DNA of 64,000 nucleotides. Origin: an uncultured Bdellovibrionales bacterium. Its GTDB lineage: Bacteria; Bdellovibrionota; Bdellovibrionia; Bdellovibrionales; Bdellovibrionaceae. Position numbers and translations under genes: made by a program. Of the stretch, positions 1 through 64,000 are shown in pieces. The number at the start of each line of letters is the position of its first letter. The stretch's first letter is position 1. The notes under the pieces were generated by a model. It had not been told where the DNA came from. It was given only the letters and a program-made list of their open reading frames with translations, and ran no database searches. Location: assembly GCA_903926205.1 (NCBI GenBank), contig CAIYID010000057.1, forward strand, positions 1 to 64,000. The letters are read 5' to 3'.

Positions 1-125
1 AGAAGCGATTGACAACTGAATCCAACGAAGGCGAAAACTAGAACCAAGCGTCCCTTCGGTCCGCCAACACCACATGGGGGTGGTCAAATTGGTGAAATCC
101 GAGTGGTCAAACCGGTGAAATCGGG
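1..125. mobile_element. Possible right end of an IS21-type element (cut by window edge)
   Basis: The first 125 bases have no complete gene. They finish with two near-identical direct repeat units (80-99 and 103-122). Spaced direct repeats of this kind at an element end are typical of the IS21 family, where they bind the transposase. One reading frame is open from the window edge to a stop near base 39 and could be the end of an IstB-like helper, but this is too short to identify. The call rests on the repeat style only. The rest of the element, if it exists, lies to the left of the window. Confidence 0.35.
80..122. repeat. Two tandem 20-nt direct repeats, 23-nt period
   Basis: The units at 80-99 and 103-122 share the pattern GTGGTCAAANNGGTGAAATC and differ at only two positions. 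They lie just upstream of the RAYT-like gene that starts at 155. They may be transposase binding sites of an insertion sequence end, or an operator for the neighbouring gene. Confidence 0.7.
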
Positions 126-154
126 CAACTTCAACCGATTTCAATGAAAGGACT

Positions 155-655
155 ATGAAAAAAGAGCTGCTTAAACCTGAATTCATTATCAATGAATTTG
201 GCGGTACTTTGCTTAAATCAAGCAACGCCAAATCTCATCGTCCGATTTCAACATCGAAATCGATGCATTTCGTTTTTCGGTCGGATATGGCTATCGGTCA
301 TCGATCTTTTTTGCAGAAAAGTAATCGGCTGAAAATTTTAAAAGTGCTAGAAAAGCATAAGTCGAAAGTGAAATTAGAAAACTTCATCATCGAGCGCGGA
401 CAACTTCAGATTTTTTTCAAATCAAAGAGTCGTTCTTTAACGATTAACTTCTTACGAACTTTTACCGGTCTGGTGGCACGCCGAATGTTACACGCTGAAA
501 AAGCTTGCGCCAAACTTCGACAAAAGCGTTTTTGGAAATTCCGTCCTTATTCTCATGTGTTGGCACGGAAAAAAAAACAAGCTTTAGATTTAATTCAAAC
601 TTACTTAAAAGAAATTCAAGTTTTTAGAGCCGATCGAATTCCCAATACGAGTTAA
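155..655 (+). CDS. RAYT-like (REP-associated transposase family) protein without the HUH motif
   Basis: This 166-residue basic protein keeps the general layout of Y1/REP-associated transposases. It has an N-terminal stretch around HRPISTSKSMHFVFRS, a central beta-hairpin, a helix around FLRTFTGLVARRML, and a C-terminal segment with RPYSHVL and a possible catalytic Tyr in TYLKE. Active family members have an NHLHLL-type His-x-His metal site in the hairpin. Here the matching place reads GQLQIFF, with both His replaced by Gln. The protein is probably inactive as a nuclease and may be a domesticated DNA-binding protein. Inverted repeats lie just downstream. The family call is from remembered pattern and is fairly secure; activity is inferred to be lost. 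Confidence 0.6.
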   Translation: MKKELLKPEFIINEFGGTLLKSSNAKSHRPISTSKSMHFVFRSDMAIGHRSFLQKSNRLKILKVLEKHKSKVKLENFIIERGQLQIFFKSKSRSLTINFLRTFTGLVARRMLHAEKACAKLRQKRFWKFRPYSHVLARKKKQALDLIQTYLKEIQVFRADRIPNTS

Positions 656-661
656 GACCGT

Positions 662-678
662 TTCTCAGTTTATGAGAA
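662..678. repeat. Small palindrome after the RAYT-like gene
   Basis: A 6-bp stem (TTCTCA / TGAGAA) with a 5-nt loop lies 6 nt past the stop codon of the gene ending at 655. There is no T tract, so it is a weak terminator candidate. It could be a REP-like hairpin. Confidence 0.35.
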
Positions 679-715
679 GAGTGCACTGCGTGCCAACGAG
701 GAAAAAATCTGACCT

Positions 716-799
716 CATAAGTCGCGAAGGCATTCAAAGTTCATTCTAAGCTCGAGTAAGTGAGTGAAGATTAAATCACAGATGGCTTCTCGACTTATG
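716..799. repeat. Inverted repeat pair, 14 nt arms
   Basis: The arms at 716-729 (CATAAGTCGCGAAG) and 786-799 (CTTCTCGACTTATG) are inverted copies with one mismatch, separated by 56 nt. They lie between the RAYT-like gene and the LysR gene. Pairs of inverted palindromic units beside a RAYT gene are what the REP/BIME model predicts, but only one copy was seen in this window. Confidence 0.5.
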
Positions 800-814
800 A
801 AAACTCAACCTTGA

Positions 815-1711
815 TCAAGAACGTTCTTGCCCTTGCAGGGCTTGAAAAAAAACGTCCACAATTTTTTCTGAGCCTTTCCGTTGATAATAGAAAAAATCAA
901 CTTCAAAGCTAAGGTCTTTGACGTGGACACGATTCAGTCGGCCCATTTTGACTTGCTTCTTAATTGTCAGCGCAGGCAAAAAGCCCCAGCCTAAGCCGGA
1001 TTCGATCACCCGCTTTAAAGTACCAACATTGGTTGACTCAAAAGCCGGCTCCATTTTAAGTCCAACTTGTTGTAAGGATTTCTCCAACATCTCCGAGAAG
1101 AGCGGATACTCTTTGGTAAAAGTAATCAAAGGATAGCGCCCCAGTTCGGCCAATGAAATATTCGAGGGCATGTCGGTCTCTTTACCAGATCCCACTAACC
1201 ACATTTCTTCTTTCATTAAAAATCTTTTTTCTGCCTCTAGATGAACTCCGTACTGTCGATCCGTTTCTGGCAAGATAACAACGTCCAACTCTTGATTTTT
1301 ATAAGCACGAATTAAATTTTCACCAAGATCATAATCAATTTTAATTTGAAGCTTGGGATTGTATTTTAATAATCGACTAACGATCGGACTGATCAATTGC
1401 ACACCAAGGGAATTCAAAGTCCCAACACGAATTTGGCCTTTCAATGCCGTGCCCATGGTTTTAACAGCAACTTCTGCTTGCTGGGTCTGTTGCAATATTT
1501 TTTTTGCATAATCAAAAAGCACTTCACCTTGAAGCGTCGGGCGAATTTGTCGAACTCCTCGAACGAGCAATTCCACTCCCAACTCATCTTCAAGATTTTT
1601 GATTTGTTGGCTGATCGCCGGCTGAGTAAGAAATAATTTATCTGCGGCACCCGTCATGCTGCCCTCACTAATGACCGTGACGAAGGACTGAAGTTGATAA
1701 AGGTTCAGCAT
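815..1711 (-). CDS. LysR-family transcriptional regulator
   Basis: This 298-residue protein has the family's usual length. Residues 1-60 form the winged helix-turn-helix (LYQLQSFVTVISEGSMTGAA, then TQPAISQQIKNLE). Residues from about 90 to the end form the periplasmic-binding-protein-like effector domain. The ATG start lies behind a G-rich Shine-Dalgarno region. The gene is divergent from the exported-protein gene at 1823, with 111 nt between them. LysR proteins often control their divergent neighbour, so that gene is the first target to consider. The effector cannot be told from sequence. Confidence 0.9.
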   Translation of the reverse strand: MLNLYQLQSFVTVISEGSMTGAADKLFLTQPAISQQIKNLEDELGVELLVRGVRQIRPTLQGEVLFDYAKKILQQTQQAEVAVKTMGTALKGQIRVGTLNSLGVQLISPIVSRLLKYNPKLQIKIDYDLGENLIRAYKNQELDVVILPETDRQYGVHLEAEKRFLMKEEMWLVGSGKETDMPSNISLAELGRYPLITFTKEYPLFSEMLEKSLQQVGLKMEPAFESTNVGTLKRVIESGLGWGFLPALTIKKQVKMGRLNRVHVKDLSFEVDFFYYQRKGSEKIVDVFFQALQGQERS

Positions 1712-1822
1712 GGCGAAGATTCCCCCTTGTTATTATCCAAAATGTTTACATATAATGTTCCCTGATCAAAGTTTTTTGCAAGCAAAGGAACGCGGATAAA
1801 CACACGATAAGGGATTTTTCTT

Positions 1823-2581
1823 ATGAAAATAGAAAATAGAAAATTATGTTTCAAAAAAACTTTTATTGCACTCTTTCTGGTTTTTGCTTCATCGACCTCC
1901 ATGGCTAAAGTCTGGAGAAACTCTTACCTCTCTTTTGAAGTACCTGACGCTTGGAAATGCGTCTTAGAAAATACCGAATGGATTTGTCGCGCTTCTACGG
2001 ACAAAGAATCTAAAGAGGCCATCATTGTTCTCACCGCCAAAGAAGTGGGACCAATGGATACCTACGATGCTTACACCGGTCATCTTAGCCTTCCGCAAGC
2101 GACTTCTTATAAAGGCGCAACAGGTGTGACATCAAAAGTAGTCTATCCTCCAAAAAAAGTCCAAATCAATGAACAGCCTTGGATCGACGGTCTTCATATG
2201 GCGAGCGAAGTACCGAACTATTACACTCGCTACCTTGCCACAATTAAAGATAATCGTATCGCAATTTTATTCACCTGTAGTGCCTACAAAGATTACTATT
2301 CAAAATACAGTCAGGACTTTTTCAAAGCCGTTCAAAGTCTGCGCGTCATTGCCACCAAAGATCTTTTGAATCAGCAAAACAGCGGTGTACGCCCGAGCAC
2401 CGAACAACTTGGGTCTGCCATTGGCCAAGCCATGCCCGGAGACTTGCTAGCTGGTGAAAACGCAGAACAAGGCAACAATGGCTCAGGCGGAAGTGGAAAT
2501 ACCAAGAATTTATTCCTCCTATTGGCCATCGTGCTTGCTGCCTTGGGAGCTTATATCTTCTTGAAATCAAGAAAAAAATAA
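1823..2581 (+). CDS. Exported protein with C-terminal membrane anchor, unknown function
   Basis: This 252-residue protein has an N-terminal signal peptide (about residues 1-28, ending SSTSMA), then a compact domain rich in Trp, Tyr and Cys. A low-complexity linker (NNGSGGSGN) follows, then one hydrophobic helix (LFLLLAIVLAALGAYIF) ending in SRKK. It is therefore probably held in the inner membrane by its C terminus with the main domain in the periplasm. An AAGGG ribosome site precedes the ATG. I do not recognise the family. The divergent LysR gene may regulate it. Confidence 0.75.
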   Translation: MKIENRKLCFKKTFIALFLVFASSTSMAKVWRNSYLSFEVPDAWKCVLENTEWICRASTDKESKEAIIVLTAKEVGPMDTYDAYTGHLSLPQATSYKGATGVTSKVVYPPKKVQINEQPWIDGLHMASEVPNYYTRYLATIKDNRIAILFTCSAYKDYYSKYSQDFFKAVQSLRVIATKDLLNQQNSGVRPSTEQLGSAIGQAMPGDLLAGENAEQGNNGSGGSGNTKNLFLLLAIVLAALGAYIFLKSRKK

Positions 2582-2588
2582 TTAAGGA

Positions 2589-2858
2589 CTACTTCCCAGC
2601 TTCTTTATCCGAATGCCGTTGTTTCATAGCCGCTTTGCAAGCGTCTGAAAACTTGAATGATGGAGTTGCTTTTTTGTACTTAAAAAGGCACTTCAATAAA
2701 CCTTTTCCAACAACCTCTCCTCCGCAACCCGCAGTTTGAGCATCCGCAGTACAAGCCGTATTGATGGCTTGATTATCAGCCTGCATGGTTGCATCTGGAC
2801 CTGCAAAAGCGGCCATCGAAATAATCAAAAGTGAAACGAAAGTGAAAAGTTTTTTCAT
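2589..2858 (-). CDS. Small secreted protein with a cysteine-rich repeat
   Basis: This 89-residue protein has a clear signal peptide (residues 1-19, ending AAFA). The mature part holds four cysteines (36, 45, 57, 74) in the order and spacing of the GSLG/FGFR1-type cysteine-rich repeat: a Cys-x-Ala-Asp start, a CL pair in the middle and a CKAAM end. It probably forms two disulfides in the periplasm. It is convergent with the gene ending at 2581, with only 7 nt between. The function is unknown; a binding or structural role is likely. Confidence 0.7.
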   Translation of the reverse strand: MKKLFTFVSLLIISMAAFAGPDATMQADNQAINTACTADAQTAGCGGEVVGKGLLKCLFKYKKATPSFKFSDACKAAMKQRHSDKEAGK

Positions 2859-2960
2859 AAATCTCCTTTGGATTAAACTTTACTTAAACAAAAGGATCTC
2901 GGCCAGCTGCCACTCCGTCAAGAGTAAAATATTCATCAGGCACTTACAAAACAAAACACC

Positions 2961-4397
2961 TTATTTTTTCCTGCTCACTCTGACCACGTCAACTTTTCCC
3001 AAGGTTTTGAGTTGTTCCAAAACCTTTGCTTCATCGGCATAGACAATAATTTTAAAATTTTCTGGATGAATATGATCTTTGATGGCTTTATTTACTTGTT
3101 CAAGCGTAACCGCGTTCAAATTTGAAATAAATTTTTTCAAATAATCATCACTCACACCGTAAATTCTTAGCAACAACAAATTATGAACCATTTTGTCAGT
3201 GGTTTCGATCGCGGCTGGAAATTGCCCTGCCAAAAGGGCCTTGGCCGCTTCTAATTCAGATGGCAGCACCCCTTTCTCAGTAAATTGCTGCAGAACTTTT
3301 TTAGTTTCGGCGATCGTCTCTCCGACTTTTTCATTACGCGAAAAAGTGGAAATATCAAAAGAACCAAAATCCATTCGCGCATCTAAATCGCTGTGAATGG
3401 AATAAGTGAGCCCCAATTCGTCACGCACTCGTAGATTAAGACGACTAACAAAATCGCCACCTAGAATTAAATTTCCCAATTTCAAAGCCAGATAATCAGG
3501 ATCTGTCCGCTTAACTCCTCGTTCAGCGAAACGAATCTGTGCTTGTTTCAACTCAGGTTTAGTAAATAGTTTAACTCCTTCGGACACTGTCGGCTTGAAC
3601 GGAATACTGGCCCAAGTCGCTACCGAGTTCCCTTTCCAAACCGAAAAAGTTTTTTTTACTTTTTCTACGAAGGCATTGTCGAAGGCCCCAGTCAGATATA
3701 AAATACTTTTTTGAGGAGAATAATATTTTGCATAAAAATCTTGAATGTCTTTTCTGTTGATTGACTTCACCGTAGCAAGCTCTCCTGAGCCAGAATGTCC
3801 ATAAGGATGAGTGCCAAAATTTTCTTTTGTTATTAACAAGTCAGCATAATGAGACGGATTGTCTTGGCGTTTTTCAATACCCGAAAGCACCTGAGCTTTT
3901 TCACGATTGATTTCTTTTTGTTCAAAAGCCGGATTCAAAAGTGAATCTGCAAATAATTCAAGAAGCCTCTCTTTTTCAGTGCTAATTGAACTGGATGACA
4001 CATAAGTATAATCACTGCCCGCGATCGAGCCCAGCTCCGAAGCTATTTGTCCAAAATCATCAGCTAATTTCGTGGCGGAACGATTCTTCGTTCCATTTTC
4101 CAACATTGTGCTCGCGAAAGAAGCCAGTCCCAATTTATTCACTGGATCGTCAGCAGAGCCTGTTTTCACAATCACGCCAATGCTAACTCGAGGAAGAGCT
4201 TGATCTGGCACTAGAATGAGACGCAGCCCATTTGACAAGACTGTCTCTTGAAATTCTTTCATCTGAAAATTAACTTGCTCTAAATTCGAATTCCCTGAGG
4301 CCTCTCCGTTAGAACCTGTCGTTATTTCCTGCTTTGGTTTTTGCGCACAGCTAACACCAACCAGTAAAAGAAATAAAATCACTAAACGATTAATCAT
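2961..4397 (-). CDS. M16 peptidase-family lipoprotein lacking the catalytic motif
   Basis: The 478-residue protein begins with a lipoprotein signal (VSCA, lipid-bearing Cys17). Two M16 domains follow. In active members HxxEH binds zinc; here the matching place (residues 91-98, LASFASTM) has no His or Glu. The C-terminal half keeps the Arg...Tyr motif of the partner subunit (RVRDELGLTY, residues 323-332) that helps bind the substrate. It lies 11 nt downstream of the active M16 gene, so the two probably form a heterodimer: this one supplies the Arg/Tyr site and the other supplies zinc. The lipid anchor suggests an envelope location. Confidence 0.9.
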   Translation of the reverse strand: MINRLVILFLLLVGVSCAQKPKQEITTGSNGEASGNSNLEQVNFQMKEFQETVLSNGLRLILVPDQALPRVSIGVIVKTGSADDPVNKLGLASFASTMLENGTKNRSATKLADDFGQIASELGSIAGSDYTYVSSSSISTEKERLLELFADSLLNPAFEQKEINREKAQVLSGIEKRQDNPSHYADLLITKENFGTHPYGHSGSGELATVKSINRKDIQDFYAKYYSPQKSILYLTGAFDNAFVEKVKKTFSVWKGNSVATWASIPFKPTVSEGVKLFTKPELKQAQIRFAERGVKRTDPDYLALKLGNLILGGDFVSRLNLRVRDELGLTYSIHSDLDARMDFGSFDISTFSRNEKVGETIAETKKVLQQFTEKGVLPSELEAAKALLAGQFPAAIETTDKMVHNLLLLRIYGVSDDYLKKFISNLNAVTLEQVNKAIKDHIHPENFKIIVYADEAKVLEQLKTLGKVDVVRVSRKK

Positions 4398-4408
4398 AAT
4401 GAAGCTCC

Positions 4409-5749
4409 TTAATGATTCGAAGAATGAGGATTAAGCACGGCTGTCAATCGACGCTGGGGAATGAGGTATTTTTTTGCAACACGCTGAATGTCGGTAGCCG
4501 TGACCGTCTGATATTTATCAAGATCGGTAAATATTTTACCATAATCCCCTTGCACGATTTCGCTTAAAGCCAAGGATTCGGCACGACCATCAATGGTCTG
4601 AAGAGCATCGACAAATTCTTTCATGATTTGGTTTTTTGCCTTTGCCAATTCTCTTTCAGGAATCAGATTTTCTTGTAGCTTTTTTATTTCTTGTGCAAAA
4701 ACATTTTCAGCAAAAGCAGATTTTTGACCGGGAATCATGGAAGCCGTTAAGAGGAAGTATCCAGGATCCGCCGAGGTAGAATCATAGCAGCCAGCCTGAC
4801 TCGCTTTTTGACTTTCATAAACTAATTTTTTGTATAAACGACTCGAAGGACCGCTTCCTAAAATATTAGCCAATAGATCAAGAGCAAAGCCATCGGGATG
4901 CCCTGACTCGACACCTTTGTAAGCCACCGCCACTGTGGTGGTCTGCACTTCGCCGGTCGTTTCAACTCTTCTTTCTTTTGTGGATTCTGGCTCTTGAGGA
5001 TACTTTCGTTCAGGAAGAGCTTTGAACTGAAGAGCTCCATAATATTTCGCTACGAGCTCCTTTGTTTTTGGAATATTAATGTCACCTGCAATCACTAACA
5101 CCGCATTGTTAGGAACATAAAAGGTTTCATAGAAATGACGAAGTTTTGCAACTGTGTAGGCTTGAATGTCTTTCATGTAACCAATGGTCGGCCAGTGATA
5201 AGGATGCACCTCGTACAGCTTATCCATCATCACCTCGCGCAAAAGTGATGGCGGATTATTATCAACACGCCAGCGACGTTCTTCACCCACGACTTGCAAT
5301 TCAGATACTAGATCTTCAGGTTGCAAAGCTAGATCCTTCATCCGATCAACTTCAACTTTCATAATAAGCTCTAATTTCGCACTGGGCAAATTTTCATAAA
5401 ATCCAGTGTAATCATCCGTTGTGAAAGCATTATTTTGGATGCCATTGCCATGCAAAATTGCGTCGAATTGCTTGCCTGTGTATATTTTGGCCCCTTTGAA
5501 CATCATGTGTTCCAACATATGTGCCGCCCCAGTCACCCCTGGTTGTTCATCTCTAGAGCCCACTCGATACCAAGTATGATAGCTCACCATTGGAATGCTG
5601 TGATCTTCATGAAGCAAAACAGTGAGCCCATTTTTAAGCGTGATTTTTTCCACTGGAAATTTTATTTTTAGATTCTCAGCTTGTAGAGTAGAAGAAAAAA
5701 TAAAAAAAAGGAGCCCTATGGCGCTCATCCATGGCCGTGTGCTATTCAT
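4409..5749 (-). CDS. M16-family zinc metallopeptidase, catalytic subunit
   Basis: This exported peptidase has a signal peptide (MNSTRPWMSAIGLLFFIFSS, then TLQA). It has the inverted zinc motif HMLEH (His77, Glu80, His81 in this numbering) with a downstream Glu-rich helix (KVEVDRMKDL) giving the third ligand. It is about 446 residues, the size of bacterial M16B subunits. The ATG at 5749 is preferred because an AAGGA site lies 11 nt before it; an upstream ATG at 5761 overlaps that site. It lies between the fliL-like gene and the inactive M16 lipoprotein gene, all leftward with short gaps, so the three are probably one operon. Confidence 0.92.
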   Translation of the reverse strand: MNSTRPWMSAIGLLFFIFSSTLQAENLKIKFPVEKITLKNGLTVLLHEDHSIPMVSYHTWYRVGSRDEQPGVTGAAHMLEHMMFKGAKIYTGKQFDAILHGNGIQNNAFTTDDYTGFYENLPSAKLELIMKVEVDRMKDLALQPEDLVSELQVVGEERRWRVDNNPPSLLREVMMDKLYEVHPYHWPTIGYMKDIQAYTVAKLRHFYETFYVPNNAVLVIAGDINIPKTKELVAKYYGALQFKALPERKYPQEPESTKERRVETTGEVQTTTVAVAYKGVESGHPDGFALDLLANILGSGPSSRLYKKLVYESQKASQAGCYDSTSADPGYFLLTASMIPGQKSAFAENVFAQEIKKLQENLIPERELAKAKNQIMKEFVDALQTIDGRAESLALSEIVQGDYGKIFTDLDKYQTVTATDIQRVAKKYLIPQRRLTAVLNPHSSNH

Positions 5750-5781
5750 ATCGCTGTCCATCCTTAGTGTGATAGTTCGTC

Positions 5782-6318
5782 TTATTGAACTACAAAACTA
5801 GTGAAATAGACATCCTTGACGACACCTTTGTCCAGGAGGGAATTCAACTCCGTTGCAATTTGATCTTTCAAGAAAAGTTTTCCTTGAATGGTTTCGACAT
5901 CAGGAAAAGTTTTATTTCCCAAAAGTTGAATAATTTTATCGCGAGCCTTCGCGCGATTATCGTTATTAATGACTTCCTCGAAACCCTCTTTATTGAGCAT
6001 TTCAAGATTTACTTCTAATTGAATCGTACGCTTGGGATCTTTCAAGGGATCACCAGATAAATTCACTGTGAATTTATCCATCGTATAAACGAGTGGCCCC
6101 ATTTGATTCTCATCTTTACTTTCTTTTTCTTTTTGCTCAGACAACTGAGCTTCGGTAATTTCAGGTGCTCGCCAGCCAAGAGTCGAGGCATAAACCAAAT
6201 AGGCGCCATAGCCAATCACGCTCAAATTAATTATCGAAAAAGTCACCTGACCTATCAAAACCAGGTTCAGCGGTTTCTTCTTCTTCTCATCCTTGTGTTC
6301 TTCTTTTTTTTCAGCCAT
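5782..6318 (-). CDS. fliL: FliL-family flagellar basal-body protein (orphan paralogue)
   Basis: This 178-residue protein has a charged cytoplasmic N terminus (KKEEHKDEKKKK), one membrane helix (about residues 18-45) and a periplasmic domain. The domain carries the FliL features: MDKFTVNLSGDP, RTIQLEVNLEM and a C-terminal YFTSFVVQ. FliL proteins surround the stator and help motor torque. No other flagellar gene is in the window. Instead it is 20-30 nt upstream of two M16 peptidase genes on the same strand. Bdellovibrio-type bacteria carry more than one FliL-like protein, so this may be a paralogue with a separate job. Confidence 0.82.
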   Translation of the reverse strand: MAEKKEEHKDEKKKKPLNLVLIGQVTFSIINLSVIGYGAYLVYASTLGWRAPEITEAQLSEQKEKESKDENQMGPLVYTMDKFTVNLSGDPLKDPKRTIQLEVNLEMLNKEGFEEVINNDNRAKARDKIIQLLGNKTFPDVETIQGKLFLKDQIATELNSLLDKGVVKDVYFTSFVVQ

Positions 6319-6467
6319 ACAAAATAAGTATCGGACCGCTGGACCAAAGCCTTAAGGGATTTTTCAGAAAAATGATTTCGAATTTGTCGATTTTATTATC
6401 AATTTCAACAGGTCTGAAGGCGTAGCCTTCATTGACAAGCCACCAGAAGCTCGTTGATATCTAATCT

Positions 6468-7481
6468 ATGCGCCCATTTTTTACCAATGCAGTTAGACTT
6501 TCGTTATTTTTATTTATGAGCCCGTTCATTAGCTCCGCAGCTTTTTTGTTGGCTCCGTCTATTGGTTTTGGTGAAACTACAGCGTCTCAAAATAAGACAG
6601 AAGTTCCACTCACGGAGGTTGCGCATCTCTATCCGTCGAATCTTATCGCTCTTTCGAATGATCCGAATTTTTCTCAGATTGCGTTTGTCGTAGATAAATC
6701 AGAACGGACTTTACGAGTCTACAAATCCGAAGGGGAACTTCCCCAACTTGTCGAAGAGCATCCCACCGACATCGGCAAGCAAAATGGGGATAAAGAAAAA
6801 GCCAATGATGGAAAAACTCCCGTAGGAATTTATTTTCTCATGGCAAAAAAAACTCAACCTGAAATTCCTTTTGAACTTTACGGCAGCTTGGCCTTCACCT
6901 CTGATTATCCAAATATTTTTGATAAACGGATCGCGAAAGGGGGCAACGGCATTTGGCTTCACTCAGTACCGGACACAGTTCCCCTCACACGCGGTTCCCA
7001 TGGCTGTGTCGTGGTTAGAAACAATGTGATCAAGGATCTCGAAAAATACGTGCGCCTGGGGCAAACCCCTCTGCTGATTGCCGAAAAAGTAGAATATCTA
7101 AATAAAAAAGATTATTTAGATCAGAGAAAAAAATATTTAGATAATTTTGAGTCTTGGCGCCACGCTTGGCAGTACAGCGATATTGATACTTACATTCAAT
7201 TTTACGATCCCACTTTCCACAATGGAAAAATGAATCACGATCAATGGTACCGTCATAAAAAGAAATTGAAGGGGCTTTATCAATTCATCAAGGTGGAATT
7301 ATTACCACCGATGATTTTAAGAAATAAAGATCAGGTCGTTATTCGGACCATTCAAGATTACCAATCGGATTTACATCAGGACTATGGAGAAAAAACTTTG
7401 CACGCCCATTTTTCAGATTCTGTCGGCTTCAAAATAATTCGAGAGGATTGGCGCCCTCTCAAAAAAGAAACTTCGAATTAA
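6468..7481 (+). CDS. Exported L,D-transpeptidase (YkuD) with C-terminal NTF2-like domain
   Basis: The protein has 337 residues. Residues 1-36 form a signal peptide. Residues 70-203 are the YkuD catalytic domain, with IWLHS (His165) and the active-site SHGCVVV (His178, Cys180). The last third (about 220-337; WRHAWQYSDIDTYIQFYD onward) has the pattern of an NTF2/SnoaL-like domain seen in Gram-negative L,D-transpeptidases. These enzymes make 3-3 cross-links or attach proteins or amino acids to peptidoglycan. In predatory relatives they also modify the prey wall. No clear Shine-Dalgarno precedes the ATG. It is convergent with the small gene at 7487. Confidence 0.9.
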   Translation: MRPFFTNAVRLSLFLFMSPFISSAAFLLAPSIGFGETTASQNKTEVPLTEVAHLYPSNLIALSNDPNFSQIAFVVDKSERTLRVYKSEGELPQLVEEHPTDIGKQNGDKEKANDGKTPVGIYFLMAKKTQPEIPFELYGSLAFTSDYPNIFDKRIAKGGNGIWLHSVPDTVPLTRGSHGCVVVRNNVIKDLEKYVRLGQTPLLIAEKVEYLNKKDYLDQRKKYLDNFESWRHAWQYSDIDTYIQFYDPTFHNGKMNHDQWYRHKKKLKGLYQFIKVELLPPMILRNKDQVVIRTIQDYQSDLHQDYGEKTLHAHFSDSVGFKIIREDWRPLKKETSN

Positions 7482-7486
7482 TTCTC

Positions 7487-7681
7487 TTAGTGTTGCTCTG
7501 AAGAATTTTGGCTTTGTTGATCATCTTCAAGATCAAGTTTTTCGCAATTATTTCCGGAATCAGGCAATTGCTCCAAATGTTTTTTTGCTTCTTCTTGAGT
7601 CAAAGTGCCTGCGCGAAGATTGATCTCCAACATTCGAGTATCGTATTTCAAATTTTGCATCGCTTTATCTAATGATGACAC
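7487..7681 (-). CDS. Small acidic protein, unknown function
   Basis: This 64-residue protein is read from a GTG at 7681. A strong GGAGGT site lies just before that codon, which makes a longer TTG reading unlikely because the site would fall inside it. The sequence starts SSLDKAMQNLKYDTRMLEIN and ends in an acidic, Gln/Ser-rich tail. It looks helical and cytoplasmic. It lies 58 nt downstream of the rhomboid gene on the same strand and may be the last gene of that operon. I do not recognise the family. Confidence 0.6.
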   Translation of the reverse strand: MSSLDKAMQNLKYDTRMLEINLRAGTLTQEEAKKHLEQLPDSGNNCEKLDLEDDQQSQNSSEQH

Positions 7682-7739
7682 TGTGACCTCCAAAAGTTAC
7701 GTGAACCTAGGTCTTAACTCAAATTTATTTGAAAATCCA

Positions 7740-8501
7740 TCAATTCCAGTATTTGGGGCCTTTATCAGGTTTGCTTTTTTCATTTTCATTATCCACCACC
7801 AAACGAAGGTTCCGGGTCTTCTTTTTTGCTTTTTGCCCCCATTGGAAGCGTTGAAACCGAGTGTATCCTAACAAGGTCAGATATCCCGCCACAAAACCGC
7901 CTAGATGAGCCAGGTTAGCGACTTCACCACCCGCAATGCCTGAGCCCATAAGACTCACCACCTCAACTCCAGCCAAAATCAGCACAAAAACCTTTGCCTT
8001 CATGGGGAAGAGCATCATAAAGGACATCGTGCGCTCTCCGAAAAGGATGCCATAGGCCAAGAGCAGACCAAAAATAGCTCCCGACGCGCCAACAACAGGA
8101 ATGGTCAAACCCATACGATTTCCGGTGAAAGCTGTATAAATAGCAACACCAAAGCAATAAAATAGAGCCGCGCCCACTCCACTCGAAATGTAATAAAATA
8201 AAAAGAATCGTTTTCCCCAGCGAGCTTCAAGCTCAGAACCCACCATCCACAAAGTCAGCATATTAAATAATATATGAGCCACGCTGCTTGTGTGCAAAAA
8301 CATATAAGTCAGAACTTGCCAAAGATAAAAATCTTCAATCACTTTGCCAGGCTTTAACCCCAAATAGAAAGTGACAGGAAGACTAAAAAAACCTTCACCG
8401 ATCAGTTGAAAAAGAATCCAAAATCCCGTGGTAAAAATGATCAATTTTTTCACGGTTGGAGTTAATGGAAACTGCCCAGCTGGGCTGTTATATCGATTCA
8501 T
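7740..8501 (-). CDS. Rhomboid-family intramembrane serine protease
   Basis: This 253-residue integral membrane protein has about six hydrophobic helices. It carries the rhomboid dyad: Ser140 in GASGAIFG and His199 in NLAHLGGF. The HILFNMLTLW segment with Asn80 is the usual family position. It also has a basic cytoplasmic tail (WGQKAKKKTRNLR). It cleaves membrane-spanning substrates in the inner membrane; the substrate is unknown. It is the fourth gene in the leftward series rpsA, sppA, HIT, rhomboid. Two of the four are membrane proteases, which suggests shared control of membrane protein turnover. Confidence 0.93.
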   Translation of the reverse strand: MNRYNSPAGQFPLTPTVKKLIIFTTGFWILFQLIGEGFFSLPVTFYLGLKPGKVIEDFYLWQVLTYMFLHTSSVAHILFNMLTLWMVGSELEARWGKRFFLFYYISSGVGAALFYCFGVAIYTAFTGNRMGLTIPVVGASGAIFGLLLAYGILFGERTMSFMMLFPMKAKVFVLILAGVEVVSLMGSGIAGGEVANLAHLGGFVAGYLTLLGYTRFQRFQWGQKAKKKTRNLRLVVDNENEKSKPDKGPKYWN

Positions 8502-8540
8502 TCACCCTCGATTGCCTTCTTCGCAGGCTCTAAAAAACAA

Positions 8541-9167
8541 TTACCTCTTCAGCTGCTTAAAATATTCTACCAGACGATTGAAGCTCATCTCAAGAGATTC
8601 AATCACGACTTTAGTCTCTGCCACCAGAGGAAAAAAATTCAAATCCCCCGCCCAGCGTGGAATCAGATGATAATGCAAGTGATCTGGGATACCTGCACCT
8701 GCCACAGAGCCTAAATTAAGTCCAATGTTCACGCCACCTGGCTTGTAAATTTCTTGAATGGATTTTAGAGCGACTCGAAGAAGGTCCTGAAGATCGTAGT
8801 ATTCTTCCTGAGTGAGTTCGAGCATGTCGCCACAATGTCGCTGAGGCAAAATCAGAATGTGTCCAGAATTATAGGGAAATTTATTAAGGACCACCATGGA
8901 ATACTTCGTTTGGTACACACAAAGAGTTTCAAGTCTCACTTGATTTTTTGCTGATTCACAAAAAACACAGCCTGAGGGTGAAATCAATTTTCGAACATAC
9001 TTAAAGCGATCCGGGCGAAAAAGCACATCACGTTCGCAGGGCCAAACTTGTTCATTGAAATTCAATGTGAAAGAGTCCGTTTTTTTCTTTGCCACTTTCA
9101 ATTTTTGCATCTTACTTTTTGGCTTTTTAGTCTTCAGTGCTTTTTTTTTCTGCGCCTTTTTTTTCAC
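8541..9167 (-). CDS. HIT-family (histidine triad) nucleotide hydrolase/transferase
   Basis: The histidine triad is HLHYHLIPRW. A CVFC zinc-binding pair precedes it, as in Ap4A-phosphorylase-like HIT proteins. The family acts on nucleotide phosphoramidates or dinucleoside polyphosphates in the cytoplasm. The start chosen is the GTG at 9167, four nt after the sppA stop, because a GGAG lies 7 nt before it. A GTG at 9185 would overlap sppA. The first 30 residues are Lys-rich (KKKAQKKKALKTKKPKSK), an unusual basic extension that might bind nucleic acid. Confidence 0.88.
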   Translation of the reverse strand: MKKKAQKKKALKTKKPKSKMQKLKVAKKKTDSFTLNFNEQVWPCERDVLFRPDRFKYVRKLISPSGCVFCESAKNQVRLETLCVYQTKYSMVVLNKFPYNSGHILILPQRHCGDMLELTQEEYYDLQDLLRVALKSIQEIYKPGGVNIGLNLGSVAGAGIPDHLHYHLIPRWAGDLNFFPLVAETKVVIESLEMSFNRLVEYFKQLKR

Positions 9168-9171
9168 TCGA

Positions 9172-10119
9172 TCACTCCATCGCACCAGGCATCAGATAGA
9201 GAGGCCGATTTGATAATTTCGTGCGTAAAACTCGATTCGTCACGGCATTCAAACCTTTCTCAATCGACGTTTCTGAGCTCGCTTCATCATTGTCTTCCGC
9301 TTGTGAAATAAATTCCAGAATTCCATTTTTGTGTCTTGGTGGCTCGAAAATCTCAAAATCATCGACGTTCGCTAACTCTGCCGCTATATCGTAGGCATCC
9401 TCGAGTGTTCCTAATTCATCCGCAAAACCCAATTTCACACCTTGGGCGCCTGTGAACACTCGTCCATCAGCATACTGATTCACAAATTCTTTTTTAAGTC
9501 CTCGCCCTTGAACCACGGCGTCTTTAAATTGCTCCCAAACTTCATTAATCATTGTTTGGAACAGCGCCCGCTCATCCTCACGCATGGGCCTGTACTCAGC
9601 GCCGCTATCTTTGTATTTTCCGGTGGTGATGGAATATCTTTTTACTTTCGCCCAATCATAAAGTTTTTCCATATTCATAAATTCCATGATCACGCCAATG
9701 CTACCCATTAAAGTCCCAGGGGCTACGACAATTTTATCAGCAGCGACGGCGGCATAAAAAGCACCGCTCGCCATTAAACCTGCCGAGTGAACCACCACAG
9801 GTTTTCTAAAATCCTCACGAGCTCGTCGGATCTCTTCAAAAATTTCCTGCGAAGGCCCGACAACACCACCCGGGGAATTAACTGAAATCACAATGGCTTT
9901 AATTTTTTCATTTTTTCGATATTTCAAAAGCTGCTTAAGAAATTTTTTGCCGTCGAGAATCACTCCCTCTAATTCCAAATGCAGAATTGAATTTTTTGCC
10001 GTTACTCGAACGGGGGTTTCTCCAAATAATGAGACGACGGAACTTCCCACCAAAAAAATTGTCAGAGAGCCAAACACAAAAACCAAAACCAGCAAAGTCA
10101 TCCAAGGATTCTTTTTCAT
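9172..10119 (-). CDS. sppA: Signal peptide peptidase SppA, short form (S49)
   Basis: This 315-residue membrane-anchored protease has an N-terminal helix (about residues 7-30). Its S49 core has Ser118 in GLMASGAFY and the Lys-containing TTGKYKD motif near 168, forming the Ser/Lys dyad. It degrades leftover signal peptides in the inner membrane. The ATG at 10119 has a TAGGAG site; a longer reading would run into the rpsA terminator. It ends in an acidic tail (EDNDEASSE and beyond). It lies between rpsA and the HIT gene, an order also known from other proteobacteria (rpsA-sppA). Confidence 0.93.
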   Translation of the reverse strand: MKKNPWMTLLVLVFVFGSLTIFLVGSSVVSLFGETPVRVTAKNSILHLELEGVILDGKKFLKQLLKYRKNEKIKAIVISVNSPGGVVGPSQEIFEEIRRAREDFRKPVVVHSAGLMASGAFYAAVAADKIVVAPGTLMGSIGVIMEFMNMEKLYDWAKVKRYSITTGKYKDSGAEYRPMREDERALFQTMINEVWEQFKDAVVQGRGLKKEFVNQYADGRVFTGAQGVKLGFADELGTLEDAYDIAAELANVDDFEIFEPPRHKNGILEFISQAEDNDEASSETSIEKGLNAVTNRVLRTKLSNRPLYLMPGAME

Positions 10120-10160
10120 CAATACTCCTACATGAAATACAAAATAGCGCCTCTCCAAAA

Positions 10161-10189
10161 AAAAAGGAGCCTTTTTCAGGCTCCTTTTT
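10161..10189 (-). terminator. Rho-independent terminator after rpsA
   Basis: A GGAGCC / GGCTCC stem with a 7-nt loop is flanked by A and T tracts that extend the stem. On the minus strand it ends in a run of about nine T. It lies about 60 nt after the rpsA stop and 40 nt before the sppA start, so it should lower or separate transcription between the two. The symmetry could make it work on both strands. Confidence 0.85.
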
Positions 10190-10251
10190 GAAGAGCCCGC
10201 TTTGTTAGCGAACTCCCTTATTCTGCTATATTTATTTCCAGGCGCAAGAAC

Positions 10252-12045
10252 TTAGTTTTTTTCTGTCTTTGTCGCATTTTTCAGTTGCTCTGCAAAAATG
10301 TCGCCCAAGGTTGCTTTCGAAGTTGATGTCGCTTTTTTGACATAATCTTCAACGTCAGCTTTTGACTCGCGAAGTTTCACAAGTTTAGCAGACAAACCAA
10401 TTTTTCGAGCATCTTTATCGATTGAAATAACTTCTGCCTTGATAGAATCGCCCACTTTGCAGAACTCTTCTGGCTTGTTGATTCGCTCAGTTGAAAGTTC
10501 AGAAATATGGATCAGGCCTTCAATGTCAGCTTCAAGCTCAACAAACACACCGAAATCAGCAACTTTTGTCACTTTCACACTGTGCTGAGTGCCAATGCCG
10601 TATTTGCTTTCGATGTTTGACCAAGGATCGCTCTCAAGTTGTTTAACACCCAAGCTGAATCGTTCATTCTCAATATCTACACCAAGAACAACCGCACGAA
10701 CTTTTTGTCCTTTTTGGAACATTTCCGAAGGATGGTTCACGCGTTTAGTCCAAGAGAAGTCAGAGATGTGAACAAGTCCATCAATGCCATCTTCAACACC
10801 AACGAACACACCAAAGTCGGTGATCGATTTCACTTCACCTTCAATGATTGTTCCTGGAGCATAAGATTCTTTCATTTCAACCCAAGGATTTGTTTGCAAC
10901 TGTTTCATACCTAAGCTGATTCGGCGATTTTCCATATCAACTTCTAAAACTTGCACGTCAACTTCATCTCCAACGTTAACGATTTGAGATGGATGTTTCA
11001 CACGTTTAGTCCAGCTCATTTCAGAAACGTGAATCAAGCCTTCGATACCGTCAGCAAGCTCAACGAAAGCACCGTAATCTGCCAATGAAACAATCTTGCC
11101 GTGCAATTTCGTTCCAACAGGGAATTGTGCTTTTACAGATTCCCAAGGATCAGCTTGGAGCTGTTTCAAACCCAAAGAAACACGGTCTTTTTCATTGTCG
11201 TATTTCAATACTTTGACGTCAATTTCGTCGCCCACGGCAATGACTTCAGAAGGATGTTTAATACGTCCCCAGCTCATGTCAGTGATGTGCAACAATCCAT
11301 CCATTCCGCCCAAATCAATGAATGCACCGTAATCAGTGATGTTCTTAACGGCACCACGTACGATTGCACCTTCTTTGATCTGATCAAGAGTTTGCGCACG
11401 CATGCTTTCACGCTCTTGCTCAAGAAGAGCTCGACGAGAAAGAACAATGTTTCCTCGTTTTTTGTTAAACTTAATAACTTTGAATTTATAAACTTTTCCA
11501 AGATAGACATCCATGTTGCGAACAGGACGAAGATCAATTTGTGATCCAGGTAAGAACGCTGTCACACCAATGTCAACAGACAAGCCGCCTTTGACTTTCG
11601 CGATAACAGTTCCTTCGATCACTTCTTCGTTCTCTGCAGCTTTAGAAATATCGTTCCATGCACGCATCATGTCCGCTTTGTTTTTGCTGAGACCGACCAT
11701 GCCGTTTTCGTTTTCAATACGATCAATCAATACTTCAACAGTATCGCCAGGCTTCACCGCGCGGACGCCGTCCACAATGCGGAATTCAGAAATAGAGATT
11801 AAGCCTTCAGATTTGTAGTTAATATCAACAAGAACATAGTCGCTTTGAACTTCGACGACTTTACCCGTGACAACGTCACCAACTTTGAATTCTTGCTCTT
11901 TCATCGATTGCTCAAAAAGTTTTTCGAATTCAGTCACTTTTATGATTTCAGTTCCGGGATTACTTGGAACATCTTTGTCAGCCAAATCAAGAAATGCTAA
12001 GACTTTTTGTTTTTCAGACTGAGCTTTGTTAAGGGTTTTACTCAT
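10252..12045 (-). CDS. rpsA: 30S ribosomal protein S1
   Basis: The protein has about 597 residues and six S1 (OB-fold) repeats, each opening with a G-x-V-x-G-x-V pattern such as VGDVVTGKVVEV, GAIVRGAVKNI and GTIIEGEVKSI. Repeats 3-6 carry the usual HISDFSWTKRVNHPSE-type linker. It binds mRNA and helps load it on the 30S subunit. The ATG at 12045 is 11 nt from GGAGGT. A TTG two codons upstream (12051) is only 5 nt away and cannot be excluded. A promoter lies upstream and a terminator downstream. Confidence 0.97.
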   Translation of the reverse strand: MSKTLNKAQSEKQKVLAFLDLADKDVPSNPGTEIIKVTEFEKLFEQSMKEQEFKVGDVVTGKVVEVQSDYVLVDINYKSEGLISISEFRIVDGVRAVKPGDTVEVLIDRIENENGMVGLSKNKADMMRAWNDISKAAENEEVIEGTVIAKVKGGLSVDIGVTAFLPGSQIDLRPVRNMDVYLGKVYKFKVIKFNKKRGNIVLSRRALLEQERESMRAQTLDQIKEGAIVRGAVKNITDYGAFIDLGGMDGLLHITDMSWGRIKHPSEVIAVGDEIDVKVLKYDNEKDRVSLGLKQLQADPWESVKAQFPVGTKLHGKIVSLADYGAFVELADGIEGLIHVSEMSWTKRVKHPSQIVNVGDEVDVQVLEVDMENRRISLGMKQLQTNPWVEMKESYAPGTIIEGEVKSITDFGVFVGVEDGIDGLVHISDFSWTKRVNHPSEMFQKGQKVRAVVLGVDIENERFSLGVKQLESDPWSNIESKYGIGTQHSVKVTKVADFGVFVELEADIEGLIHISELSTERINKPEEFCKVGDSIKAEVISIDKDARKIGLSAKLVKLRESKADVEDYVKKATSTSKATLGDIFAEQLKNATKTEKN

Positions 12046-12208
12046 ATACAATTACGACCTCCTGGAGAGTTATCTTTCAAAACTGAGATATCCAAATCAC
12101 AATTTCGCTCGACGACTCCGATTATTTCTTGTTCTGGCGCAGACTCGAGCTCGATTAATTTCGGGCAAAAGTTTTGTTATATTGCGGTTTTAGAGCAAGA
12201 TGAGGACC

Positions 12209-12238
12209 TATTTAGAGGGCTCTTCACCTTATTGTCAA
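12209..12238 (-). promoter_or_regulatory. Likely sigma-70-type promoter for rpsA
   Basis: On the minus strand there is a perfect TTGACA (-35, at 12233-12238) and TAAATA (-10, at 12209-12214) with an 18-nt spacer. It would give a leader of about 155 nt before the S1 gene. S1 leaders often take part in feedback control, which fits the leader length but is not shown here. Confidence 0.6.
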
Positions 12239-12405
12239 AAGATTTTGGCTGAAGCTGGCAAATTGTGAATGGCTAGAATTGTACCTTGAGAGGTCGAGAG
12301 ATAACTCCTTAAAATGACTGAATTATAGCAGCGCTACATCAAGCTTGGGAGGGACAATTCGCCTCAGCTTGCAAGAATATATTGGCGCTCGGACTTAAAA
12401 ACTAG
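12239..12405. other. Intergenic stretch without recognised feature
   Basis: Between the rpsA promoter and the terminator of the DUF4382 gene I see no convincing gene, repeat or RNA. It completes a 405-nt gap between rpsA and the lipoprotein gene. Confidence 0.5.
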
Positions 12406-12429
12406 TGAGAAGCTTCCATGCTTCTCACC
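12406..12429 (-). terminator. Rho-independent terminator after the DUF4382 gene
   Basis: A perfect 9-bp stem (GTGAGAAGC / GCTTCTCAC) with a 6-nt loop starts 21 nt after the stop codon at 12451. On the minus strand it is followed by TAGTTTTTAAG. Confidence 0.75.
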
Positions 12430-12450
12430 AAAATCGACATTAAGAATAAC

Positions 12451-13428
12451 TTAAGAAGCTCCAAAAAACCCAGGGACTGAACTTGGCGGCACCACGACCG
12501 GAGGCGCTGGTGTTGGCGCTGGTGTTGGTGTTGGCGCTGGTGTTGGTGTTGGCGCTGGTGTTGGTGTTGGCGCTGGTGTTGGTACTGGTGTTGGTGTTGG
12601 CGCTGGTGTTGGCGCTGGTGTTGGCGCTGGTGTTGGTGTTGGCGCTGGTGTTGGTACTGGTGTTGGTACTGGTGTTGGTGTTGGTGTTGGCGCTGGGTGA
12701 CGATGGCAGTTACCTAAATCATCATCATCAGAGGCATCATGAAAACCATGAGTTGCACCATTCATCACTGGAAGGTTGTTCAATCCACCTCCCTTTTTAT
12801 CAAAGTCATCGTCATCATCACGATCAGGCTTCCAAGAACCAGCGGATCTAACCGTGATAGCAGGAGTAAATCCACAATGACCACTGGATCGATTATCATC
12901 TGAAACTGACTGCATGGCATTGAAATCCAGAACTAAGTTAAAGTGATTGGAGTCATCATCGACTCTCAGCGGATGATCGAACTTAATCGAATAACCTTTG
13001 GCTTGAATTGAGTTCAGAGGCAATGAGCACTCAGAGTCATCTAAGCGTTTAGCTTTGTGCCCACTGCTGGCAAGGTGAACATGCACTTCTGTGATTTGGA
13101 CTCCTTTTGGAATTTTCAAATCACCACAGTTCATAGTCACTCCGTTTTGCAAACCGAGTAAATCAACAGTACCAGAACCTGTCGTTAATGGTACGATCGC
13201 GGTTTTTTTTCCATTATCCATGATGAGTTCAATAGATTCGACATTCACATTAACGGATTTAAATTGACCATTGGGCGCATCAGTCAAGCTGACTCTGAAG
13301 TTCCCAGGGGAACTGCCTCCAAGAATGTTCGGAGGCCCACTTGCTGCGTTACCGCCAGAATGAGAACACGCTATCAAACTGCTCAATAACATCATCCCTA
13401 AAACTGTCCCTAGTAATTTTGTCTTCAT
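12451..13428 (-). CDS. DUF4382-domain lipoprotein with Ala/Thr/Val-Pro tail
   Basis: The 325-residue protein begins with a lipoprotein signal ([11 protein letters not shown], lipid Cys about residue 21). Residues 43-190 match the DUF4382 pattern: [20 protein letters not shown], a VDLLGLQNG strand and a metal-like acidic region. Two Asp-rich patches follow ([20 protein letters not shown]), which may bind calcium. Then comes a tail of about 65 residues of xPTP dipeptides encoded by a hexamer minisatellite, and a short hydrophobic end. The tail probably spans or stands off from the cell wall. AGGAGG precedes the ATG. The function of DUF4382 is unknown. Confidence 0.85.
12503..12695. repeat. Hexanucleotide minisatellite (about 32 units)
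   Basis: An uninterrupted array of GGTGTT, GGCGCT and GGTACT hexamers covers 193 nt, and no unit is off frame. On the minus strand it encodes the Pro-rich tail of the DUF4382 lipoprotein. Slippage would change tail length in steps of two residues without frameshift. Because the array is simple, it also leaves a long open frame on the plus strand that is not a gene. Confidence 0.95.
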
Positions 13429-13698
13429 GACGACCTCCTGGGTTATTTAAAAAATAAACTTTGTGTTTGCTACAACTTGTTCAGTTTGGGTCCTAGGATG
13501 CAAAAACACAAATTTTTGAGCTCAGAGTGTTTTAAGACAGGAATGACAAAAAAGCCGTCAAACTTTTCATCAAGACATTGGAAAAAAACGTCGAAGTTTT
13601 AATGACAATTCCCTTTGCTTGGTAGTACCAATTAATATCTATGAGTGAACTTCAGAAACTTTGCAAATTCTCACCGACGTCACTGTCTAGGAATTTAT

Positions 13699-15081
13699 AT
13701 GTCGTTAAATCGTGATATAGAAAAACTTTCCATGCTGGATGCCAAAGGGCATAAATTAAAAATAATTCCCGCTGAGGTAACAGGACATTTTCGTAAATAC
13801 CGAGATTGGACGGAAGCCTTCCTCGTTCTTTTTTTTCTGATTTTGCCTTGGACAAAAATGAATGGCATTCAAACCATTTTATTAGATATTCCTAGCCGAA
13901 AATTCGCGATTTTTGGGCTGGTTTTTTTTGCTCACGACGGCCCCCTTTTATTTTTTCTCCTTGCTATTCTCACTATCGGCCTCGCTTTGCTCACAACTCT
14001 TTTTGGTCGTGCTTGGTGCGGTTGGGCCTGTCCCCAAACAGTTTTCATTGATGGCGTTTACCGACGCATTGAAATTTTGACTGAAGGAAAATATTTTGAT
14101 CGGCGCCAGTTAGATCGCTCACCAATGAGCCTGAACAAATTTTTACGAGGGTCTTTAAAATGGTTCTTGTTTATTTTGGTATCTTCGATCATTGCACACA
14201 GTTTCATTGCTTATTTTGTGGGAGCAGAAGATTTAATTAAAATGATATTTGCAGATCCTCGCCTGAATTGGTGGCCATTTATTTTGGTTTTTTCAACAAC
14301 GGGAGCCCTGGCTTTTAACTTTGGTTGGTTCCGGGAACAATTTTGCATTATCATGTGCCCTTACGGACGCTTTCAGTCCGTGCTTCAAGATGAAAGCTCA
14401 GTGACGGTGGCCTACGACGTGGCTCGTGGGGAGCCGCGCAAAGGCTCCGCAGACTATGGCCAAAAAAAAGGAGATTGTGTCAACTGTTTCCGTTGCGTCG
14501 AAGTCTGTCCAACTGGAATTGATATTCGTAATGGAGCGCAGATGGAGTGCATTGCCTGCACCTCTTGCATTGATGCTTGCGATGAAATCATGGTGAAGGT
14601 TGAAAAACCAAAAGGTCTCATTCGATATTCCTCCCTCGATGGCGGAGGAGTTAAATATCTTCGTGCTCGAGTGATTTCCTACACCGCTCTAATACTGATC
14701 GCCGTCATGGGACTTAGCTATAATATTATCAATCGCAGTCCACTCGAAATTTTTATTCTTCGAGGAAAAGACGCCCCCTATGCGCTCAATACGGCGGCTG
14801 ATGGTTCACTCGTATTAATGAACCATATGCGCTTGCATTTAGAAAATCAGACTTTCAAAGAAATGAATTTCAAGATTGAAGAGCCTGCTGACTGGGCACC
14901 CCATGGAATTCACCTGACGATGCCAGAGTCCGACATTCATTTACCCCCTGGCCACTTTGTAATGTTGCATTTTTTTATCACCGCACCAAGAGAACTTGTT
15001 AAGGGCACTGGAAAATTCACAACGAAGTTAGACGTGAATGGAATCAGTAAAATTTTCACCATCGTCGGCCCTACCGAATAA
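13699..15081 (+). CDS. ccoG: CcoG/FixG/RdxA cytochrome oxidase accessory ferredoxin
   Basis: This 460-residue membrane protein has about five helices. It has a membrane-side Cys motif (GRAWCGWACPQTVFIDG), then CIIMCPYGRFQ and a 2[4Fe-4S] ferredoxin part (CVNCFRCVEVCPTGIDI; CIACTSCIDAC). The C-terminal Ig-like domain ends near IFTIVGPTE. CcoG reduces copper for CuB centre assembly of cbb3-type oxidase. The ATG at 13699 has an AGGA site and gives the usual N terminus; an in-frame ATG at 13645 would add 18 atypical residues. The oxidase genes themselves are not in this window. Confidence 0.95.
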   Translation: MSLNRDIEKLSMLDAKGHKLKIIPAEVTGHFRKYRDWTEAFLVLFFLILPWTKMNGIQTILLDIPSRKFAIFGLVFFAHDGPLLFFLLAILTIGLALLTTLFGRAWCGWACPQTVFIDGVYRRIEILTEGKYFDRRQLDRSPMSLNKFLRGSLKWFLFILVSSIIAHSFIAYFVGAEDLIKMIFADPRLNWWPFILVFSTTGALAFNFGWFREQFCIIMCPYGRFQSVLQDESSVTVAYDVARGEPRKGSADYGQKKGDCVNCFRCVEVCPTGIDIRNGAQMECIACTSCIDACDEIMVKVEKPKGLIRYSSLDGGGVKYLRARVISYTALILIAVMGLSYNIINRSPLEIFILRGKDAPYALNTAADGSLVLMNHMRLHLENQTFKEMNFKIEEPADWAPHGIHLTMPESDIHLPPGHFVMLHFFITAPRELVKGTGKFTTKLDVNGISKIFTIVGPTE

Positions 15082-15091
15082 AATTCTAAAA

Positions 15092-15123
15092 AAAAACCAC
15101 AATTCCGGAGAACTGTGGTTTTT
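15092..15123 (+). terminator. Terminator after ccoG
   Basis: A 10-bp stem (AAAAACCACA / TGTGGTTTTT) with a 12-nt loop starts 10 nt after the ccoG stop. The T-rich right arm makes it a normal rho-independent terminator; A-rich left arm lets it serve the leftward gene at 15172 too. Confidence 0.85.
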
Positions 15124-15171
15124 AAAATTTTAATTTTCTATATTTACTTCAATCGATACACAAATCGCAAA

Positions 15172-16353
15172 TCAATGAACTACTGTCTGAAGAAAATCCG
15201 CCCAACCAGTTTGTTTGTTGAAGTTCAAGTGAACGTAACGATCACTGTAGGAATCCCAATCTTGAGTATAATTTGTCAACCAGACACTCAAACCATGTGC
15301 TTTTTTAAAGCCCGGAGTGACATCATTCGAAAGAACAAGCGCTTTTAGGCTCTCATTCACATCCGCAAAGGCTTTATCGCTCACGCGAACCTTTGCTTGT
15401 TTAATCAAAGACAAATAGTCAGCTAAGTCTTTATAGTCAGGCAAGGCAAAAGATTGAGCTCTGTTGACCGCCGCCGTCGCTGATTTCAGTGAAGTTGCAT
15501 CTAACGATTTCAATTCGTTCGTTAAAGCACGAACGGCTGTATAGAACTGATCCATTTTTGACAAATCAAATGCAGAAAAAGTGACTTCATTTTTACTGTA
15601 TACACCACCAGCACTATAGGCCTTTGTGTATTCTTGCGAGAGTGCGATCGCCAATTCTCCACCATCCATCGTTGGCTTAGCCGCTAGTCTTGCAAGAAAT
15701 GTTTGATAAGGCCAACCTTCGCCGGGCTCTGTTTCTTGAGAGCCTCCGAAGAATTTCACAGAATTTGCCATTTCTCCAGCGACTTCCGCCATCGCCATCA
15801 AACAAGCATCACTGGCGTAAAGCTCCACTTTTTGGCCCGTGAGTTTAGCAATTTCTCCCATCGCCACACCCAATTGTTCCGTGGTGATATGATGACCAGA
15901 AAGATCATCGTAAGAAATATCATTAATATGGAGACCAGCATTGACATCTTGAATATGCCAACCATTTCCATGATTCCAAACGTCGATCATGTATTTTTTC
16001 GCAGGGTATTTATTTTTTGCCCAACGAGCAAACTCAATCAATGTTTTGTAATCGCCCATATCCGCTGGTGCCATATCTTCCACAACATCGTAGCCGCCTT
16101 TAGTGACATAAAGACGCTTGGTGTCGCCGTTAGCCTCAGAAGCCCACTGAACAATGATATTTATTTTATCGTTCGAACCGACCTGTGACATTCCTTCAAT
16201 ATTCATTTTTCCGAAGCGATCCAGATTATTGTGCCCGTTAAGGTACACAAGAACAGTCCATTCTTTAAGATCTGCAGCGAATGTGACCGTTGAAAAAGTT
16301 AAAAGCGACAGCGAGAGAGCCAAGGCAATTCTGCCAAGTAGTGGTTTGATCAT
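15172..16353 (-). CDS. Clostripain-family (C11) cysteine peptidase, exported
   Basis: The protein has 393 residues. Residues 1-27 form a signal peptide (LALSLSLLTFSTVTFAA). The caspase-like fold has the catalytic His in WNHGNGW (His128) and Cys in SDACLMA (Cys184). Family members cleave after basic residues and need calcium-triggered self-cleavage in some cases. In a predatory bacterium an exported C11 protease could digest prey protein; that is inference. The ATG follows a GGAGGAA site. The gene stands alone and is convergent with ccoG. Confidence 0.9.
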   Translation of the reverse strand: MIKPLLGRIALALSLSLLTFSTVTFAADLKEWTVLVYLNGHNNLDRFGKMNIEGMSQVGSNDKINIIVQWASEANGDTKRLYVTKGGYDVVEDMAPADMGDYKTLIEFARWAKNKYPAKKYMIDVWNHGNGWHIQDVNAGLHINDISYDDLSGHHITTEQLGVAMGEIAKLTGQKVELYASDACLMAMAEVAGEMANSVKFFGGSQETEPGEGWPYQTFLARLAAKPTMDGGELAIALSQEYTKAYSAGGVYSKNEVTFSAFDLSKMDQFYTAVRALTNELKSLDATSLKSATAAVNRAQSFALPDYKDLADYLSLIKQAKVRVSDKAFADVNESLKALVLSNDVTPGFKKAHGLSVWLTNYTQDWDSYSDRYVHLNFNKQTGWADFLQTVVH

Positions 16354-16535
16354 TCTTCCTCCGTGAAGATGGTTTCGAACAGTGTATGTTTAGATCATTC
16401 GCAGCGCTACTGACCGAAGGTGGTACTAAAGTGAAACTGGGCCTTCGCCCTATGAAAAAAACTCAAATTCAATACTGAGAAAGAATAAAGTGGAACTTGA
16501 CTCGACAAAAATCTGGAAATCCTAGCTCATTTAAA

Positions 16536-16574
16536 TCTGAATAAAGTCTAAGAAAGCACCAGACTTTATTCAGA
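16536..16574. repeat. Perfect 14-bp inverted repeat, 11-nt loop
   Basis: The arms 16536-16549 (TCTGAATAAAGTCT) and 16561-16574 are exact reverse complements. It lies in the 331-nt gap between the divergent C11 peptidase gene and the secretin-domain gene. There is no T tract on either side, so it is not a standard terminator. It could be an operator, a leader hairpin, or the core of a small repeat element. Confidence 0.8.
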
Positions 16575-16684
16575 GATTCATTCACGTTAGATAGGGCTGA
16601 CCTTATTTCAAGCACATTTATATTGCCCCAACTTCTCTTCTTGTGATTCACTTTCCAAGTCAATTTATTGAAGAGGAGATCCCA

Positions 16685-17320
16685 GTGAAATCATTATCTG
16701 TTCTACTAATAGCTTTTTGTTTACCCTTCGCAAAGGCTGAAGAAAAAATTAAAATGTATTATAACAATGAAGATCTCACAAAAATTATCGAACTTTACTC
16801 TAAAGCCTCAGGTCAGAAATTTATCCTTGATCCCTCGGTCAGAGGCAAAGTATCAATTTTTATTCCGGAGCCTGTTTCCATTGACGAAGCTTTCAACCAA
16901 CTATCTTCAGCTCTCGCCGTGAATGGATTTGGAATTAGCAAACAAGGCGACACCATGATTGTAAAATCAGCTAGAAATATTCAACGGGACCTTATTGAAG
17001 TCAGCAGTGCAAAGCCCTCAATCACACCAGAGCGAATGTACATTTGGATTTATACTCCACAAAATATTTCAGCAGGAAGTATTACTAAAGACTTAAGAAT
17101 ACTCACGTCAAAAGATGGTGAACTTTCAGTGAATGAAAATACCAATCAATTGATTATTTGCGATTGGGTATCAAATATTATTCGCATCAGTGAAATCCTC
17201 AAAGAAGTTGATAAAAAAGTTGACCCTTCCATAGCGAAGATCATCGAGAACTCAAAAAAAGAGAGAGAACTCCGTACGAAAGAATCCTCTACTAAACGCG
17301 CAGAAAAAACAGAAAATTAA
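16685..17320 (+). CDS. Stand-alone secretin N0-N1 domain protein (GspD-like N terminus)
   Basis: The start is the GTG at 16685, preceded by GAGGAG; it gives a clean signal peptide (MKSLSVLLIAFCLPFAKA). Residues 22-95 match the secretin N0 domain (DLTKIIELYSKASGQKFILD, then VRGKVSIFIPEP). Residues 115-180 match N1 (SAGSITKDLRILTSKDGELS, NQLIICDWVSNIIRISEIL). The protein ends in a charged helix. No secretin pore domain follows. It may be an adaptor that docks on a type II or IV secretion channel, or a relic of a full secretin gene. The stop is clean and the reading frame intact. Confidence 0.8.
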   Translation: MKSLSVLLIAFCLPFAKAEEKIKMYYNNEDLTKIIELYSKASGQKFILDPSVRGKVSIFIPEPVSIDEAFNQLSSALAVNGFGISKQGDTMIVKSARNIQRDLIEVSSAKPSITPERMYIWIYTPQNISAGSITKDLRILTSKDGELSVNENTNQLIICDWVSNIIRISEILKEVDKKVDPSIAKIIENSKKERELRTKESSTKRAEKTEN

Positions 17321-17527
17321 ATATTGTTTCCGCACTACGAAGGTTTATAGAAGGTCAGAGTCGCTTTTAAATACAAAATTTGAAAAAACTACTCTTTCGT
17401 TCGCAGTTGCGTACGAATTTAGCTCTCACAGATGTATTTCTATTGAAATCTGATGCGCAGCGATATATAACCCATTTGTCTTCAAATATGAATTTTAAAT
17501 CAATCGATAATATTAAAGGAGTCTCCA

Positions 17528-17926
17528 ATGACAAATCGAATCGGTACCAAAATTGCTCTGTTGAGCCTGATCCTCGCGCCTGTCTTTGCAAATGCAACCG
17601 CCGCCGTCACCTGCACTGCAAAAATTCCTTTTAAGGGTGAGGTTTTAAATGTTTCTGTTGAGCGCGGTGTAAAAAACGTCTCTGCTGCTTTTGAGCTTGG
17701 ATATTTAGGAAATATTAAATCTCAAGAATACACAGTGAACAAAACCTTATCGGCCGACCTTCGCGATGCTCTTTATAAAGGTAAAGGCTTTACACTGTCT
17801 GTTGATACAGCCGCTAAAACTGCCACTTTAAAGGCCAAATTAGACAATAAATGGGTTCATTTACCAAATTTGATCTGTGAGTTTAACGAGTTCGATCCAA
17901 AACCCGGTGTAACCATCAGCAACTGA
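17528..17926 (+). CDS. Small secreted protein, unknown function
   Basis: This 132-residue protein has a signal peptide (residues 1-25, ending NATAA) and two Cys (CTAKIPF near 29 and ICEFNEF near the end) that could form one disulfide linking the termini of a beta-rich domain. AAAGGAG precedes the ATG. It lies 17 nt upstream of the TIGR02147 regulator gene, a layout often seen in Bdellovibrio-type genomes, where a small exported protein is paired with such a regulator. Family not recognised. Confidence 0.72.
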   Translation: MTNRIGTKIALLSLILAPVFANATAAVTCTAKIPFKGEVLNVSVERGVKNVSAAFELGYLGNIKSQEYTVNKTLSADLRDALYKGKGFTLSVDTAAKTATLKAKLDNKWVHLPNLICEFNEFDPKPGVTISN

Positions 17927-17943
17927 ACTTTGAAGGAGCTCTC

Positions 17944-18765
17944 ATGAGTCATCATGAGCATATGGTCTCTCTGCTTTTGCGAAGCGAAAATTATCGCGAC
18001 TTTCTTTCGGAGTCCTTCACTTATCTGAAGGACTCTAAACCTGGATTTTCTTTGGCGACACTCGCTCGAAAAATTGGCTGCAAATCCAAAAGCTACCCCA
18101 GAGAAGTCATGACTGGTCGGCGCACCCTTTCTTATGATTATGCTCCTGGTTTTGTCGCAGCCTTTGGGCTCAAAGGAGATGCCAAAAAACTCTTTTTAAA
18201 ATTTGTGGAACTCGAGCGTTCTTCTAAAAAAGAGCAATTAAATGCAGATATTCAAGAAATCAAGTTTCGTCTTAAAAACCGCATCATGCATCAAACTCAA
18301 AAACCAAATGAAATCTTCTCTCAAAGTATTTGGATTGATATCTATGCCGCTTTGGGAACTGTGGAGCAAGGAGCTTCACATGAGGACATTCTATCTCGAA
18401 CAGGATTGAAACCTCAGGCGATCAGTCTTATTCTAAAAAGCATGCAAGAAAAAAACATCGTCAGATATGACTCCGCTTCTGCTCATTTTTTTCCTCAAAC
18501 TTTGCATCATTTTTTCGAGAACGCAGATCAGGATCTTGTTTTCCAAAAAAGATTTTTGGATCTTTTAACAAGAGTTGAAGCGAAAGCCAAAATCTCCATG
18601 AAAAGCGAAACAGATCTTTTCCAATGCTCGACAATTTCCGTTATGACCAAGGACTTGCCAAAATTAAAAATTGAACTGCGAGAGTTAATTCATCGTTTTG
18701 TTCAGGACTCAGAATTAGCGGATGGTGATAAACTCGCACATGTTGTCGTCGGATTTATTTCTTAG
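17944..18765 (+). CDS. TIGR02147-family (DUF4423) regulatory protein
   Basis: This 273-residue protein has the family's N-terminal pattern: SENYRDFLSESFTYLKDSKP, then FSLATLARKIGCKS, which reads as a helix-turn-helix, and a YDYAPGFVAAFGL segment. The C-terminal part (VEQGASHEDILSRTGLKPQA onward) is a second winged-helix-like region followed by the DUF4423 domain. The family is greatly expanded in Bdellovibrionota and Fibrobacter. It is thought to act in transcription; targets are not known. An AAGGAG site precedes the ATG. Confidence 0.88.
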   Translation: MSHHEHMVSLLLRSENYRDFLSESFTYLKDSKPGFSLATLARKIGCKSKSYPREVMTGRRTLSYDYAPGFVAAFGLKGDAKKLFLKFVELERSSKKEQLNADIQEIKFRLKNRIMHQTQKPNEIFSQSIWIDIYAALGTVEQGASHEDILSRTGLKPQAISLILKSMQEKNIVRYDSASAHFFPQTLHHFFENADQDLVFQKRFLDLLTRVEAKAKISMKSETDLFQCSTISVMTKDLPKLKIELRELIHRFVQDSELADGDKLAHVVVGFIS

Positions 18766-18788
18766 CGATAGCGATAAAGTCCATTACT

Positions 18789-19457
18789 TTAGTTCTTTTT
18801 TTTCTGGAGATTTTTTCTTACATGTTGTTCAACTAAGTCGACAACCTGTTGAAAATTCAATTCCGTGGTATCGACCACCATCGCGTTCTCCGGAACTTTC
18901 ATGGGTGCGGCCTTACGGGAAGAATCTTGTTGATCTCTTTGTACTTGAGCTTTTACAGTTTCTTCAACTGATAAGCCAAGATCCTTCGCTCTGCGCTCGG
19001 CTCGGTCTTCTTGTCTTGCGGTGAGATAAAATTTCACCAATGCTTCTGGAAAAACCACGGTGCCGCAATCGCGCCCTTCAGCCACAAGCCCCTTGGATTT
19101 ATGAGCACAGTCTCTTTGCGCCACCAATAAAGCTTCTCTGACTTTTGGAAAGTGACTGATTTTGCTCGCAATGCTTCCCACATGTTCTTGAAGAATTTGC
19201 TCCGTGACGTCTTTGTTCCCTAGAAAAACTCGTGTTTTATCTGAGGTCATATCCACTCGCCACTGTTCGCTAGTTGCTAACTTCGCTAAAGAATTTTCAT
19301 CATCCAAAACAGTGCCCGTTGAAAGTGCGGCGAAACCAAGACCGCGATAAAAGGCTCCCGTCGAAACCCAACTCCAGCCTAAGCGATGCGCGAGCTCACG
19401 ACTCACCGAAGTTTTTCCACTCGCAGCAGGCCCATCAATTGTTACGACTTGTCCCAT
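18789..19457 (-). CDS. cmk: Cytidylate kinase
   Basis: The protein has 222 residues, the family length. It has a P-loop (GPAASGKTS), the STGAFYRGLGFAAL nucleotide-binding segment, AEGRDCGTVVFPEA and a lid with RAERRAKDLG. It makes CDP and dCDP from CMP and dCMP. It lies 54 nt after hisC on the same strand. In many bacteria cmk sits next to rpsA; here about 6.7 kb of unrelated genes separate them. Confidence 0.96.
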   Translation of the reverse strand: MGQVVTIDGPAASGKTSVSRELAHRLGWSWVSTGAFYRGLGFAALSTGTVLDDENSLAKLATSEQWRVDMTSDKTRVFLGNKDVTEQILQEHVGSIASKISHFPKVREALLVAQRDCAHKSKGLVAEGRDCGTVVFPEALVKFYLTARQEDRAERRAKDLGLSVEETVKAQVQRDQQDSSRKAAPMKVPENAMVVDTTELNFQQVVDLVEQHVRKNLQKKKN

Positions 19458-19511
19458 AGTAATAGCTCACCATCTCGTCAATTTTGAGAGCCAAACTCTC
19501 AAGATTAAAAT

Positions 19512-20633
19512 TTAAATAGGTTTGATCTCAGTGAAAACTTCCTTCAAAGCCAAAATTGCCGCTTTGTTTTCTTCCGGAAGTCCTACACTCATTCTCAATT
19601 CCGTTTTGAATCCATAATTCAAAATCGGACGCAAAATCACGCCTCTTCTCAAAAGAGCTTCGTTAACCTTGGAGACGTCCCTCAAGGTGTCGAACATAAC
19701 AAAATTTGCCTGAGACTCAACAAAAGGAACCTGCATTTTTTTAAGTTCCTCATAAAAATAATCAAGACCACGGGAGTTATTTTCCACAGACCTGGCTATA
19801 AATTCATCATCTTGCAACGCCGCCACAGCCGCCACCTGAGCTAGGTCGTTGACATTAAAAGGATTTCTCACTCGATTGTAATAATCAATGACTTCCGGTT
19901 GAGCGAACAGCAATCCCACCCGAAAACCTGCCAGGCCGTAGGCTTTTGACAATGTGCGAATAACAACTACGCTAGAGTATTTTTCCATATAGGCCAAGGC
20001 TGAACGATAATCTCGAGTTCTTACATATTCCGTGTAAGCTTCATCAAAGATAATCAACCGGTTCGGGTCATTTCCAAATTGCTCAAGAAATTGGCAAACC
20101 TCAGCGTCAGAAATATGAGTCCCTGTCGGATTATTTGGATTAGGTATAAAAACAAGTTTAATTTTTTCTGCGCGAGGATCTGTCTTCAAAATCTTGGCCA
20201 TCGCCTGCAAATCAGTTTTATAGCCCGGAGCCAATGGAGAAAAAACTCGAGTGACTCTCGCGGCTTGAGCACAAAGCGCGTAAGATAAAAAAGCTTTGTC
20301 GGTAGTTAAAATAGCTTCACCGGGCTCACAATAAACCCGGATCAATATATCAATGACCTCATTAGAACCATTGCCAACAGAGACTTGAGACCGTGATAAC
20401 TTCCACTTTTTTGAAGCCAGTTCTACCAGCTCGAAAAAAGCTGGATCAGGATAACGATGCTGCTGACCAACAGCTTTGATTAAGGCCTCTTTCACTTTTG
20501 CGCTGGTCCCCAGTGGGTTTTCATTGCTCGCTAATTTGATTACATGTTGAACCCCATATTCGCGTTTTGTCTCTGCGATGGGCTTACCCGGCTTGTAGGG
20601 CACTAATGTGGCAATATCTGGTGATAGCTTCAT
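19512..20633 (-). CDS. hisC: Histidinol-phosphate aminotransferase
   Basis: This 373-residue PLP enzyme of fold type I carries ASNENPLG at the N terminus, IFDEAYTEYV and the PLP-lysine segment RTLSKAYGLAGFRVG. It makes histidinol phosphate from imidazole acetol phosphate, and can often act on aromatic amino acids. The ATG at 20633 gives the usual start MKLSPDIATLVPYKPGKP; an upstream ATG at 20702 would overlap the promoter of the divergent hydantoinase-A-like gene. No other his genes are nearby; linkage with cmk suggests the aromatic role is possible. Confidence 0.93.
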   Translation of the reverse strand: MKLSPDIATLVPYKPGKPIAETKREYGVQHVIKLASNENPLGTSAKVKEALIKAVGQQHRYPDPAFFELVELASKKWKLSRSQVSVGNGSNEVIDILIRVYCEPGEAILTTDKAFLSYALCAQAARVTRVFSPLAPGYKTDLQAMAKILKTDPRAEKIKLVFIPNPNNPTGTHISDAEVCQFLEQFGNDPNRLIIFDEAYTEYVRTRDYRSALAYMEKYSSVVVIRTLSKAYGLAGFRVGLLFAQPEVIDYYNRVRNPFNVNDLAQVAAVAALQDDEFIARSVENNSRGLDYFYEELKKMQVPFVESQANFVMFDTLRDVSKVNEALLRRGVILRPILNYGFKTELRMSVGLPEENKAAILALKEVFTEIKPI

Positions 20634-20690
20634 ATTTTTCTTCTCGAAAGATCCTTGCCTCCAACATCCTTTATCGTTTACCTTTTGTCT

Positions 20691-22145
20691 ATGTCTATTC
20701 AATTGGGAGTCAATCTCGGCCCGTCTTTCGCAGATCTTTGCTTGATTGACACCACACGCCCTACTCTTCCCTTAGCGTATCGTCGATCTTATACTCCCAG
20801 CGAATCCATTACCGGAAGTATTCATCAATTTTTATTAAACAACGCTCAGTACAAACCCGAAAAAGCCATTGTTGCGTCGAGCCTTCTAGAAAAAATATTG
20901 GACACTAAACTTGGCGGAACCGTCGCACAAGTGGTCACGCGTGGCTTTGAAAATTGGGCCTTTCTTCGCCAGACTTTACAACACAAATATTTTGAATTGC
21001 AGCCGCAACGTACTGAAGCTTTGGCCTCTCAAGACTTAATTTTTGGGATCACAGAGAGAGTGAACGCTTTTGGCGAAAACCTTAAAGACATCGATCTCAG
21101 TGAGTTGGAAGTTATCACTTCCAAGCTTAAGCTGATGAAGGCTGAACGGGTTTGTGTGAATTTCTTGTTCTCTGGTAAAAATCCCACTCATCAAAAAGAA
21201 GTGACTCAATATTTCGTAAATAATGGTTTTGAAGTTTTCTCCGCGCCAAGCCAAACCGAAAACTTATCCTCCTATCAAAACGAAGTCGCTCTTGAATATG
21301 CAGATGAAATTTTAGTGTGGAGAAAAAATTTATTGAACGCCTCCCTTTCTGGTTCTTTCAAAGAAATTCGTTCGGAAATCATTTTGGGGTGCGAAGGTTT
21401 TTTAACAGCCGAGCAAATTGATTTTCTCGACGGTGATTCTTCTCATTTTATTGAAGACAATAGTCGAATTGCCTCTTCACTTTTTGGACCAACGCGAGCT
21501 CTTTCTGATTTTTATAAAAATTCTTCGCAAGTATTAGTCTTGGGACTTGAACGGTGGTTTATTTTAAAGCCGAAAATTAGAAAAACCCAATGGCTAAGTC
21601 CCTGGGGACCTCTCGCTGGTGAGGTTCCAGACATCCAGGATTTAAAAATTCAGCCAACCTCGGCGCTGATTGTTGATGAATATGAACAGCTCAATTTTTC
21701 ATCGGAAGTGCTCGGCTTCCAACCAGGTCCAATTATTTTAGGTCGAGCACTAAAGCCAACACTTCTTGATTTACTTCATTTGCACAACAGCCACTCCACA
21801 CAAGGAATCCAAGCGCATACTCTGGAGGAAATCCTTCCAATCATTCAAACTTCGGGGTTAGCTAAATTCAAAGACACTCTCCAAGCAATGTTAAGGAATA
21901 CAAGCTCGGCCAATACAAAAATAGAAACAGTGATTCAAGATTTGGTTAACTTTTTGATCGATCAAATTGGTTTGCACATTTTATTAGAGCGAGAAAACCC
22001 TAAGAGTCCAGTCTTGTGTACAGGCGCTTTAGCTCCGATGTTAATTCCACATTTAAAAAAACGCTGGGCTGAGATCAATTGGGAACTCTGCCCTTATTCT
22101 TTAGAAATTGATGGTCTGGCATTGGCTGGACGGAGTTCAAAATGA
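20691..22145 (+). CDS. Diverged hydantoinase A/oxoprolinase-type protein
   Basis: This protein of about 484 residues has its stop overlapping the start of a clear hydantoinase B gene (ATGA). Its layout fits the HyuA half: an N-terminal nucleotide-binding-like start (SIQLGVNLGPSFADLCLID), a middle with GPTRALSDFY and a metal-like end (TGALAPMLIPHL). Active HyuA starts with DVGGTFTD; here it reads NLGPSFAD, so ATP binding may be changed or lost. No good ribosome site precedes the ATG at 20691. The family call depends on the partner gene as much as on sequence. Confidence 0.65.
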   Translation: MSIQLGVNLGPSFADLCLIDTTRPTLPLAYRRSYTPSESITGSIHQFLLNNAQYKPEKAIVASSLLEKILDTKLGGTVAQVVTRGFENWAFLRQTLQHKYFELQPQRTEALASQDLIFGITERVNAFGENLKDIDLSELEVITSKLKLMKAERVCVNFLFSGKNPTHQKEVTQYFVNNGFEVFSAPSQTENLSSYQNEVALEYADEILVWRKNLLNASLSGSFKEIRSEIILGCEGFLTAEQIDFLDGDSSHFIEDNSRIASSLFGPTRALSDFYKNSSQVLVLGLERWFILKPKIRKTQWLSPWGPLAGEVPDIQDLKIQPTSALIVDEYEQLNFSSEVLGFQPGPIILGRALKPTLLDLLHLHNSHSTQGIQAHTLEEILPIIQTSGLAKFKDTLQAMLRNTSSANTKIETVIQDLVNFLIDQIGLHILLERENPKSPVLCTGALAPMLIPHLKKRWAEINWELCPYSLEIDGLALAGRSSK

Positions 22146-23596
22146 GTTTGAACTTTAGATCTGATCTTCTCAAAGTTTTTTTGCAGCACACTCTAGCTCC
22201 CTTTGCGAGTGCGGCTTGCCTCACGGGTGAGGGAGAACTTCTTGATATAAAATATGAAACTCTAGCCGACGTGGGTACTCTTGGCGCCTCGGCACAAACT
22301 GTGACTCGATATTTCCCTATGCAACTGGGTGATGTGGTGATCCTTAACGATCCCTACAGTGGCGGAACCACGCTTTCAATGATCACTATTGTGACCCCTT
22401 TGTTATTGAATCACTCTCAAATTCCCAATTTATATTTGGCGATTCGCACTGGTTTTCGCCCGCAGCTTCTTCTTTCGAAGACCTTGGACGAAGAAGGTTT
22501 GCGAATTCCTCCGACTCCTATCGCTCAAAATCGAATTCTCAACGAAATGATTCTTGCGGCGATTTCTTCTCATCCCCTTTGTCCCTCCGGTTTGGTTGAA
22601 CGAATAAAATCAGAGTTGGTGCTCATCTGGAAACGTGTCGATTGTTTTCAAACTCTTTTACAAAAAAATTCTCAATTCAGTCACCGTTCGGTCATCAAAG
22701 ATTATTTAAAATCCAGTCGAAGTTACTTTTCTCAGCTACTTCAAGAATTACCTGCTGGCGAAACAAAAATCGAAACTCATTTGGAATCCGGAGAGTTCAT
22801 TCGCCTTCGTCTGGACTTAAGTGCCGAAGCTATTTGCTTTGATTTCTCAGGAACGTCGACTTCTCAACGTTTATGCTTAACAGACTCCGCCACCTTTGGC
22901 GCCTGCTTCGGGGCTGTGGCGGCTTTTTTGCAAAAACCAATTCCTCTTAATTCTGGAAGTTTTTCCCTCTTACATGTGACCACTCCGCTTGGCTCTTTTC
23001 TCAATGCAAAATATCCTTCACCGACGTTCAAGGGGATGACCGAAGGCACCAGTCAAGTTGCTGGTGCTATTTTGCAAGCGCTGGGGGAAATTGTTCCGCA
23101 AAAAAAATTCAGTGCAAGCGCCCAAACCCCCACTCAAATCAGTTTGGAATTTCTTAATGGACAAAGATTTTTCGATTCCCTTTCAGGAGGCATTGGTGCG
23201 TCCTCAACCAGTCATGGTGCAGACGCCGTTCCTTTTTGGCAAAGAATCAGCTTGCGCAACTCCATTCAAGAAATTGAAACTTTATTTCCACTTTTCATCA
23301 CTCAAGTCAGCCTCCGAAAAAATAGCGGAGGCCAAGGACAGTTCCATGGAGGCGACGGCCTCACAAAAGATTACGTGGTACAAAAAGAGGCAAAACTTCG
23401 ATGGATTATGCAGCACCGAAAGAATCCTCCTAAGGGGCTGAAAGGCGCCCTAGATGGAACACCTCCTGAAATTCGAATTGAACGAATGGATGGCTCTCAA
23501 GAAATATTAGACCGCACGGAAGGCGAAGCTTTAGTCTCCGTCGGAGATAAAATTAGCGTCTCCTCAGCTGGCGGTGGCGGCTACGGCAAAGCCTAG
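22142..23596 (+). CDS. Hydantoinase B/oxoprolinase family protein
   Basis: The 484-residue protein carries the HyuB signatures: GDVVILNDPYSGGTTLSM near the N terminus, the GQGQFHGGDG-type turn, and the C-terminal SAGGGGYG. HyuA/HyuB pairs open 5-oxoproline, hydantoin or acetone-type substrates with ATP; the A and B halves must work together. The four-base overlap with the upstream gene implies translational coupling. It is shorter than the usual 520-590 residues. The substrate is unknown, and the diverged A partner leaves activity uncertain. Confidence 0.9.
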   Translation: MSLNFRSDLLKVFLQHTLAPFASAACLTGEGELLDIKYETLADVGTLGASAQTVTRYFPMQLGDVVILNDPYSGGTTLSMITIVTPLLLNHSQIPNLYLAIRTGFRPQLLLSKTLDEEGLRIPPTPIAQNRILNEMILAAISSHPLCPSGLVERIKSELVLIWKRVDCFQTLLQKNSQFSHRSVIKDYLKSSRSYFSQLLQELPAGETKIETHLESGEFIRLRLDLSAEAICFDFSGTSTSQRLCLTDSATFGACFGAVAAFLQKPIPLNSGSFSLLHVTTPLGSFLNAKYPSPTFKGMTEGTSQVAGAILQALGEIVPQKKFSASAQTPTQISLEFLNGQRFFDSLSGGIGASSTSHGADAVPFWQRISLRNSIQEIETLFPLFITQVSLRKNSGGQGQFHGGDGLTKDYVVQKEAKLRWIMQHRKNPPKGLKGALDGTPPEIRIERMDGSQEILDRTEGEALVSVGDKISVSSAGGGGYGKA

Positions 23597-23624
23597 TCGA
23601 TTGCCGCGATAAGAACCTAATTGA

Positions 23625-25211
23625 CTAATGAGCTTCCGGGCCGATGATACATTTGATTTCTGGCGGAGTCAGCGGCTTGTCTTGATAACTTCCAAAAATC
23701 TTAGACTCTTTCGAATAAACAATTTTTTCAAGAACAATGGCCCCTGAAGGAGCAACGCTCGCCACACGAAAGCCCACCTTGAGCGTCAAAAATACTCGGC
23801 TCGGACTGTCAGATAACTCTCCATTTATAATGCTGCCATAATAAGGAGGCCAACTTTGATCTGTGCTCACCATTGAATTGAGGAAATACAAAAACGAATT
23901 TGTCTGAGTTTGTCCTTCATGAAGATCTCCGAGCCCCAACAATCCTGGATTCTGCGGAACAATATTAGTTCCCTCAAGATCGCCTAATCCTTTTAGTCCA
24001 TCTTTGTGACCAGCCCCTCCGGTCGGTATTAACATCGACGTGAGTCTTATTAGCAGCTGTTTCGCTTCATTGAGAATCGTCCGATAAGACAAAGTTGGAT
24101 TCGAAAATTCAGCTAAAAGCTGATACTCGTCACCAACGTTGATATCTTGATCTGGAATGGCATGCATGAAAGAAAGCTCACCTAAAAATCGTGCCGGGAC
24201 TGAAATTCCTTGGTACCAGTAAGTGAGAGCTTTGAATAAATCCCGACCAACAGCTTTTTTCTTAAAAGTGAGATGAGCAGATACGGGAGCGGCAAAATCA
24301 CAAGGACTTGTGCACAAGCCATTTTTACAAACTTCTGCACAATTATTATTCACAAAAAATGAAGTCTTGAGCGCGACAAGAGGTTCTGCATTCACTCGAA
24401 GAGTCCTGGATAACAAAGCCTTTCCTAGTTCAATCTGAGCACCATACTGCATCGGCCAAGCTGTTCCAGGAGTTCCTGCATATTTTGCCACAGGAATTAA
24501 ATCATTATCAGGCTGTAAACTCACACGACCAGAAATAACACCAATCTTATCATAAATAGCACTATGTTCGGGAGTAAGGTCTGGAACTTTGTAAATCTCC
24601 AAGCTCGCCTTCACATCCATCGGTCTAATATCGCCTCTTTGTTTTAAAAAACTAAGATTTAGGCAATCGGAATTCATTTTATAGTGAACAGTAAAGACGC
24701 TGTTTTCATAAATTTTAAAAACACACTTAGGCCCACGAGCAATAACTTTATTTTTTGCAACTTGCGAAATTTCACAATTGATTTGCGATAGCGCATCGAT
24801 CTCCCCACGCGCATCCGTAACCTCGGCTTCTAGACAAGTGTTTAAAAGACTTGCCTCGGCATGATAAAAATTAACGATACCCACGTCCGCAGGATTTGAT
24901 ACATTGAAAGGACTGTGCTCAATGGAGCACATTTCCTCCGGAAACTCACCGTCCGGGAATGCAAAAGACTTAGTAATTTCAGGCCTTGTATAAACCGGTG
25001 CACTGACGAGCACAATATACTCACCGACAAATTTATTACAGCTGGCGAACACATAATCGGTTTGATTTCCATGATACGCTTGTCGACCATCTTTATAAGA
25101 TCCCGCAATCGACATGTTTCCATCAGGAATTCGCACACAAGCCCAGGAGGAAGATCCTGGTAATAAATTAAGTAAAATTAGAGCTAAGACTAAGGCATTC
25201 AGCGTTTTCAT
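23625..25211 (-). CDS. Exported protein, last gene of the seven-gene exported-protein operon
   Basis: The protein has 528 residues with a signal peptide (residues 1-23, LALILLNLLPGSSSWAC). It holds about 16 cysteines, including CAEVCKNGLCTSPC, and a Gly-rich middle segment with two similar GLGDL turns (KGLGDLEGT, LGLGDLHEG). The rest looks beta-rich. Its start overlaps the stop of the upstream gene by 4 nt, so it is translationally coupled to it. I do not recognise the family. Likely location is the periplasm or cell surface. It could be a ligand-binding or assembly protein of the system. Confidence 0.72.
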   Translation of the reverse strand: MKTLNALVLALILLNLLPGSSSWACVRIPDGNMSIAGSYKDGRQAYHGNQTDYVFASCNKFVGEYIVLVSAPVYTRPEITKSFAFPDGEFPEEMCSIEHSPFNVSNPADVGIVNFYHAEASLLNTCLEAEVTDARGEIDALSQINCEISQVAKNKVIARGPKCVFKIYENSVFTVHYKMNSDCLNLSFLKQRGDIRPMDVKASLEIYKVPDLTPEHSAIYDKIGVISGRVSLQPDNDLIPVAKYAGTPGTAWPMQYGAQIELGKALLSRTLRVNAEPLVALKTSFFVNNNCAEVCKNGLCTSPCDFAAPVSAHLTFKKKAVGRDLFKALTYWYQGISVPARFLGELSFMHAIPDQDINVGDEYQLLAEFSNPTLSYRTILNEAKQLLIRLTSMLIPTGGAGHKDGLKGLGDLEGTNIVPQNPGLLGLGDLHEGQTQTNSFLYFLNSMVSTDQSWPPYYGSIINGELSDSPSRVFLTLKVGFRVASVAPSGAIVLEKIVYSKESKIFGSYQDKPLTPPEIKCIIGPEAH

Positions 25212-25861
25212 GGAGACACCTCAATAGAAACATTTGGATCAAGTTGAAAAGCACTTCCATCATGCGGTCGACTCTTTGTAAATGAATCTTCGACAAAATT
25301 AAGTCGCACTGTACACCTCATCGACACAACATCTGTCGACAGAGTATTTGTGGCCTTAAAAGATTGTAAATATTCATTACTCACTACGTCGCCTTTACTT
25401 CCGAGCATTGAACATTTCGTATCAACACTGACTCGAGTCGAAGGAAGCTCAATGGGTAGGCTTGCTGAAAATTTAATTTCGTAATTGAGATTATCGGAAG
25501 GAACCGCTCTATTCCAAGTATAACAATATTCTAAATAATATCGAGATCCATAAAAATCAGAATCCAAATTTACAAAAATATCTGTCATTCCGATTGAAGC
25601 ATCCCACCGATCATAAGCTCCATTGAAGTTTTTTGCAGCTTCTAACTGCGAAGTGAACAGAGATGTCGACAAGGCACTCAGACTCATCGTTTTTCCAAAT
25701 TGAGTGTACTGAATAGAATCAACACCCAATTGATTTGAAGTGTTGGAGTTCATAATACCCAAATCACACAAGAAAAGATTTTCAGTATAAGAAGCATGAG
25801 CCAATCCCGTCCATAAGAGGAAAATGGCATTTAAAAAAATCAACTTTCTTGAGTTATTCAT
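25208..25861 (-). CDS. Exported protein, paralogue A of the operon pair
   Basis: The 217-residue protein has a signal peptide (residues 1-23, ending GLAHA). It resembles the next upstream gene product. Shared features are an N-terminal CDLGIMNSN...GVDSI segment, a middle NLDSDFYGSRYYLEYCY strand pair, a KCSMLGSKGDVV segment and a C-terminal MRCTVRLNFVEDS strand. The four main Cys align between the two. The pattern suggests a disulfide-locked beta-sandwich, perhaps a pilin-like or coat subunit. That is inference. It is 13 nt from the paralogue gene and overlaps the next by 4 nt. Confidence 0.72.
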   Translation of the reverse strand: MNNSRKLIFLNAIFLLWTGLAHASYTENLFLCDLGIMNSNTSNQLGVDSIQYTQFGKTMSLSALSTSLFTSQLEAAKNFNGAYDRWDASIGMTDIFVNLDSDFYGSRYYLEYCYTWNRAVPSDNLNYEIKFSASLPIELPSTRVSVDTKCSMLGSKGDVVSNEYLQSFKATNTLSTDVVSMRCTVRLNFVEDSFTKSRPHDGSAFQLDPNVSIEVSP

Positions 25862-25874
25862 AAAATTCTCCTGA

Positions 25875-26801
25875 CTAAAGCGTCCCTATCGTTGCCTGAA
25901 GATCGACTTGAATATCTGAAGCTCCAACTTGGTGTTGTCTTACCTTCCCAGAAGTTTCAACGAAGTAAAACCTCACTCGGCAATCATCTGGGATTTCTCC
26001 GGATTGTAAGGCAGGACCAAAGATCAAAGAATTTCCTGATCCAATTTGAATCCCATCTGACGGCGCCATATCAATCCTCGCATTTCCGGGAAATGGAGTT
26101 AGAAGGTTATTAATAGCTGTAACGCCATTAGGAGTGTAATGCTGTACAACTGTGCCATTCGTTTTTGTGCACTTAATTTCTACCATCGACATCAAACCAG
26201 AATCAGTCGCATAATTGTATGGTGATCCTGGCACTACAGCATGAGTGGCCACCGCATGGACAAATTTCATGCTCATCGGCACGCGCTGATCAGAAGTAAT
26301 CAGTGAAGGTTTGAAGCAAAAAGTGACATAAAAACCAGAATCATAAGTGTCAGATTCCATATTCACTTGGATTCCGGCTCCGTTAAGATTTTGACCAATC
26401 ACATAATCATACATTTTATTTTCAGGAAGCAATTGGTTAAAAGACAAGTAAGGACGGCTAGCCGTGCCGATCAAACCTGATATCACTGTATAATCAGTGT
26501 CCGGATTATTATTTTTAGTAAGACCTCCGACAGCTACACCTGAATCCGCCGTCGCGGCCAAGTTATTTTGAGAAGCCACCCAAGAGGAGCTAATTGAATC
26601 CAGACCTTGTGAAGAAGCTTTTGGATTTTGAGCAATCCCGGCATTGCAAGGGTAAACGTAGTTGGACGAGCTTGTTACTCGAACCTTCACGCTACTCGAA
26701 AGACTCGCCAAAACAAAAGTTGAAGAAAGAACTCCACAGACAAGAAGGCTCGCCTGAAAAGCTCTGTTTTGAATTGATTTATACATAAAAATTCCTTTCA
26801 T
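25875..26801 (-). CDS. Exported protein, paralogue B of the operon pair
   Basis: The protein has 308 residues with a signal peptide (about residues 1-32). It is a longer relative of the 217-residue product downstream: CNAGIAQNPK...GLDSI, NMESDTYDSGFYVTFCF, EIKCTKTNGTVV and DDCRVRFYFVETS match in order. It has an extra central segment between the first and second shared blocks. The ATG lies next to the stop of the trypsin-like protease gene with no gap. No known family was recognised. Tandem duplication with size change suggests two subunits of one structure. Confidence 0.72.
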   Translation of the reverse strand: MKGIFMYKSIQNRAFQASLLVCGVLSSTFVLASLSSSVKVRVTSSSNYVYPCNAGIAQNPKASSQGLDSISSSWVASQNNLAATADSGVAVGGLTKNNNPDTDYTVISGLIGTASRPYLSFNQLLPENKMYDYVIGQNLNGAGIQVNMESDTYDSGFYVTFCFKPSLITSDQRVPMSMKFVHAVATHAVVPGSPYNYATDSGLMSMVEIKCTKTNGTVVQHYTPNGVTAINNLLTPFPGNARIDMAPSDGIQIGSGNSLIFGPALQSGEIPDDCRVRFYFVETSGKVRQHQVGASDIQVDLQATIGTL

Positions 26802-27920
26802 CTAATTCACTGTACTGATTAAATCTTTCAAATAAGGTGCGGGCATCGCGAAATAAGATTTTGAAGTTTTTAATCTCTTTTTCCCGAAAAACCACCAAGG
26901 GCGTGCATAATACTGCTTAAGCTCTACACCTGTACTAATTCCAATCACTCGACCATCAGAAAGAGCCACTGGCCCGCCAGAAGCTCCTGGTAAAACTTCA
27001 ATACTATTTTTCCAAGCGCGGACAAATCCCAGCTTTTTTTCATTTTCGTAAGCTGTAAGTTCCTGCGCGGCACCTTTAAACCACTGTTTTTTAATAAAAA
27101 CAGATTCTTGGGAATCTTTGCTTGGCATTGTATAGGCCACTTCAAAAAGAGTTGCCTCCGTGATTAAAAGCCGATCAAGAATCGCGTCGATAGAAGTATC
27201 GTCAGTATTAGAAAAAATCTTCTCAGCTTTTTTCGCTTGAACACTCGGAAGCTGTCGTTTTAGATCGTAATTTAATTCCATTGTTACTGGGACCAAATCA
27301 TTTTGCTCTGGTAACTTGATTCTAAACGCAGCAAGATCCAATTTTTTGTCAAAATACTCTAAAGATAAAATCTCAGACTTCCAGGGGCTACTTCCATCAA
27401 CAACTGCGGAATTGGTTTGAGTATTAATCGCTACATCATGAAGAACATAAAGCGCCTGGCAGGAATAAGTGGAACTACCGGCAGCCACCCGATCACTAAA
27501 CACATCTTGTGGAACACGACAAAATTGCTCGACCACATGGAAGTTAGTCATAAAAATCATTTGCCCATCGGCGGCTTTTTTAATAGCGAAAGTCGTTCCA
27601 ACACCAACACCGTTTGCTGCCGCTCCAAAGACCATGGCCGTGCTATGCCAAAGAGGAACAAGATCTGAATCTCTTGAAGTTAAACTTTTTAGGTATTCAG
27701 GTACTGCTGGGTTATCACTACCAAACCACAAGATATTATAGGCCGTACTTTGCTGTTCGAGCAGTATTTCATCGACACTAGATAAAATTTTTCCTGCATC
27801 CAAATTAGTAACAAAATGCAAATTCACTTGCTGATGAGAAATAATTTTTTCTTCAGTCAATCCTCCGACTAAAAACAACAAGAGAAAAACAACAGCCCAA
27901 TTTAATCTATTTATATTCAT
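26802..27920 (-). CDS. Exported trypsin-like serine protease
   Basis: This 372-residue protein has an N-terminal hydrophobic segment (residues 8-21) as signal or anchor. It keeps the complete chymotrypsin-fold triad: His128 in TNFHVV, Asp195 in LDLAAFRI and Ser314 in PGASGGPV. There is no PDZ domain, so it is not a standard DegP. Between Asp and Ser there is a long insert. It overlaps the upstream gene by 4 nt and touches the next gene downstream. The best guess is a protease that matures or regulates the exported proteins of this operon. Confidence 0.85.
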   Translation of the reverse strand: MNINRLNWAVVFLLLFLVGGLTEEKIISHQQVNLHFVTNLDAGKILSSVDEILLEQQSTAYNILWFGSDNPAVPEYLKSLTSRDSDLVPLWHSTAMVFGAAANGVGVGTTFAIKKAADGQMIFMTNFHVVEQFCRVPQDVFSDRVAAGSSTYSCQALYVLHDVAINTQTNSAVVDGSSPWKSEILSLEYFDKKLDLAAFRIKLPEQNDLVPVTMELNYDLKRQLPSVQAKKAEKIFSNTDDTSIDAILDRLLITEATLFEVAYTMPSKDSQESVFIKKQWFKGAAQELTAYENEKKLGFVRAWKNSIEVLPGASGGPVALSDGRVIGISTGVELKQYYARPWWFFGKKRLKTSKSYFAMPAPYLKDLISTVN

Positions 27921-29188
27921 TGGAGGTTCCTCATATTTGAAATGGACAGTTGACCAACTTTTGCCGTGCAGGATTCGCCCAAATTAGCAATAATTTTAAA
28001 ATATCCATTTTGCCCCGATCGACAGAATACTCTTTCGACCTGTCCCTTGTGCCCCATAATGAAAGCGTTTGAGGAATCATCACAAAAAGTCTGCATTTTC
28101 GCTTGCAGAATTTTTTGATAGGCTTCTGATATGATAAATGAACCCCCTTGTGCGTTGTCTGCATTTTGGAAAATTCCTCCGAACGTACCTAAAATTGAAT
28201 TGATGATCGACAAGTCACTAAATCCACCCTTTGAAACTGGTGGGTTAAAACTTTGCGATAAAGAGAATGAGTTAAATGAAAAGGAATCCTTTGAATTCAA
28301 ATATGTCATAAGGATTTCGCTGGAGAATCGCTCCATCCCGCAAGAGGTAAACTGACCCTGGTTAAAGTTGGTAATACCCGTCGAAGTCGCATCGTTCTCC
28401 AAGGGAATAGCGCAAGACATACTTGAATGGCACAGCTTTTGACAAACAGGCTCAGAACCTGTCGCACATCCCAAATACTGAACCTCAGTAAATGGTGAGT
28501 ATTGAACCACTTCATATTTCAGCGATAAAGAGTTCCCTGCTTTAACAATATTTTGGTAGGAAGTCTCAATAAGATCTTGTTTCGCCTTTTCTTGATTTAT
28601 ATAGTTAAGTACTTGATCAGCTTTTTTGGCACAATCCTCACCTGTTCTAACAAGCGGAAAAATCGAAACACCACACTTAACCATTGGAACCCCTAACACC
28701 GCGTGTGTTACAGAATCAACAATGGAAATGGCGATAGGTTCAAGCGTTGAGCCAAAAGGACAAAGAGACAAAAATCTCAGGGCAAAACTCTGATCAGCTA
28801 AATCAAGACTGCTGTAGGGAGAGACCGAAAAGATCGGAACCATGGTCGCATATTTAAAAAGTGATTCAGCCTGATTTGTTAAAAAACCTTGCTGATAACA
28901 AGCTGTCGTTAATCCGCCGGCATTATTAAAAAAATCATTGAGATATGGCGATTTAGTTCCAACACAATTAAGACAAGTTGATACTGGCTTTTGACAATGA
29001 TTTGAATTTTGACACTTATCTCGACATTCCTTCTCAGAAGAACAAGAGAGACCAACCATGGGACTTAATTGAGAATCAAAAAAGAAGTTTAAAACCACCG
29101 GAGTTTGCTCCGTCGCAAAAGCCGAACCAGAAATTAAAAAACCGATGATAATTGCTATTTTTGATGAAAATAAATTCATTTTTTTCAT
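27917..29188 (-). CDS. Exported cysteine-rich protein, unknown function
   Basis: The 423-residue protein has a signal peptide (residues 5-25, ending GSAFA). About 21 cysteines follow. Two clusters look alike: CSSEKECRDKCQNSNHCQ near residue 49 and CATGSEPVCQKLCHSSMSC near 245, which suggests an internal duplication of about 195 residues. The TACYQQG and TSCGMERF segments after each cluster support that. Disulfide bonding in the periplasm is likely. It directly follows the 851-residue gene with no gap and overlaps the protease gene by 4 nt. No family recognised. Confidence 0.75.
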   Translation of the reverse strand: MKKMNLFSSKIAIIIGFLISGSAFATEQTPVVLNFFFDSQLSPMVGLSCSSEKECRDKCQNSNHCQKPVSTCLNCVGTKSPYLNDFFNNAGGLTTACYQQGFLTNQAESLFKYATMVPIFSVSPYSSLDLADQSFALRFLSLCPFGSTLEPIAISIVDSVTHAVLGVPMVKCGVSIFPLVRTGEDCAKKADQVLNYINQEKAKQDLIETSYQNIVKAGNSLSLKYEVVQYSPFTEVQYLGCATGSEPVCQKLCHSSMSCAIPLENDATSTGITNFNQGQFTSCGMERFSSEILMTYLNSKDSFSFNSFSLSQSFNPPVSKGGFSDLSIINSILGTFGGIFQNADNAQGGSFIISEAYQKILQAKMQTFCDDSSNAFIMGHKGQVERVFCRSGQNGYFKIIANLGESCTAKVGQLSISNMRNLQ

Positions 29189-31744
29189 CTAATTTCCAAC
29201 CTTTTTTGACAAACAAACAACATTGCCAAAGAAATTTTTGTGACACACAGGACTTTCACCGGGAGAACCTTGAAAGCTGACAGAAATCTGATCTACGTTC
29301 ACTTGGCTATTTTTCACGATATTGTCTGGATCACGAAGATTAGAAATCAGTCGAATCACTCCCTGAAATAAACCGACCCCGGCTGAAGCAATTTGTCCCA
29401 CATAAGGAGCCACACATGCGGACTGAACTATGGACTTCAAACCAAAAGCACACTGAAAGCAAAGCTCTTTGATTTGCTTATCAGTTCGGACCTTTTGATT
29501 TAGAGCTGGATCCAACAAAGCCGATTTATCCACAGTGTATTCAGTGTTTGAGGTTCCATCGCAGGTTCTCAATGATAACTGAGTGTAATATCCTGATGCA
29601 GGTGCATTTTGAGCCGTTAATAAATTATTGCTGACGGCAGCGCCACAAGACAAGCTCGGCAAAAATTGGACATCGATGCCTGCCACATATTTCATCGATT
29701 CTCTCTCTGTAACAGCTCCATAACTAATTTGCTCTTGATTAAAAATTTCCCGATAACCCACGACTTTATTCTCTGGTAACTCAAGCACTTTAAATTGCAT
29801 GGCGCCACAAGAAGCCCCTTGCAACAAAGCCGAGCCTAAATCAGCCACGAAAAGTTTCCATGCATTTCGCTGTTTGCTCCAAGGGTCATAGAGACGGCAA
29901 GCTGTTGGTACTGCGAAATTATTAAAAAGATCTGGGCTCTTCATAATATCATCTAACGGAAGAAACGCATGGGCATATCGCCGAACCGAAACTATTGAAA
30001 TAAGACTTTGAAGAACCGTTCTTGCGCACTCCAACGACGTCCTACAAATAACAGCTTCTTGGCCAGGTCCATTTGATTGTCGAGGGTGGCTGACTAAATA
30101 TTTTTTATCTTGGTTTTTGGGACAAGCTATATGACTTGGATTCTCTTCACATTGACTCAATTTTGTTTTTCCAAAATAAGCATTTTTCATTGTCGGTCGG
30201 AGTAAATCAAAAGCCCATTCGTTCAATGACCGATATATTCCCGAATCCTTGGTGCCCGCAGCCGAGTGCCCACTTGCTTCAAAAGCAGCACAGAAGGACC
30301 CCATGGTCTCCGTCAGTTTTTCATAATAATTAATAAAGGTAGCCAAATCCTTACCAGAGTCTGCCAAAAGAACACTTTGAAGTTCTTGATTGTTATTCAA
30401 AGTTTTAATCTCTGCATCGATATCTTTAAATAAATTATTCTTAGCCAATGTGTATTCGGTGCAAGCCAAATAAGTTTCTACTCCATCGGAGTTCGGATCA
30501 TTTTTTATCATGTTAATGTCTTTAGACATCTCATCTGCACTCATCAAAGAAGTGATGATTTGTAATTTCGGGATTCCGGTATTCAGTTTGGTCATCATAA
30601 AAGTGCGAAGATTTGAAAGATGTTTTTTGAAGTCACGACTCCACTTGCTGGCGTCACCTGATTTAAATAAGCCCAGGCTATCATTATTTACAGGCATTGG
30701 ACGTCCCATAAAGAGTGTATCAATTGGTCTCTCGGGAAGTTCACCAATCGTAGGATCTATCGTTCCCAGAACAGCCGCCGCTCTCAGTACGTCGGAACTA
30801 AGACCAGCCGAATCACATTTTGGCAATTCCACCGATCGACAGCCATTTGGAACAAGCATGACCGAATCTTCAAAAGTAATAGAACTAAACGATTGTTTCA
30901 GTGAGCCAAACTCCTGAATATATTCTGGTGCATATCTCCATGCCCAAGAATAAAAAAGTTTAAAGCTATGCCAAAATTGAAATCCATAGGCATTCCAATC
31001 ATTATCATTAGCTAAATTTGCAATATCCAATTGAACAGTCGTGAAGCGAGCATCAGGTCCCTCAACTAATGAAAAACAACTATCTAAAGTATTTTCGGGG
31101 TTGAAAGATTCCATCGCAATATTTGTTAAAACACCATTATCAATTTGCTGAGTAGCTAAAGGAGAATGAAAAGCTGAAAATTTACGAACAATATGACAAC
31201 CTACCTTTGTAGCCACTTGTAGCTTAGAAGGAAGGAAGTCGTTTTTCGAAAGACCTAGTTCTTGCCAGTTCGGATTTTTCATTTTGGAACGTGACCAAAT
31301 ATCAGAAAGCAAATCATTCATCGAGGGGCAAGAAAGAAACTGATTTTTGCTTAAGCATTTTTCTACAGCTCGATTATAGATAGCTGGAGTCGTACCATCT
31401 TGTTGAAGAAGCGGTAATTGGCCCTTAACAAGGGCATTCATTATGTCAGAAGCGAGGTGTGAACTCCACAATCGAAATTCTTTCGCACTTTTAGCCGCCC
31501 AAAGGTCAGGATTTTCTTTTGGTTGAGTTTTTTGGGCCAAAATACCCTGAGCAAATCCTGCTTTGCCAGCATTGAAGGAATCGACTTGTAAAAAAACTGA
31601 CCGGGCGGGTTTAGTTGATAAGTCAGCGCACCCTGCTCGGTTCGTAAACTCCAGCGGTGCCATATTAAAAACAATAGCACTCGCCGTGTTGGAAAATAAT
31701 AAGACAGTTCCTAATATTTGAGAAAATCTATTTAAAATTTTCAT
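29189..31744 (-). CDS. Large exported cysteine-rich protein of the operon
   Basis: The protein has 851 residues with a signal peptide (residues 1-23, ending NTASA). It has over 20 cysteines along its whole length, with a dense C-terminal group (CFQCAFGLKSIVQSAC). The middle is mainly helical with many Trp, Tyr and Phe. The last 80 residues hold a hydrophobic, Gly-rich stretch (YVGQIASAGVGLFQGVIRL). I do not recognise it. As the largest member of the group it is the likely scaffold or core of the complex. A GGAG lies 8-9 nt before the ATG, and a hairpin lies in the gap to the first gene. Confidence 0.75.
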   Translation of the reverse strand: MKILNRFSQILGTVLLFSNTASAIVFNMAPLEFTNRAGCADLSTKPARSVFLQVDSFNAGKAGFAQGILAQKTQPKENPDLWAAKSAKEFRLWSSHLASDIMNALVKGQLPLLQQDGTTPAIYNRAVEKCLSKNQFLSCPSMNDLLSDIWSRSKMKNPNWQELGLSKNDFLPSKLQVATKVGCHIVRKFSAFHSPLATQQIDNGVLTNIAMESFNPENTLDSCFSLVEGPDARFTTVQLDIANLANDNDWNAYGFQFWHSFKLFYSWAWRYAPEYIQEFGSLKQSFSSITFEDSVMLVPNGCRSVELPKCDSAGLSSDVLRAAAVLGTIDPTIGELPERPIDTLFMGRPMPVNNDSLGLFKSGDASKWSRDFKKHLSNLRTFMMTKLNTGIPKLQIITSLMSADEMSKDINMIKNDPNSDGVETYLACTEYTLAKNNLFKDIDAEIKTLNNNQELQSVLLADSGKDLATFINYYEKLTETMGSFCAAFEASGHSAAGTKDSGIYRSLNEWAFDLLRPTMKNAYFGKTKLSQCEENPSHIACPKNQDKKYLVSHPRQSNGPGQEAVICRTSLECARTVLQSLISIVSVRRYAHAFLPLDDIMKSPDLFNNFAVPTACRLYDPWSKQRNAWKLFVADLGSALLQGASCGAMQFKVLELPENKVVGYREIFNQEQISYGAVTERESMKYVAGIDVQFLPSLSCGAAVSNNLLTAQNAPASGYYTQLSLRTCDGTSNTEYTVDKSALLDPALNQKVRTDKQIKELCFQCAFGLKSIVQSACVAPYVGQIASAGVGLFQGVIRLISNLRDPDNIVKNSQVNVDQISVSFQGSPGESPVCHKNFFGNVVCLSKKVGN

Positions 31745-31775
31745 CCTACTAGCTCCCGTCTCTTCAAAGTTTCAA

Positions 31776-31798
31776 TTAATGAGGTTCCTCCTCACTAA
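31776..31798 (-). repeat. Hairpin between first and second genes of the exported operon
   Basis: Arms of 9 nt (TTAATGAGG and CCTCACTAA, one mismatch) with a 5-nt loop lie 3 nt after the stop of the first gene. No T tract follows on the minus strand. It is more like an mRNA-stabilising or attenuating hairpin than a full terminator, and would raise expression of the first gene over the rest. Confidence 0.5.
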
Positions 31799-31801
31799 CC
31801 A

Positions 31802-32374
31802 TTAGTTACAAGTTGAACCCTTAGTCAGATCCATCACAGTTGTATAAAACAAAATCATTGTTTGCTCAGCTGGTGTAAATTCAGGAAATGTTTGTTCTTC
31901 GCCAGGTTTTGAACTTAGTAAATTTTTCATGTAAGTAGTTACTGCATCATAAACGGATTTATCCACATTGATGTTTTTTGTGCAATGTGTGGTATCCCAG
32001 GAAACCAAAATTCCATAGCCTAACTGATTGGTTGTTGAGCTAGTGGTTCCAGTTCCGACATAGTAATTAGTCGCGCTACCAGTTGTGCTCGGCATAGTTC
32101 CAGTACCCACGTAGGTTGAAACTGTGAACGACTGTTTACTTACCGATGTAGAGAAAAGGGTGCAAAGCGATCCCTTACAATCGACTGCTGCCGATTTTTT
32201 ATCAAGACCGAGTTGATCTTTTGCGGCTGCAAGACTAGCGGCTAAACCACCAGGACTTGCCTGACTGTATTCGCTTCCGTCTGCAAATGCTGCTTTTTCT
32301 GCTACAACGACAAACAGCATACAAAAAACTGCTAATTTCATCGCCTTTGTTCCGGCACATAAATATGATTTCAT
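31802..32374 (-). CDS. Exported Ser/Thr-rich protein, first gene of the operon
   Basis: The 190-residue protein has a signal peptide (about residues 1-31, ending KAAFA) behind a strong AGGAGG site. The mature part has a short internal repeat, YVGTGTMPST (88-97) and YVGTGTTSST (105-114), in a Ser/Thr/Gly-rich loop, and four Cys (66, 71, 131, 189). The size, strong ribosome site and downstream hairpin suggest that it is made in excess over the other operon products, as a major subunit would be. That role is inferred; no family is recognised. Confidence 0.72.
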   Translation of the reverse strand: MKSYLCAGTKAMKLAVFCMLFVVVAEKAAFADGSEYSQASPGGLAASLAAAKDQLGLDKKSAAVDCKGSLCTLFSTSVSKQSFTVSTYVGTGTMPSTTGSATNYYVGTGTTSSTTNQLGYGILVSWDTTHCTKNINVDKSVYDAVTTYMKNLLSSKPGEEQTFPEFTPAEQTMILFYTTVMDLTKGSTCN

Positions 32375-32944
32375 TTAAATTCCTCCTTATTAAGACATTT
32401 ACTTAACAAGGGCCTTCTATATTCGAGTTCTAATTTTTCCACTAGTATTAAATTTAGCTCCTGTAAAAAAGTAAGAACGATACGCTCATTTTTAGTAAGA
32501 AAAAATATCTCAGAATTTCTTTCAGTGGGGGTGGACAAATGAACACCTTAAATGAATTTGGAGGGATTAATTTCCCCTGGTTCCAAATTGGATTTTCCGA
32601 GTGAATTCATATGCTATTATGATGCCGACTGGAGGTTGTATTATTTCGACTTGAGAGAAAAACCCTGCCCAAAGAATTGACGAAGTGCCGTTATAATTCG
32701 ACGAACTTTTTGACAGTTTAATATTTTATAATAATGGGACTTTTTTGCTCGTTCCTCACAACCTTTTGCAGCACGAGTTGGTAACAACTCGTTACGTTTT
32801 ATTATGCGCTCTTGTTTTTTGTTTAAAAAATAAGGCCCACCGTCCATCGTCTCTTTTTTTTTTTTGAAATTCACTTTCAAAAATTATTTTCGTCGAATAT
32901 ATAGGAGCGTGTTTAAATAAAATTTTTCACTACGAGGAGACTCT
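32375..32944. other. 570-nt intergenic region, promoter zone and possible element remnants
   Basis: This gap separates the leftward exported operon from the rightward gene at 32945 and must hold both promoters. No strong -35/-10 pair was found. Around 32525-32610 there are short matches to the direct repeats at 80-122: GGGGGTGGACAAAT (32526-32539), and CAAATTGG followed by TCCGAGTG near 32584-32603. They may be an eroded IS end. A leftward frame of 68-79 codons at 32641-32880 is not convincing as a gene. Confidence 0.4.
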
Positions 32945-33628
32945 ATGCGAATTTCACTAACAAAGAAAATTTCTTTCTTTTTTACCTTTTTAGTTTTCTC
33001 TTCTGCCTCTTTCGCGACTGTAAGTAAAATCGAGATTTTTCCACCTTATTCAGGAGTAGGATGTGAAGACTTAGGCACTGATAACGTTTTTTCTCTTGGC
33101 CTTCATCTTGAGAAGCTCTCAGTTTCGGAAACTGACTCCCAAATTCAACTCACATCTAATAATACGCTCAATCTGTGCGTAAAAAAAAGCGACGGCACTT
33201 TGTCTTGGGAAAAAGTAAATCCATTTGCCGGCTTTGACGTTCCTTTTTATGATATTGCTCTTGGTATAATCTCTCTAAGAAGAGATTATATTGATACAAA
33301 TTCTAAAGCTAACCGATTTGAATTTGGTATTTTTCTGGAAAAAAACCAATCAGCCTTTAAAGCCCTTATGAGAGAGGGTGTCAACACGACGATTGAGGGC
33401 TCCATAAAAATCAACAAGCTTGAACTTCTCGAACAACAAGACATTGACCAATTGAATAGAGGAATTAGCATAAGAAAAGTAATTGAACTTTTTTACGTAT
33501 CAAACATGACGAGCCTTGTTCACGGAGAGACTCTCCAATTTGGAGACGAACCTTGGTCTGAACGGCAAGTGGCGATCACTTTTGTAAAAGAAAATAATAG
33601 TTTTAAAATCAAAAACGTTACTTTTTAA
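32945..33628 (+). CDS. Exported protein, unknown function
   Basis: This 227-residue protein has a signal peptide (residues 1-25, ending SASFA) behind GAGGAG. The mature part has just two Cys (near 40 and 78) and looks beta-rich, with a Leu/Asn-rich end. It is divergent from the exported operon and shares its general style (secreted, beta, AT-rich), so it may belong to the same functional group. No similarity to the operon paralogues was visible by eye. Family not recognised. Confidence 0.68.
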   Translation: MRISLTKKISFFFTFLVFSSASFATVSKIEIFPPYSGVGCEDLGTDNVFSLGLHLEKLSVSETDSQIQLTSNNTLNLCVKKSDGTLSWEKVNPFAGFDVPFYDIALGIISLRRDYIDTNSKANRFEFGIFLEKNQSAFKALMREGVNTTIEGSIKINKLELLEQQDIDQLNRGISIRKVIELFYVSNMTSLVHGETLQFGDEPWSERQVAITFVKENNSFKIKNVTF

Positions 33629-33640
33629 TTTTATCGCCAG

Positions 33641-33676
33641 ACTGTCGATTTGATTTCTCAAAATAAATTCGACAGT
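33641..33676. repeat. Hairpin between convergent genes
   Basis: A perfect 8-bp stem (ACTGTCGA / TCGACAGT) extends into an imperfect A/T-rich stem with a 20-nt inner part. It lies 12 nt after the gene ending at 33628 and before the end of the threonine dehydratase gene. There is no T tract, so terminator function is uncertain. Confidence 0.45.
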
Positions 33677-33729
33677 AAGAAGGAGCACGCCCCAATTTCC
33701 AAGGTGAGCCAAGATCAGCCGGCTAAAAA

Positions 33730-34959
33730 CTACAATATTTTTCCACCGGCTTTTTCTAAGGCTAATTTTATTTGTTGAACATGTTCTTTGTTCGAAGTTT
33801 CCAAAACAAAATCGATGCGAGTTTCACGCAAAAATAGCCCCTGAGAAATTCGATCATGATGCACTTCCAAGACATTGGCACGAAGGTCTGCGATGGCTTT
33901 GGTTAGTCGATTCAAATTTCCAGGAGTATCATCAACAATGACTGATAACTCGACTAGGCGACCTTTCCTGATTTGTCCTTTTTCAATAACTTTAGAAATA
34001 ATATTTAAATCAATATTTCCACCACTCAAAATCACGCAAGATTTTTTTCCAATTTTCAGAGAACGACTCAGCAGGGCCGCGACGCCTACCGCTCCTGATC
34101 CTTCTGTGACAAACTTCGAGCGCTCCAACAAAAGCACAATGGCTTCCGCAATTTCATCGTCACTGACAGTGACCACCTCATCCACCAAGCGAGAAATATA
34201 ATTTTTAAACATAAATTCACTCGGCTTTTTTATGGCAATACCATCTGCGATTGTAGAAATCTTTTTTGCGAGTGAAATATCCTGCTTTTGAAACATTTGA
34301 TACATACCGGGCGCCTGTGTGCTCTGCACGCCAATCACGCGGCAGCTGGGCTTTAGTTTTTTTATCGCTGTTGCAATTCCACTGATAAGCCCACCACCTC
34401 CAATCGGCACGACAACAGAATCCAAATCTGGCAAAGCTTCCATCAGTTCCAGACCAATAGTTCCTTGACCGGCAATGATCAGTGGGTCTTCGTAAGGATG
34501 TACAAAATTGTAACCGAAATTTTTCTCAAGTTCTCGTGCCTTCTCATAAGCTTCATCATAAATTTCACCATGCAAAACCACTTCGGCTCCGTAGTCCCTG
34601 GTGGCTTCTACTTTAATCAAAGGTGCGGTGATAGGCATGACGATAGTTGCCGCGACTCCGGCTTTCTTTGCGCTGAAGGCCACCCCTTGCGCATGATTTC
34701 CCGCAGAGCAAGCCACCACACCTTTTTTCTTTTCGGCCTCATTAAGATGAATGATCTTATTGTAAGCTCCACGAAGCTTAAAGCTTCCAGTGAATTGCTG
34801 GTTTTCAGCTTTTAAGAAAACCTCTGCACCAAGAGTTTGAGAAAGAGAAAAACTTTTCTCGGTTTCGGTTTCTCGAATAACGCCTTTAATGCTTTTTCTA
34901 GCGTTTTCGATGTCCTCGATACTGATAATTTTGCTGGCAGGTTTTGTTGTTGAATTCAT
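33730..34959 (-). CDS. ilvA: Threonine dehydratase (ammonia-lyase) with ACT domain
   Basis: The 409-residue PLP enzyme carries the catalytic Lys in SFKLRGAYNK (Lys61), the SAGNHAQGVAF segment, and the phosphate-binding loop IGGGGLISG. A C-terminal ACT-type domain (about 330-409; VELSVIVDDTPGNLNRLTKA) gives feedback control, probably by isoleucine or valine. It forms 2-oxobutanoate from threonine. The ATG at 34959 has an AGGA site; a longer start at 34971 adds four residues. The 5' end overlaps the zinc-ribbon gene by 62 nt in another frame. Confidence 0.95.
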   Translation of the reverse strand: MNSTTKPASKIISIEDIENARKSIKGVIRETETEKSFSLSQTLGAEVFLKAENQQFTGSFKLRGAYNKIIHLNEAEKKKGVVACSAGNHAQGVAFSAKKAGVAATIVMPITAPLIKVEATRDYGAEVVLHGEIYDEAYEKARELEKNFGYNFVHPYEDPLIIAGQGTIGLELMEALPDLDSVVVPIGGGGLISGIATAIKKLKPSCRVIGVQSTQAPGMYQMFQKQDISLAKKISTIADGIAIKKPSEFMFKNYISRLVDEVVTVSDDEIAEAIVLLLERSKFVTEGSGAVGVAALLSRSLKIGKKSCVILSGGNIDLNIISKVIEKGQIRKGRLVELSVIVDDTPGNLNRLTKAIADLRANVLEVHHDRISQGLFLRETRIDFVLETSNKEHVQQIKLALEKAGGKIL

Positions 34960-35221
34960 TATTTTCCTCATCTGTCCAATAAGTGCTAAGACCCCAAATC
35001 GGATTGATGATGGGTGAAATCTTCACTGCACTCAAGAACGGCCCCGATTCAGATAGCCCTTCAAGACTACTTTCATCGAAGAAGTAAAAGGGTGCAAGAT
35101 GCTTCCCACAATGGCAACAATGAATGTTTACAGATCCCTCTAACTCGCAAACTGTCCCACAGACATGACAACGTCGAATATGAGTGACCGTTTCTTTCGG
35201 TCTTATTTTTCGAGCTGGCAT
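34898..35221 (-). CDS. Small zinc-ribbon protein
   Basis: This 107-residue protein has two CxxC knuckles (RCHVCGTVC at about 17-25, HCCHCGKH at about 34-41), forming a zinc ribbon. PFYFFDESS and PIWGLSTYW follow. Its last 20 codons overlap the start of the ilvA gene in another frame, and that tail (NNEFNNKTCQQNYQYRGHRKR region) looks like low-quality extension. The gene may have lost its old stop and read on to the next one. The zinc ribbon itself appears real. It could bind nucleic acid or act as an accessory of other enzymes. Confidence 0.75.
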   Translation of the reverse strand: MPARKIRPKETVTHIRRCHVCGTVCELEGSVNIHCCHCGKHLAPFYFFDESSLEGLSESGPFLSAVKISPIINPIWGLSTYWTDEENNEFNNKTCQQNYQYRGHRKR

Positions 35222-35455
35222 AATAGAACCATACTAACCTAGACCTTCAAAAATAACCACTGTCCAAAAAATGTAACTGTCTAAAATTACTAATATTTAC
35301 ATATAATGACTTGACGCATTATTTGTTAAATGAAGAGCTTCCAAGCTGTTAGAGAGCTGCCGATTTTTGCCCGATTTTTTTTACTTAATATGACCAAATG
35401 CATTCTGTCCAAATATTTTACGCTCCAGACGGACACAGACTGATACCATAAAAAA

Positions 35456-36181
35456 ATGAATTCAATACATCGAAAAAAAGTAGCCTTTATCGTTAGCTCT
35501 ATTGGCTTTCATTGGGAGGAACTCGCCGCCGCTTATCAATTTCTTATTCACGCTGGAGTCGAGGTGAATTTTTTCACCCCTTCAGGAAAAATTCCCGTGG
35601 CCGATTCTAAATCTTTAGTGCCGAGAAAATATTTTTCTCTTCTAGGAATTGGAGCACCATTAAACATTGCTCCTCTCTCTGAATTTGGAAAAAGTCTTTG
35701 GGAAAATTTGAGAAAATTCCGTTCTATCGTGGAAATGAATACGGCGGAATACGCGGGACTCTATTTACCCGGAGGACATGGTTGCCTTTTTGATGTCAAC
35801 ACAAACTCCGCTGTACAAAATCGGATTTTAGAATTTTATCAAGCAGGAAAACCTTTGGCCGCGGTTTGCCACGCGACAAGTGCCTTTGCCTTCATAAAAA
35901 AACATAATCTCTTCATTGTCGAAGGAAAATCTCTTACCGGATTTCCCGAGTTGATGGATGATCTCCTGATTCAATTTAATGGAATTGATCCTCAATTCTT
36001 ACCGATTCCATTTTCCAATGACGGAAAACTCATTTCCTCTCATGCGAAGAATCCAATCGAACAAAGACTACAAGCTTTTTTTAATCCAAAGTTTTACGTT
36101 GTTGATTTGCCCTTTATTACAGGAGTAGGACCTAAAGCCGCTAGTTCTGTCGCACAAAAATTATCTGAAAATTTGAAATAG
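35456..36181 (+). CDS. DJ-1/PfpI-superfamily protein (Hsp31-like)
   Basis: The 241-residue protein has the class I amidotransferase-like fold. GLYLPGGHGCLFD is the turn with an active-site-type Glu/His region, and AVCHATSAFAFIK contains the nucleophile Cys of the GxxCH elbow. The family includes glyoxalase III, deglycase and chaperone proteins. The size and the GGHG motif fit Hsp31/HchA-like types. There is no obvious Shine-Dalgarno. It is convergent with the CFI-box gene, with a terminator between. Confidence 0.88.
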   Translation: MNSIHRKKVAFIVSSIGFHWEELAAAYQFLIHAGVEVNFFTPSGKIPVADSKSLVPRKYFSLLGIGAPLNIAPLSEFGKSLWENLRKFRSIVEMNTAEYAGLYLPGGHGCLFDVNTNSAVQNRILEFYQAGKPLAAVCHATSAFAFIKKHNLFIVEGKSLTGFPELMDDLLIQFNGIDPQFLPIPFSNDGKLISSHAKNPIEQRLQAFFNPKFYVVDLPFITGVGPKAASSVAQKLSENLK

Positions 36182-36191
36182 CTAATGAATA

Positions 36192-36222
36192 AATGAATTT
36201 TTTTAACTCGCAAAAATTCATT
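36192..36222. terminator. Bidirectional terminator between convergent genes
   Basis: A perfect 11-bp stem (AATGAATTTTT / AAAAATTCATT) with a 9-nt loop lies between the stops at 36181 and 36223. T tracts occur on both strands, so it should serve both genes. Confidence 0.65.
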
Positions 36223-37053
36223 CTAATTCGGCAAAAGTGCAATGAGCCAATCAAGGAAAATTCTTGAAAACTTTCTTGCTCCGGGGATTTTCCTTAAAAC
36301 CTTCACAAGCATCGGACTCAATAAATAATAAGCACTGATGAAAGTTCTTCCGAAGCCGCTCTGGATTAGCACTGTATCTCTGAAATTTCTGAGAGCCTTC
36401 ACTTGGGAATGATCAGCTGATTCATAGGCAAAAGTTGCGACATAACAGCCTCGATCATTGCGAAAATCTTTTTGTAATCGTTTAAAAAATTTTTTATTTT
36501 TTGCTTTTTTCTGATATTGGCGAGCTCGATCGCTCAAGGTTTTACGTAAGGGTGATACCTTCACGAGCTCCAACATTTTATCAGCAGCGGCACGTTGTGC
36601 GGCTTCGTTGAGTCCATCATTGCAAATAATCAAGTCCCAAAGTACTAAACAATAAACTGGCAATTCTTCAGACTTTCCTGCGCCAGCAAAGGATTGGCTT
36701 GAAATCGAGGCCGACGGCACACCCAGAACTTGCTCTATTATTTTCAAATATTCTTCATACTTCGGTAACGCCTGCGAATAGGCTTCACTCTTCATCAAAC
36801 CAAGCGCTTCTTTAATCAAATCAAGTCTTTTGTTCCATAACTGCATTCTGACAATGTCGGCCGCGCTCATGCGATTTTGAATCAAAGATAAATCATGAAT
36901 GGAGTCTTCAAAATTTTGCAAACAGGTTGAGCAAACCTTTTTAAAAAGTCCGTCAGAGCTTTGATGCAAAAGCAAAAAATTCTGAAGCTCAACCTTCACA
37001 TCCATCAAACCAGGACTAGGCGTATGACAACGAGGACAATTGATTAAATCCAT
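36223..37053 (-). CDS. Zinc-finger and CFI-box domain protein
   Basis: This 276-residue protein has an N-terminal CPRCH and CSTC pair (residues 6-9 and 41-44) that could bind zinc. A helical middle with TPR-like periodicity follows. The C-terminal part (about 205-276) matches the CFI-box: GCYVATFAYES, then ALRNFRDTVLIQSGFGRTFI and a hydrophobic end. In the usual motif the start is CFIATAAYGS; here Cys-Tyr-Val replaces Cys-Phe-Ile. The CFI box is known as a domain often at the C terminus of bacterial proteins with unclear role, possibly membrane-linked. No neighbour gives a clue. Confidence 0.82.
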   Translation of the reverse strand: MDLINCPRCHTPSPGLMDVKVELQNFLLLHQSSDGLFKKVCSTCLQNFEDSIHDLSLIQNRMSAADIVRMQLWNKRLDLIKEALGLMKSEAYSQALPKYEEYLKIIEQVLGVPSASISSQSFAGAGKSEELPVYCLVLWDLIICNDGLNEAAQRAAADKMLELVKVSPLRKTLSDRARQYQKKAKNKKFFKRLQKDFRNDRGCYVATFAYESADHSQVKALRNFRDTVLIQSGFGRTFISAYYLLSPMLVKVLRKIPGARKFSRIFLDWLIALLPN

Positions 37054-37284
37054 TCACTGTTAAGTATCTGAACTCTCTTCCACTCTGTCACCGACGAATA
37101 TATCAGTGTCCAGTAACTGGTGCTAAAATGGCTAAAAAATGAACGGCAAAGTGCTGTACAGGTGGGAAGTTTTTACACCAAGGTCCGTCTTTCAAGGGCT
37201 TATCTCGACTCAGTAAGACTTTAGGGACCAAGCTTTTGGTCTAAAATCTGCATAGGAAAAGCTACTTTCTCGGGGGGTGAGAAC

Positions 37285-37506
37285 ATGGCAGCGAAATATG
37301 AGGCACTTAGGTTACTACTTGCAGGAACTGCTTTAATTCTTACGGCAATGCTAACTTCGCCACAATTGACTCCACAGGAACCATCTTCCTTGAAGCGCCC
37401 ACTATTGGCGGCAAACTCTGCCGAGGCCAAACGTGTATTGACCCAGAATCATCCAAAAAAATTCAGATTAGGTTGGTCCTTAGCAAGTAATCACGATCGC
37501 AAATAA
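37285..37506 (+). CDS. Possible small membrane protein
   Basis: The 73-residue frame begins with ATG about 7 nt after GGGGGTGAG. It has one hydrophobic helix (LLLAGTALILTAML) followed by a Pro- and Lys-rich tail. It ends inside the 3' end of tpiA on the other strand (16-nt overlap). The region 37054-37490 is otherwise empty apart from a small GACCAA-GCTT-TTGGTC hairpin at 37226-37241 just upstream. It could be real, but it is short and has no known relative to my eye. Confidence 0.4.
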   Translation: MAAKYEALRLLLAGTALILTAMLTSPQLTPQEPSSLKRPLLAANSAEAKRVLTQNHPKKFRLGWSLASNHDRK

Positions 37507-38270
37507 ATTTGTGAATATGATTCGGGATCCAGAGACGCTCCGCCAATTAAAAATCCGTCAACATGAGGAATTTTTGTGAGCTCCTGTGTGTTTTCTGGTT
37601 TGACACTACCACCATAAAGTATCGGTAGACGGTCTGAGAATCCTAGCTCCAATAAAGTTGCATGAACAAATTGATGAGTTTCCTTCACTTGATCGACGGA
37701 AGCCACTTTTCCAGTTCCGATCGCCCAAACAGGTTCATAGGCAATGACCAAAGCTTTTTGCTGGTCAGCTTGAGATAAACTTTTCTGCAATTGCTCTTTC
37801 AAAACTAAATTTGTTTTTCCAGATTCACGCTCTGACAAAGTTTCACCAATACAAAGTAAGGCTTGCAGACCGAGACTTTGAACAAGAGCCAACTTCTGGG
37901 CAATGAACTCATTCGATTCATGAAAAAGGGTGCGCCGCTCACTATGTCCTAAAAGAACCCAGGCTCCACCCATGTCTTTCACTACCTGAGCCGAAATTTC
38001 GCCAGTGAAAGCCCCTTTGCCTTCTGAGTAACAATTCTGACTTCCCCACTCCCAGTCGGTACCCGCTACCGCTTGTGCCACGGACTCAAAGCAGGTTGAA
38101 GAGGGAAAAATAACCAGCTTTTTTTGCTGTGAATTATTCTTTCCACTGTTTTTTTCATTTGTACTATGACCTGCCCCGGTCGCTGAAAGCTTTTCTTTTA
38201 ATGAAGTGAAAAACAGTCGAGCCTCGAGTGGATTTTTCTGTAATTTCCAATTTGCTGCAATGATTTTCAC
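37491..38270 (-). CDS. tpiA: Triose-phosphate isomerase
   Basis: The protein has 259 residues and carries NWKL (Lys9), GHSERR (catalytic His), and the catalytic Glu in AYEPVWAIGTG, plus YGGSVKPEN. It interconverts dihydroxyacetone phosphate and glyceraldehyde 3-phosphate. The start is a GTG with a GAGGTG site. There is a hydrophilic insert of about 20 residues (31-50, rich in Ser, Asn and Lys) after the first helix, not seen in typical TIMs. It follows pgk with a 12-nt gap. Confidence 0.97.
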   Translation of the reverse strand: MKIIAANWKLQKNPLEARLFFTSLKEKLSATGAGHSTNEKNSGKNNSQQKKLVIFPSSTCFESVAQAVAGTDWEWGSQNCYSEGKGAFTGEISAQVVKDMGGAWVLLGHSERRTLFHESNEFIAQKLALVQSLGLQALLCIGETLSERESGKTNLVLKEQLQKSLSQADQQKALVIAYEPVWAIGTGKVASVDQVKETHQFVHATLLELGFSDRLPILYGGSVKPENTQELTKIPHVDGFLIGGASLDPESYSQIYLRS

Positions 38271-38282
38271 TTCACACCTCTT

Positions 38283-39497
38283 TTAAATGCTTGGAGTTCT
38301 GACTTTTGTTCGAAGGACTTCCAAACCTGGTAATTTCATTCCTTGCAAATACTCTAAACTTGCACCACCACCAGTGGAAATATGAGTCATCTTATTCGCA
38401 TAACCAGAAGCTTCTACTGCCGCTGCAGAATCGCCTCCTCCAACAATTGTCATGCCCGTATTTTCAGAGAGTGCTTTCGCAATCGCAAAGGTTCCTTGAC
38501 TGAAAGCCGGCGTTTCAAAAACACCCATAGGACCATTCCAGAAAATAGTTTGAGCTTCTTTAATTGCCGCGCAATAATTTTTAATGGTCTGAGGTCCGAT
38601 ATCAACGCCCATCATGCCCTCAGCAATTGTTCCATCTTTTGTGATTTCACCCTTGCCGCTCGCAATGTCTGTTGTCACAAAATGATCCACAGGTAAAAAT
38701 AAATTCTTTTTACGTGCTTCCATCCGCGCAATCATTTCCCGTGTATAGTTAAGCTTGTCCGTCTCCACCAAAGAGCGACCAACAGGTTTCCCTTGGGCCT
38801 TCAAAAAAGTGTAGGCCATGGCTCCACCAATGATAAAACCATCGACGATATCAATGAGTTTTTCAATCACACCAATTTTATCACTCACCTTGGAACCGCC
38901 CAAGATCGCCAAATAAGGCTTCTTAGGATTTTCCAAAAGCTGATCCAGCATATGAATTTCTTTTTCGATCAAAAAGCCAACACCGCGATCTTTTACCATT
39001 TCAGGCAAAGCCGAAATTGAAGTGTGGGCACGATGACTCGAGCCGAAAGCATCATTGATGTATACTTGTGTGTAACCAGCCAAAATCGTCGCGAACTCTA
39101 TATCATTTTTTGTTTCACCGGGTTCAAAGCGGATATTTTCGAGCAAAATCGCCTGATTCTTTTTAAGAACTTTGATCAAAGATTTGATTGCATCCGACTT
39201 AGGGTCATCAAAGAGAATCACTTCAAGGCCAAGTAACTCCGATAAGCGATGGGCCACGGGCTCCAATGAGTATTGTTTATCCGCAGCACTTTTTGGCCGA
39301 CCCAAATGAGAGGCCATCACAATTCTTGCCCCTTTTTCCATGGCATATTTAATTGTGGGCAAGCTCTCGCGAATTCGTGTTTCGTCAGTGATCTTGCCGT
39401 GCTCGATAGGGACATTTAAGTCCAATCGTAAAAACAAAACTTTATCTGCCAATTCGAAATCTCGAATTGTTTTTATTCCTTTTAATCCGGAAGACAT
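38283..39497 (-). CDS. pgk: Phosphoglycerate kinase
   Basis: The protein has 404 residues and the normal two-domain form: RLDLNVPIEHGKITDETRIR near the N terminus, ASHLGRPK, a GGSKVSDKIGVI central motif, and GGGDSAAAVE with STGGGASLEYL at the nucleotide site. It makes ATP and 3-phosphoglycerate from 1,3-bisphosphoglycerate. Its ATG overlaps the gap stop by one base (TAATG), so translation is coupled. Confidence 0.98.
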   Translation of the reverse strand: MSSGLKGIKTIRDFELADKVLFLRLDLNVPIEHGKITDETRIRESLPTIKYAMEKGARIVMASHLGRPKSAADKQYSLEPVAHRLSELLGLEVILFDDPKSDAIKSLIKVLKKNQAILLENIRFEPGETKNDIEFATILAGYTQVYINDAFGSSHRAHTSISALPEMVKDRGVGFLIEKEIHMLDQLLENPKKPYLAILGGSKVSDKIGVIEKLIDIVDGFIIGGAMAYTFLKAQGKPVGRSLVETDKLNYTREMIARMEARKKNLFLPVDHFVTTDIASGKGEITKDGTIAEGMMGVDIGPQTIKNYCAAIKEAQTIFWNGPMGVFETPAFSQGTFAIAKALSENTGMTIVGGGDSAAAVEASGYANKMTHISTGGGASLEYLQGMKLPGLEVLRTKVRTPSI

Positions 39498-40501
39498 TAG
39501 AGACCTTTCTCTGCCATATATTTAGCAAGATCATTCATGCGATGAGAGAAACCAGTTTCATTATCGTACCATGACAAAACCTTCGCCATTTTTGAACCAA
39601 CAACCATTGTTGATGGCAGATCGATAATAGAACTGAATTTATTTCCATTGAAGTCACTAGAAACCAATTCATTTTTTTCAACTGACAGAACACCCTTCAA
39701 TCCTTGCTCTGAAGCCTGAGTCAAAGCTTGATTGATTGATTCTTTAGTCATGTCTTTTGCAGAGTTAAAAGTGAAATCAACCAAACTCACATTCGGAGTT
39801 GGCACACGCACAGAAATTCCATCAATTTTTCCTTTCAGCTCTGGTAAAACTAAGCCGACCGCTTTTGCCGCACCGGTTGAAGTTGGAATCATATTTGTCG
39901 CCGCTGCACGCGCACGACGTGGATCACTATGAACATTATCTAGCACTCGTTGATCATTGGTGTATGAGTGAATCGTCATCATCGTTCCACTCACAATACC
40001 AAAATTCTCATGAAGAACTTTTGCCATAGGAGCCAAACAATTAGTGGTGCAAGAAGCATTTGAAACCACATAATGCTTTGAAGGATCATATTGCGTGTGA
40101 TTCACGCCATAAACGAAAGTCGCATCGGCACCATCCGCAGGAGCAGAGACCATCACTCGTTTTGCGCCACCTTTTAGATGCGCCATAAAATCTTCTTTTT
40201 TCTTGAAGGCGCCACTGCATTCAAGCACAAGGTCGGCGCCCCAGGTTTTCCAAGGAATTTCAGCCGGGCTTTTTATTTTTGTAACAGGAATTTTTTTACC
40301 GTTAATAATTAAATTGGTTTCATCATGAGAAACCTCGGCATCAAATATACCGTGAGTGCTATCATATTTCAAAAGGTGTGCAAGTCCTTCTATGCTGTCC
40401 AAGGTGTTGATCCCCACAACCTCGAGTTGATCGTGTGCTGCGCGAAAAAGAACTCGACCGATACGTCCAAAGCCGTTAATACCAACGCGAACTTTTGCCA
40501 T
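39497..40501 (-). CDS. gapA: Glyceraldehyde-3-phosphate dehydrogenase
   Basis: The protein has 334 residues with the NAD-binding NGFGRIGR, the catalytic SNASCTTNCLAP (Cys about 150) and the C-terminal SWYDNETGFSHR. It converts glyceraldehyde 3-phosphate to 1,3-bisphosphoglycerate. The residue after the second strand (NTLDS) fits an NAD-using, not NADP-using, form. Upstream of the ATG is an AAGGGG site. The tatD stop is 72 nt before it, so the gap-pgk-tpi genes may share a transcript with tmk-holB-tatD or have their own promoter in that gap. Confidence 0.98.
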   Translation of the reverse strand: MAKVRVGINGFGRIGRVLFRAAHDQLEVVGINTLDSIEGLAHLLKYDSTHGIFDAEVSHDETNLIINGKKIPVTKIKSPAEIPWKTWGADLVLECSGAFKKKEDFMAHLKGGAKRVMVSAPADGADATFVYGVNHTQYDPSKHYVVSNASCTTNCLAPMAKVLHENFGIVSGTMMTIHSYTNDQRVLDNVHSDPRRARAAATNMIPTSTGAAKAVGLVLPELKGKIDGISVRVPTPNVSLVDFTFNSAKDMTKESINQALTQASEQGLKGVLSVEKNELVSSDFNGNKFSSIIDLPSTMVVGSKMAKVLSWYDNETGFSHRMNDLAKYMAEKGL

Positions 40502-40573
40502 AATAAAACCCCTTATTGTTCAAATTTATTTTTGAAAGCCCAATGTAGGCCCAACTGTGATGAGGGGCAACTT

Positions 40574-41344
40574 TCAATTTATTTTAGTGAAAAGTTGACG
40601 CGCATTTTCGTTGGTACTTTTTGAAAGAAGTTCCAAGGAAATCCCACGTAACTCAGCGACAAAGGCTGCTGTATGAACCACATAGCTCGGAATGTTCTTC
40701 GAGCCCCGTTTTGGCACCGGCGAAAGAAAAGGTGCGTCAGTCTCCACATGCAAACGATCCAGCGGAACTTTCAGGCAGGTTTGCCGCAAATCCTCTGCAT
40801 TTTTAAAAGTTACAATCCCACTGAAAGAAATATTATAACCAAGGTCCAGACATTTTTCAGCGAGCCAATAAGTCCCGGTAAAACAATGTATCACCCCTCG
40901 AATACGTCCGCGAAACTCATTTAAAATTTCGATCGTGTCAGCTTCCGCATCGCGCGTATGAATTTCCACAGGCAGTTCAAAACGTGCGGCGATCTCAAGC
41001 TGGCGACGAAAGGCCTCTCGCTGCTGATCTTTGGGCGTTTTATTATAATAATAATCCAAACCTATTTCACCGACTGCCACCACTTCTTTTTCAGGCAAAT
41101 GTCTTTCGATGAACGCCGCGACTTCGTCGTTAAACAGATTTCCTTGATGAGGATGCACTCCTAAAGTGCAATAAACATCGGGATAAAGCTTTCTTGCTAC
41201 GTCCAAAACAAATTGATGATCCGAGGGTTCTGTCCCGATAGTAAAAATTTTGGTAACTCCTACAGCTTTGGCGTTTTGCAAAGTGAGTTCAGGAGAACTC
41301 TCCATCATATCTAAATGGGCGTGAATATCGTAAAACTCAATCAT
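40574..41344 (-). CDS. tatD: TatD-family metal-dependent hydrolase
   Basis: The protein is 256 residues from an ATG overlapping the holB stop (ATGA). It carries DIHAHLDM (metal HxH), GEIGLDYYYN (Glu), IHTRDA, HCFTGTYWLAE and the closing ETDAPFLSP (Asp). It is a TIM-barrel metal-dependent DNase/hydrolase. In many bacteria tatD follows holB in the tmk-holB group, as here. Confidence 0.95.
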   Translation of the reverse strand: MIEFYDIHAHLDMMESSPELTLQNAKAVGVTKIFTIGTEPSDHQFVLDVARKLYPDVYCTLGVHPHQGNLFNDEVAAFIERHLPEKEVVAVGEIGLDYYYNKTPKDQQREAFRRQLEIAARFELPVEIHTRDAEADTIEILNEFRGRIRGVIHCFTGTYWLAEKCLDLGYNISFSGIVTFKNAEDLRQTCLKVPLDRLHVETDAPFLSPVPKRGSKNIPSYVVHTAAFVAELRGISLELLSKSTNENARQLFTKIN

Positions 41345-42369
41345 GAGAGCCAAAACTCCTCAAAAGACAATTGGGTGTCTCGGTTGGCATGCAAGGCTCC
41401 CTCAAGACGGAAAATATTTTGTGACATTTTTTGCAATAGTGAAAGCTCTAAGCTCGTCAGTTTTAAAATCAAATCGATCTTGTCGGCATTGATAATTTGA
41501 GAATTCTTTTGAATCTCTTTCGCTGAAGAAGCGAGTACAACTTTGGAAATAATGGCGTCTCGAAGCAGCAAGCCCACGTAGCGGGTTAGACTCAAAGCTC
41601 CGACTCGGTCTTTGATCATATTTTTCCATTCTGGAGTCATAAAAGCTCGGCGATCACTGAGCCACATCTCTAAAAAACGTCCAGCGAAATCTCGAGTCTC
41701 CAACTCATCTGGATCTTGAAAACCCGCCAAACGAGAAAAACTTCCTTGGCAAGCGCGAAGCGCCCACTCTGCGGCGGTTGATTTCGTTTTCATTTCTTCC
41801 AAACTAAGACCGGAAAAGCGCACCACTTGCGCTCGACTTCGCAAGGTCGGCAACACATGTTGGGGTCCCGGCGCGATCAAAAAGAAATAACAATCGGCGG
41901 GTGGCTCTTCCAAAATTTTGAGCAATGTGTTTGCGGCCGTGGGATTCATCAGATGAGCTGAATCAATAATAATGACTCGTGCTTTTGAAATGGCCTGCAA
42001 AGAAAGAAACTCCAAGACCCGGCTTGTCTGTTCGATTTTGATCGTGTTTTTTTCTGGCGCTATTAAAAGCAAAGCCTCGGATTGCGCTTTCGCTATTCGC
42101 AAACAGGGGCCGCAGGAACCGCAACCGCCGAGCTCCCGCTGAGAGACCGGAACCTCGCAAACCAAACTTTGCGCGAGAGCAAGAGCCAGTTTTTTACGAC
42201 CAACGCCATCGGGTCCGACCAATAAAAAAGTCGATGGCAATCGCCCGTGTTTTTGTGCTTGAAAAAGACGTTCTTTGATTTCGTGATGACCGATAATTTG
42301 CTTGAGACCGCAAGGTTCAGTTATTTTACCAGTCACCTTGTTCGCAAGAGAACTTAGAGGCTGAGCCAT
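41341..42369 (-). CDS. holB: DNA polymerase III delta-prime subunit
   Basis: The 342-residue clamp-loader subunit has the zinc-module cysteines GCGSCGPC, the AAA+ core (LVGPDGVGRKKLALALA) and ILEEPPADCYFFLIAP. The P-loop has Arg-Lys at the place of the usual Gly-Lys, which agrees with delta-prime being a non-ATPase. The RSRAQ segment replaces the usual SRC. It overlaps tmk by 16 nt, with its own GAGGGG site 6 nt before the ATG. Confidence 0.95.
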   Translation of the reverse strand: MAQPLSSLANKVTGKITEPCGLKQIIGHHEIKERLFQAQKHGRLPSTFLLVGPDGVGRKKLALALAQSLVCEVPVSQRELGGCGSCGPCLRIAKAQSEALLLIAPEKNTIKIEQTSRVLEFLSLQAISKARVIIIDSAHLMNPTAANTLLKILEEPPADCYFFLIAPGPQHVLPTLRSRAQVVRFSGLSLEEMKTKSTAAEWALRACQGSFSRLAGFQDPDELETRDFAGRFLEMWLSDRRAFMTPEWKNMIKDRVGALSLTRYVGLLLRDAIISKVVLASSAKEIQKNSQIINADKIDLILKLTSLELSLLQKMSQNIFRLEGALHANRDTQLSFEEFWLS

Positions 42370-42992
42370 CGCAAGCCCCTCAAGTGAGTCAGCAATTGCT
42401 GTAAAAGCTGATCCGGAGTTTTACCTGCGTCGAGCACCAACCATTTTTGGCGATTTTGTTCCGCCTGGCGGAGAAAAGAATTTCGTACTCGCTCGTGAAA
42501 GGAATCTGCTTCGGACTCAATGCGATCTTCTTTATTGCCGGCAAAACTTTCTCGATAATTTCGACGACGACGACTTTCCTCAACAGACAAATCCAGTAAA
42601 ACCGTCAGATCTGGATTGACTCCATCAGTGGCAAATTCGTTGAGTCGCTCGACCCACTCTTCGCTAATTTTTCGACCACTGGCTTGGAAGGCAACAGAGC
42701 TCGCTGTGAAACGATCGCAAAGCACCCATTGGTTTTTTTGCAGCGCTGGACGAATCACTAAATCCACATGCTGTGCACGACTGGCCTCATACAAAAGCAA
42801 TTCCGTTCGAGGAGTGGGTGCGGCGCCCTCGGTTCGAAGAATCATATTACGAATCTCATCACCCAGAGGTGTACCCCCAGGCTCACGCGTGCGCATCACT
42901 CGCGTCGTGTGAGAAACAAGCTCCTTTTCGAGAGCTGTCATCAATGAACTTTTTCCAGATCCGTCAAGACCTTCAAAAACGATAAAAGGCAT
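42354..42992 (-). CDS. tmk: Thymidylate kinase
   Basis: The protein has 212 residues, a P-loop (GLDGSGKSS), REPGGTPLG, CDRFTASSVAFQ and an Arg-rich lid (ESRRRRNYR). It makes dTDP from dTMP. The ATG is close behind AAAGGGG. It starts the leftward run tmk-holB-tatD-gapA-pgk-tpiA. Confidence 0.97.
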   Translation of the reverse strand: MPFIVFEGLDGSGKSSLMTALEKELVSHTTRVMRTREPGGTPLGDEIRNMILRTEGAAPTPRTELLLYEASRAQHVDLVIRPALQKNQWVLCDRFTASSVAFQASGRKISEEWVERLNEFATDGVNPDLTVLLDLSVEESRRRRNYRESFAGNKEDRIESEADSFHERVRNSFLRQAEQNRQKWLVLDAGKTPDQLLQQLLTHLRGLRWLSL

Positions 42993-43072
42993 GCCCCTTT
43001 ATGGTGGGCAAATACCAAGTTGTCACTTGAGAAACTCATAAAAAAAATAAAACTGTCGTTAAAACCTGCCGC

Positions 43073-44110
43073 TTAATGCAAAGCAGCTTCCGGAAGAGTG
43101 AAGGATTTGCCTGTTGTGTAATCAATTGGCACTGAACTCAATAAGTTTTTACTCACCAGATCCTGAATTTGGGCCGGCTCTGCCGCATATTTTTTAACAT
43201 AAATATCCTTCGCCAGACGGATTTTGAGAGCTGAAAAACGATGAACTTCCGTTTTCATGGCAAGAATGTCTTCTTCCCGCCACATTTTTTCTAACAGTTT
43301 AAGCTCCGGAGTTTTAGGTCCCTGAGCTTCTTTAAGAGCCGTCGCCGCGGTTTGATAAGCATTTTTTTGCAAAGCAATCGCCATCTGCTGAGCTGTAAAC
43401 ATCGCCTTATTCCCAAGAATTTTTTTGGACTCTGTGATAAGCACTCGATCAATAGGCCACGAAGCTCGAACGGAATTCATCCAGGAGAGCCAAGCTTCTA
43501 AATCGCTGACGTCCAATTGAGTTTGCATCAAATTTTCGATATTTTCTAGCTCATCCAAAATCAGCGAACGAATTAAGTTTGCGAGCCGCAACGAGATCAA
43601 CGAAGCTTCTTCATAAGTCATGCTTGAAGCAAAAATGAGCCAGGGTTCAAGATCAGATTTCACTTGTAGCCAACGCTTATTAAAAGCGTCAGCGCGGGCT
43701 TGCAAAAGCGAAAGCTGAACAGCCGCGAGCAAAGTATTTAGCACCGGCTCTTCATCAATTTCGCCTCTCTGAAAAGGCGTGGACTCCAGATTGTTTTTCT
43801 GCCAAGTCTTCATCAAAGTTTCATTTTTTTTCCAAAATTGATTGATGTTTGAAAGAATAGCCGCTGCTGCAGGAGAGACCACCGTTTGAGCGGAAACTGG
43901 CGTCACCTTGTTCTTCAGAAGGTCTTTGCTCTCTTTAAAAAGCTGCGTGATTCCTGACGGATCTTTCAATTGAAGACCAAGATTTTTGAGACTTGATTTT
44001 TCGATCATCGAAAAGGAAGCTTCGTGTTTTTTGTCCTGAGGAGGAAGTTCGCCAGCGATGACTGAAAGGGAGAACAAGGGCGCAAAGATCAAAATCAGAA
44101 GTGATTGCAT
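43073..44110 (-). CDS. Exported helical protein, unknown function
   Basis: The 345-residue protein has a signal peptide (about residues 1-19, ending SVIAG). The mature part is mainly alpha-helical, Ala/Leu-rich, with no Cys. The C terminus (AAEPAQIQDLVSKNLLSSVP, then DYTTGKSF) resembles the end of type II pseudopilin-like proteins, which often carry such a short DY-x-TGK tail, but no pilin signal is seen at the N terminus. No strong ribosome site. It lies between tmk and the divergent secG. Function unknown. Confidence 0.72.
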   Translation of the reverse strand: MQSLLILIFAPLFSLSVIAGELPPQDKKHEASFSMIEKSSLKNLGLQLKDPSGITQLFKESKDLLKNKVTPVSAQTVVSPAAAAILSNINQFWKKNETLMKTWQKNNLESTPFQRGEIDEEPVLNTLLAAVQLSLLQARADAFNKRWLQVKSDLEPWLIFASSMTYEEASLISLRLANLIRSLILDELENIENLMQTQLDVSDLEAWLSWMNSVRASWPIDRVLITESKKILGNKAMFTAQQMAIALQKNAYQTAATALKEAQGPKTPELKLLEKMWREEDILAMKTEVHRFSALKIRLAKDIYVKKYAAEPAQIQDLVSKNLLSSVPIDYTTGKSFTLPEAALH

Positions 44111-44254
44111 GATGTTAAGTTGAACGCTGAAGGCCTGGCACTGTCCATTGCTTTAATCAACGTAATGCATTGCGCGAATGCAAGTGAGCGGGTGACTTTT
44201 AGCAGGTAATTTCGTTATGTTGAGCGACTCTGAACCACCTGGAGGTCTTCAACC

Positions 44255-44674
44255 GTGGAATCATTTGTTACTATTCTTCATATTATTGTCGCCCTGATCC
44301 TTATCGCTCTTGTTTTATTGCAAGACACTAAATCAGGATCTGTTGGTGGAGCCTTCGGCGGAGGCGGATCAAGCTCCGTGCTTGGCGCAACGGGCGCAAC
44401 AACTCTGGCGCAACAACTGACTCGTGGAGCTGCGGTCATTTTCGCGCTGACAAGCATTGGCATTTCAGTATTTTCCTCTCGCTCACAACGAAGTGTGATG
44501 GATATTGCAACTCCCGCCGCGCAAACGGCTCCGGCTGTTCCTGGTGCTCCTGCTCCAGGCGCACCACCTGAAACCGCTCCTGGAACAACCACTCCTGCTG
44601 GAGCTCAGCAAGCAGCACCGGTTCCTGGAACAACGGCTCCTCCTGCAGCTACCGACGCTGTTCCCGCAAAATAA
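44255..44674 (+). CDS. secG: Preprotein translocase subunit SecG with Pro/Ala tail
   Basis: The protein has 139 residues; the SecG core is residues 1-80, with two membrane helices (FVTILHIIVALILIALVLLQ; GAAVIFALTSIGISVF) around the conserved GGAFGGGGSSS loop. Residues 85-139 form an Ala/Pro/Thr/Gly-rich tail absent from E. coli SecG. Starts with GTG behind GGAGGT. Part of the SecYEG channel. In many bacteria secG follows tpiA; here it is 6 kb away on the other strand. Confidence 0.93.
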   Translation: MESFVTILHIIVALILIALVLLQDTKSGSVGGAFGGGGSSSVLGATGATTLAQQLTRGAAVIFALTSIGISVFSSRSQRSVMDIATPAAQTAPAVPGAPAPGAPPETAPGTTTPAGAQQAAPVPGTTAPPAATDAVPAK

Positions 44675-44683
44675 AGTTATCGA

Positions 44684-45508
44684 ATGAATCAAAGTCCTCG
44701 TCGCTACCAGTTCATTATGGTGATTTTAGCGCTAGGACTTTTTTTTATCGCTTTGTCTTTATTCGTTTCAAAACCATCCTCAGGTCCAAAATCCGGAATG
44801 CGCTTAGCCACTCTGATTCGCCAAACTGGAAAAGTTGAAATCTCACGTTCAGGGTTTTCGCAAAGATCCAAAGTGGACTCACGGAGTGATCTTAGTAATT
44901 TCGATTCTGTTGAAACTTTTGAAGTTGGAACTGCCGACCTTATTTTTGAAAATGGCTACCATGTGCGAATTTTTGAAAATTCACTGATGACTCTTGAAAG
45001 AGTCAACGAGTCCGACTCCTATCACGTCGTCATTATTTTAAAAAGGGGCGACCTTCGCATCGACCAAGTCGGCCGTGCCAAGGAACTTTTCATTTCGAAA
45101 AATGGACAACCCATCGAAGCGAGTCTCTACAATGACTCAGACCTGCATCACACACCAACGGTTTTTAATTCAGAAGAACACGGTGCAAACTCACCAGGAA
45201 ACTCCAATGAACTGCCTTCACTTTCAGAGGAAGAAATCTCCACGACCATGAATAATAATCGCACGAGCTTTTTTAAGTGCTATACTCATCTGGTTCAAAA
45301 AAATCCCCGCACAACAGGCGAAGCCACACTCACTTTCACGGTAGAAAACTCTGGAAAACCCACCTTGGTCAATGTTTCCTCACAAATGAATCCACCCTTA
45401 TCAGATGATGAATTTGTGAGGTGCTTAAAAGAAGTGGTGCAAAGAATCACCTTTAAATCTTTTTCCGGTCCTGCTGTTTCAACAATTTTTCCTCTGAAAT
45501 TTGACTAA
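44684..45508 (+). CDS. Membrane-anchored FecR-like/AgmX-PglI C-terminal domain protein
   Basis: The 274-residue protein has an N-terminal membrane helix (about residues 10-29). The periplasmic part (40-155) resembles a FecR-type domain (TGKVEISRSG, SVETFEVGTADLIFENGYHV). The last 80 residues match the AgmX/PglI or TonB-C-like domain (GEATLTFTVENSGKPTLVNV and a final TIFPLKFD). It starts 9 nt after secG, so it is likely co-transcribed. In Myxococcus related proteins belong to gliding motility machinery. The role here is unproven. Confidence 0.8.
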   Translation: MNQSPRRYQFIMVILALGLFFIALSLFVSKPSSGPKSGMRLATLIRQTGKVEISRSGFSQRSKVDSRSDLSNFDSVETFEVGTADLIFENGYHVRIFENSLMTLERVNESDSYHVVIILKRGDLRIDQVGRAKELFISKNGQPIEASLYNDSDLHHTPTVFNSEEHGANSPGNSNELPSLSEEEISTTMNNNRTSFFKCYTHLVQKNPRTTGEATLTFTVENSGKPTLVNVSSQMNPPLSDDEFVRCLKEVVQRITFKSFSGPAVSTIFPLKFD

Positions 45509-45527
45509 GGGCCGATCTCCATACGCG

Positions 45528-46604
45528 CTAACGGTAATCGTGAAGATAATCGATTCGCTCTGGAATCCAGGGCTCAAAATGGCCTTCCAACTCATAGACA
45601 TGTCCATTTTCAATTTTTGTCTCTTTGGCTGGAATGATCGTCGTTTTAAAATCTGCGTAGAAAATGCCTTTTTCGATCAAAAAGGGTGTTATTTTTTGCA
45701 CACAAGCTTCGCCCAAAACATGTCTTCGTACGAGCTCATCAAAACTTCGCGCCAACTCATCGGGAGTAAAATTATAGGCTGAAATCATCTCTTGGCAAAC
45801 CGCATAGACTCCGTCCAAACCCAAACGACCGTCTTGAAAAAGATCTAAGGCCACTTGAAAAGTATTGTAGGTCGGCACTGTTCTTCGGCCAAACTTCAAG
45901 TAGTAATCAGGATCAGTGTCTGCCGCTAAATTAATATAAATTTTTTCCACAGGATCTTGTTCTGGAATTTGCGACTGGAGCATCAAAATTGTATCGACTT
46001 GATCATTCGTCACTCCCAGCGATTTCAGTGTCGCACGCAGATCTTGAGTCCCCGCTCGTCGAGTACAAATATCAGAATATAAACTGTAAATGATGGCATC
46101 GGACTCACTGTCATCGCCCCAACAAACCTGATGTACAGCAGGACCTAAACGAATTCGCAATTGCAAAAGAGACTGCACTTTATAACCGATTTGTTTTCGC
46201 AAACGCCAAAACCGACTAGGAGTTAAATTGCGTAAATTATCTTTGTAAAAAGCCCCGAAAGGTTTAATTCCATCAAAAGAAAATTTTTCAGAAATTCGCT
46301 CTTCCATTTGAGGAGGTGACGCTGTGATAAAATAAATTGGGAAACGATTTTGACCTCGGCTTTTGCTATAATCAGCATGCAAGGATTTTAGAAGAGTCTT
46401 AGTCCCAGGTATATTTTTTTTATTGAAAGCTCGCTCGACAACGGTGACAAGCAATTGTCCCAAAGAATCAATGGTCGTATCTAAGTAAGTTTTATCCAAA
46501 TCCCAGACATAAACTTCCTCGACGGTTTTTTCTAAACCCTCGGCCACATACCGAAAAAAACACACATCATCTGAAATCTGACAACGAGAACGCCAATCCG
46601 CCAT
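45528..46604 (-). CDS. APP1-like (DUF2183) HAD-type phosphatase
   Basis: The protein is about 358 residues. VYVWDLDKTYLDT is the HAD nucleophile motif DxDxT; FITASPPQME is the Ser/Thr motif; a conserved Lys region and GDDSESDAIIYSLY form the closing metal-binding motif. This is the pattern of APP1/DUF2183 phosphatidate phosphatase-like proteins. Start is uncertain: ATG at 46604 is preferred, with an upstream ATG at 46646 and GTG at 46661 possible; none has a strong ribosome site. The longer forms would add a hydrophobic segment. Convergent with the AgmX-like gene by 19 nt. Confidence 0.8.
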   Translation of the reverse strand: MADWRSRCQISDDVCFFRYVAEGLEKTVEEVYVWDLDKTYLDTTIDSLGQLLVTVVERAFNKKNIPGTKTLLKSLHADYSKSRGQNRFPIYFITASPPQMEERISEKFSFDGIKPFGAFYKDNLRNLTPSRFWRLRKQIGYKVQSLLQLRIRLGPAVHQVCWGDDSESDAIIYSLYSDICTRRAGTQDLRATLKSLGVTNDQVDTILMLQSQIPEQDPVEKIYINLAADTDPDYYLKFGRRTVPTYNTFQVALDLFQDGRLGLDGVYAVCQEMISAYNFTPDELARSFDELVRRHVLGEACVQKITPFLIEKGIFYADFKTTIIPAKETKIENGHVYELEGHFEPWIPERIDYLHDYR

Positions 46605-46697
46605 AAGTTCATAATTACAAATCACAAATGCAAAGGCTAGAGCCATCGACAGGAAAGGCACCGATTAGAGCTCTATACTGCAATGCAAAAATGAAAA

Positions 46698-47627
46698 CTA
46701 AAAAGCTAAAAGAACAAATGCGACGACATTGATAAAAAAAGCGATGCCCGTTGCGGCTGGCTGGTGATCTTTTTGAAATTCAGCCACGGGCTTTAACTCA
46801 TTTTTAAAATAGTCCCCGTTCCAATTGTTTGCGGTGCTTTCTTTGGAATACAAATCACGCAGTTTGGAAAGCTCTGAGGGAAATCGGACCAAAGTATTTT
46901 CGGCAATATCATCCAAGTCTGTCGCTGTTTTTACTTCCACCACCAGATGGTCGCCATTGACTTCTGCAACAACGCCTTCGGCGATGACTTTTTCTTTCAA
47001 TTGGCCAAAAAGCACCGGTGACGGGTTGCCTTTGAGGCTCAACCACTGCACGAGATCACCCTTTTGCACCGGAGATCGGCCTCCGGAAAAAACGTCGGTA
47101 AACTTTTTTCCACCCTTTTCGTAAAGAACTTTTTCGGCGGACTCATTTTTTTCGGTGTAACCCTGATAGGGAATTGACTCTAAAAAATCTGAAATCATTT
47201 TCGTGCTAAGTTTGATGAGCTGATCACTCATGGGAATAGCGGGGTGAAATTGGCTCTCGGCCTCCCAGAGTAAAAAACCATTTTCACCTTCATAGACTTT
47301 CATTTTTAAATTACGATCTTCGACATAGGTAACGACCAAGGCTTCCGCATCCAACAATCGTCCAAGGATTATGGCATCGGCAGGTTTCAAAGCTTTGCGA
47401 GGCTGAAAAACACCTCGATTGATCATGAATCTTTTTGCCGCGACAAATAATTTTTTATCTTTGGTTAGAAGTTCTCGCATTTGCCACCAAGCATCCTCGG
47501 CAGTAGAATAATTTGCGTCAAAAATTGGAAACACGGCCACTTTACGAAATAACTTATGTTCAACATCAGCCAATAAAATTTGTGGCAATACTAATAAAGT
47601 TAATAGCAAAGTGAAAACTTTCATCAT
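46698..47627 (-). CDS. Exported protein with C-terminal hydrophobic anchor
   Basis: The protein is about 309 residues. From the ATG at 47627 it has a signal peptide (MMKVFTLLLTLLVLPQILLA). The mature region starts VEHKLFRKVAVFPIFDANYS, which resembles the beginning of CsgG/TolB-like periplasmic domains that form a Rossmann-like beta sheet; the lipid Cys of CsgG is absent. The C terminus is a hydrophobic helix (TGIAFFINVVAFVLLAF). A TTG upstream at 47645 would add six residues without a better site. Function not assigned. Confidence 0.7.
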   Translation of the reverse strand: MMKVFTLLLTLLVLPQILLADVEHKLFRKVAVFPIFDANYSTAEDAWWQMRELLTKDKKLFVAAKRFMINRGVFQPRKALKPADAIILGRLLDAEALVVTYVEDRNLKMKVYEGENGFLLWEAESQFHPAIPMSDQLIKLSTKMISDFLESIPYQGYTEKNESAEKVLYEKGGKKFTDVFSGGRSPVQKGDLVQWLSLKGNPSPVLFGQLKEKVIAEGVVAEVNGDHLVVEVKTATDLDDIAENTLVRFPSELSKLRDLYSKESTANNWNGDYFKNELKPVAEFQKDHQPAATGIAFFINVVAFVLLAF

Positions 47628-47777
47628 TCTTAAGTCTATTTTCAAATATGCATTTTGGCACCTAGACTAAGAGCCTAAATTTAAATAATTTGTGGTATCC
47701 TCTGTCGTGGTTTAAAAACCCAAGTAGTATGAACACTTAATTCGTCGGCTAATCCCGACGCATAAGGAGAATAAAAA

Positions 47778-48011
47778 ATGAAAAGCTATTTTTTAACATT
47801 AGGCATTGCCTCGCTCTTAACTCTTTCTTCGTGTGCTCATCAAGAGACCGCCGCCGGAGCCGCCTCGGACAAAAAAGCTTGCGCTGAAAAAGAATGCAAG
47901 GGCAACTGCAAGCATGACGACAAAGCTAAGTGCGGTGGAAAGTGTGGCCATTGCGAGGGCAAAAAAGATCATGACTGCAAAGATAAAGATGGCTGCGATA
48001 TGAAGGACTAG
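47778..48011 (+). CDS. Small cysteine-rich lipoprotein, likely metal-binding
   Basis: The 77-residue precursor has a lipobox LSSC (Cys19) and AAGGAG before the ATG. The mature 58 residues carry eight more cysteines and three His among Lys, Asp and Gly, in motifs such as CKGNCKHDD, CGGKCGHC and CKDKDGC. The Cys spacing is metallothionein-like and could bind Zn, Cu or Cd at the envelope. It lies 44 nt upstream of a thioredoxin-TPR gene, so redox or metal handling is a shared theme. No MNIO/DUF692 partner enzyme is nearby. Confidence 0.78.
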   Translation: MKSYFLTLGIASLLTLSSCAHQETAAGAASDKKACAEKECKGNCKHDDKAKCGGKCGHCEGKKDHDCKDKDGCDMKD

Positions 48012-48055
48012 ACCTTTAAAAAAACAATTCAAGATAAAACATTTTAGGAGTGCCC

Positions 48056-49432
48056 ATGAGGCGTTTTTTAAGAATTTTTTTCGTTGTTTATACCTTTCAT
48101 TTTCACAGCGCCTGGGCACGATCATTAGCCGATACAAATAATAGCCGCGATTCGACTGTAACGGAGCCGACTTTAAATCATAACGGTTTTATCAAAGAAG
48201 ATTTAATCCTCGCACGCAAGTTAGCTCAAACCCAAAATAAATTATTATTTATCGATTTTGGAGCCCCCTGGTGTCCGGCCTGTGTGCGACTAGATTCAGA
48301 AGTTTTCGGGACTGAAGAGTTTAAAAATGGAACAAAAAAGTTTATTAAAGTGGCGATCAATGTAGACCTCGTAAACAATCATGAATTAATGGAGCACTAC
48401 GGAGTTAAATCTTTTCCGACGATAATCATTGCCACGGACGATGGGGTTGAAGTTTACCGAATTTTAGATTACTCACCAACGACCGCCCTCGTTCGAGAAT
48501 TAAAATCCAACGTTCGTCATCACCTCGTTTCTGTGATTGAGCTAGAAAAGAAAGCAAAAAATGGTGATATAAAATCCATTCAAAGACTGGCTCATCGTGC
48601 TAGCTTGATGGGAGATAGTCTTGCTGGCGCCAAGTGGTTTGCTTTGATTCCAGAAAAGAGTTTGGAGAAGTCTCAGGTACTGACCGATTTTTGGTCCGAA
48701 AAAGATTTAAAAGACCCTGTTAACAAAGCTAACTATGAAAAAGCTTTACGAGAGGCCCTCGAAATTTTTCCGAGCTCTTTGAATGCAATTTTTTGGCGCT
48801 TGGATTTGGCAAAATCAGATAAAGAAAATAAAGCTGTATTAGCCGCAAATATTCTTGCTATTCGAAAACTTCTAGACTCTCCGAAAGACTTAGAAAAAGC
48901 TTTTCAAGATAGCAGAAGCACTCTCGGAGAATTCACTTTTGAAAAAGCGCTTTTGCAATCTAAGTTAATCGAAACTTACGAGACCGCTCGCGACGAGCCC
49001 AATATCAAAACCACAAAGTTAGAGCTCGGAAAAGAAATGTCCAAGGTTACGTTGACTCTGGATAAGCCGGGTGTCGTACTTTCTTCGCTAGCATATTTTA
49101 GAGAAGCCGGAATGGGAGTCCTCGCTGAGGAGTGGCTCCTGAAACTAGCAAAGGCGTACCCAGATGATTACGCTTATCCGATGAAATTGACCTCCTGGTA
49201 CCTTAAAACCAAAGACTACGCCAAAGGCTTACCCTATGCAGAAAAAACCGTTGCCCTGTTTCCAGGGAGTCTCTATAACTTCAAACAATTGGCAACAATT
49301 CAAACTCAGTTAAAGCAAACCGCGGAAGCCAAAAAAACGATTGAGAAAGCACTGGCTCTCCCAGAAGCACAATTTGAAAAAAACAAACAGACGATTCAGG
49401 AGCTGAAAGCTTTGGAGAAAACTTTAGAGTGA
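48056..49432 (+). CDS. Exported thioredoxin-fold protein with TPR-like C terminus
   Basis: The protein is 458 residues from an ATG at 48056 behind AGGAG (a GTG 6 nt upstream would overlap the site). A signal peptide covers about residues 1-22 (FVVYTFHFHSAWA). Residues 45-150 form a thioredoxin domain with WCPAC active-site Cys pair and the cis-Pro segment KSFPTIII. The rest is helical, TPR-like (LKTKDYAKGLPYAEKTVALF near the end). It resembles DsbD-gamma/thiol reductases. It follows the Cys-rich lipoprotein gene and may keep that protein reduced. Confidence 0.88.
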   Translation: MRRFLRIFFVVYTFHFHSAWARSLADTNNSRDSTVTEPTLNHNGFIKEDLILARKLAQTQNKLLFIDFGAPWCPACVRLDSEVFGTEEFKNGTKKFIKVAINVDLVNNHELMEHYGVKSFPTIIIATDDGVEVYRILDYSPTTALVRELKSNVRHHLVSVIELEKKAKNGDIKSIQRLAHRASLMGDSLAGAKWFALIPEKSLEKSQVLTDFWSEKDLKDPVNKANYEKALREALEIFPSSLNAIFWRLDLAKSDKENKAVLAANILAIRKLLDSPKDLEKAFQDSRSTLGEFTFEKALLQSKLIETYETARDEPNIKTTKLELGKEMSKVTLTLDKPGVVLSSLAYFREAGMGVLAEEWLLKLAKAYPDDYAYPMKLTSWYLKTKDYAKGLPYAEKTVALFPGSLYNFKQLATIQTQLKQTAEAKKTIEKALALPEAQFEKNKQTIQELKALEKTLE

Positions 49433-49460
49433 GGACTTAGACTGCGGAGCGGGCGGCGGC

Positions 49461-50354
49461 TCATTCACCCTTCGGTATTGAGATCCAAGATTCGGAGGCC
49501 GGCAAACCTTCTGGGCGCTTTTGGGTCATTCCCACCGCGCTCAAGTAAGCGATATAGGCCGCAATAAAAGCTTCGAAAGCATGAAAATTTTCAACCATGG
49601 TTTTAAGATCCTGCCGGTAAAAAAAGATTTGCCATTTCTCCGTCATCGTATTGAGAAAAATTTCGCGAGCTTCTTCACCGCCGACAGAATTTCGATATAT
49701 TTTAAGCCGCGATTTATTCACCTTCAATTGCTGTCCTAATATCTGGACGGATAATTTGACAAAAACTTCGGTCGTAGGAATGGTCATTCTTCGTGAGAGA
49801 AAGAGACCTCTTGCCGTTAAAGGAGCTAAATTAGAACCCAAAGCATGATGCACATCCATCTGCGGATCTTGCGTGGCAAGATAAGCCTCCACCGCTCTTT
49901 GAGTGTAGGGTGTGTACATTTTCTTAGGTTTCTTTTTATTTACTTCTTGCTGATACAGGCTGCGAATAAATTTAATTTCTGGCTCATTACATACCTCATA
50001 TCCTGGACATTTTATTTTACAAAGCGTGCATTTGGGTAAACTCAATGGAACATCAAAAGCCACGAGCTCGGCTTCATTAGCGTAACGAGAAATAATTTCG
50101 TGAATCTTTAAATCTGCAGAAATAAATTCTTCTGCTTTTATTTTTTCAATGAGCTGAGCTAAAAAAATCTTTTTTTGATCGGGATAGAACTCTAAAACAG
50201 CGACGCAAGCTTTGTCGGCTTTACCCCCCGACAAGTTGACTCCTAAAAATCGACGGCAAGGAACTTCAGAAGTGACTGGAAAAGTTAAAGACTCTGCAGT
50301 TCTTTTGGGGGAACTGGTTTTGCGAGAAGAACTTTGAACCCGTTTCTTTCGCAT
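49461..50354 (-). CDS. DUF429-family predicted nuclease
   Basis: The protein has 297 residues. After a basic N terminus it carries FLGVNLSGGKADKACVAVLE, VAFDVPLSLPKC and the C-terminal FEAFIAAYIAYLSAVG plus SESWISIPKG, the marks of DUF429 (RNase-H fold, predicted nuclease). Two CxxC groups near residue 115 (CTLCKIKCPGYEVC) could bind zinc. It overlaps the end of the GHMP kinase gene by 70 nt in another frame; an AAGGA site is near the ATG. No shorter start is obvious. Confidence 0.85.
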   Translation of the reverse strand: MRKKRVQSSSRKTSSPKRTAESLTFPVTSEVPCRRFLGVNLSGGKADKACVAVLEFYPDQKKIFLAQLIEKIKAEEFISADLKIHEIISRYANEAELVAFDVPLSLPKCTLCKIKCPGYEVCNEPEIKFIRSLYQQEVNKKKPKKMYTPYTQRAVEAYLATQDPQMDVHHALGSNLAPLTARGLFLSRRMTIPTTEVFVKLSVQILGQQLKVNKSRLKIYRNSVGGEEAREIFLNTMTEKWQIFFYRQDLKTMVENFHAFEAFIAAYIAYLSAVGMTQKRPEGLPASESWISIPKGE

Positions 50355-51367
50355 GCTGCCACCACATCCTTCCGCTGATCAGGAGAAACCCACACCAGCA
50401 CGCAGCCTCCGCCGCCAGCTCCACAAATTTTAACAGCCTTCGCACCCGCCTGCAAAGAGACTTCTCTTAATTTTTCAATCTCTGGACTGGAAAAGGATTT
50501 CGCTAATTTGATTCTAGCGGCATATTCTCGTTGAAAAAGAGCTGGGAGCTTTAAATACTCTGCCTTGCGACAGCAAGAAGCCGCCTCCTCCGCCACTGTC
50601 TTCAAGTCATGCAAAGCCTTTAGGACTTCAGGATCACGATTCACCGCTTTTGTGAGTACTTCAAAATTATTTATTCCCGAGTGATGCGCTTTCCCTGTGT
50701 GAACCAACAAAAAATATTTTTCAATTTCAGAGCCCGCCACGGGAAAAACCTCTTGCTGAATGCCCTCTGCTGAATAGGTCAAAATATTTATTCCACCAGT
50801 GACGGCAGGATAATAATCCTGTGTGCCTGTTGGAGTACTTAGAACTTGGGCCTCCAAATTATGAGCCACGTTCACCAACTCGTGCACACTGGCGAATCTT
50901 GATTTTTTAATATGATTTTGATAATTGCCGTTGGCCAATTGCGGAAATTTGTCACTTTTCAAACCATTGACCAAAAGATCAAAAGCTTTGAGCAAACTGA
51001 CGGTCAGAGAGGAACTCGCGCCAATTCCTGCGCCAACAGGACTCTCGGACTTCGTGCGCAAACTCAAACCCTGAGTGGGCTTCCAAAATTCTAATTGAAT
51101 TTGCAATAATCGTAATTTTTCATTCTTTTCTGCGAGACACTCCTCGAGATTTTTAAATGTCTGCTTCAGATTTAAATCTTCACTGAAAAGCTCAATTTGT
51201 GAGTCGGCTCTTTCTTTCAATTCAACTGTAGTCATAATATCAATGGCCAAATTAACAGTAGTGGCTCCTCCCACAAAATTGTACAGAGGCCATAAATCCA
51301 ATGTCCCTCCAGCCAGATCAACTCTGGTCGGAGACTGAACCAGAATTGTTTTCAATTCACTTTTCAT
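50285..51367 (-). CDS. GHMP-family sugar kinase (heptose/fucose-kinase type)
   Basis: The 360-residue protein has all three GHMP motifs: PTRVDLAGGTLDLWPL (motif 1), SPVGAGIGASSSLTVSL (ATP loop, motif 2) and KICGAGGGGCVLVW (motif 3). The TPTGTQDYYPA segment is as in HddA-type D-glycero-D-manno-heptose 7-phosphate kinases and fucokinases. The substrate is probably a sugar or sugar phosphate. It overlaps the DUF4340 gene by 11 nt. Being in a gliding-type ABC operon is unusual for such a kinase. Confidence 0.88.
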   Translation of the reverse strand: MKSELKTILVQSPTRVDLAGGTLDLWPLYNFVGGATTVNLAIDIMTTVELKERADSQIELFSEDLNLKQTFKNLEECLAEKNEKLRLLQIQLEFWKPTQGLSLRTKSESPVGAGIGASSSLTVSLLKAFDLLVNGLKSDKFPQLANGNYQNHIKKSRFASVHELVNVAHNLEAQVLSTPTGTQDYYPAVTGGINILTYSAEGIQQEVFPVAGSEIEKYFLLVHTGKAHHSGINNFEVLTKAVNRDPEVLKALHDLKTVAEEAASCCRKAEYLKLPALFQREYAARIKLAKSFSSPEIEKLREVSLQAGAKAVKICGAGGGGCVLVWVSPDQRKDVVAACERNGFKVLLAKPVPPKELQSL

Positions 51368-52808
51368 TTTTAACCGGTTTTTCTGGTGTCTTTTCTGAGG
51401 GCTTATTGCTCGGTTTTTCGGAAGATTTCTCTGAAACCTTTTCTTCCTTCTTTTTTACGATGGACTCCAAACCGATACTTCGAAACGAACCTTCATCAAC
51501 CCCCACCATTGAGGGATATGTAGAAGATTTTGCTTGAACATAGATTTTAGGCAGACCCTCTATCGTCTTTTTATAAGTTGAGAAAAACTTAATTTCATAA
51601 ACAATTTTTCCCTGCTCATCGATAAATTGCACGTTCTGGTTTAAGCCTTGGCCCTTTTCTATTCCGTGCTCGGGCTCAAAATCCATAATTTCTAAATTCC
51701 GAACCAAGGCTAAAATAGCTTTGGGACGATCCACTTGATAGTCGAGAGTTTTGTCTTGATTATCGACCACCCAATCGTCATTTTTTAAAATAAAATCCGC
51801 CGTCAAATCCCCATTAAGGATATGCATTTTCTTAACATGAGTTTTATCGAAATCAAAAGGTTCGTGACGATCACGGAATGCTTCCAAACTCATTTTCAAA
51901 AATTTATCCATGTCTTGTGATGCAATTTTTAAAATTCGATGAGGATCAAAAGTTTGAACAAAGCTTTCCTTTTTCTGATTGCTAGCAAAGACCACTTTCG
52001 AAGGCGTCTGATCTTTTAGACCAACCTCAATTGTGAACTCAGGTTTATTCAGACCAAACTCTTTAAGTTCGTTCGGCGAAGCGACTCCCTCTTTTGAAAA
52101 ATCAATCGCGTTGACAGTATTCAACATATACACAAATTCATTGGACCTTGTTTGGTCAAGTTTCCATGAAGGTTTTACGGGAGCCGTCCATTGACTGTCC
52201 TTTTTCTCTATTCTAAAATTCTCTTTTCCATGATCGTATTTAAAGAAACCAATCTGAGCTGCCGATTTTTTTAATATTCTTTTATCCCGAAAAGCAAAGA
52301 GTCGTTTTTCGGTTTTGCTCAACCAGGTCGCTGCCGCGAGAAAAACTTGTTCTTCTCCTTGAATGCGCAGGTAACTATCGCCGGCAAAATTCTTTTTTGC
52401 CGAGACTTCGATCTTCAAACTTTGACCAGAATTAATTTTAAAACTCAGAGTCCCCGCCGGCTGATCAAGACCGTAAATTTTCCAGTCAATTCCAGCTCCT
52501 TTTTTTACGGAGTCCTTACTTTGCTCCAAAACCACACCGTCGATATAATCCTGGCAAGCCGCTTGGTCCGCTGTTTCTTGAATGGGTGACTTGATTTTCC
52601 AACCTTCGGGGCTTCGTTCAACAACAAAACCTGTCCCACCTGTCTTCGAAATTTCAAACTCACTGATTTGATCTTTATCAAACTTGACCAATCGATTCTG
52701 TTCAGCGTGGGCCTTTTCAGATTTCTTTTCGGACTGAAAATCATAGATTGAATAACCCACCGTTAAAATAGTGGTCACGATGAGAATCAGTGCACTTTTG
52801 TTTTTCAT
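51357..52808 (-). CDS. DUF4340-domain protein, partner of the GldFG exporter
   Basis: The protein has about 483 residues. The ATG at 52808 is in the TGATG shared with the gldG stop, with AGGAG 9 nt upstream. An N-terminal helix (residues 5-20, LILIVTTILTVGYSIYDF) is followed by repeats of the DUF4340 beta pattern (GWKIKSPI; YGLDQPAGTLSFKI; YLRIQGEEQVFLA). The C-terminal tail is Lys/Glu/Pro-rich (SEKPSNKPSEKTPEKP). DUF4340 proteins are common next to GldF/GldG-type ABC exporters; probably periplasmic. Confidence 0.88.
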   Translation of the reverse strand: MKNKSALILIVTTILTVGYSIYDFQSEKKSEKAHAEQNRLVKFDKDQISEFEISKTGGTGFVVERSPEGWKIKSPIQETADQAACQDYIDGVVLEQSKDSVKKGAGIDWKIYGLDQPAGTLSFKINSGQSLKIEVSAKKNFAGDSYLRIQGEEQVFLAAATWLSKTEKRLFAFRDKRILKKSAAQIGFFKYDHGKENFRIEKKDSQWTAPVKPSWKLDQTRSNEFVYMLNTVNAIDFSKEGVASPNELKEFGLNKPEFTIEVGLKDQTPSKVVFASNQKKESFVQTFDPHRILKIASQDMDKFLKMSLEAFRDRHEPFDFDKTHVKKMHILNGDLTADFILKNDDWVVDNQDKTLDYQVDRPKAILALVRNLEIMDFEPEHGIEKGQGLNQNVQFIDEQGKIVYEIKFFSTYKKTIEGLPKIYVQAKSSTYPSMVGVDEGSFRSIGLESIVKKKEEKVSEKSSEKPSNKPSEKTPEKPVKNEK

Positions 52809-54343
52809 CAGGAATATCTCCTTCGATACCAAAGCACTCCCCCAGACACAAAAAATAAAATTGGCAAGGGAATGATAAAGCCAAAAATCAGAAGTAAAAA
52901 TTGCATCTCTGACAGATTCATCTGGGTCATTTCCACTTCTTTGGGGCTAATGCTAATTAAGTTTTCATCTTTAGATAAAAAAGCCACTGAGTTCAGTGCT
53001 AAATCACGATTTAAATTTTGATAGAGATATTGATCATTCAGAAAATTTGCATCTCCGAACACCAAAAGATTAAAATCTTGTGTGGCATTGCTATCATATT
53101 TTCCCTTGAGAGCTAGAGCGAGAGTGAAAGGACCTTTGACTCCCGTTTTGTCAAATTTTGTGTCTGTGAAAGCCATGGCGCTCTCAGAGGTTTTCACAAG
53201 TTCTTCGGCCGTGATTCCCGCAGGCAAAGGCTCAGACTTATTGAGGGCCGTGGGCAATCGGAAAACCATGAATTGATTTCCTGCAAAAGGTTTTGTGATT
53301 TGATGAGTTGAAGAGAACACACTTCCACGGGCAAACCGGGGATCAACGCCAATGCCCATGGGCGTTTGCAAGATCGTTGCGATGTAGTTGTTCTGAGCCG
53401 TCACTCCCACTTTTTTCAAAATGGGTTCAAGACCTGTCTTGAATCCTGTCGACAAAGCCAGAATAACATTTCCGCCCTTTCTTAAATAGTCTTCGATCGC
53501 CTTCACTTCAACATCGAGAAAATTCATTCGCGGACCGATAATAAAAAGCATGTCTGCGTCCGCCGGAACCATTGTTGATTTTGTAAAAGAATGTTCCAAA
53601 ACAGAATAACGATTTCCTGTGAGCAATTCTTTTAGCATCGCGATAGAAGCACCGTCTTTCGCTGGCTGCACATCAAGCTCTGCATGGCCCGTCAACAGAT
53701 AGACTTTCTTTTCGCTCGCCCGAGTCACTTTCACGATGCCAGAAGTGATTTCTTGTTCTTCCGCTTTCTCTATCCGATTTTGACGACCCTCGTATTCCAT
53801 GATCACCACTTGGGTGCCTTGCTTAATATTGTATTTTTCAGTCAGATCCGGACGCTCGTTGATTTCTACAAACTCCAATTTAATTCGCTCACTTTGATCC
53901 TGATATTTCCTCATCAAATCGGTGAAAGAGCGCTTTAGATTTTCAACACCTTCCGTTCCATTTTTATAAAAATAGATAACATGCAAATCCTCTTTCAAAT
54001 CCTTCAAGAGTTTGACCGATTGATCTGAAAGTGAGTTCACCTTGGCCAGCGAAAAATCGAAAGTCCAATACTTCCTGACCGCAATAAAGTTAACCGCAAT
54101 CACAAGAACCAGAACGAGGCCGATCATTCCGCCCATGCTCATTCCTTGACGAGTGGTTTTCATTGAAAGAAATTCTTTGTAGAATTTTCGATCAATCCAA
54201 AATGCCGCCAACATAAAGCCGACAAAAAGACCAAGTGCCAGCCATAAAAAGGGGACCCAAGCTCCTAAAAGGAATCTCACCAAGGCAAATGAAACCAAGC
54301 TAATTCCCGACATTACAAAGAAAATTTTTCCTAATTTTCCCAT
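52808..54343 (-). CDS. gldG: GldG-like ABC transporter auxiliary protein
   Basis: The 511-residue protein has two to three N-terminal helices (including LVLVLVIAVNFIAVR), a large periplasmic ABC_transp_aux domain (FDFSLAKVNSLSDQSVKLL, then LLTGHAELDV and FLDVEVKAIEDYLRKGGNV), and a C-terminal membrane helix (FLLLIFGFIIPLPILFFV). This matches GldG of gliding bacteria. GGAGGT precedes the ATG, and the gene follows gldF with a 3-nt gap. Confidence 0.92.
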   Translation of the reverse strand: MGKLGKIFFVMSGISLVSFALVRFLLGAWVPFLWLALGLFVGFMLAAFWIDRKFYKEFLSMKTTRQGMSMGGMIGLVLVLVIAVNFIAVRKYWTFDFSLAKVNSLSDQSVKLLKDLKEDLHVIYFYKNGTEGVENLKRSFTDLMRKYQDQSERIKLEFVEINERPDLTEKYNIKQGTQVVIMEYEGRQNRIEKAEEQEITSGIVKVTRASEKKVYLLTGHAELDVQPAKDGASIAMLKELLTGNRYSVLEHSFTKSTMVPADADMLFIIGPRMNFLDVEVKAIEDYLRKGGNVILALSTGFKTGLEPILKKVGVTAQNNYIATILQTPMGIGVDPRFARGSVFSSTHQITKPFAGNQFMVFRLPTALNKSEPLPAGITAEELVKTSESAMAFTDTKFDKTGVKGPFTLALALKGKYDSNATQDFNLLVFGDANFLNDQYLYQNLNRDLALNSVAFLSKDENLISISPKEVEMTQMNLSEMQFLLLIFGFIIPLPILFFVSGGVLWYRRRYS

Positions 54344-54346
54344 CGC

Positions 54347-55120
54347 TCACCTCCAACGAGAACTTTCAACCACTCGTTCTGATAAAAACCCAAATAAAAA
54401 AACTAATGTTGCAAAGAAAACCAATGTGCCTGTTCGAATCGTTCCTTCAACCAAGGAAGATAGATGCTGACTGAGAGAAATATGCTCGAAAATTTTTCGT
54501 GCGAGTGGGCTATCCACGATTTCCCCACCTATTCCCACAAACCAAATGGCCACATTGAAAATCACGGCCATGACGTAGGACACGATGGCCGACTCAGTTA
54601 AGGATGAACAGAAAAGATTCATTCCGGCATAAACCGCACTCACTAAAAAAATTCCTAAGAAAGCAATTCCTAAAATAAGCCAATTCACTTTGGCAAAAAT
54701 CGAAGTGAACGCCGGATACAAAAATGCCAAACCTATGATCACTAAAATCGCGACCATCAATGCCAAATATTTACCGATCACAATTTGGGCCGAGGTCACA
54801 GGAGAAGTCAGAAGCAAATCAAAAGTACGCATTTTCCTCTCTTCTGAAAAAAGACGCATTGATAAAGCTGGGACCACCAGAATCAACATCAAATTCAAAT
54901 AGGAAAGGTGTCGAAGAAAAACGGCGTAATGAATATTCAACTGTTGTTTGGGAATCTGAGTCTGATAGACGTAATTTTGTAATTCTTGAGCAAAGATATT
55001 GAGCTGAATCGGATAAATCCAACTCATAATAACCGTGCAAAGTCCGCAAACCATAAAGAAATTTGGATTAATGAGAAATCCCCGCAATTCTTTTTGAAAA
55101 ATAGCTGATACTTTATCCAT
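54347..55120 (-). CDS. gldF: GldF-like ABC transporter permease
   Basis: The protein is about 257 residues from the ATG at 55120, which has AAGGAGG 7 nt before it and overlaps the gldA end by 8 nt. It has six membrane helices and the ABC-2 family segment RTFDLLLTSPVTSAQIVIGKYLA. It forms the membrane part of the GldA/F exporter. It resembles the ABC-2 subfamily with gliding and natA-like permeases. Confidence 0.92.
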   Translation of the reverse strand: MDKVSAIFQKELRGFLINPNFFMVCGLCTVIMSWIYPIQLNIFAQELQNYVYQTQIPKQQLNIHYAVFLRHLSYLNLMLILVVPALSMRLFSEERKMRTFDLLLTSPVTSAQIVIGKYLALMVAILVIIGLAFLYPAFTSIFAKVNWLILGIAFLGIFLVSAVYAGMNLFCSSLTESAIVSYVMAVIFNVAIWFVGIGGEIVDSPLARKIFEHISLSQHLSSLVEGTIRTGTLVFFATLVFLFGFLSERVVESSRWR

Positions 55121-56060
55121 GCACCACCTCCTTCGTCTCTTCGCCATAAGTGAGTTTCAAAAATACATCTTCCAAATCCGCTTTTGCAGAACTGATCTCC
55201 AGAAGTCCGTAGCCACGAATCATGACTTCTTTTGCAATGGATTCGATCACTTCATCTTGTTTTTCGGTATCCAGAGTCCAGTTGTTTCGAGTGGCTCCTG
55301 AATAAACCTTCATCACACCCTTCAAACCACTCAACACTCTCACTAAATCATCTTGAGGATTTTTAATGCGTAAATTGATTTTCTGAGCGCCACTTTTGAG
55401 CGCAGAAAGATTCTGCAAAGAATCTTCGGCGACGATTTTACCTTTATTGATAATAATGATTCGTTCACAGACCGCTTGTACCTCTGGCAGAATATGCGTC
55501 GATAAAATAATCGTATGCTTTCCCCGAAGCTCTTTAATGAGATCACGAATTTCAGAAACCTGTTTTGGGTCCAAACCCACAGTGGGCTCATCAAGAATTA
55601 ATACTTCGGGATCAGAAACCAAGGCTTGAGCGATTCCTACTCTTTGACGAAAACCTTTGGATAAATTTTGAATGAGTCGATGACGAACTTCTGTTAAATT
55701 TGTTTTTTCCAGCGCCATATCCACACTGGAAGTCAGTTTACTCTTCTCAACACCTTTGAGTTGCGCGACATAACGAAGATAATCTTGAACATACATGTCA
55801 TTGTACAAAGGGGGAGTTTCAGGCAAATACCCAATTCGTTTTTTCACTTCAAGAGGATCTTCAAAAACATCATAGCCGCTCACCCGAGCATAACCAGAGG
55901 TGGGGGCCATGTATCCAGTGATGATTTTCATCGTGGTTGATTTTCCCGCGCCATTGGGCCCAAGAAAGCCAACAACTTCCCCTTTTTTTACAGAAAAACT
56001 GAGCGCCTCAATGGCGTGTATTTCACCGTATTTTTTGGTCAAAGAACTCACTTCAATCAC
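55113..56060 (-). CDS. gldA: GldA-like ABC transporter ATPase
   Basis: The 315-residue ATPase carries Walker A (GPNGAGKSTT), the Q-loop region, the signature LSKGFRQRVGIAQ, Walker B (VLILDEPT) and the switch His in LSTHIL. A C-terminal extension of about 100 residues is as in ABC-2-type ATPases. Starts with GTG behind GGAGGT. First gene of the exporter group. Confidence 0.95.
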   Translation of the reverse strand: MIEVSSLTKKYGEIHAIEALSFSVKKGEVVGFLGPNGAGKSTTMKIITGYMAPTSGYARVSGYDVFEDPLEVKKRIGYLPETPPLYNDMYVQDYLRYVAQLKGVEKSKLTSSVDMALEKTNLTEVRHRLIQNLSKGFRQRVGIAQALVSDPEVLILDEPTVGLDPKQVSEIRDLIKELRGKHTIILSTHILPEVQAVCERIIIINKGKIVAEDSLQNLSALKSGAQKINLRIKNPQDDLVRVLSGLKGVMKVYSGATRNNWTLDTEKQDEVIESIAKEVMIRGYGLLEISSAKADLEDVFLKLTYGEETKEVVHG

Positions 56061-56161
56061 AAAGGACCTCCAAAAATCTTACAAGTCTTGAAGGCCAAAT
56101 TCTATTGGGATTGAAAAAAAAATCAACCTTCTTTCTTCGGATTCATGCAGAGAAAAAAGAA

Positions 56162-57487
56162 TCAATTTGACGCAAAACTAAAACTTCGTTCGTTTTGGAA
56201 GGTCACCAGTCCGGCAGACCCTTTTACTGGTTTGACAAATCGACATTCAGTAACAATAGCAATATATTTAATTCCTGCTGATATTTGTTTTTTTCCAAGG
56301 GATTCTTTGACCAGCCATTCCCCGACCTTGACAAAAACTGACTCTGGAACATTTTTGTTTTTTTCTCTAAATAAAATAGCATGAGCTCCGGGATAATCGC
56401 GCAAGTGAAACCACAAATCCCAGGGTCTTGCTTGACGCAGGATTGCGATATTATCCCTAGCCGATTTCCCAATAACGACCTCGAAATTTTCCTCTATAAC
56501 TAGTTTCCTGGTTTTAGCTTGAGCTTTTTTCAGCACCGCTTGAGCCGGGCTTCCCTTCGCGGAAATCATTTGTTTCTGCCAATTCCCCTCATTCAACGCC
56601 TGCCCTCGTTGCTCAATATCTTTTTGCAATTCAGCCAGCCGTTTTTCTGTGCCTTCAGCCTTGCGTCTGAAACTTTTCGCTTTTTGAAAACAACGCTCGC
56701 GATTTTCCGCGACGGAGAGCCTCGAATCGTACAAATCCTTCAGATGTTCCGGAATGATCGAGCTCTGCTTTAAGTGCTCGCCCAACTCGAAATAGCGAAC
56801 CACCGAGTTCTGAGCCAACTGCTTTTGTATGCCTTCGACTGCCTTTTGCTTTTTTTCAATTTGCTGGATAAAAACTTTCTTTGCATTTTCTTCTGCCGCT
56901 GAAGATGGTGGCGCTCTAGTCTCCCCAGTCAAAGCACCAGCGCTGATCTTATCCTCCGGACTAAATTGTTGATTCCAGTCGAGTGAATATTGCTGCCAAT
57001 CTCTGTCGGGCTCAATGGTCGTCGCTGGCGAAACCTCACTGATCCTTTGAGTTGGCAACTCTCGAGGTTTTGACCAAAAAATATTTTTTCCGTCAGCGCG
57101 CACGCTGAAATTCACATTTTTTGGAATCAAAAAACATTCACAATGACACTCACGAGGACTCTCTGCCACCAAAGCAGATAATTCAAAAAGCACGACCCGA
57201 CCACGTGCCTCATCAACTTTTATTTCTTTTAGACGAAGATTTTTTCCGTGCGCACTGAGAAATAAAGTGGTTGGTTTTGGTTTCTTTTTAATTCGTGGTT
57301 TTTTCAACAAGAAAGCCAGATCAGGATTTTGAGAGCGCAAATCAATACATAACCACGACGACCGCTGAAGGTAGAATTCCATGACGAGAATTTCACCATC
57401 CGTCCAAACATCCTGGAGTTGTGCTCCTTGAAGCTGACTTTCAAGCCACAAACAATAATTTTTTAATTGATTTACCGAAAGTGCCAT
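56162..57487 (-). CDS. NFACT-family protein (RqcH/FbpA-like)
   Basis: The protein has 441 residues: an N-terminal NFACT-N region (MALSVNQLKNYCLWLES; GKNLRLKEIK), a coiled-coil middle (about 195-310), and a C-terminal NFACT-R domain with GKSARDNIAILRQARPWDLWFHLRDYPGAHAIL region motifs (DLWFH and PGAHA). Bacterial RqcH recruits tRNA-Ala and tails nascent chains on stalled 50S subunits. This one is shorter (about 440 rather than 550-570 residues), mainly in the N-terminal part, so its activity cannot be assumed. It is 101 nt upstream of gldA. Confidence 0.85.
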   Translation of the reverse strand: MALSVNQLKNYCLWLESQLQGAQLQDVWTDGEILVMEFYLQRSSWLCIDLRSQNPDLAFLLKKPRIKKKPKPTTLFLSAHGKNLRLKEIKVDEARGRVVLFELSALVAESPRECHCECFLIPKNVNFSVRADGKNIFWSKPRELPTQRISEVSPATTIEPDRDWQQYSLDWNQQFSPEDKISAGALTGETRAPPSSAAEENAKKVFIQQIEKKQKAVEGIQKQLAQNSVVRYFELGEHLKQSSIIPEHLKDLYDSRLSVAENRERCFQKAKSFRRKAEGTEKRLAELQKDIEQRGQALNEGNWQKQMISAKGSPAQAVLKKAQAKTRKLVIEENFEVVIGKSARDNIAILRQARPWDLWFHLRDYPGAHAILFREKNKNVPESVFVKVGEWLVKESLGKKQISAGIKYIAIVTECRFVKPVKGSAGLVTFQNERSFSFASN

Positions 57488-57572
57488 ACTTTAGCAGAGC
57501 CTAGCACGGAACCAAAGTCCAATACACGCAGATTTTTCTAAATTAATTCCTGAATTAGCCGAAACAAAAAAT

Positions 57573-57836
57573 GTGAAAAGAGATAAACTTCTTGAAATTT
57601 TTAATCGCCGTTTGAAAGATTTGTCACAACCAAATCAAACTCAGGATGACCTGATTTTTAATGTGGTGGCTGACTATATTTTTCACTTGATGCAAATCGG
57701 AAATGTGCCGCAACAAATGCTCGATCATGTTGAGACCTATCTGAAAGAAGAAGTCTTAGAAATTTATCGTAAAAAAACTTATGGACATCACAATCTCTAC
57801 CAATTTCGTCTGCTCAAATTCAGAGTGAATTGTTAA
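57573..57836 (+). CDS. Small conserved-type helical protein, unknown function
   Basis: This 87-residue protein begins with a GTG at 57573 (no ATG in frame and no clear ribosome site). The sequence is helical, charged, and well formed (LLEIFNRRLKDLSQPNQTQD; IGNVPQQMLDHVETYLKEEV). It lies divergent from the NFACT gene. It lacks a signal peptide, so it is probably cytoplasmic. I do not recognise the family. Confidence 0.6.
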   Translation: MKRDKLLEIFNRRLKDLSQPNQTQDDLIFNVVADYIFHLMQIGNVPQQMLDHVETYLKEEVLEIYRKKTYGHHNLYQFRLLKFRVNC

Positions 57837-57869
57837 TCGCACTTCCTCTAATTGCTGAAGACAATCGCT

Positions 57870-58334
57870 TTACAGAGAATCCAAAGATACACCCTTAGGC
57901 ACAAGAGCGGGTAAATAGGCAAAGCCATGAAGATTGCGCATGTGGCCTCCAGAACTCACCACAATATTTGGCGCTTTCGTATTCATAATGCGTTTGCCTC
58001 TTTCTGGCGCTATTTTTTCCCGCTCGGTTTTGTACTCTGAATAATAAGAACCAAAAATCACTGAAAAATCTGGAGTCTTGATTCCCTGCCAACTCACCGC
58101 AAAAACCAATCCGGCGAGATCAGCATACTCTTTCAAAGTGGTTCCATCTAGCGTGATTTCATGAACTGTATAACCCACCGCTGGAGTTGTTTTTCGGCTG
58201 CGTGCTTTTAAAACTTTGACTTCATTTTCTGTAATCCTTGACTCAGGCTCACCCAAAGTTGCTTTGGCTCGCGAATCCATAAAAAATACTAAAAACATGG
58301 TGCAAAATATTTTACTCGAGTACCACTTTTTCAT
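57870..58334 (-). CDS. DUF2844-family exported protein
   Basis: The protein is 154 residues from the ATG at 58334 (AAGGAA before it). A signal peptide covers about 1-24. The mature part matches DUF2844: ATLGEPESRITENEVKVLKA, VGYTVHEITLDGTTLKEYA, GLVFAVSWQGIKTPDFSVIFG and a His/Gly-containing end (VSSGGHMRNLHGFAYLP). DUF2844 proteins are periplasmic or extracellular with unknown role. Upstream in-frame ATG at 58373 is less likely. Confidence 0.85.
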   Translation of the reverse strand: MKKWYSSKIFCTMFLVFFMDSRAKATLGEPESRITENEVKVLKARSRKTTPAVGYTVHEITLDGTTLKEYADLAGLVFAVSWQGIKTPDFSVIFGSYYSEYKTEREKIAPERGKRIMNTKAPNIVVSSGGHMRNLHGFAYLPALVPKGVSLDSL

Positions 58335-58493
58335 CAATGTTCCTTCAATTAATGAATCCCGTTCTCTGACCATAATACTGTGTCATTAACTTGCAATTTT
58401 GTCTCGTTTTGAATCGCCTGTTTTCGTCAAAATTCACAGTCCTAGATCTTTATCTAGTCGAATTGTAACCTCTTATAACCGATAAGAAATCTG

Positions 58494-60548
58494 ATGAAAA
58501 AAGGACAAAAGTTCTTTTCAGCTCTCTCTTTTTTTGAAGTTGTGCTTTTGGTTGGCTCCATTGGCATGATTGCCTATTTCAGTTTGCATTTTTTCAAACA
58601 ACATTTTCAAATTCAAAAAAATGAAGATGGAATTATTTTGGGAGAAATTACGTCCTTTCACGGGCATGTTCAGATTAAAGCCCCGGGCTCTTTCATTTGG
58701 ATAGAACCTTCTGCGCACACTCCTCTCGTGCTCGGCGATTCCTTGCGAACAGGACCAGATTCTGCGGCAAAAATTCTAGTCAATAATAAAACAATGAATG
58801 TCGAATCTTCTTCTCTGATTGTTTTTAAATCTAACAACAAAGAAGGACCCGATTACCAATTGGTGTTTGGACAAATTGAAGATCAGGAAGGCAAAGCTCT
58901 TTTGCAACCCAAAACAGAAACTAAACCAGAACAACAATTGCCAGCCAATCAATCTTTGTGGTGGATTCTGCCGGATCAAGATCATCTTTGGCTCAGTGAA
59001 AATGATCGTCAGATTAAAATTTCGTGGGGAGGAAATTTCCTTGGCCCCTATCATTTACGTCTGAGTTCAGATGGGAAATTAATCGAAGAAAGAACTGTGA
59101 ACGAATTTGAGACTCACTTTGATGATCTTGAAAGTGGCTCCTATCAATTGGAAATTTCACCCGATGAACTTAAGTCATATAAGCTCTCTCGCTCAATTTT
59201 TATTCAAGACTTGGTGGCTCCGGTGTGGAAAGTCCACGCCAGTGAGTTGACTCAAAACGAAGTACCAAAATTAGTTTGGACCAATCGCATGAAAGGTCGA
59301 TCCGAAATCGAAATTCATGATGATGAAAAAACTCTTTGGCATAAAAAATTAGAGGGAACTTTCATCGAACCCCCGAAGTTTTCAGAACCACCTTTCGCTA
59401 ATAAAAGTTTAGTCGCGCTAGTACGTACGAGATTACCTAACGGAAAAGTGACACCTTGGAGCGAACCTTTAGTTTTCAGAGCCCCTTCCCAAATGGAAAA
59501 AACAGAGCTCGTCTTTGATAAAAATTCAGTGGAATTAATTCCAAAAAATGAACATGAGTTTTCTTGTCGCCAAAATGTGAAATGGCGTTTGCCTCATTTT
59601 CAAAATCAGCTCTCCTACGAAATGCAATACCAAAACACGACGGTTTTTGTTGGCAAAATTTTGAGCCAAAAAATCAAAAAAAATGAAAACATTTTTTGTC
59701 CGCCTTTACCGGGCTCTTACCAAATCGTTCTCTTTGCCAGAGACTCCTCTGGGCGACAAGTTGGCGAAAGCCTTCCTATCAAAATTGAAGCCACTCTACA
59801 AAATCCAATTTTTCAGGAGCCCGGACTTTTATCAGTCGCTAAAGACGATTACCTTTTGAAATTGAAAAGTGAAGCCGGGTTCAGTTTAGAGACCTCTTTT
59901 CACAAGAGCGCCACTGAACCTAATCAATTCACTCCCGGCACCACGCTGACGGACTCCACACAATTAATCACACTTCCGAAAGAAGTCGATGGTTTGCGTG
60001 TTCGCTATCGGACGAGCCAAGGCCAAATTCTCAGTGGGTGGAGTCAACTCGTTCCTGTTATTAAGCCTCCAAAAATTGTTGAGCATAAACCAATGAAGAA
60101 AACAGAACCCCTTCCTGATGATGTCAGTTTAGTATTAAAGCCAAATGATAGCGGTCCGGTGTACACCAGTGAGCTTCCCAATGGATTGTGGGCGGACTTA
60201 CGTTGGTCTTCAAATTCAAAAGCGCTGTATTATGAAATTGAGCTCAGCGTCTCGGGAAAATTTACTGGCGAGCAAACAAAAAAGAAATTAAAAATTAATC
60301 ATTTGTATTTCTCATTCGATCATAGCAATGAAATTTACTGGAGAGTTCGAGCCAATTCAACCTTGGGCCTCGGCCCTTGGACCAGTCCCATCGTGGCACA
60401 CTCGCAAAGTATTAATTCCCAGGGCTTAGCAACGGCCGTTCCAGCAGAACAATCGTCAGGTCGTCGACGAGTGCGCGCCCCTGCCGACGCTTCTCAATCA
60501 CCGCAGAAAAAGAAATCAAAACTTCCTCAAGATCCGAAGACTCCCTAG
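58494..60548 (+). CDS. Large FecR-domain envelope protein
   Basis: The protein has 684 residues. An N-terminal helix (about 10-32) anchors it. Residues 45-125 are a FecR-type domain (GEITSFHGHVQIKAPGSFIW; GDSLRTGPDSAAKILV). The remainder is a series of beta-sandwich, fibronectin-III-like segments (QIKISWGGNFLGPYHLRLSS; ELPNGLWADLRWSSNSKAL). The last 45 residues are a Lys/Pro/Ser-rich tail encoded in the 137-nt overlap with the opposite-strand phosphatase gene. It probably lies in the periplasm, held to the inner membrane. Confidence 0.85.
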   Translation: MKKGQKFFSALSFFEVVLLVGSIGMIAYFSLHFFKQHFQIQKNEDGIILGEITSFHGHVQIKAPGSFIWIEPSAHTPLVLGDSLRTGPDSAAKILVNNKTMNVESSSLIVFKSNNKEGPDYQLVFGQIEDQEGKALLQPKTETKPEQQLPANQSLWWILPDQDHLWLSENDRQIKISWGGNFLGPYHLRLSSDGKLIEERTVNEFETHFDDLESGSYQLEISPDELKSYKLSRSIFIQDLVAPVWKVHASELTQNEVPKLVWTNRMKGRSEIEIHDDEKTLWHKKLEGTFIEPPKFSEPPFANKSLVALVRTRLPNGKVTPWSEPLVFRAPSQMEKTELVFDKNSVELIPKNEHEFSCRQNVKWRLPHFQNQLSYEMQYQNTTVFVGKILSQKIKKNENIFCPPLPGSYQIVLFARDSSGRQVGESLPIKIEATLQNPIFQEPGLLSVAKDDYLLKLKSEAGFSLETSFHKSATEPNQFTPGTTLTDSTQLITLPKEVDGLRVRYRTSQGQILSGWSQLVPVIKPPKIVEHKPMKKTEPLPDDVSLVLKPNDSGPVYTSELPNGLWADLRWSSNSKALYYEIELSVSGKFTGEQTKKKLKINHLYFSFDHSNEIYWRVRANSTLGLGPWTSPIVAHSQSINSQGLATAVPAEQSSGRRRVRAPADASQSPQKKKSKLPQDPKTP

Positions 60549-62313
60549 AGCAACGTAAAAGATCCTTCATGAACTCACGTTCTTTCCATTGCTTTTTATT
60601 ATTATCATGCAAATCAATCACTCCGTCCGTGTAAATAAATAGTTTTTGTCCAGGCTGTAAGTAGAATTCGGTGAGTTGATCCGGTGATTTTATGGGATCA
60701 CCCAAAACGGCATTGAGTGGCGTTGTAATGGTTTCTAATTCTTTCCATTTGGTGGAAGTTGTTACTTGGGCCGGAATCAGGTAGGCCGTTTCATGAGCCG
60801 CATTAAAAACGCGACAATGTCCGGTGGCTAAATTTTCCTGCACAAAAAACATCGTCATACAGTTTTTACCTTTACCGGTATCTTGAATCGCATGACGAAG
60901 CATAAGAATCATCGCTTCAAAATTGTCCATCTCTGTTAATTGAAAAACAGAAACAACAGCTCGCAAACTACTGGTCAAAAGTGCCGCAGGCACGCCGTGC
61001 CCGGTCGCATCAGCCACCAAAATAAAGCAAAATTTTTCATTGCTCCAACAAGCCCACAAATCCCCACCGCATTCACCACTGGCCAAGGTTCGCCCGACAA
61101 TTTTTAAATTTCCAAAATCATTTTTTTCAGGAGGATAAAAGTTTTCTTGGACTATCTTCGCCGTTTTTAGTTCCATTTCCATACGGGTCTTTTGTTGCAC
61201 GGAGCGAAGCAATTCTTGGATTCGCCGACCCATAATTTCAAAAGCAGTCATCAGCCGTCCAAACTCATCTTTTCTTTTGTGAGGAAAATTCAAATTGAAT
61301 TTCCCTTGGCCGATTTGCACGGTCGCGCTTTCCATTTCCTCGAGGGGTGAAGTCATCGAACGAATAATAAATAAAGTTAAAATAATACAAAGGCCGACCA
61401 TAATTCCAATCAAGGAATGCAAACGATCTTTCAAATTAAGCCACTGAGCTTCCACGGTGTTGCGTGGCCACAGTGTTAAAATGGCAAAGCCAAATTGCGC
61501 TGAAGGAGCCAAAGCGGCAAGCCAAGTTTTTTCATTCCACTTTACACTTTCAACTTTTTCTGAAAAATCCGAGGCTGCAATCCAATCTTGCAATAATTTT
61601 TCCTCACCAATACCTTCAAATTGAGCTCGATCACTTATTAAAGACGCTTTATCATGAAATTCGAATTTTGAGTTTTTCTTAATAACCAAAAATGAGTGCG
61701 CTTTATCTCCGACGTCTTTAAAGAAATTGAAACTTTTTTCAGGGAGCTGAAGCACCAAAAGATAACTGGCTTGACGCAAGATCAAAGTCCAGCCCTTATT
61801 TGAGGCAGCCAAAACTTTTCCTTCGGTGACGGCAGGCAAAGCTGGTGGCTCTTCATTAGAAAGCTCTGACTCTGTTGGTTTTTTTTCAGTTGGTGCTGTT
61901 TTATTATCACTTTTATTATCACTTTGATTTTCAGACTGGCTTTCTTCCGCCTGATTAACTAGCAGCTTTTCTCCGACTTGAGTGCGTGGGCCTAGCCACT
62001 TCCAGGTCTCACCGGTTTTTTCAAAAAATGAAAGTGGACCAAACCCAGAACTTTTTAAAAAGCTTGGTCCAGGCTCCTTCAAAACACCCGTGCTAGGCAC
62101 AAACAGCCGAGTCAGTATTTGCAAATCACTCTCAGCAGACTGAATTGTTTTTTCGAGAGAATCTCTTCCTCGCTGCGAAAGGAGGGACACCATCTCCAAA
62201 CCTTGTCTTTCAAATTCAGGATCAAGGGTGCGGGTGTTTAAAAGATCAAAGGCCAGCAAACTGACAATAAAAAGTCCACCAATACTAAGAAGCATTTTTG
62301 CTCTGAGTTTCAT
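60412..62313 (-). CDS. HAMP-SpoIIE (PP2C-type) membrane phosphatase
   Basis: The protein is about 633 residues. The ATG at 62313 gives MKLRAKMLLSIGGLFIVSLL, the first membrane helix; a reading from 62445 is possible. A periplasmic sensor domain holds a low-complexity stretch (ENQSDNKSDNKTAPTEKKP). A second membrane helix (LIGIMVGLCIILTLFIIRSM) and HAMP (LEEMESATVQIGQGKFNLNF) follow, then the SpoIIE domain (GGDLWACW; VADATGHGVPAALLTS; IYTDGVIDLHD; DDLTIVLLE). It is a PP2C-type Ser/Thr phosphatase, probably acting on an anti-sigma antagonist. The kinase partner is not in this window. Confidence 0.93.
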   Translation of the reverse strand: MKLRAKMLLSIGGLFIVSLLAFDLLNTRTLDPEFERQGLEMVSLLSQRGRDSLEKTIQSAESDLQILTRLFVPSTGVLKEPGPSFLKSSGFGPLSFFEKTGETWKWLGPRTQVGEKLLVNQAEESQSENQSDNKSDNKTAPTEKKPTESELSNEEPPALPAVTEGKVLAASNKGWTLILRQASYLLVLQLPEKSFNFFKDVGDKAHSFLVIKKNSKFEFHDKASLISDRAQFEGIGEEKLLQDWIAASDFSEKVESVKWNEKTWLAALAPSAQFGFAILTLWPRNTVEAQWLNLKDRLHSLIGIMVGLCIILTLFIIRSMTSPLEEMESATVQIGQGKFNLNFPHKRKDEFGRLMTAFEIMGRRIQELLRSVQQKTRMEMELKTAKIVQENFYPPEKNDFGNLKIVGRTLASGECGGDLWACWSNEKFCFILVADATGHGVPAALLTSSLRAVVSVFQLTEMDNFEAMILMLRHAIQDTGKGKNCMTMFFVQENLATGHCRVFNAAHETAYLIPAQVTTSTKWKELETITTPLNAVLGDPIKSPDQLTEFYLQPGQKLFIYTDGVIDLHDNNKKQWKEREFMKDLLRCSRESSDLEEVLISFSAVIEKRRQGRALVDDLTIVLLERPLLSPGN

Positions 62314-62451
62314 CCGCCTTATTGTCCTGACAAAAACAGAGTCGGTCAAAAAAAACAAATGGTCCTGTTTAAAAAACAGTCCATTTCTTTGAAGTCGAAT
62401 CAGGTTTCCCCTCCAGTTGACGACTTCAATTTGGACTATTAGCATAGATTA

Positions 62452-63966
62452 ATGCACTGGCTTATTTTTCTTTTTAATATGTTCACTTTGGCAGCCAGTT
62501 CGGTGGGTCAGGCCTTGCCCACAGGCGAGGTTTCGTCGCCGATGACTGATTTTTGGCTCGCCCCTGTCACAAATTTTGATCTGACTTTACCTCCTGCGGA
62601 CAATTTAGAAATGCGAACTTGGCAAACCGATTATGAACTCACGTCCAGCGGACAACTCATTATTGGAGGAAAAAAGTTCAGTGAGTCTGACGCCCGTTTT
62701 CCTCCGAAAGGAACTTCTTGCCATGAGTGGCTCGGCACCCATCGCTTCATCGGAAGTTACCTTCATTTTTGCACGATTGTTTTAGGAACGGAAATTCAAT
62801 ATTTAAAAGCCAACGCAAAATTTGAAATTTTGATCAACAATGAAAAAGTTGCACCGAAAGGAACGCTTGCACTGACGAACACTCAGGCCATCAATTTGGA
62901 AATTCGATGGGCCTCTGGTAAAACTTTGCAGTTTCATCTTATGGCTCCCGCAGAAACGGCCTACGACTACAGAGTTGTGGGTGAAAAAAAATATTGGTTA
63001 GAAACCGAAGGCACTGAGTACGACGTGCATGCGCAGGATTTTAATTCTCCGACCATTCCAAGAACCTTAAAAAGATTAAACTACGAAGTGAAAGAATTGC
63101 CTTTATTTTTTAAACTTTTCCAATTCGACGGCATTGCCTTCCGTCGTATTTTTGATAGCGCCAATCGAATTCCCGAAAAACGTTTTCGAATTGCGGCCCA
63201 TCGGCGTTTGGGTAGTTACAATGATACCAATCAATTCAAAGTGACCGATGGCAAAAAAACAGAGATCTGGAAATATGAACTCTCTGACTACGGAGCGACC
63301 ACCCTTGATTTTAAGACTGAAAATAACAAATGGCGGGTTCCCGTCGTCCACTTAAAAGCCACGGAAGTTGCCGATCGAATTTCTGGATTGATGTCGGGGA
63401 AGACTTTCATCGTCACCAATGAATTAACCTTACAACATTTTGCGGAAAATCCTTTAGAGCAAGGTTTTGACTCTTGGAGCACTCATCGCTGGGGCTATCG
63501 TCTGCGGGGTTTTACAGCGCTCACAAGCATTGGCGGCCCCTCCTCCGTCAACCTCAGCTTCTATTCGGGAGAACTTTTGATTCTGGCAAAACCCGGGTTA
63601 TGGAATTTAGACGATGTTTGGGGCTTCAATGTGGGAATGAATCAATTTCAGCTCCTGGATTCGAGCCAAAACTACACAAGCCTCGGAGTTTTTTGGGCGC
63701 GCTCCATGCCCGATGGACTTGATCGGTGGTTCAGAAAATTTTCCTGGTTCAATCATCCAAAATATTTGGATATGAATTTCAGTTATCTCCTGCCCGCAAC
63801 CAGCGTTTCCGGCAGCAATAACCTGATCATGAATTTTCATGGAAAAATGATGATCTCCCCTACCTGGTTTGTGGACGGAGGCGTCAGCGTGTACATGCTA
63901 AAAACCGATGAAGCCACCTCGATCACCTCTCCGCTCGGCACTCTTGGCTTTGGTTTGTTGTTCTGA
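62452..63966 (+). CDS. Predicted outer-membrane beta-barrel protein
   Basis: This 504-residue protein has a signal peptide (about 1-20, LFNMFTLAASSVGQA) and many amphipathic, Tyr/Trp/Phe-rich strands, mainly in the second half (FQLLDSSQNYTSLGVFWA; MNFSYLLPATSV), and ends in Phe (LGTLGFGLLF), the usual end of outer-membrane barrels. The N-terminal half is a soluble domain with one Cys pair (CHEWLG; FCTIV). It is divergent from the SpoIIE phosphatase gene; with the FecR gene the three form an envelope group. No family is recognised. No clear ribosome site. Confidence 0.72.
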   Translation: MHWLIFLFNMFTLAASSVGQALPTGEVSSPMTDFWLAPVTNFDLTLPPADNLEMRTWQTDYELTSSGQLIIGGKKFSESDARFPPKGTSCHEWLGTHRFIGSYLHFCTIVLGTEIQYLKANAKFEILINNEKVAPKGTLALTNTQAINLEIRWASGKTLQFHLMAPAETAYDYRVVGEKKYWLETEGTEYDVHAQDFNSPTIPRTLKRLNYEVKELPLFFKLFQFDGIAFRRIFDSANRIPEKRFRIAAHRRLGSYNDTNQFKVTDGKKTEIWKYELSDYGATTLDFKTENNKWRVPVVHLKATEVADRISGLMSGKTFIVTNELTLQHFAENPLEQGFDSWSTHRWGYRLRGFTALTSIGGPSSVNLSFYSGELLILAKPGLWNLDDVWGFNVGMNQFQLLDSSQNYTSLGVFWARSMPDGLDRWFRKFSWFNHPKYLDMNFSYLLPATSVSGSNNLIMNFHGKMMISPTWFVDGGVSVYMLKTDEATSITSPLGTLGFGLLF

Positions 63967-64000
63967 GGGATTCAAGTCAGTTTTCGCACCCACATTTCAG

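Follow-up and report, generated by a model that had tools for sequence, protein, structure and literature searches.

A seven-gene operon of exported cysteine-rich proteins and a trypsin-like protease, found with OmcE-like cytochrome genes in Bdellovibrionota

It is, to our knowledge, an open question how cytochromes of the OmcE type pass through the outer membrane and become filaments. The protease OzpA, which acts on another filament-forming multihaem cytochrome, OmcZ, is a serine protease. In Geobacter sulfurreducens, OzpA processes the preprotein of OmcZ, and the two genes have adjacent locus tags (PMC9473688); the OmcE filament is represented by PDB entry 7TFS (PMC12954529). In Bdellovibrio bacteriovorus, the duplicated operons Bd2209-Bd2212 and Bd2723-Bd2726 encode uncharacterised proteins, with predicted complexes around one large protein (PMC12034629).

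The window analysed here, a stretch of 64,000 nucleotides from an uncultured Bdellovibrionales bacterium, contains seven leftward open reading frames between positions 23625 and 32374:

g1, 31802..32374, minus strand: 190 aa, small exported protein of family 4, first gene of the operon
g2, 29189..31744, minus strand: 851 aa, exported protein of family 1, the largest product, 22 cysteines
g3, 27917..29188, minus strand: 423 aa, exported, 18 cysteines, a doubled family-2 protein
g4, 26802..27920, minus strand: 372 aa, trypsin-like serine protease (Trypsin_2), marker of the subtype
g5, 25875..26801, minus strand: 308 aa, exported protein of family 0, predicted all-beta, four conserved cysteines
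g6, 25208..25861, minus strand: 217 aa, exported, second member of family 0, four cysteines
g7, 23625..25211, minus strand: 528 aa, exported protein of family 3, 12 cysteines, eight of them invariant

From g1 to g7 the genes are spaced by 57, 0, -4, 0, 13 and -4 nt, negative values being overlaps. All seven products start with a hydrophobic N-terminal segment, which in g1, g2, g3, g5, g6 and g7 has the appearance of a cleavable signal peptide. After the signal, the products hold 4, 22, 18, 2, 4, 4 and 12 cysteines from g1 to g7, every count being even. An earlier note on this DNA had described the packing, the export signals, a pair of products sharing four cysteines and a protease as the only member with a known domain, and our data bear out each of these points. 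In particular, when all seven products were queried against Pfam, NCBIfam, PHROGs and PADLOC, only g4 received a name, and the other six were left without one by the libraries and the fold searches alike. We conclude that the seven genes are a real operon for exported, disulfide-rich proteins and a probably membrane-anchored protease; we infer that the proteins are disulfide-bonded and act as a complex.

Like chaperone-usher, curli, type IV pilus and T2SS-type systems, the locus groups several small exported subunits in a single operon. However, no usher, chaperone, secretin, ATPase, prepilin or pilin, or curli family was found among the seven products with Pfam or NCBIfam, which sets aside these systems and those of the T4SS type and agrees with what the earlier note had reported for usher, chaperone, secretin and secretion ATPase. 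The duplicated operons of B. bacteriovorus are also similar, with uncharacterised proteins and one large member, but they consist of four genes with other protein sizes, and the HD100 positions that we infer for our copies are not theirs, a distinction made by description rather than by sequence. Base composition gave no signal of foreign origin (GC of 40.4% in the operon and 41.7% in the window), and a phage or defence origin was discarded, as PHROGs and PADLOC yielded weak matches to the protease alone. Matches to g2 were absent from 72,556 plasmid records. A scan for sigma-70 promoters returned 20 sites against 20.1 expected, no better than chance.

The individual products show marked conservation. 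The mature part of g1 combines four cysteines with a conserved C-terminal motif, F-T/P-A-E-Q-T-M-I-L-F-Y-T-T in the alignment, and its homologues occupy the same first position in nearly all loci. In g2, 16 of the 22 cysteines are invariant among 57 relatives; its AlphaFold model reached a pTM of 0.74, and a fold search of PDB and BFVD gave no match with E < 0.2. Family-2 proteins of other loci have about 200 aa and eight cysteines, and the doubling of g3 is evident from two domain matches (iE 3.9e-23 and 2.1e-5). The products of g5 and g6 are members of a single family and have four cysteines in common, those of g5 (C52, C162, C211 and C274) being invariant across 52 relatives. Foldseek matches of the g5 model were weak and led by pilin and adhesin beta-sandwiches; with TM-scores of about 0.2 and a mean pLDDT of 60, they prove nothing.

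The g4 protein matches Pfam PF13365 above the cut-off (E 1.6e-7; 32.6 bits, cut-off 27.6), and its triad H128/D195/S314 is intact and kept in all six homologues aligned. It is thus a trypsin-like serine protease with a complete predicted active site. The N-terminal hydrophobic segment lacks an A-x-A end, so that an uncleaved inner-membrane anchor is more likely than a cleaved signal. A trypsin-like domain behind a probable N-terminal anchor recalls HtrA and DegS, and the operon could accordingly be pictured as a quality-control or stress unit of the envelope, where exported proteins that misfold would be the targets of an anchored, DegS-like protease. We regard this as very improbable. Matches to HtrA models were short and weak (best NCBIfam E 0.0025, far below the cut-off), no PDZ domain was detected with Pfam and the operon has no regulatory partner; moreover, the protease is limited to one subtype, while the other operon families persist without it.

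A much wider distribution was found for the remaining genes. Homologues of g2 are present in 75 of 369 Bdellovibrionota genomes, and all five core families occur in 48 of the 50 loci with enough flank, where they stay linked across the phylum through rearrangement. Had the gene order been conserved nowhere, the earlier note would have withdrawn its proposal; instead, the operon represents one branch of a gene system that has gone unrecognised and spans Bdellovibrionota. Most operons have two copies of family 0, and many copies of the system include a putative cysteine enzyme that never appears in the protease subtype. Nothing credible emerged when profiles of g1, g2, g5/g6, g7 and the alternative enzyme were searched against PDB, and known-family matches, which the earlier note had named as grounds for refutation, came up for none of the six non-protease products.

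Homologues of g4 are restricted to 7 of the 369 genomes, all seven with g2, and they adjoin genes of the system wherever the contig permits checking. The g2 proteins of these loci form a single clade (SH-aLRT 100) that extends across three families, and the subtype is made up of the protease, a doubled g3 and the g5-g6 pair. The order g1-g2-doubled g3-protease-g5-g6-g7 is the same in L129, L133 and L144, and L145 has one family-0 gene fewer; the operon of the window belongs here both by its gene order and by the position of its g2 in the clade. A scan of genome contigs with g3 found no relative. A further scan, based on the g2 alignment, relied on a single motif absent from the protease subtype, and its result is therefore uninformative on this subtype outside the phylum. 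Being confined to one subtype, the protease must be dispensable for the system as a whole. The suggestion of a disulfide-bonded complex with its own protease thus holds up in part: a conserved, co-inherited set of exported cysteine-rich proteins fits one complex, but maturation or control by the protease could apply to the subtype only.

Three copies of the system are found in B. bacteriovorus strain kdesi, two in a probable HD100 genome and others in MAGs of Bacteriovoracaceae, a distribution that would suit a complex for prey attachment or invasion, the role proposed in the earlier note. Nevertheless, several Bdellovibrio genomes are devoid of the system, no mention of the copies of the probable HD100 genome was found in open predation papers as far as their main text goes, and the protease subtype tracks filament cytochromes instead. 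Such a role is therefore improbable, and we do not retain it.

OmcE-like tetrahaem cytochromes were detected in 5 of the 369 genomes, all five of them protease-positive. If shared descent is ignored, the chance of such a full overlap is 3.8e-10 by genome and 4e-6 by genus, the co-occurrence being based on three genera, all within Bdellovibrionota. The proteins have four CXXCH haem motifs each and match 7TFS with E values of about 1e-21 to 1e-15 (1.4e-21 in G181 and 2.5e-15 in the window's own genome), and on this basis they are homologues of OmcE and candidate filament subunits. In four of the five genomes their genes adjoin the operon. A module encoding a 4-haem protein, an NHL protein, a second 4-haem protein and a 3-haem protein runs directly into g1-g7 on the same strand in G350, and in G180-G182 the cytochrome modules are divergent from the operon at a distance of 266-342 nt. 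In the genome of the window, the same module, with its gene order unchanged, lies on another contig (C89), and no multihaem gene was found in the window or in the rest of its contig as read. Among the other loci scanned, a gene with several haem motifs was seen in L056 only. OmcE-like genes were absent from the canonical-type genomes checked, including the probable HD100 genome, and there are genomes rich in multihaem proteins that lack the protease.

An operon located beside filament-cytochrome genes, or in the same genome, may help to build the filaments. Our favoured reading, held tentatively and at a little under even chances, is that the operon encodes an apparatus by which cytochrome filaments are assembled, exported or matured. 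The pairing of OmcZ and OzpA, in which a filament-forming multihaem cytochrome and a protease are likewise encoded close together, supports a role for the protease by analogy and not by homology: g4 is a Trypsin_2 protein likened to OzpA by description and not by sequence, the cytochrome here is OmcE-like with four haems whereas OmcZ has eight, and six additional exported families accompany it. Unlike the OmcE filament itself, the operon has no cytochrome gene and is a neighbour or companion of cytochromes. Counting against filament biogenesis are the window's genome, where the cytochrome genes lie apart from the operon, and two protease-positive genomes, G199 and G200, where no OmcE-like gene was found. 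In addition, the common subtype does without cytochromes; a core function dedicated to them is thereby excluded.

The cytochrome-free common subtype, together with G199 and G200, speaks for a rival reading in which the operon builds a disulfide-bonded surface structure of its own, for instance a coat or a fibre for adhesion made of g5, g6 and g7 beta-sandwiches on a g2 base, with cytochrome genes travelling along because both aid life on mineral surfaces. The predicted all-beta g5, with pilin and adhesin folds leading its weak matches, and the two family-0 copies of most operons point the same way. We consider this possible but rather unlikely: the g5 matches are no proof, and a passenger link leaves unexplained why every OmcE-bearing genome is protease-positive.

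Under filament biogenesis, g1, g2, g3, g5, g6 and g7 would form a disulfide-bonded, exported envelope apparatus acting as one complex, which in the periplasm or outer membrane would export, assemble, anchor or mature the tetrahaem subunits. The protease, held at the inner membrane, would cleave a partner as a processing step; this partner may be the doubled g3, whose gene lies just upstream, or a cytochrome. Against this reading, neither an outer-membrane channel nor an energy source or a cytochrome-binding site was recognised in the operon products. A bolder version, which we think doubtful, is that the operon is a dedicated outer-envelope machine for the export and assembly of extracellular cytochrome nanowires, with the inner-membrane protease as its maturation step, and a specialised branch of a previously unknown, phylum-wide system for surface-filament assembly whose other members handle non-cytochrome cargo.

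All Bdellovibrionota genomes in which OmcE-like genes were found also have the operon, which makes it a concrete candidate for a part in filament biogenesis. Moreover, six uncharacterised exported families whose conservation as a set extends to about a fifth of the phylum that includes the best-known bacterial predators amount to an unnamed envelope system.

An ORF check confirmed the seven leftward genes (minus strand, 23625-32374) at the positions given in the earlier note, together with the claimed junctions, which from g1 to g7 measure 57, 0, -4, 0, 13 and -4 nt (gaps or, if negative, overlaps). As had also been proposed, all seven products have a hydrophobic N-terminal segment and only g4 contains a known domain in Pfam and NCBIfam (Trypsin_2, E 1.6e-7), g1-g3 and g5-g7 matching no described family. 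PHROGs and PADLOC returned weak protease matches and no more. Without the signal region, the products contain 4, 22, 18, 2, 4, 4 and 12 cysteines (g1 to g7), every count being even, as would fit fully paired disulfides. Upstream of g1 and divergent from it, 32945-33628 (plus strand) encodes an exported 227-aa protein with no Pfam match, and no counterpart of it was noticed at other loci.

The catalytic triad of g4 (H128, D195, S314) is intact and aligns with identical residues in all six homologues, in which both g4 cysteines are also conserved. Since the N-terminus of g4, like those of its homologues, is a hydrophobic stretch with no clear cleavage site, the protease is likely anchored in the inner membrane with its domain in the periplasm. 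A Pfam search for a PDZ domain in g4 found none, and the HtrA models of Pfam and NCBIfam scored far below cut-off. For g2, AlphaFold gave a fair model (mean pLDDT 72.7, pTM 0.74), helical to about residue 520 and beta-rich at 649-767, which had no match in a fold search of the PDB and BFVD. The g5 model is weaker (pLDDT 60, pTM 0.62) and all-beta; its best PDB fold matches, streptococcal pilins and adhesins with TM-scores of about 0.2, give only a hint of likeness.

Relatives of g2 were found in 33 of 141 genomes of the order and, using a g2 alignment, in 75 of 369 genomes of the phylum (30 of 182 genera). We read the neighbourhoods of about 70 loci for gene content, and the same families recurred, namely 4 (g1), 1 (g2), 2 (g3), 0 (g5/g6) and 3 (g7), all five occurring together in 48 of the 50 loci with enough flanking DNA. 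Gene order varies by lineage and some loci are split into divergent halves (L036, L059, L135); because the families stay together nonetheless, there is good evidence that they make up one functional unit.

Bdellovibrio genomes carry no copy or one to three, strain kdesi having three, and a genome of 3,782,950 bp that we take to be B. bacteriovorus HD100 has two. A gene for an ECF-type sigma factor (probably Bd0743) lies close to the start of one probable HD100 copy (L046), so that this copy would stand near dgcB (Bd0742), a gene required for predation; its location fits the Bd0743/Bd0745 region described in PMC3464611. Many Bdellovibrio copies have PF00089 trypsin-family genes, distinct from the g4 family, a few kb away (flanks of L042, L043, L045, L047, L049 and L050). 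A genome of the Bdellovibrio group (G012) has a solitary g1 homologue (L161:8475-8987) and lacks the rest of the system. In several genera of the taxonomic family f12 (L117, L121, L126, L128), the system occupies a conserved spot beside a uvrB-like gene, judged by eye from its N-terminus, which suggests old vertical inheritance there.

The protease is absent from most loci. In roughly a third of the non-protease loci, an exported protein some 390 aa long (family 5) is encoded instead; two examples are:

L046:2537-3733, family 5 gene
L056:15532-16695, family 5 gene

Family 5 has no match in Pfam or the PDB. Its invariant residues (D63-C64-A65-D66 and H166) are reminiscent of a cysteine hydrolase or transglutaminase, and the protein may serve the system as an alternative enzyme. 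It never co-occurs with the protease, being absent from all complete and two partial protease loci.

The window operon belongs to the protease subtype. Relatives of g4 were found in 7 of the 369 genomes, all seven g2-positive, and the protease gene directly follows a family 2 gene wherever the contig is long enough. The complete loci L129, L133 and L144 have the window's gene order, L145 has it minus one family 0 gene, and all complete and two partial protease loci have a doubled family 2 gene like g3. The tree built from 64 g2 proteins places the five members of the protease subtype in a single clade (SH-aLRT 100) whose genomes are spread over three families; the nearest relative of the window's g2 belongs to f26 and not to the window's own family (f1). 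The window's g2 shares 40-51% identity with other members of the subtype and 17-28% with g2 proteins beyond it. An old duplication followed by losses might also produce such a pattern, but the simplest reading is horizontal transfer of the whole operon.

Multihaem cytochrome genes adjoin the protease loci of four genomes whose flanks were read (G180, G181, G182, G350); among the other loci, such a gene stands only beside L056. In G181, a 211-aa tetrahaem protein divergent from g1 matches PDB 7tfs (E 1.4e-21), the Geobacter OmcE filament (PMC12954529). Its homologues occur in exactly 5 of the 369 genomes, these four and the window's own, all five being protease-positive. The probability of this overlap by chance is 3.8e-10 by genomes and 4e-6 by genera, shared descent being ignored. 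The link does not simply reflect genomes rich in multihaem proteins: the paired CXXCH family occurs in 58 genomes, and several with many copies lack the protease operon.

In G350, genes for 4-haem, NHL propeller, 4-haem and 3-haem proteins precede g1 to g7 on a single strand. In G180, G181 and G182, a 4-haem, NHL, 3-haem, 5-haem module is divergent from g1 at a spacing of 266-342 nt, and further tetrahaem genes follow g7 in G180 and G181, whose downstream side could be read. The window and the read part of its contig contain no multihaem genes; the module is found intact, in the G350 order, on another contig of the same genome:

L175:5186-8267 (contig C89), OmcE-like module: 4-haem, NHL, 4-haem, 3-haem
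L175:11517-12473 (contig C89), 10-haem protein

L175 also encodes a 137-aa secreted protein with look-alikes beside the modules of G350 and G180. On contig C85 of this genome, a g1-like protein (L160:8105-8617, E 3.6e-19) with three copies of F-P-E-F-T-P-A-E-Q-T-M and no clear signal peptide ends a cluster that encodes 7-haem, 2-haem and 4-haem proteins as well as a 414-aa protein with no Pfam match.

Of the possible readings, the evidence best supports a role of the protease subtype in making OmcE-like filaments: its products would form a complex that exports, assembles, anchors or matures them, and g4 would carry out a processing cut. The analysis itself shows gene content, gene order, co-occurrence and an intact protease triad; complex formation, topology, substrate and function are proposed. 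A parallel, by analogy and not by homology, is OmcZ: the protease OzpA, whose gene has a neighbouring locus tag, processes its preprotein (PMC9473688). Against a filament role, G199 and G200 carry the protease operon but no OmcE-like gene, and no channel or energy source was identified. We found no name for the seven-gene system in the main text of the literature. With fold comparison covering the PDB and BFVD and the protease subtype searched for within the phylum, the system appears to be undescribed, and its proposed function can be tested. The presence of filament cytochromes in a Bdellovibrionota genome is noteworthy in its own right. Since the common subtype lacks cytochromes, which also counts against a filament role, the core of the system may have a broader function in the envelope or at the surface, one that was turned to cytochromes in the protease branch.
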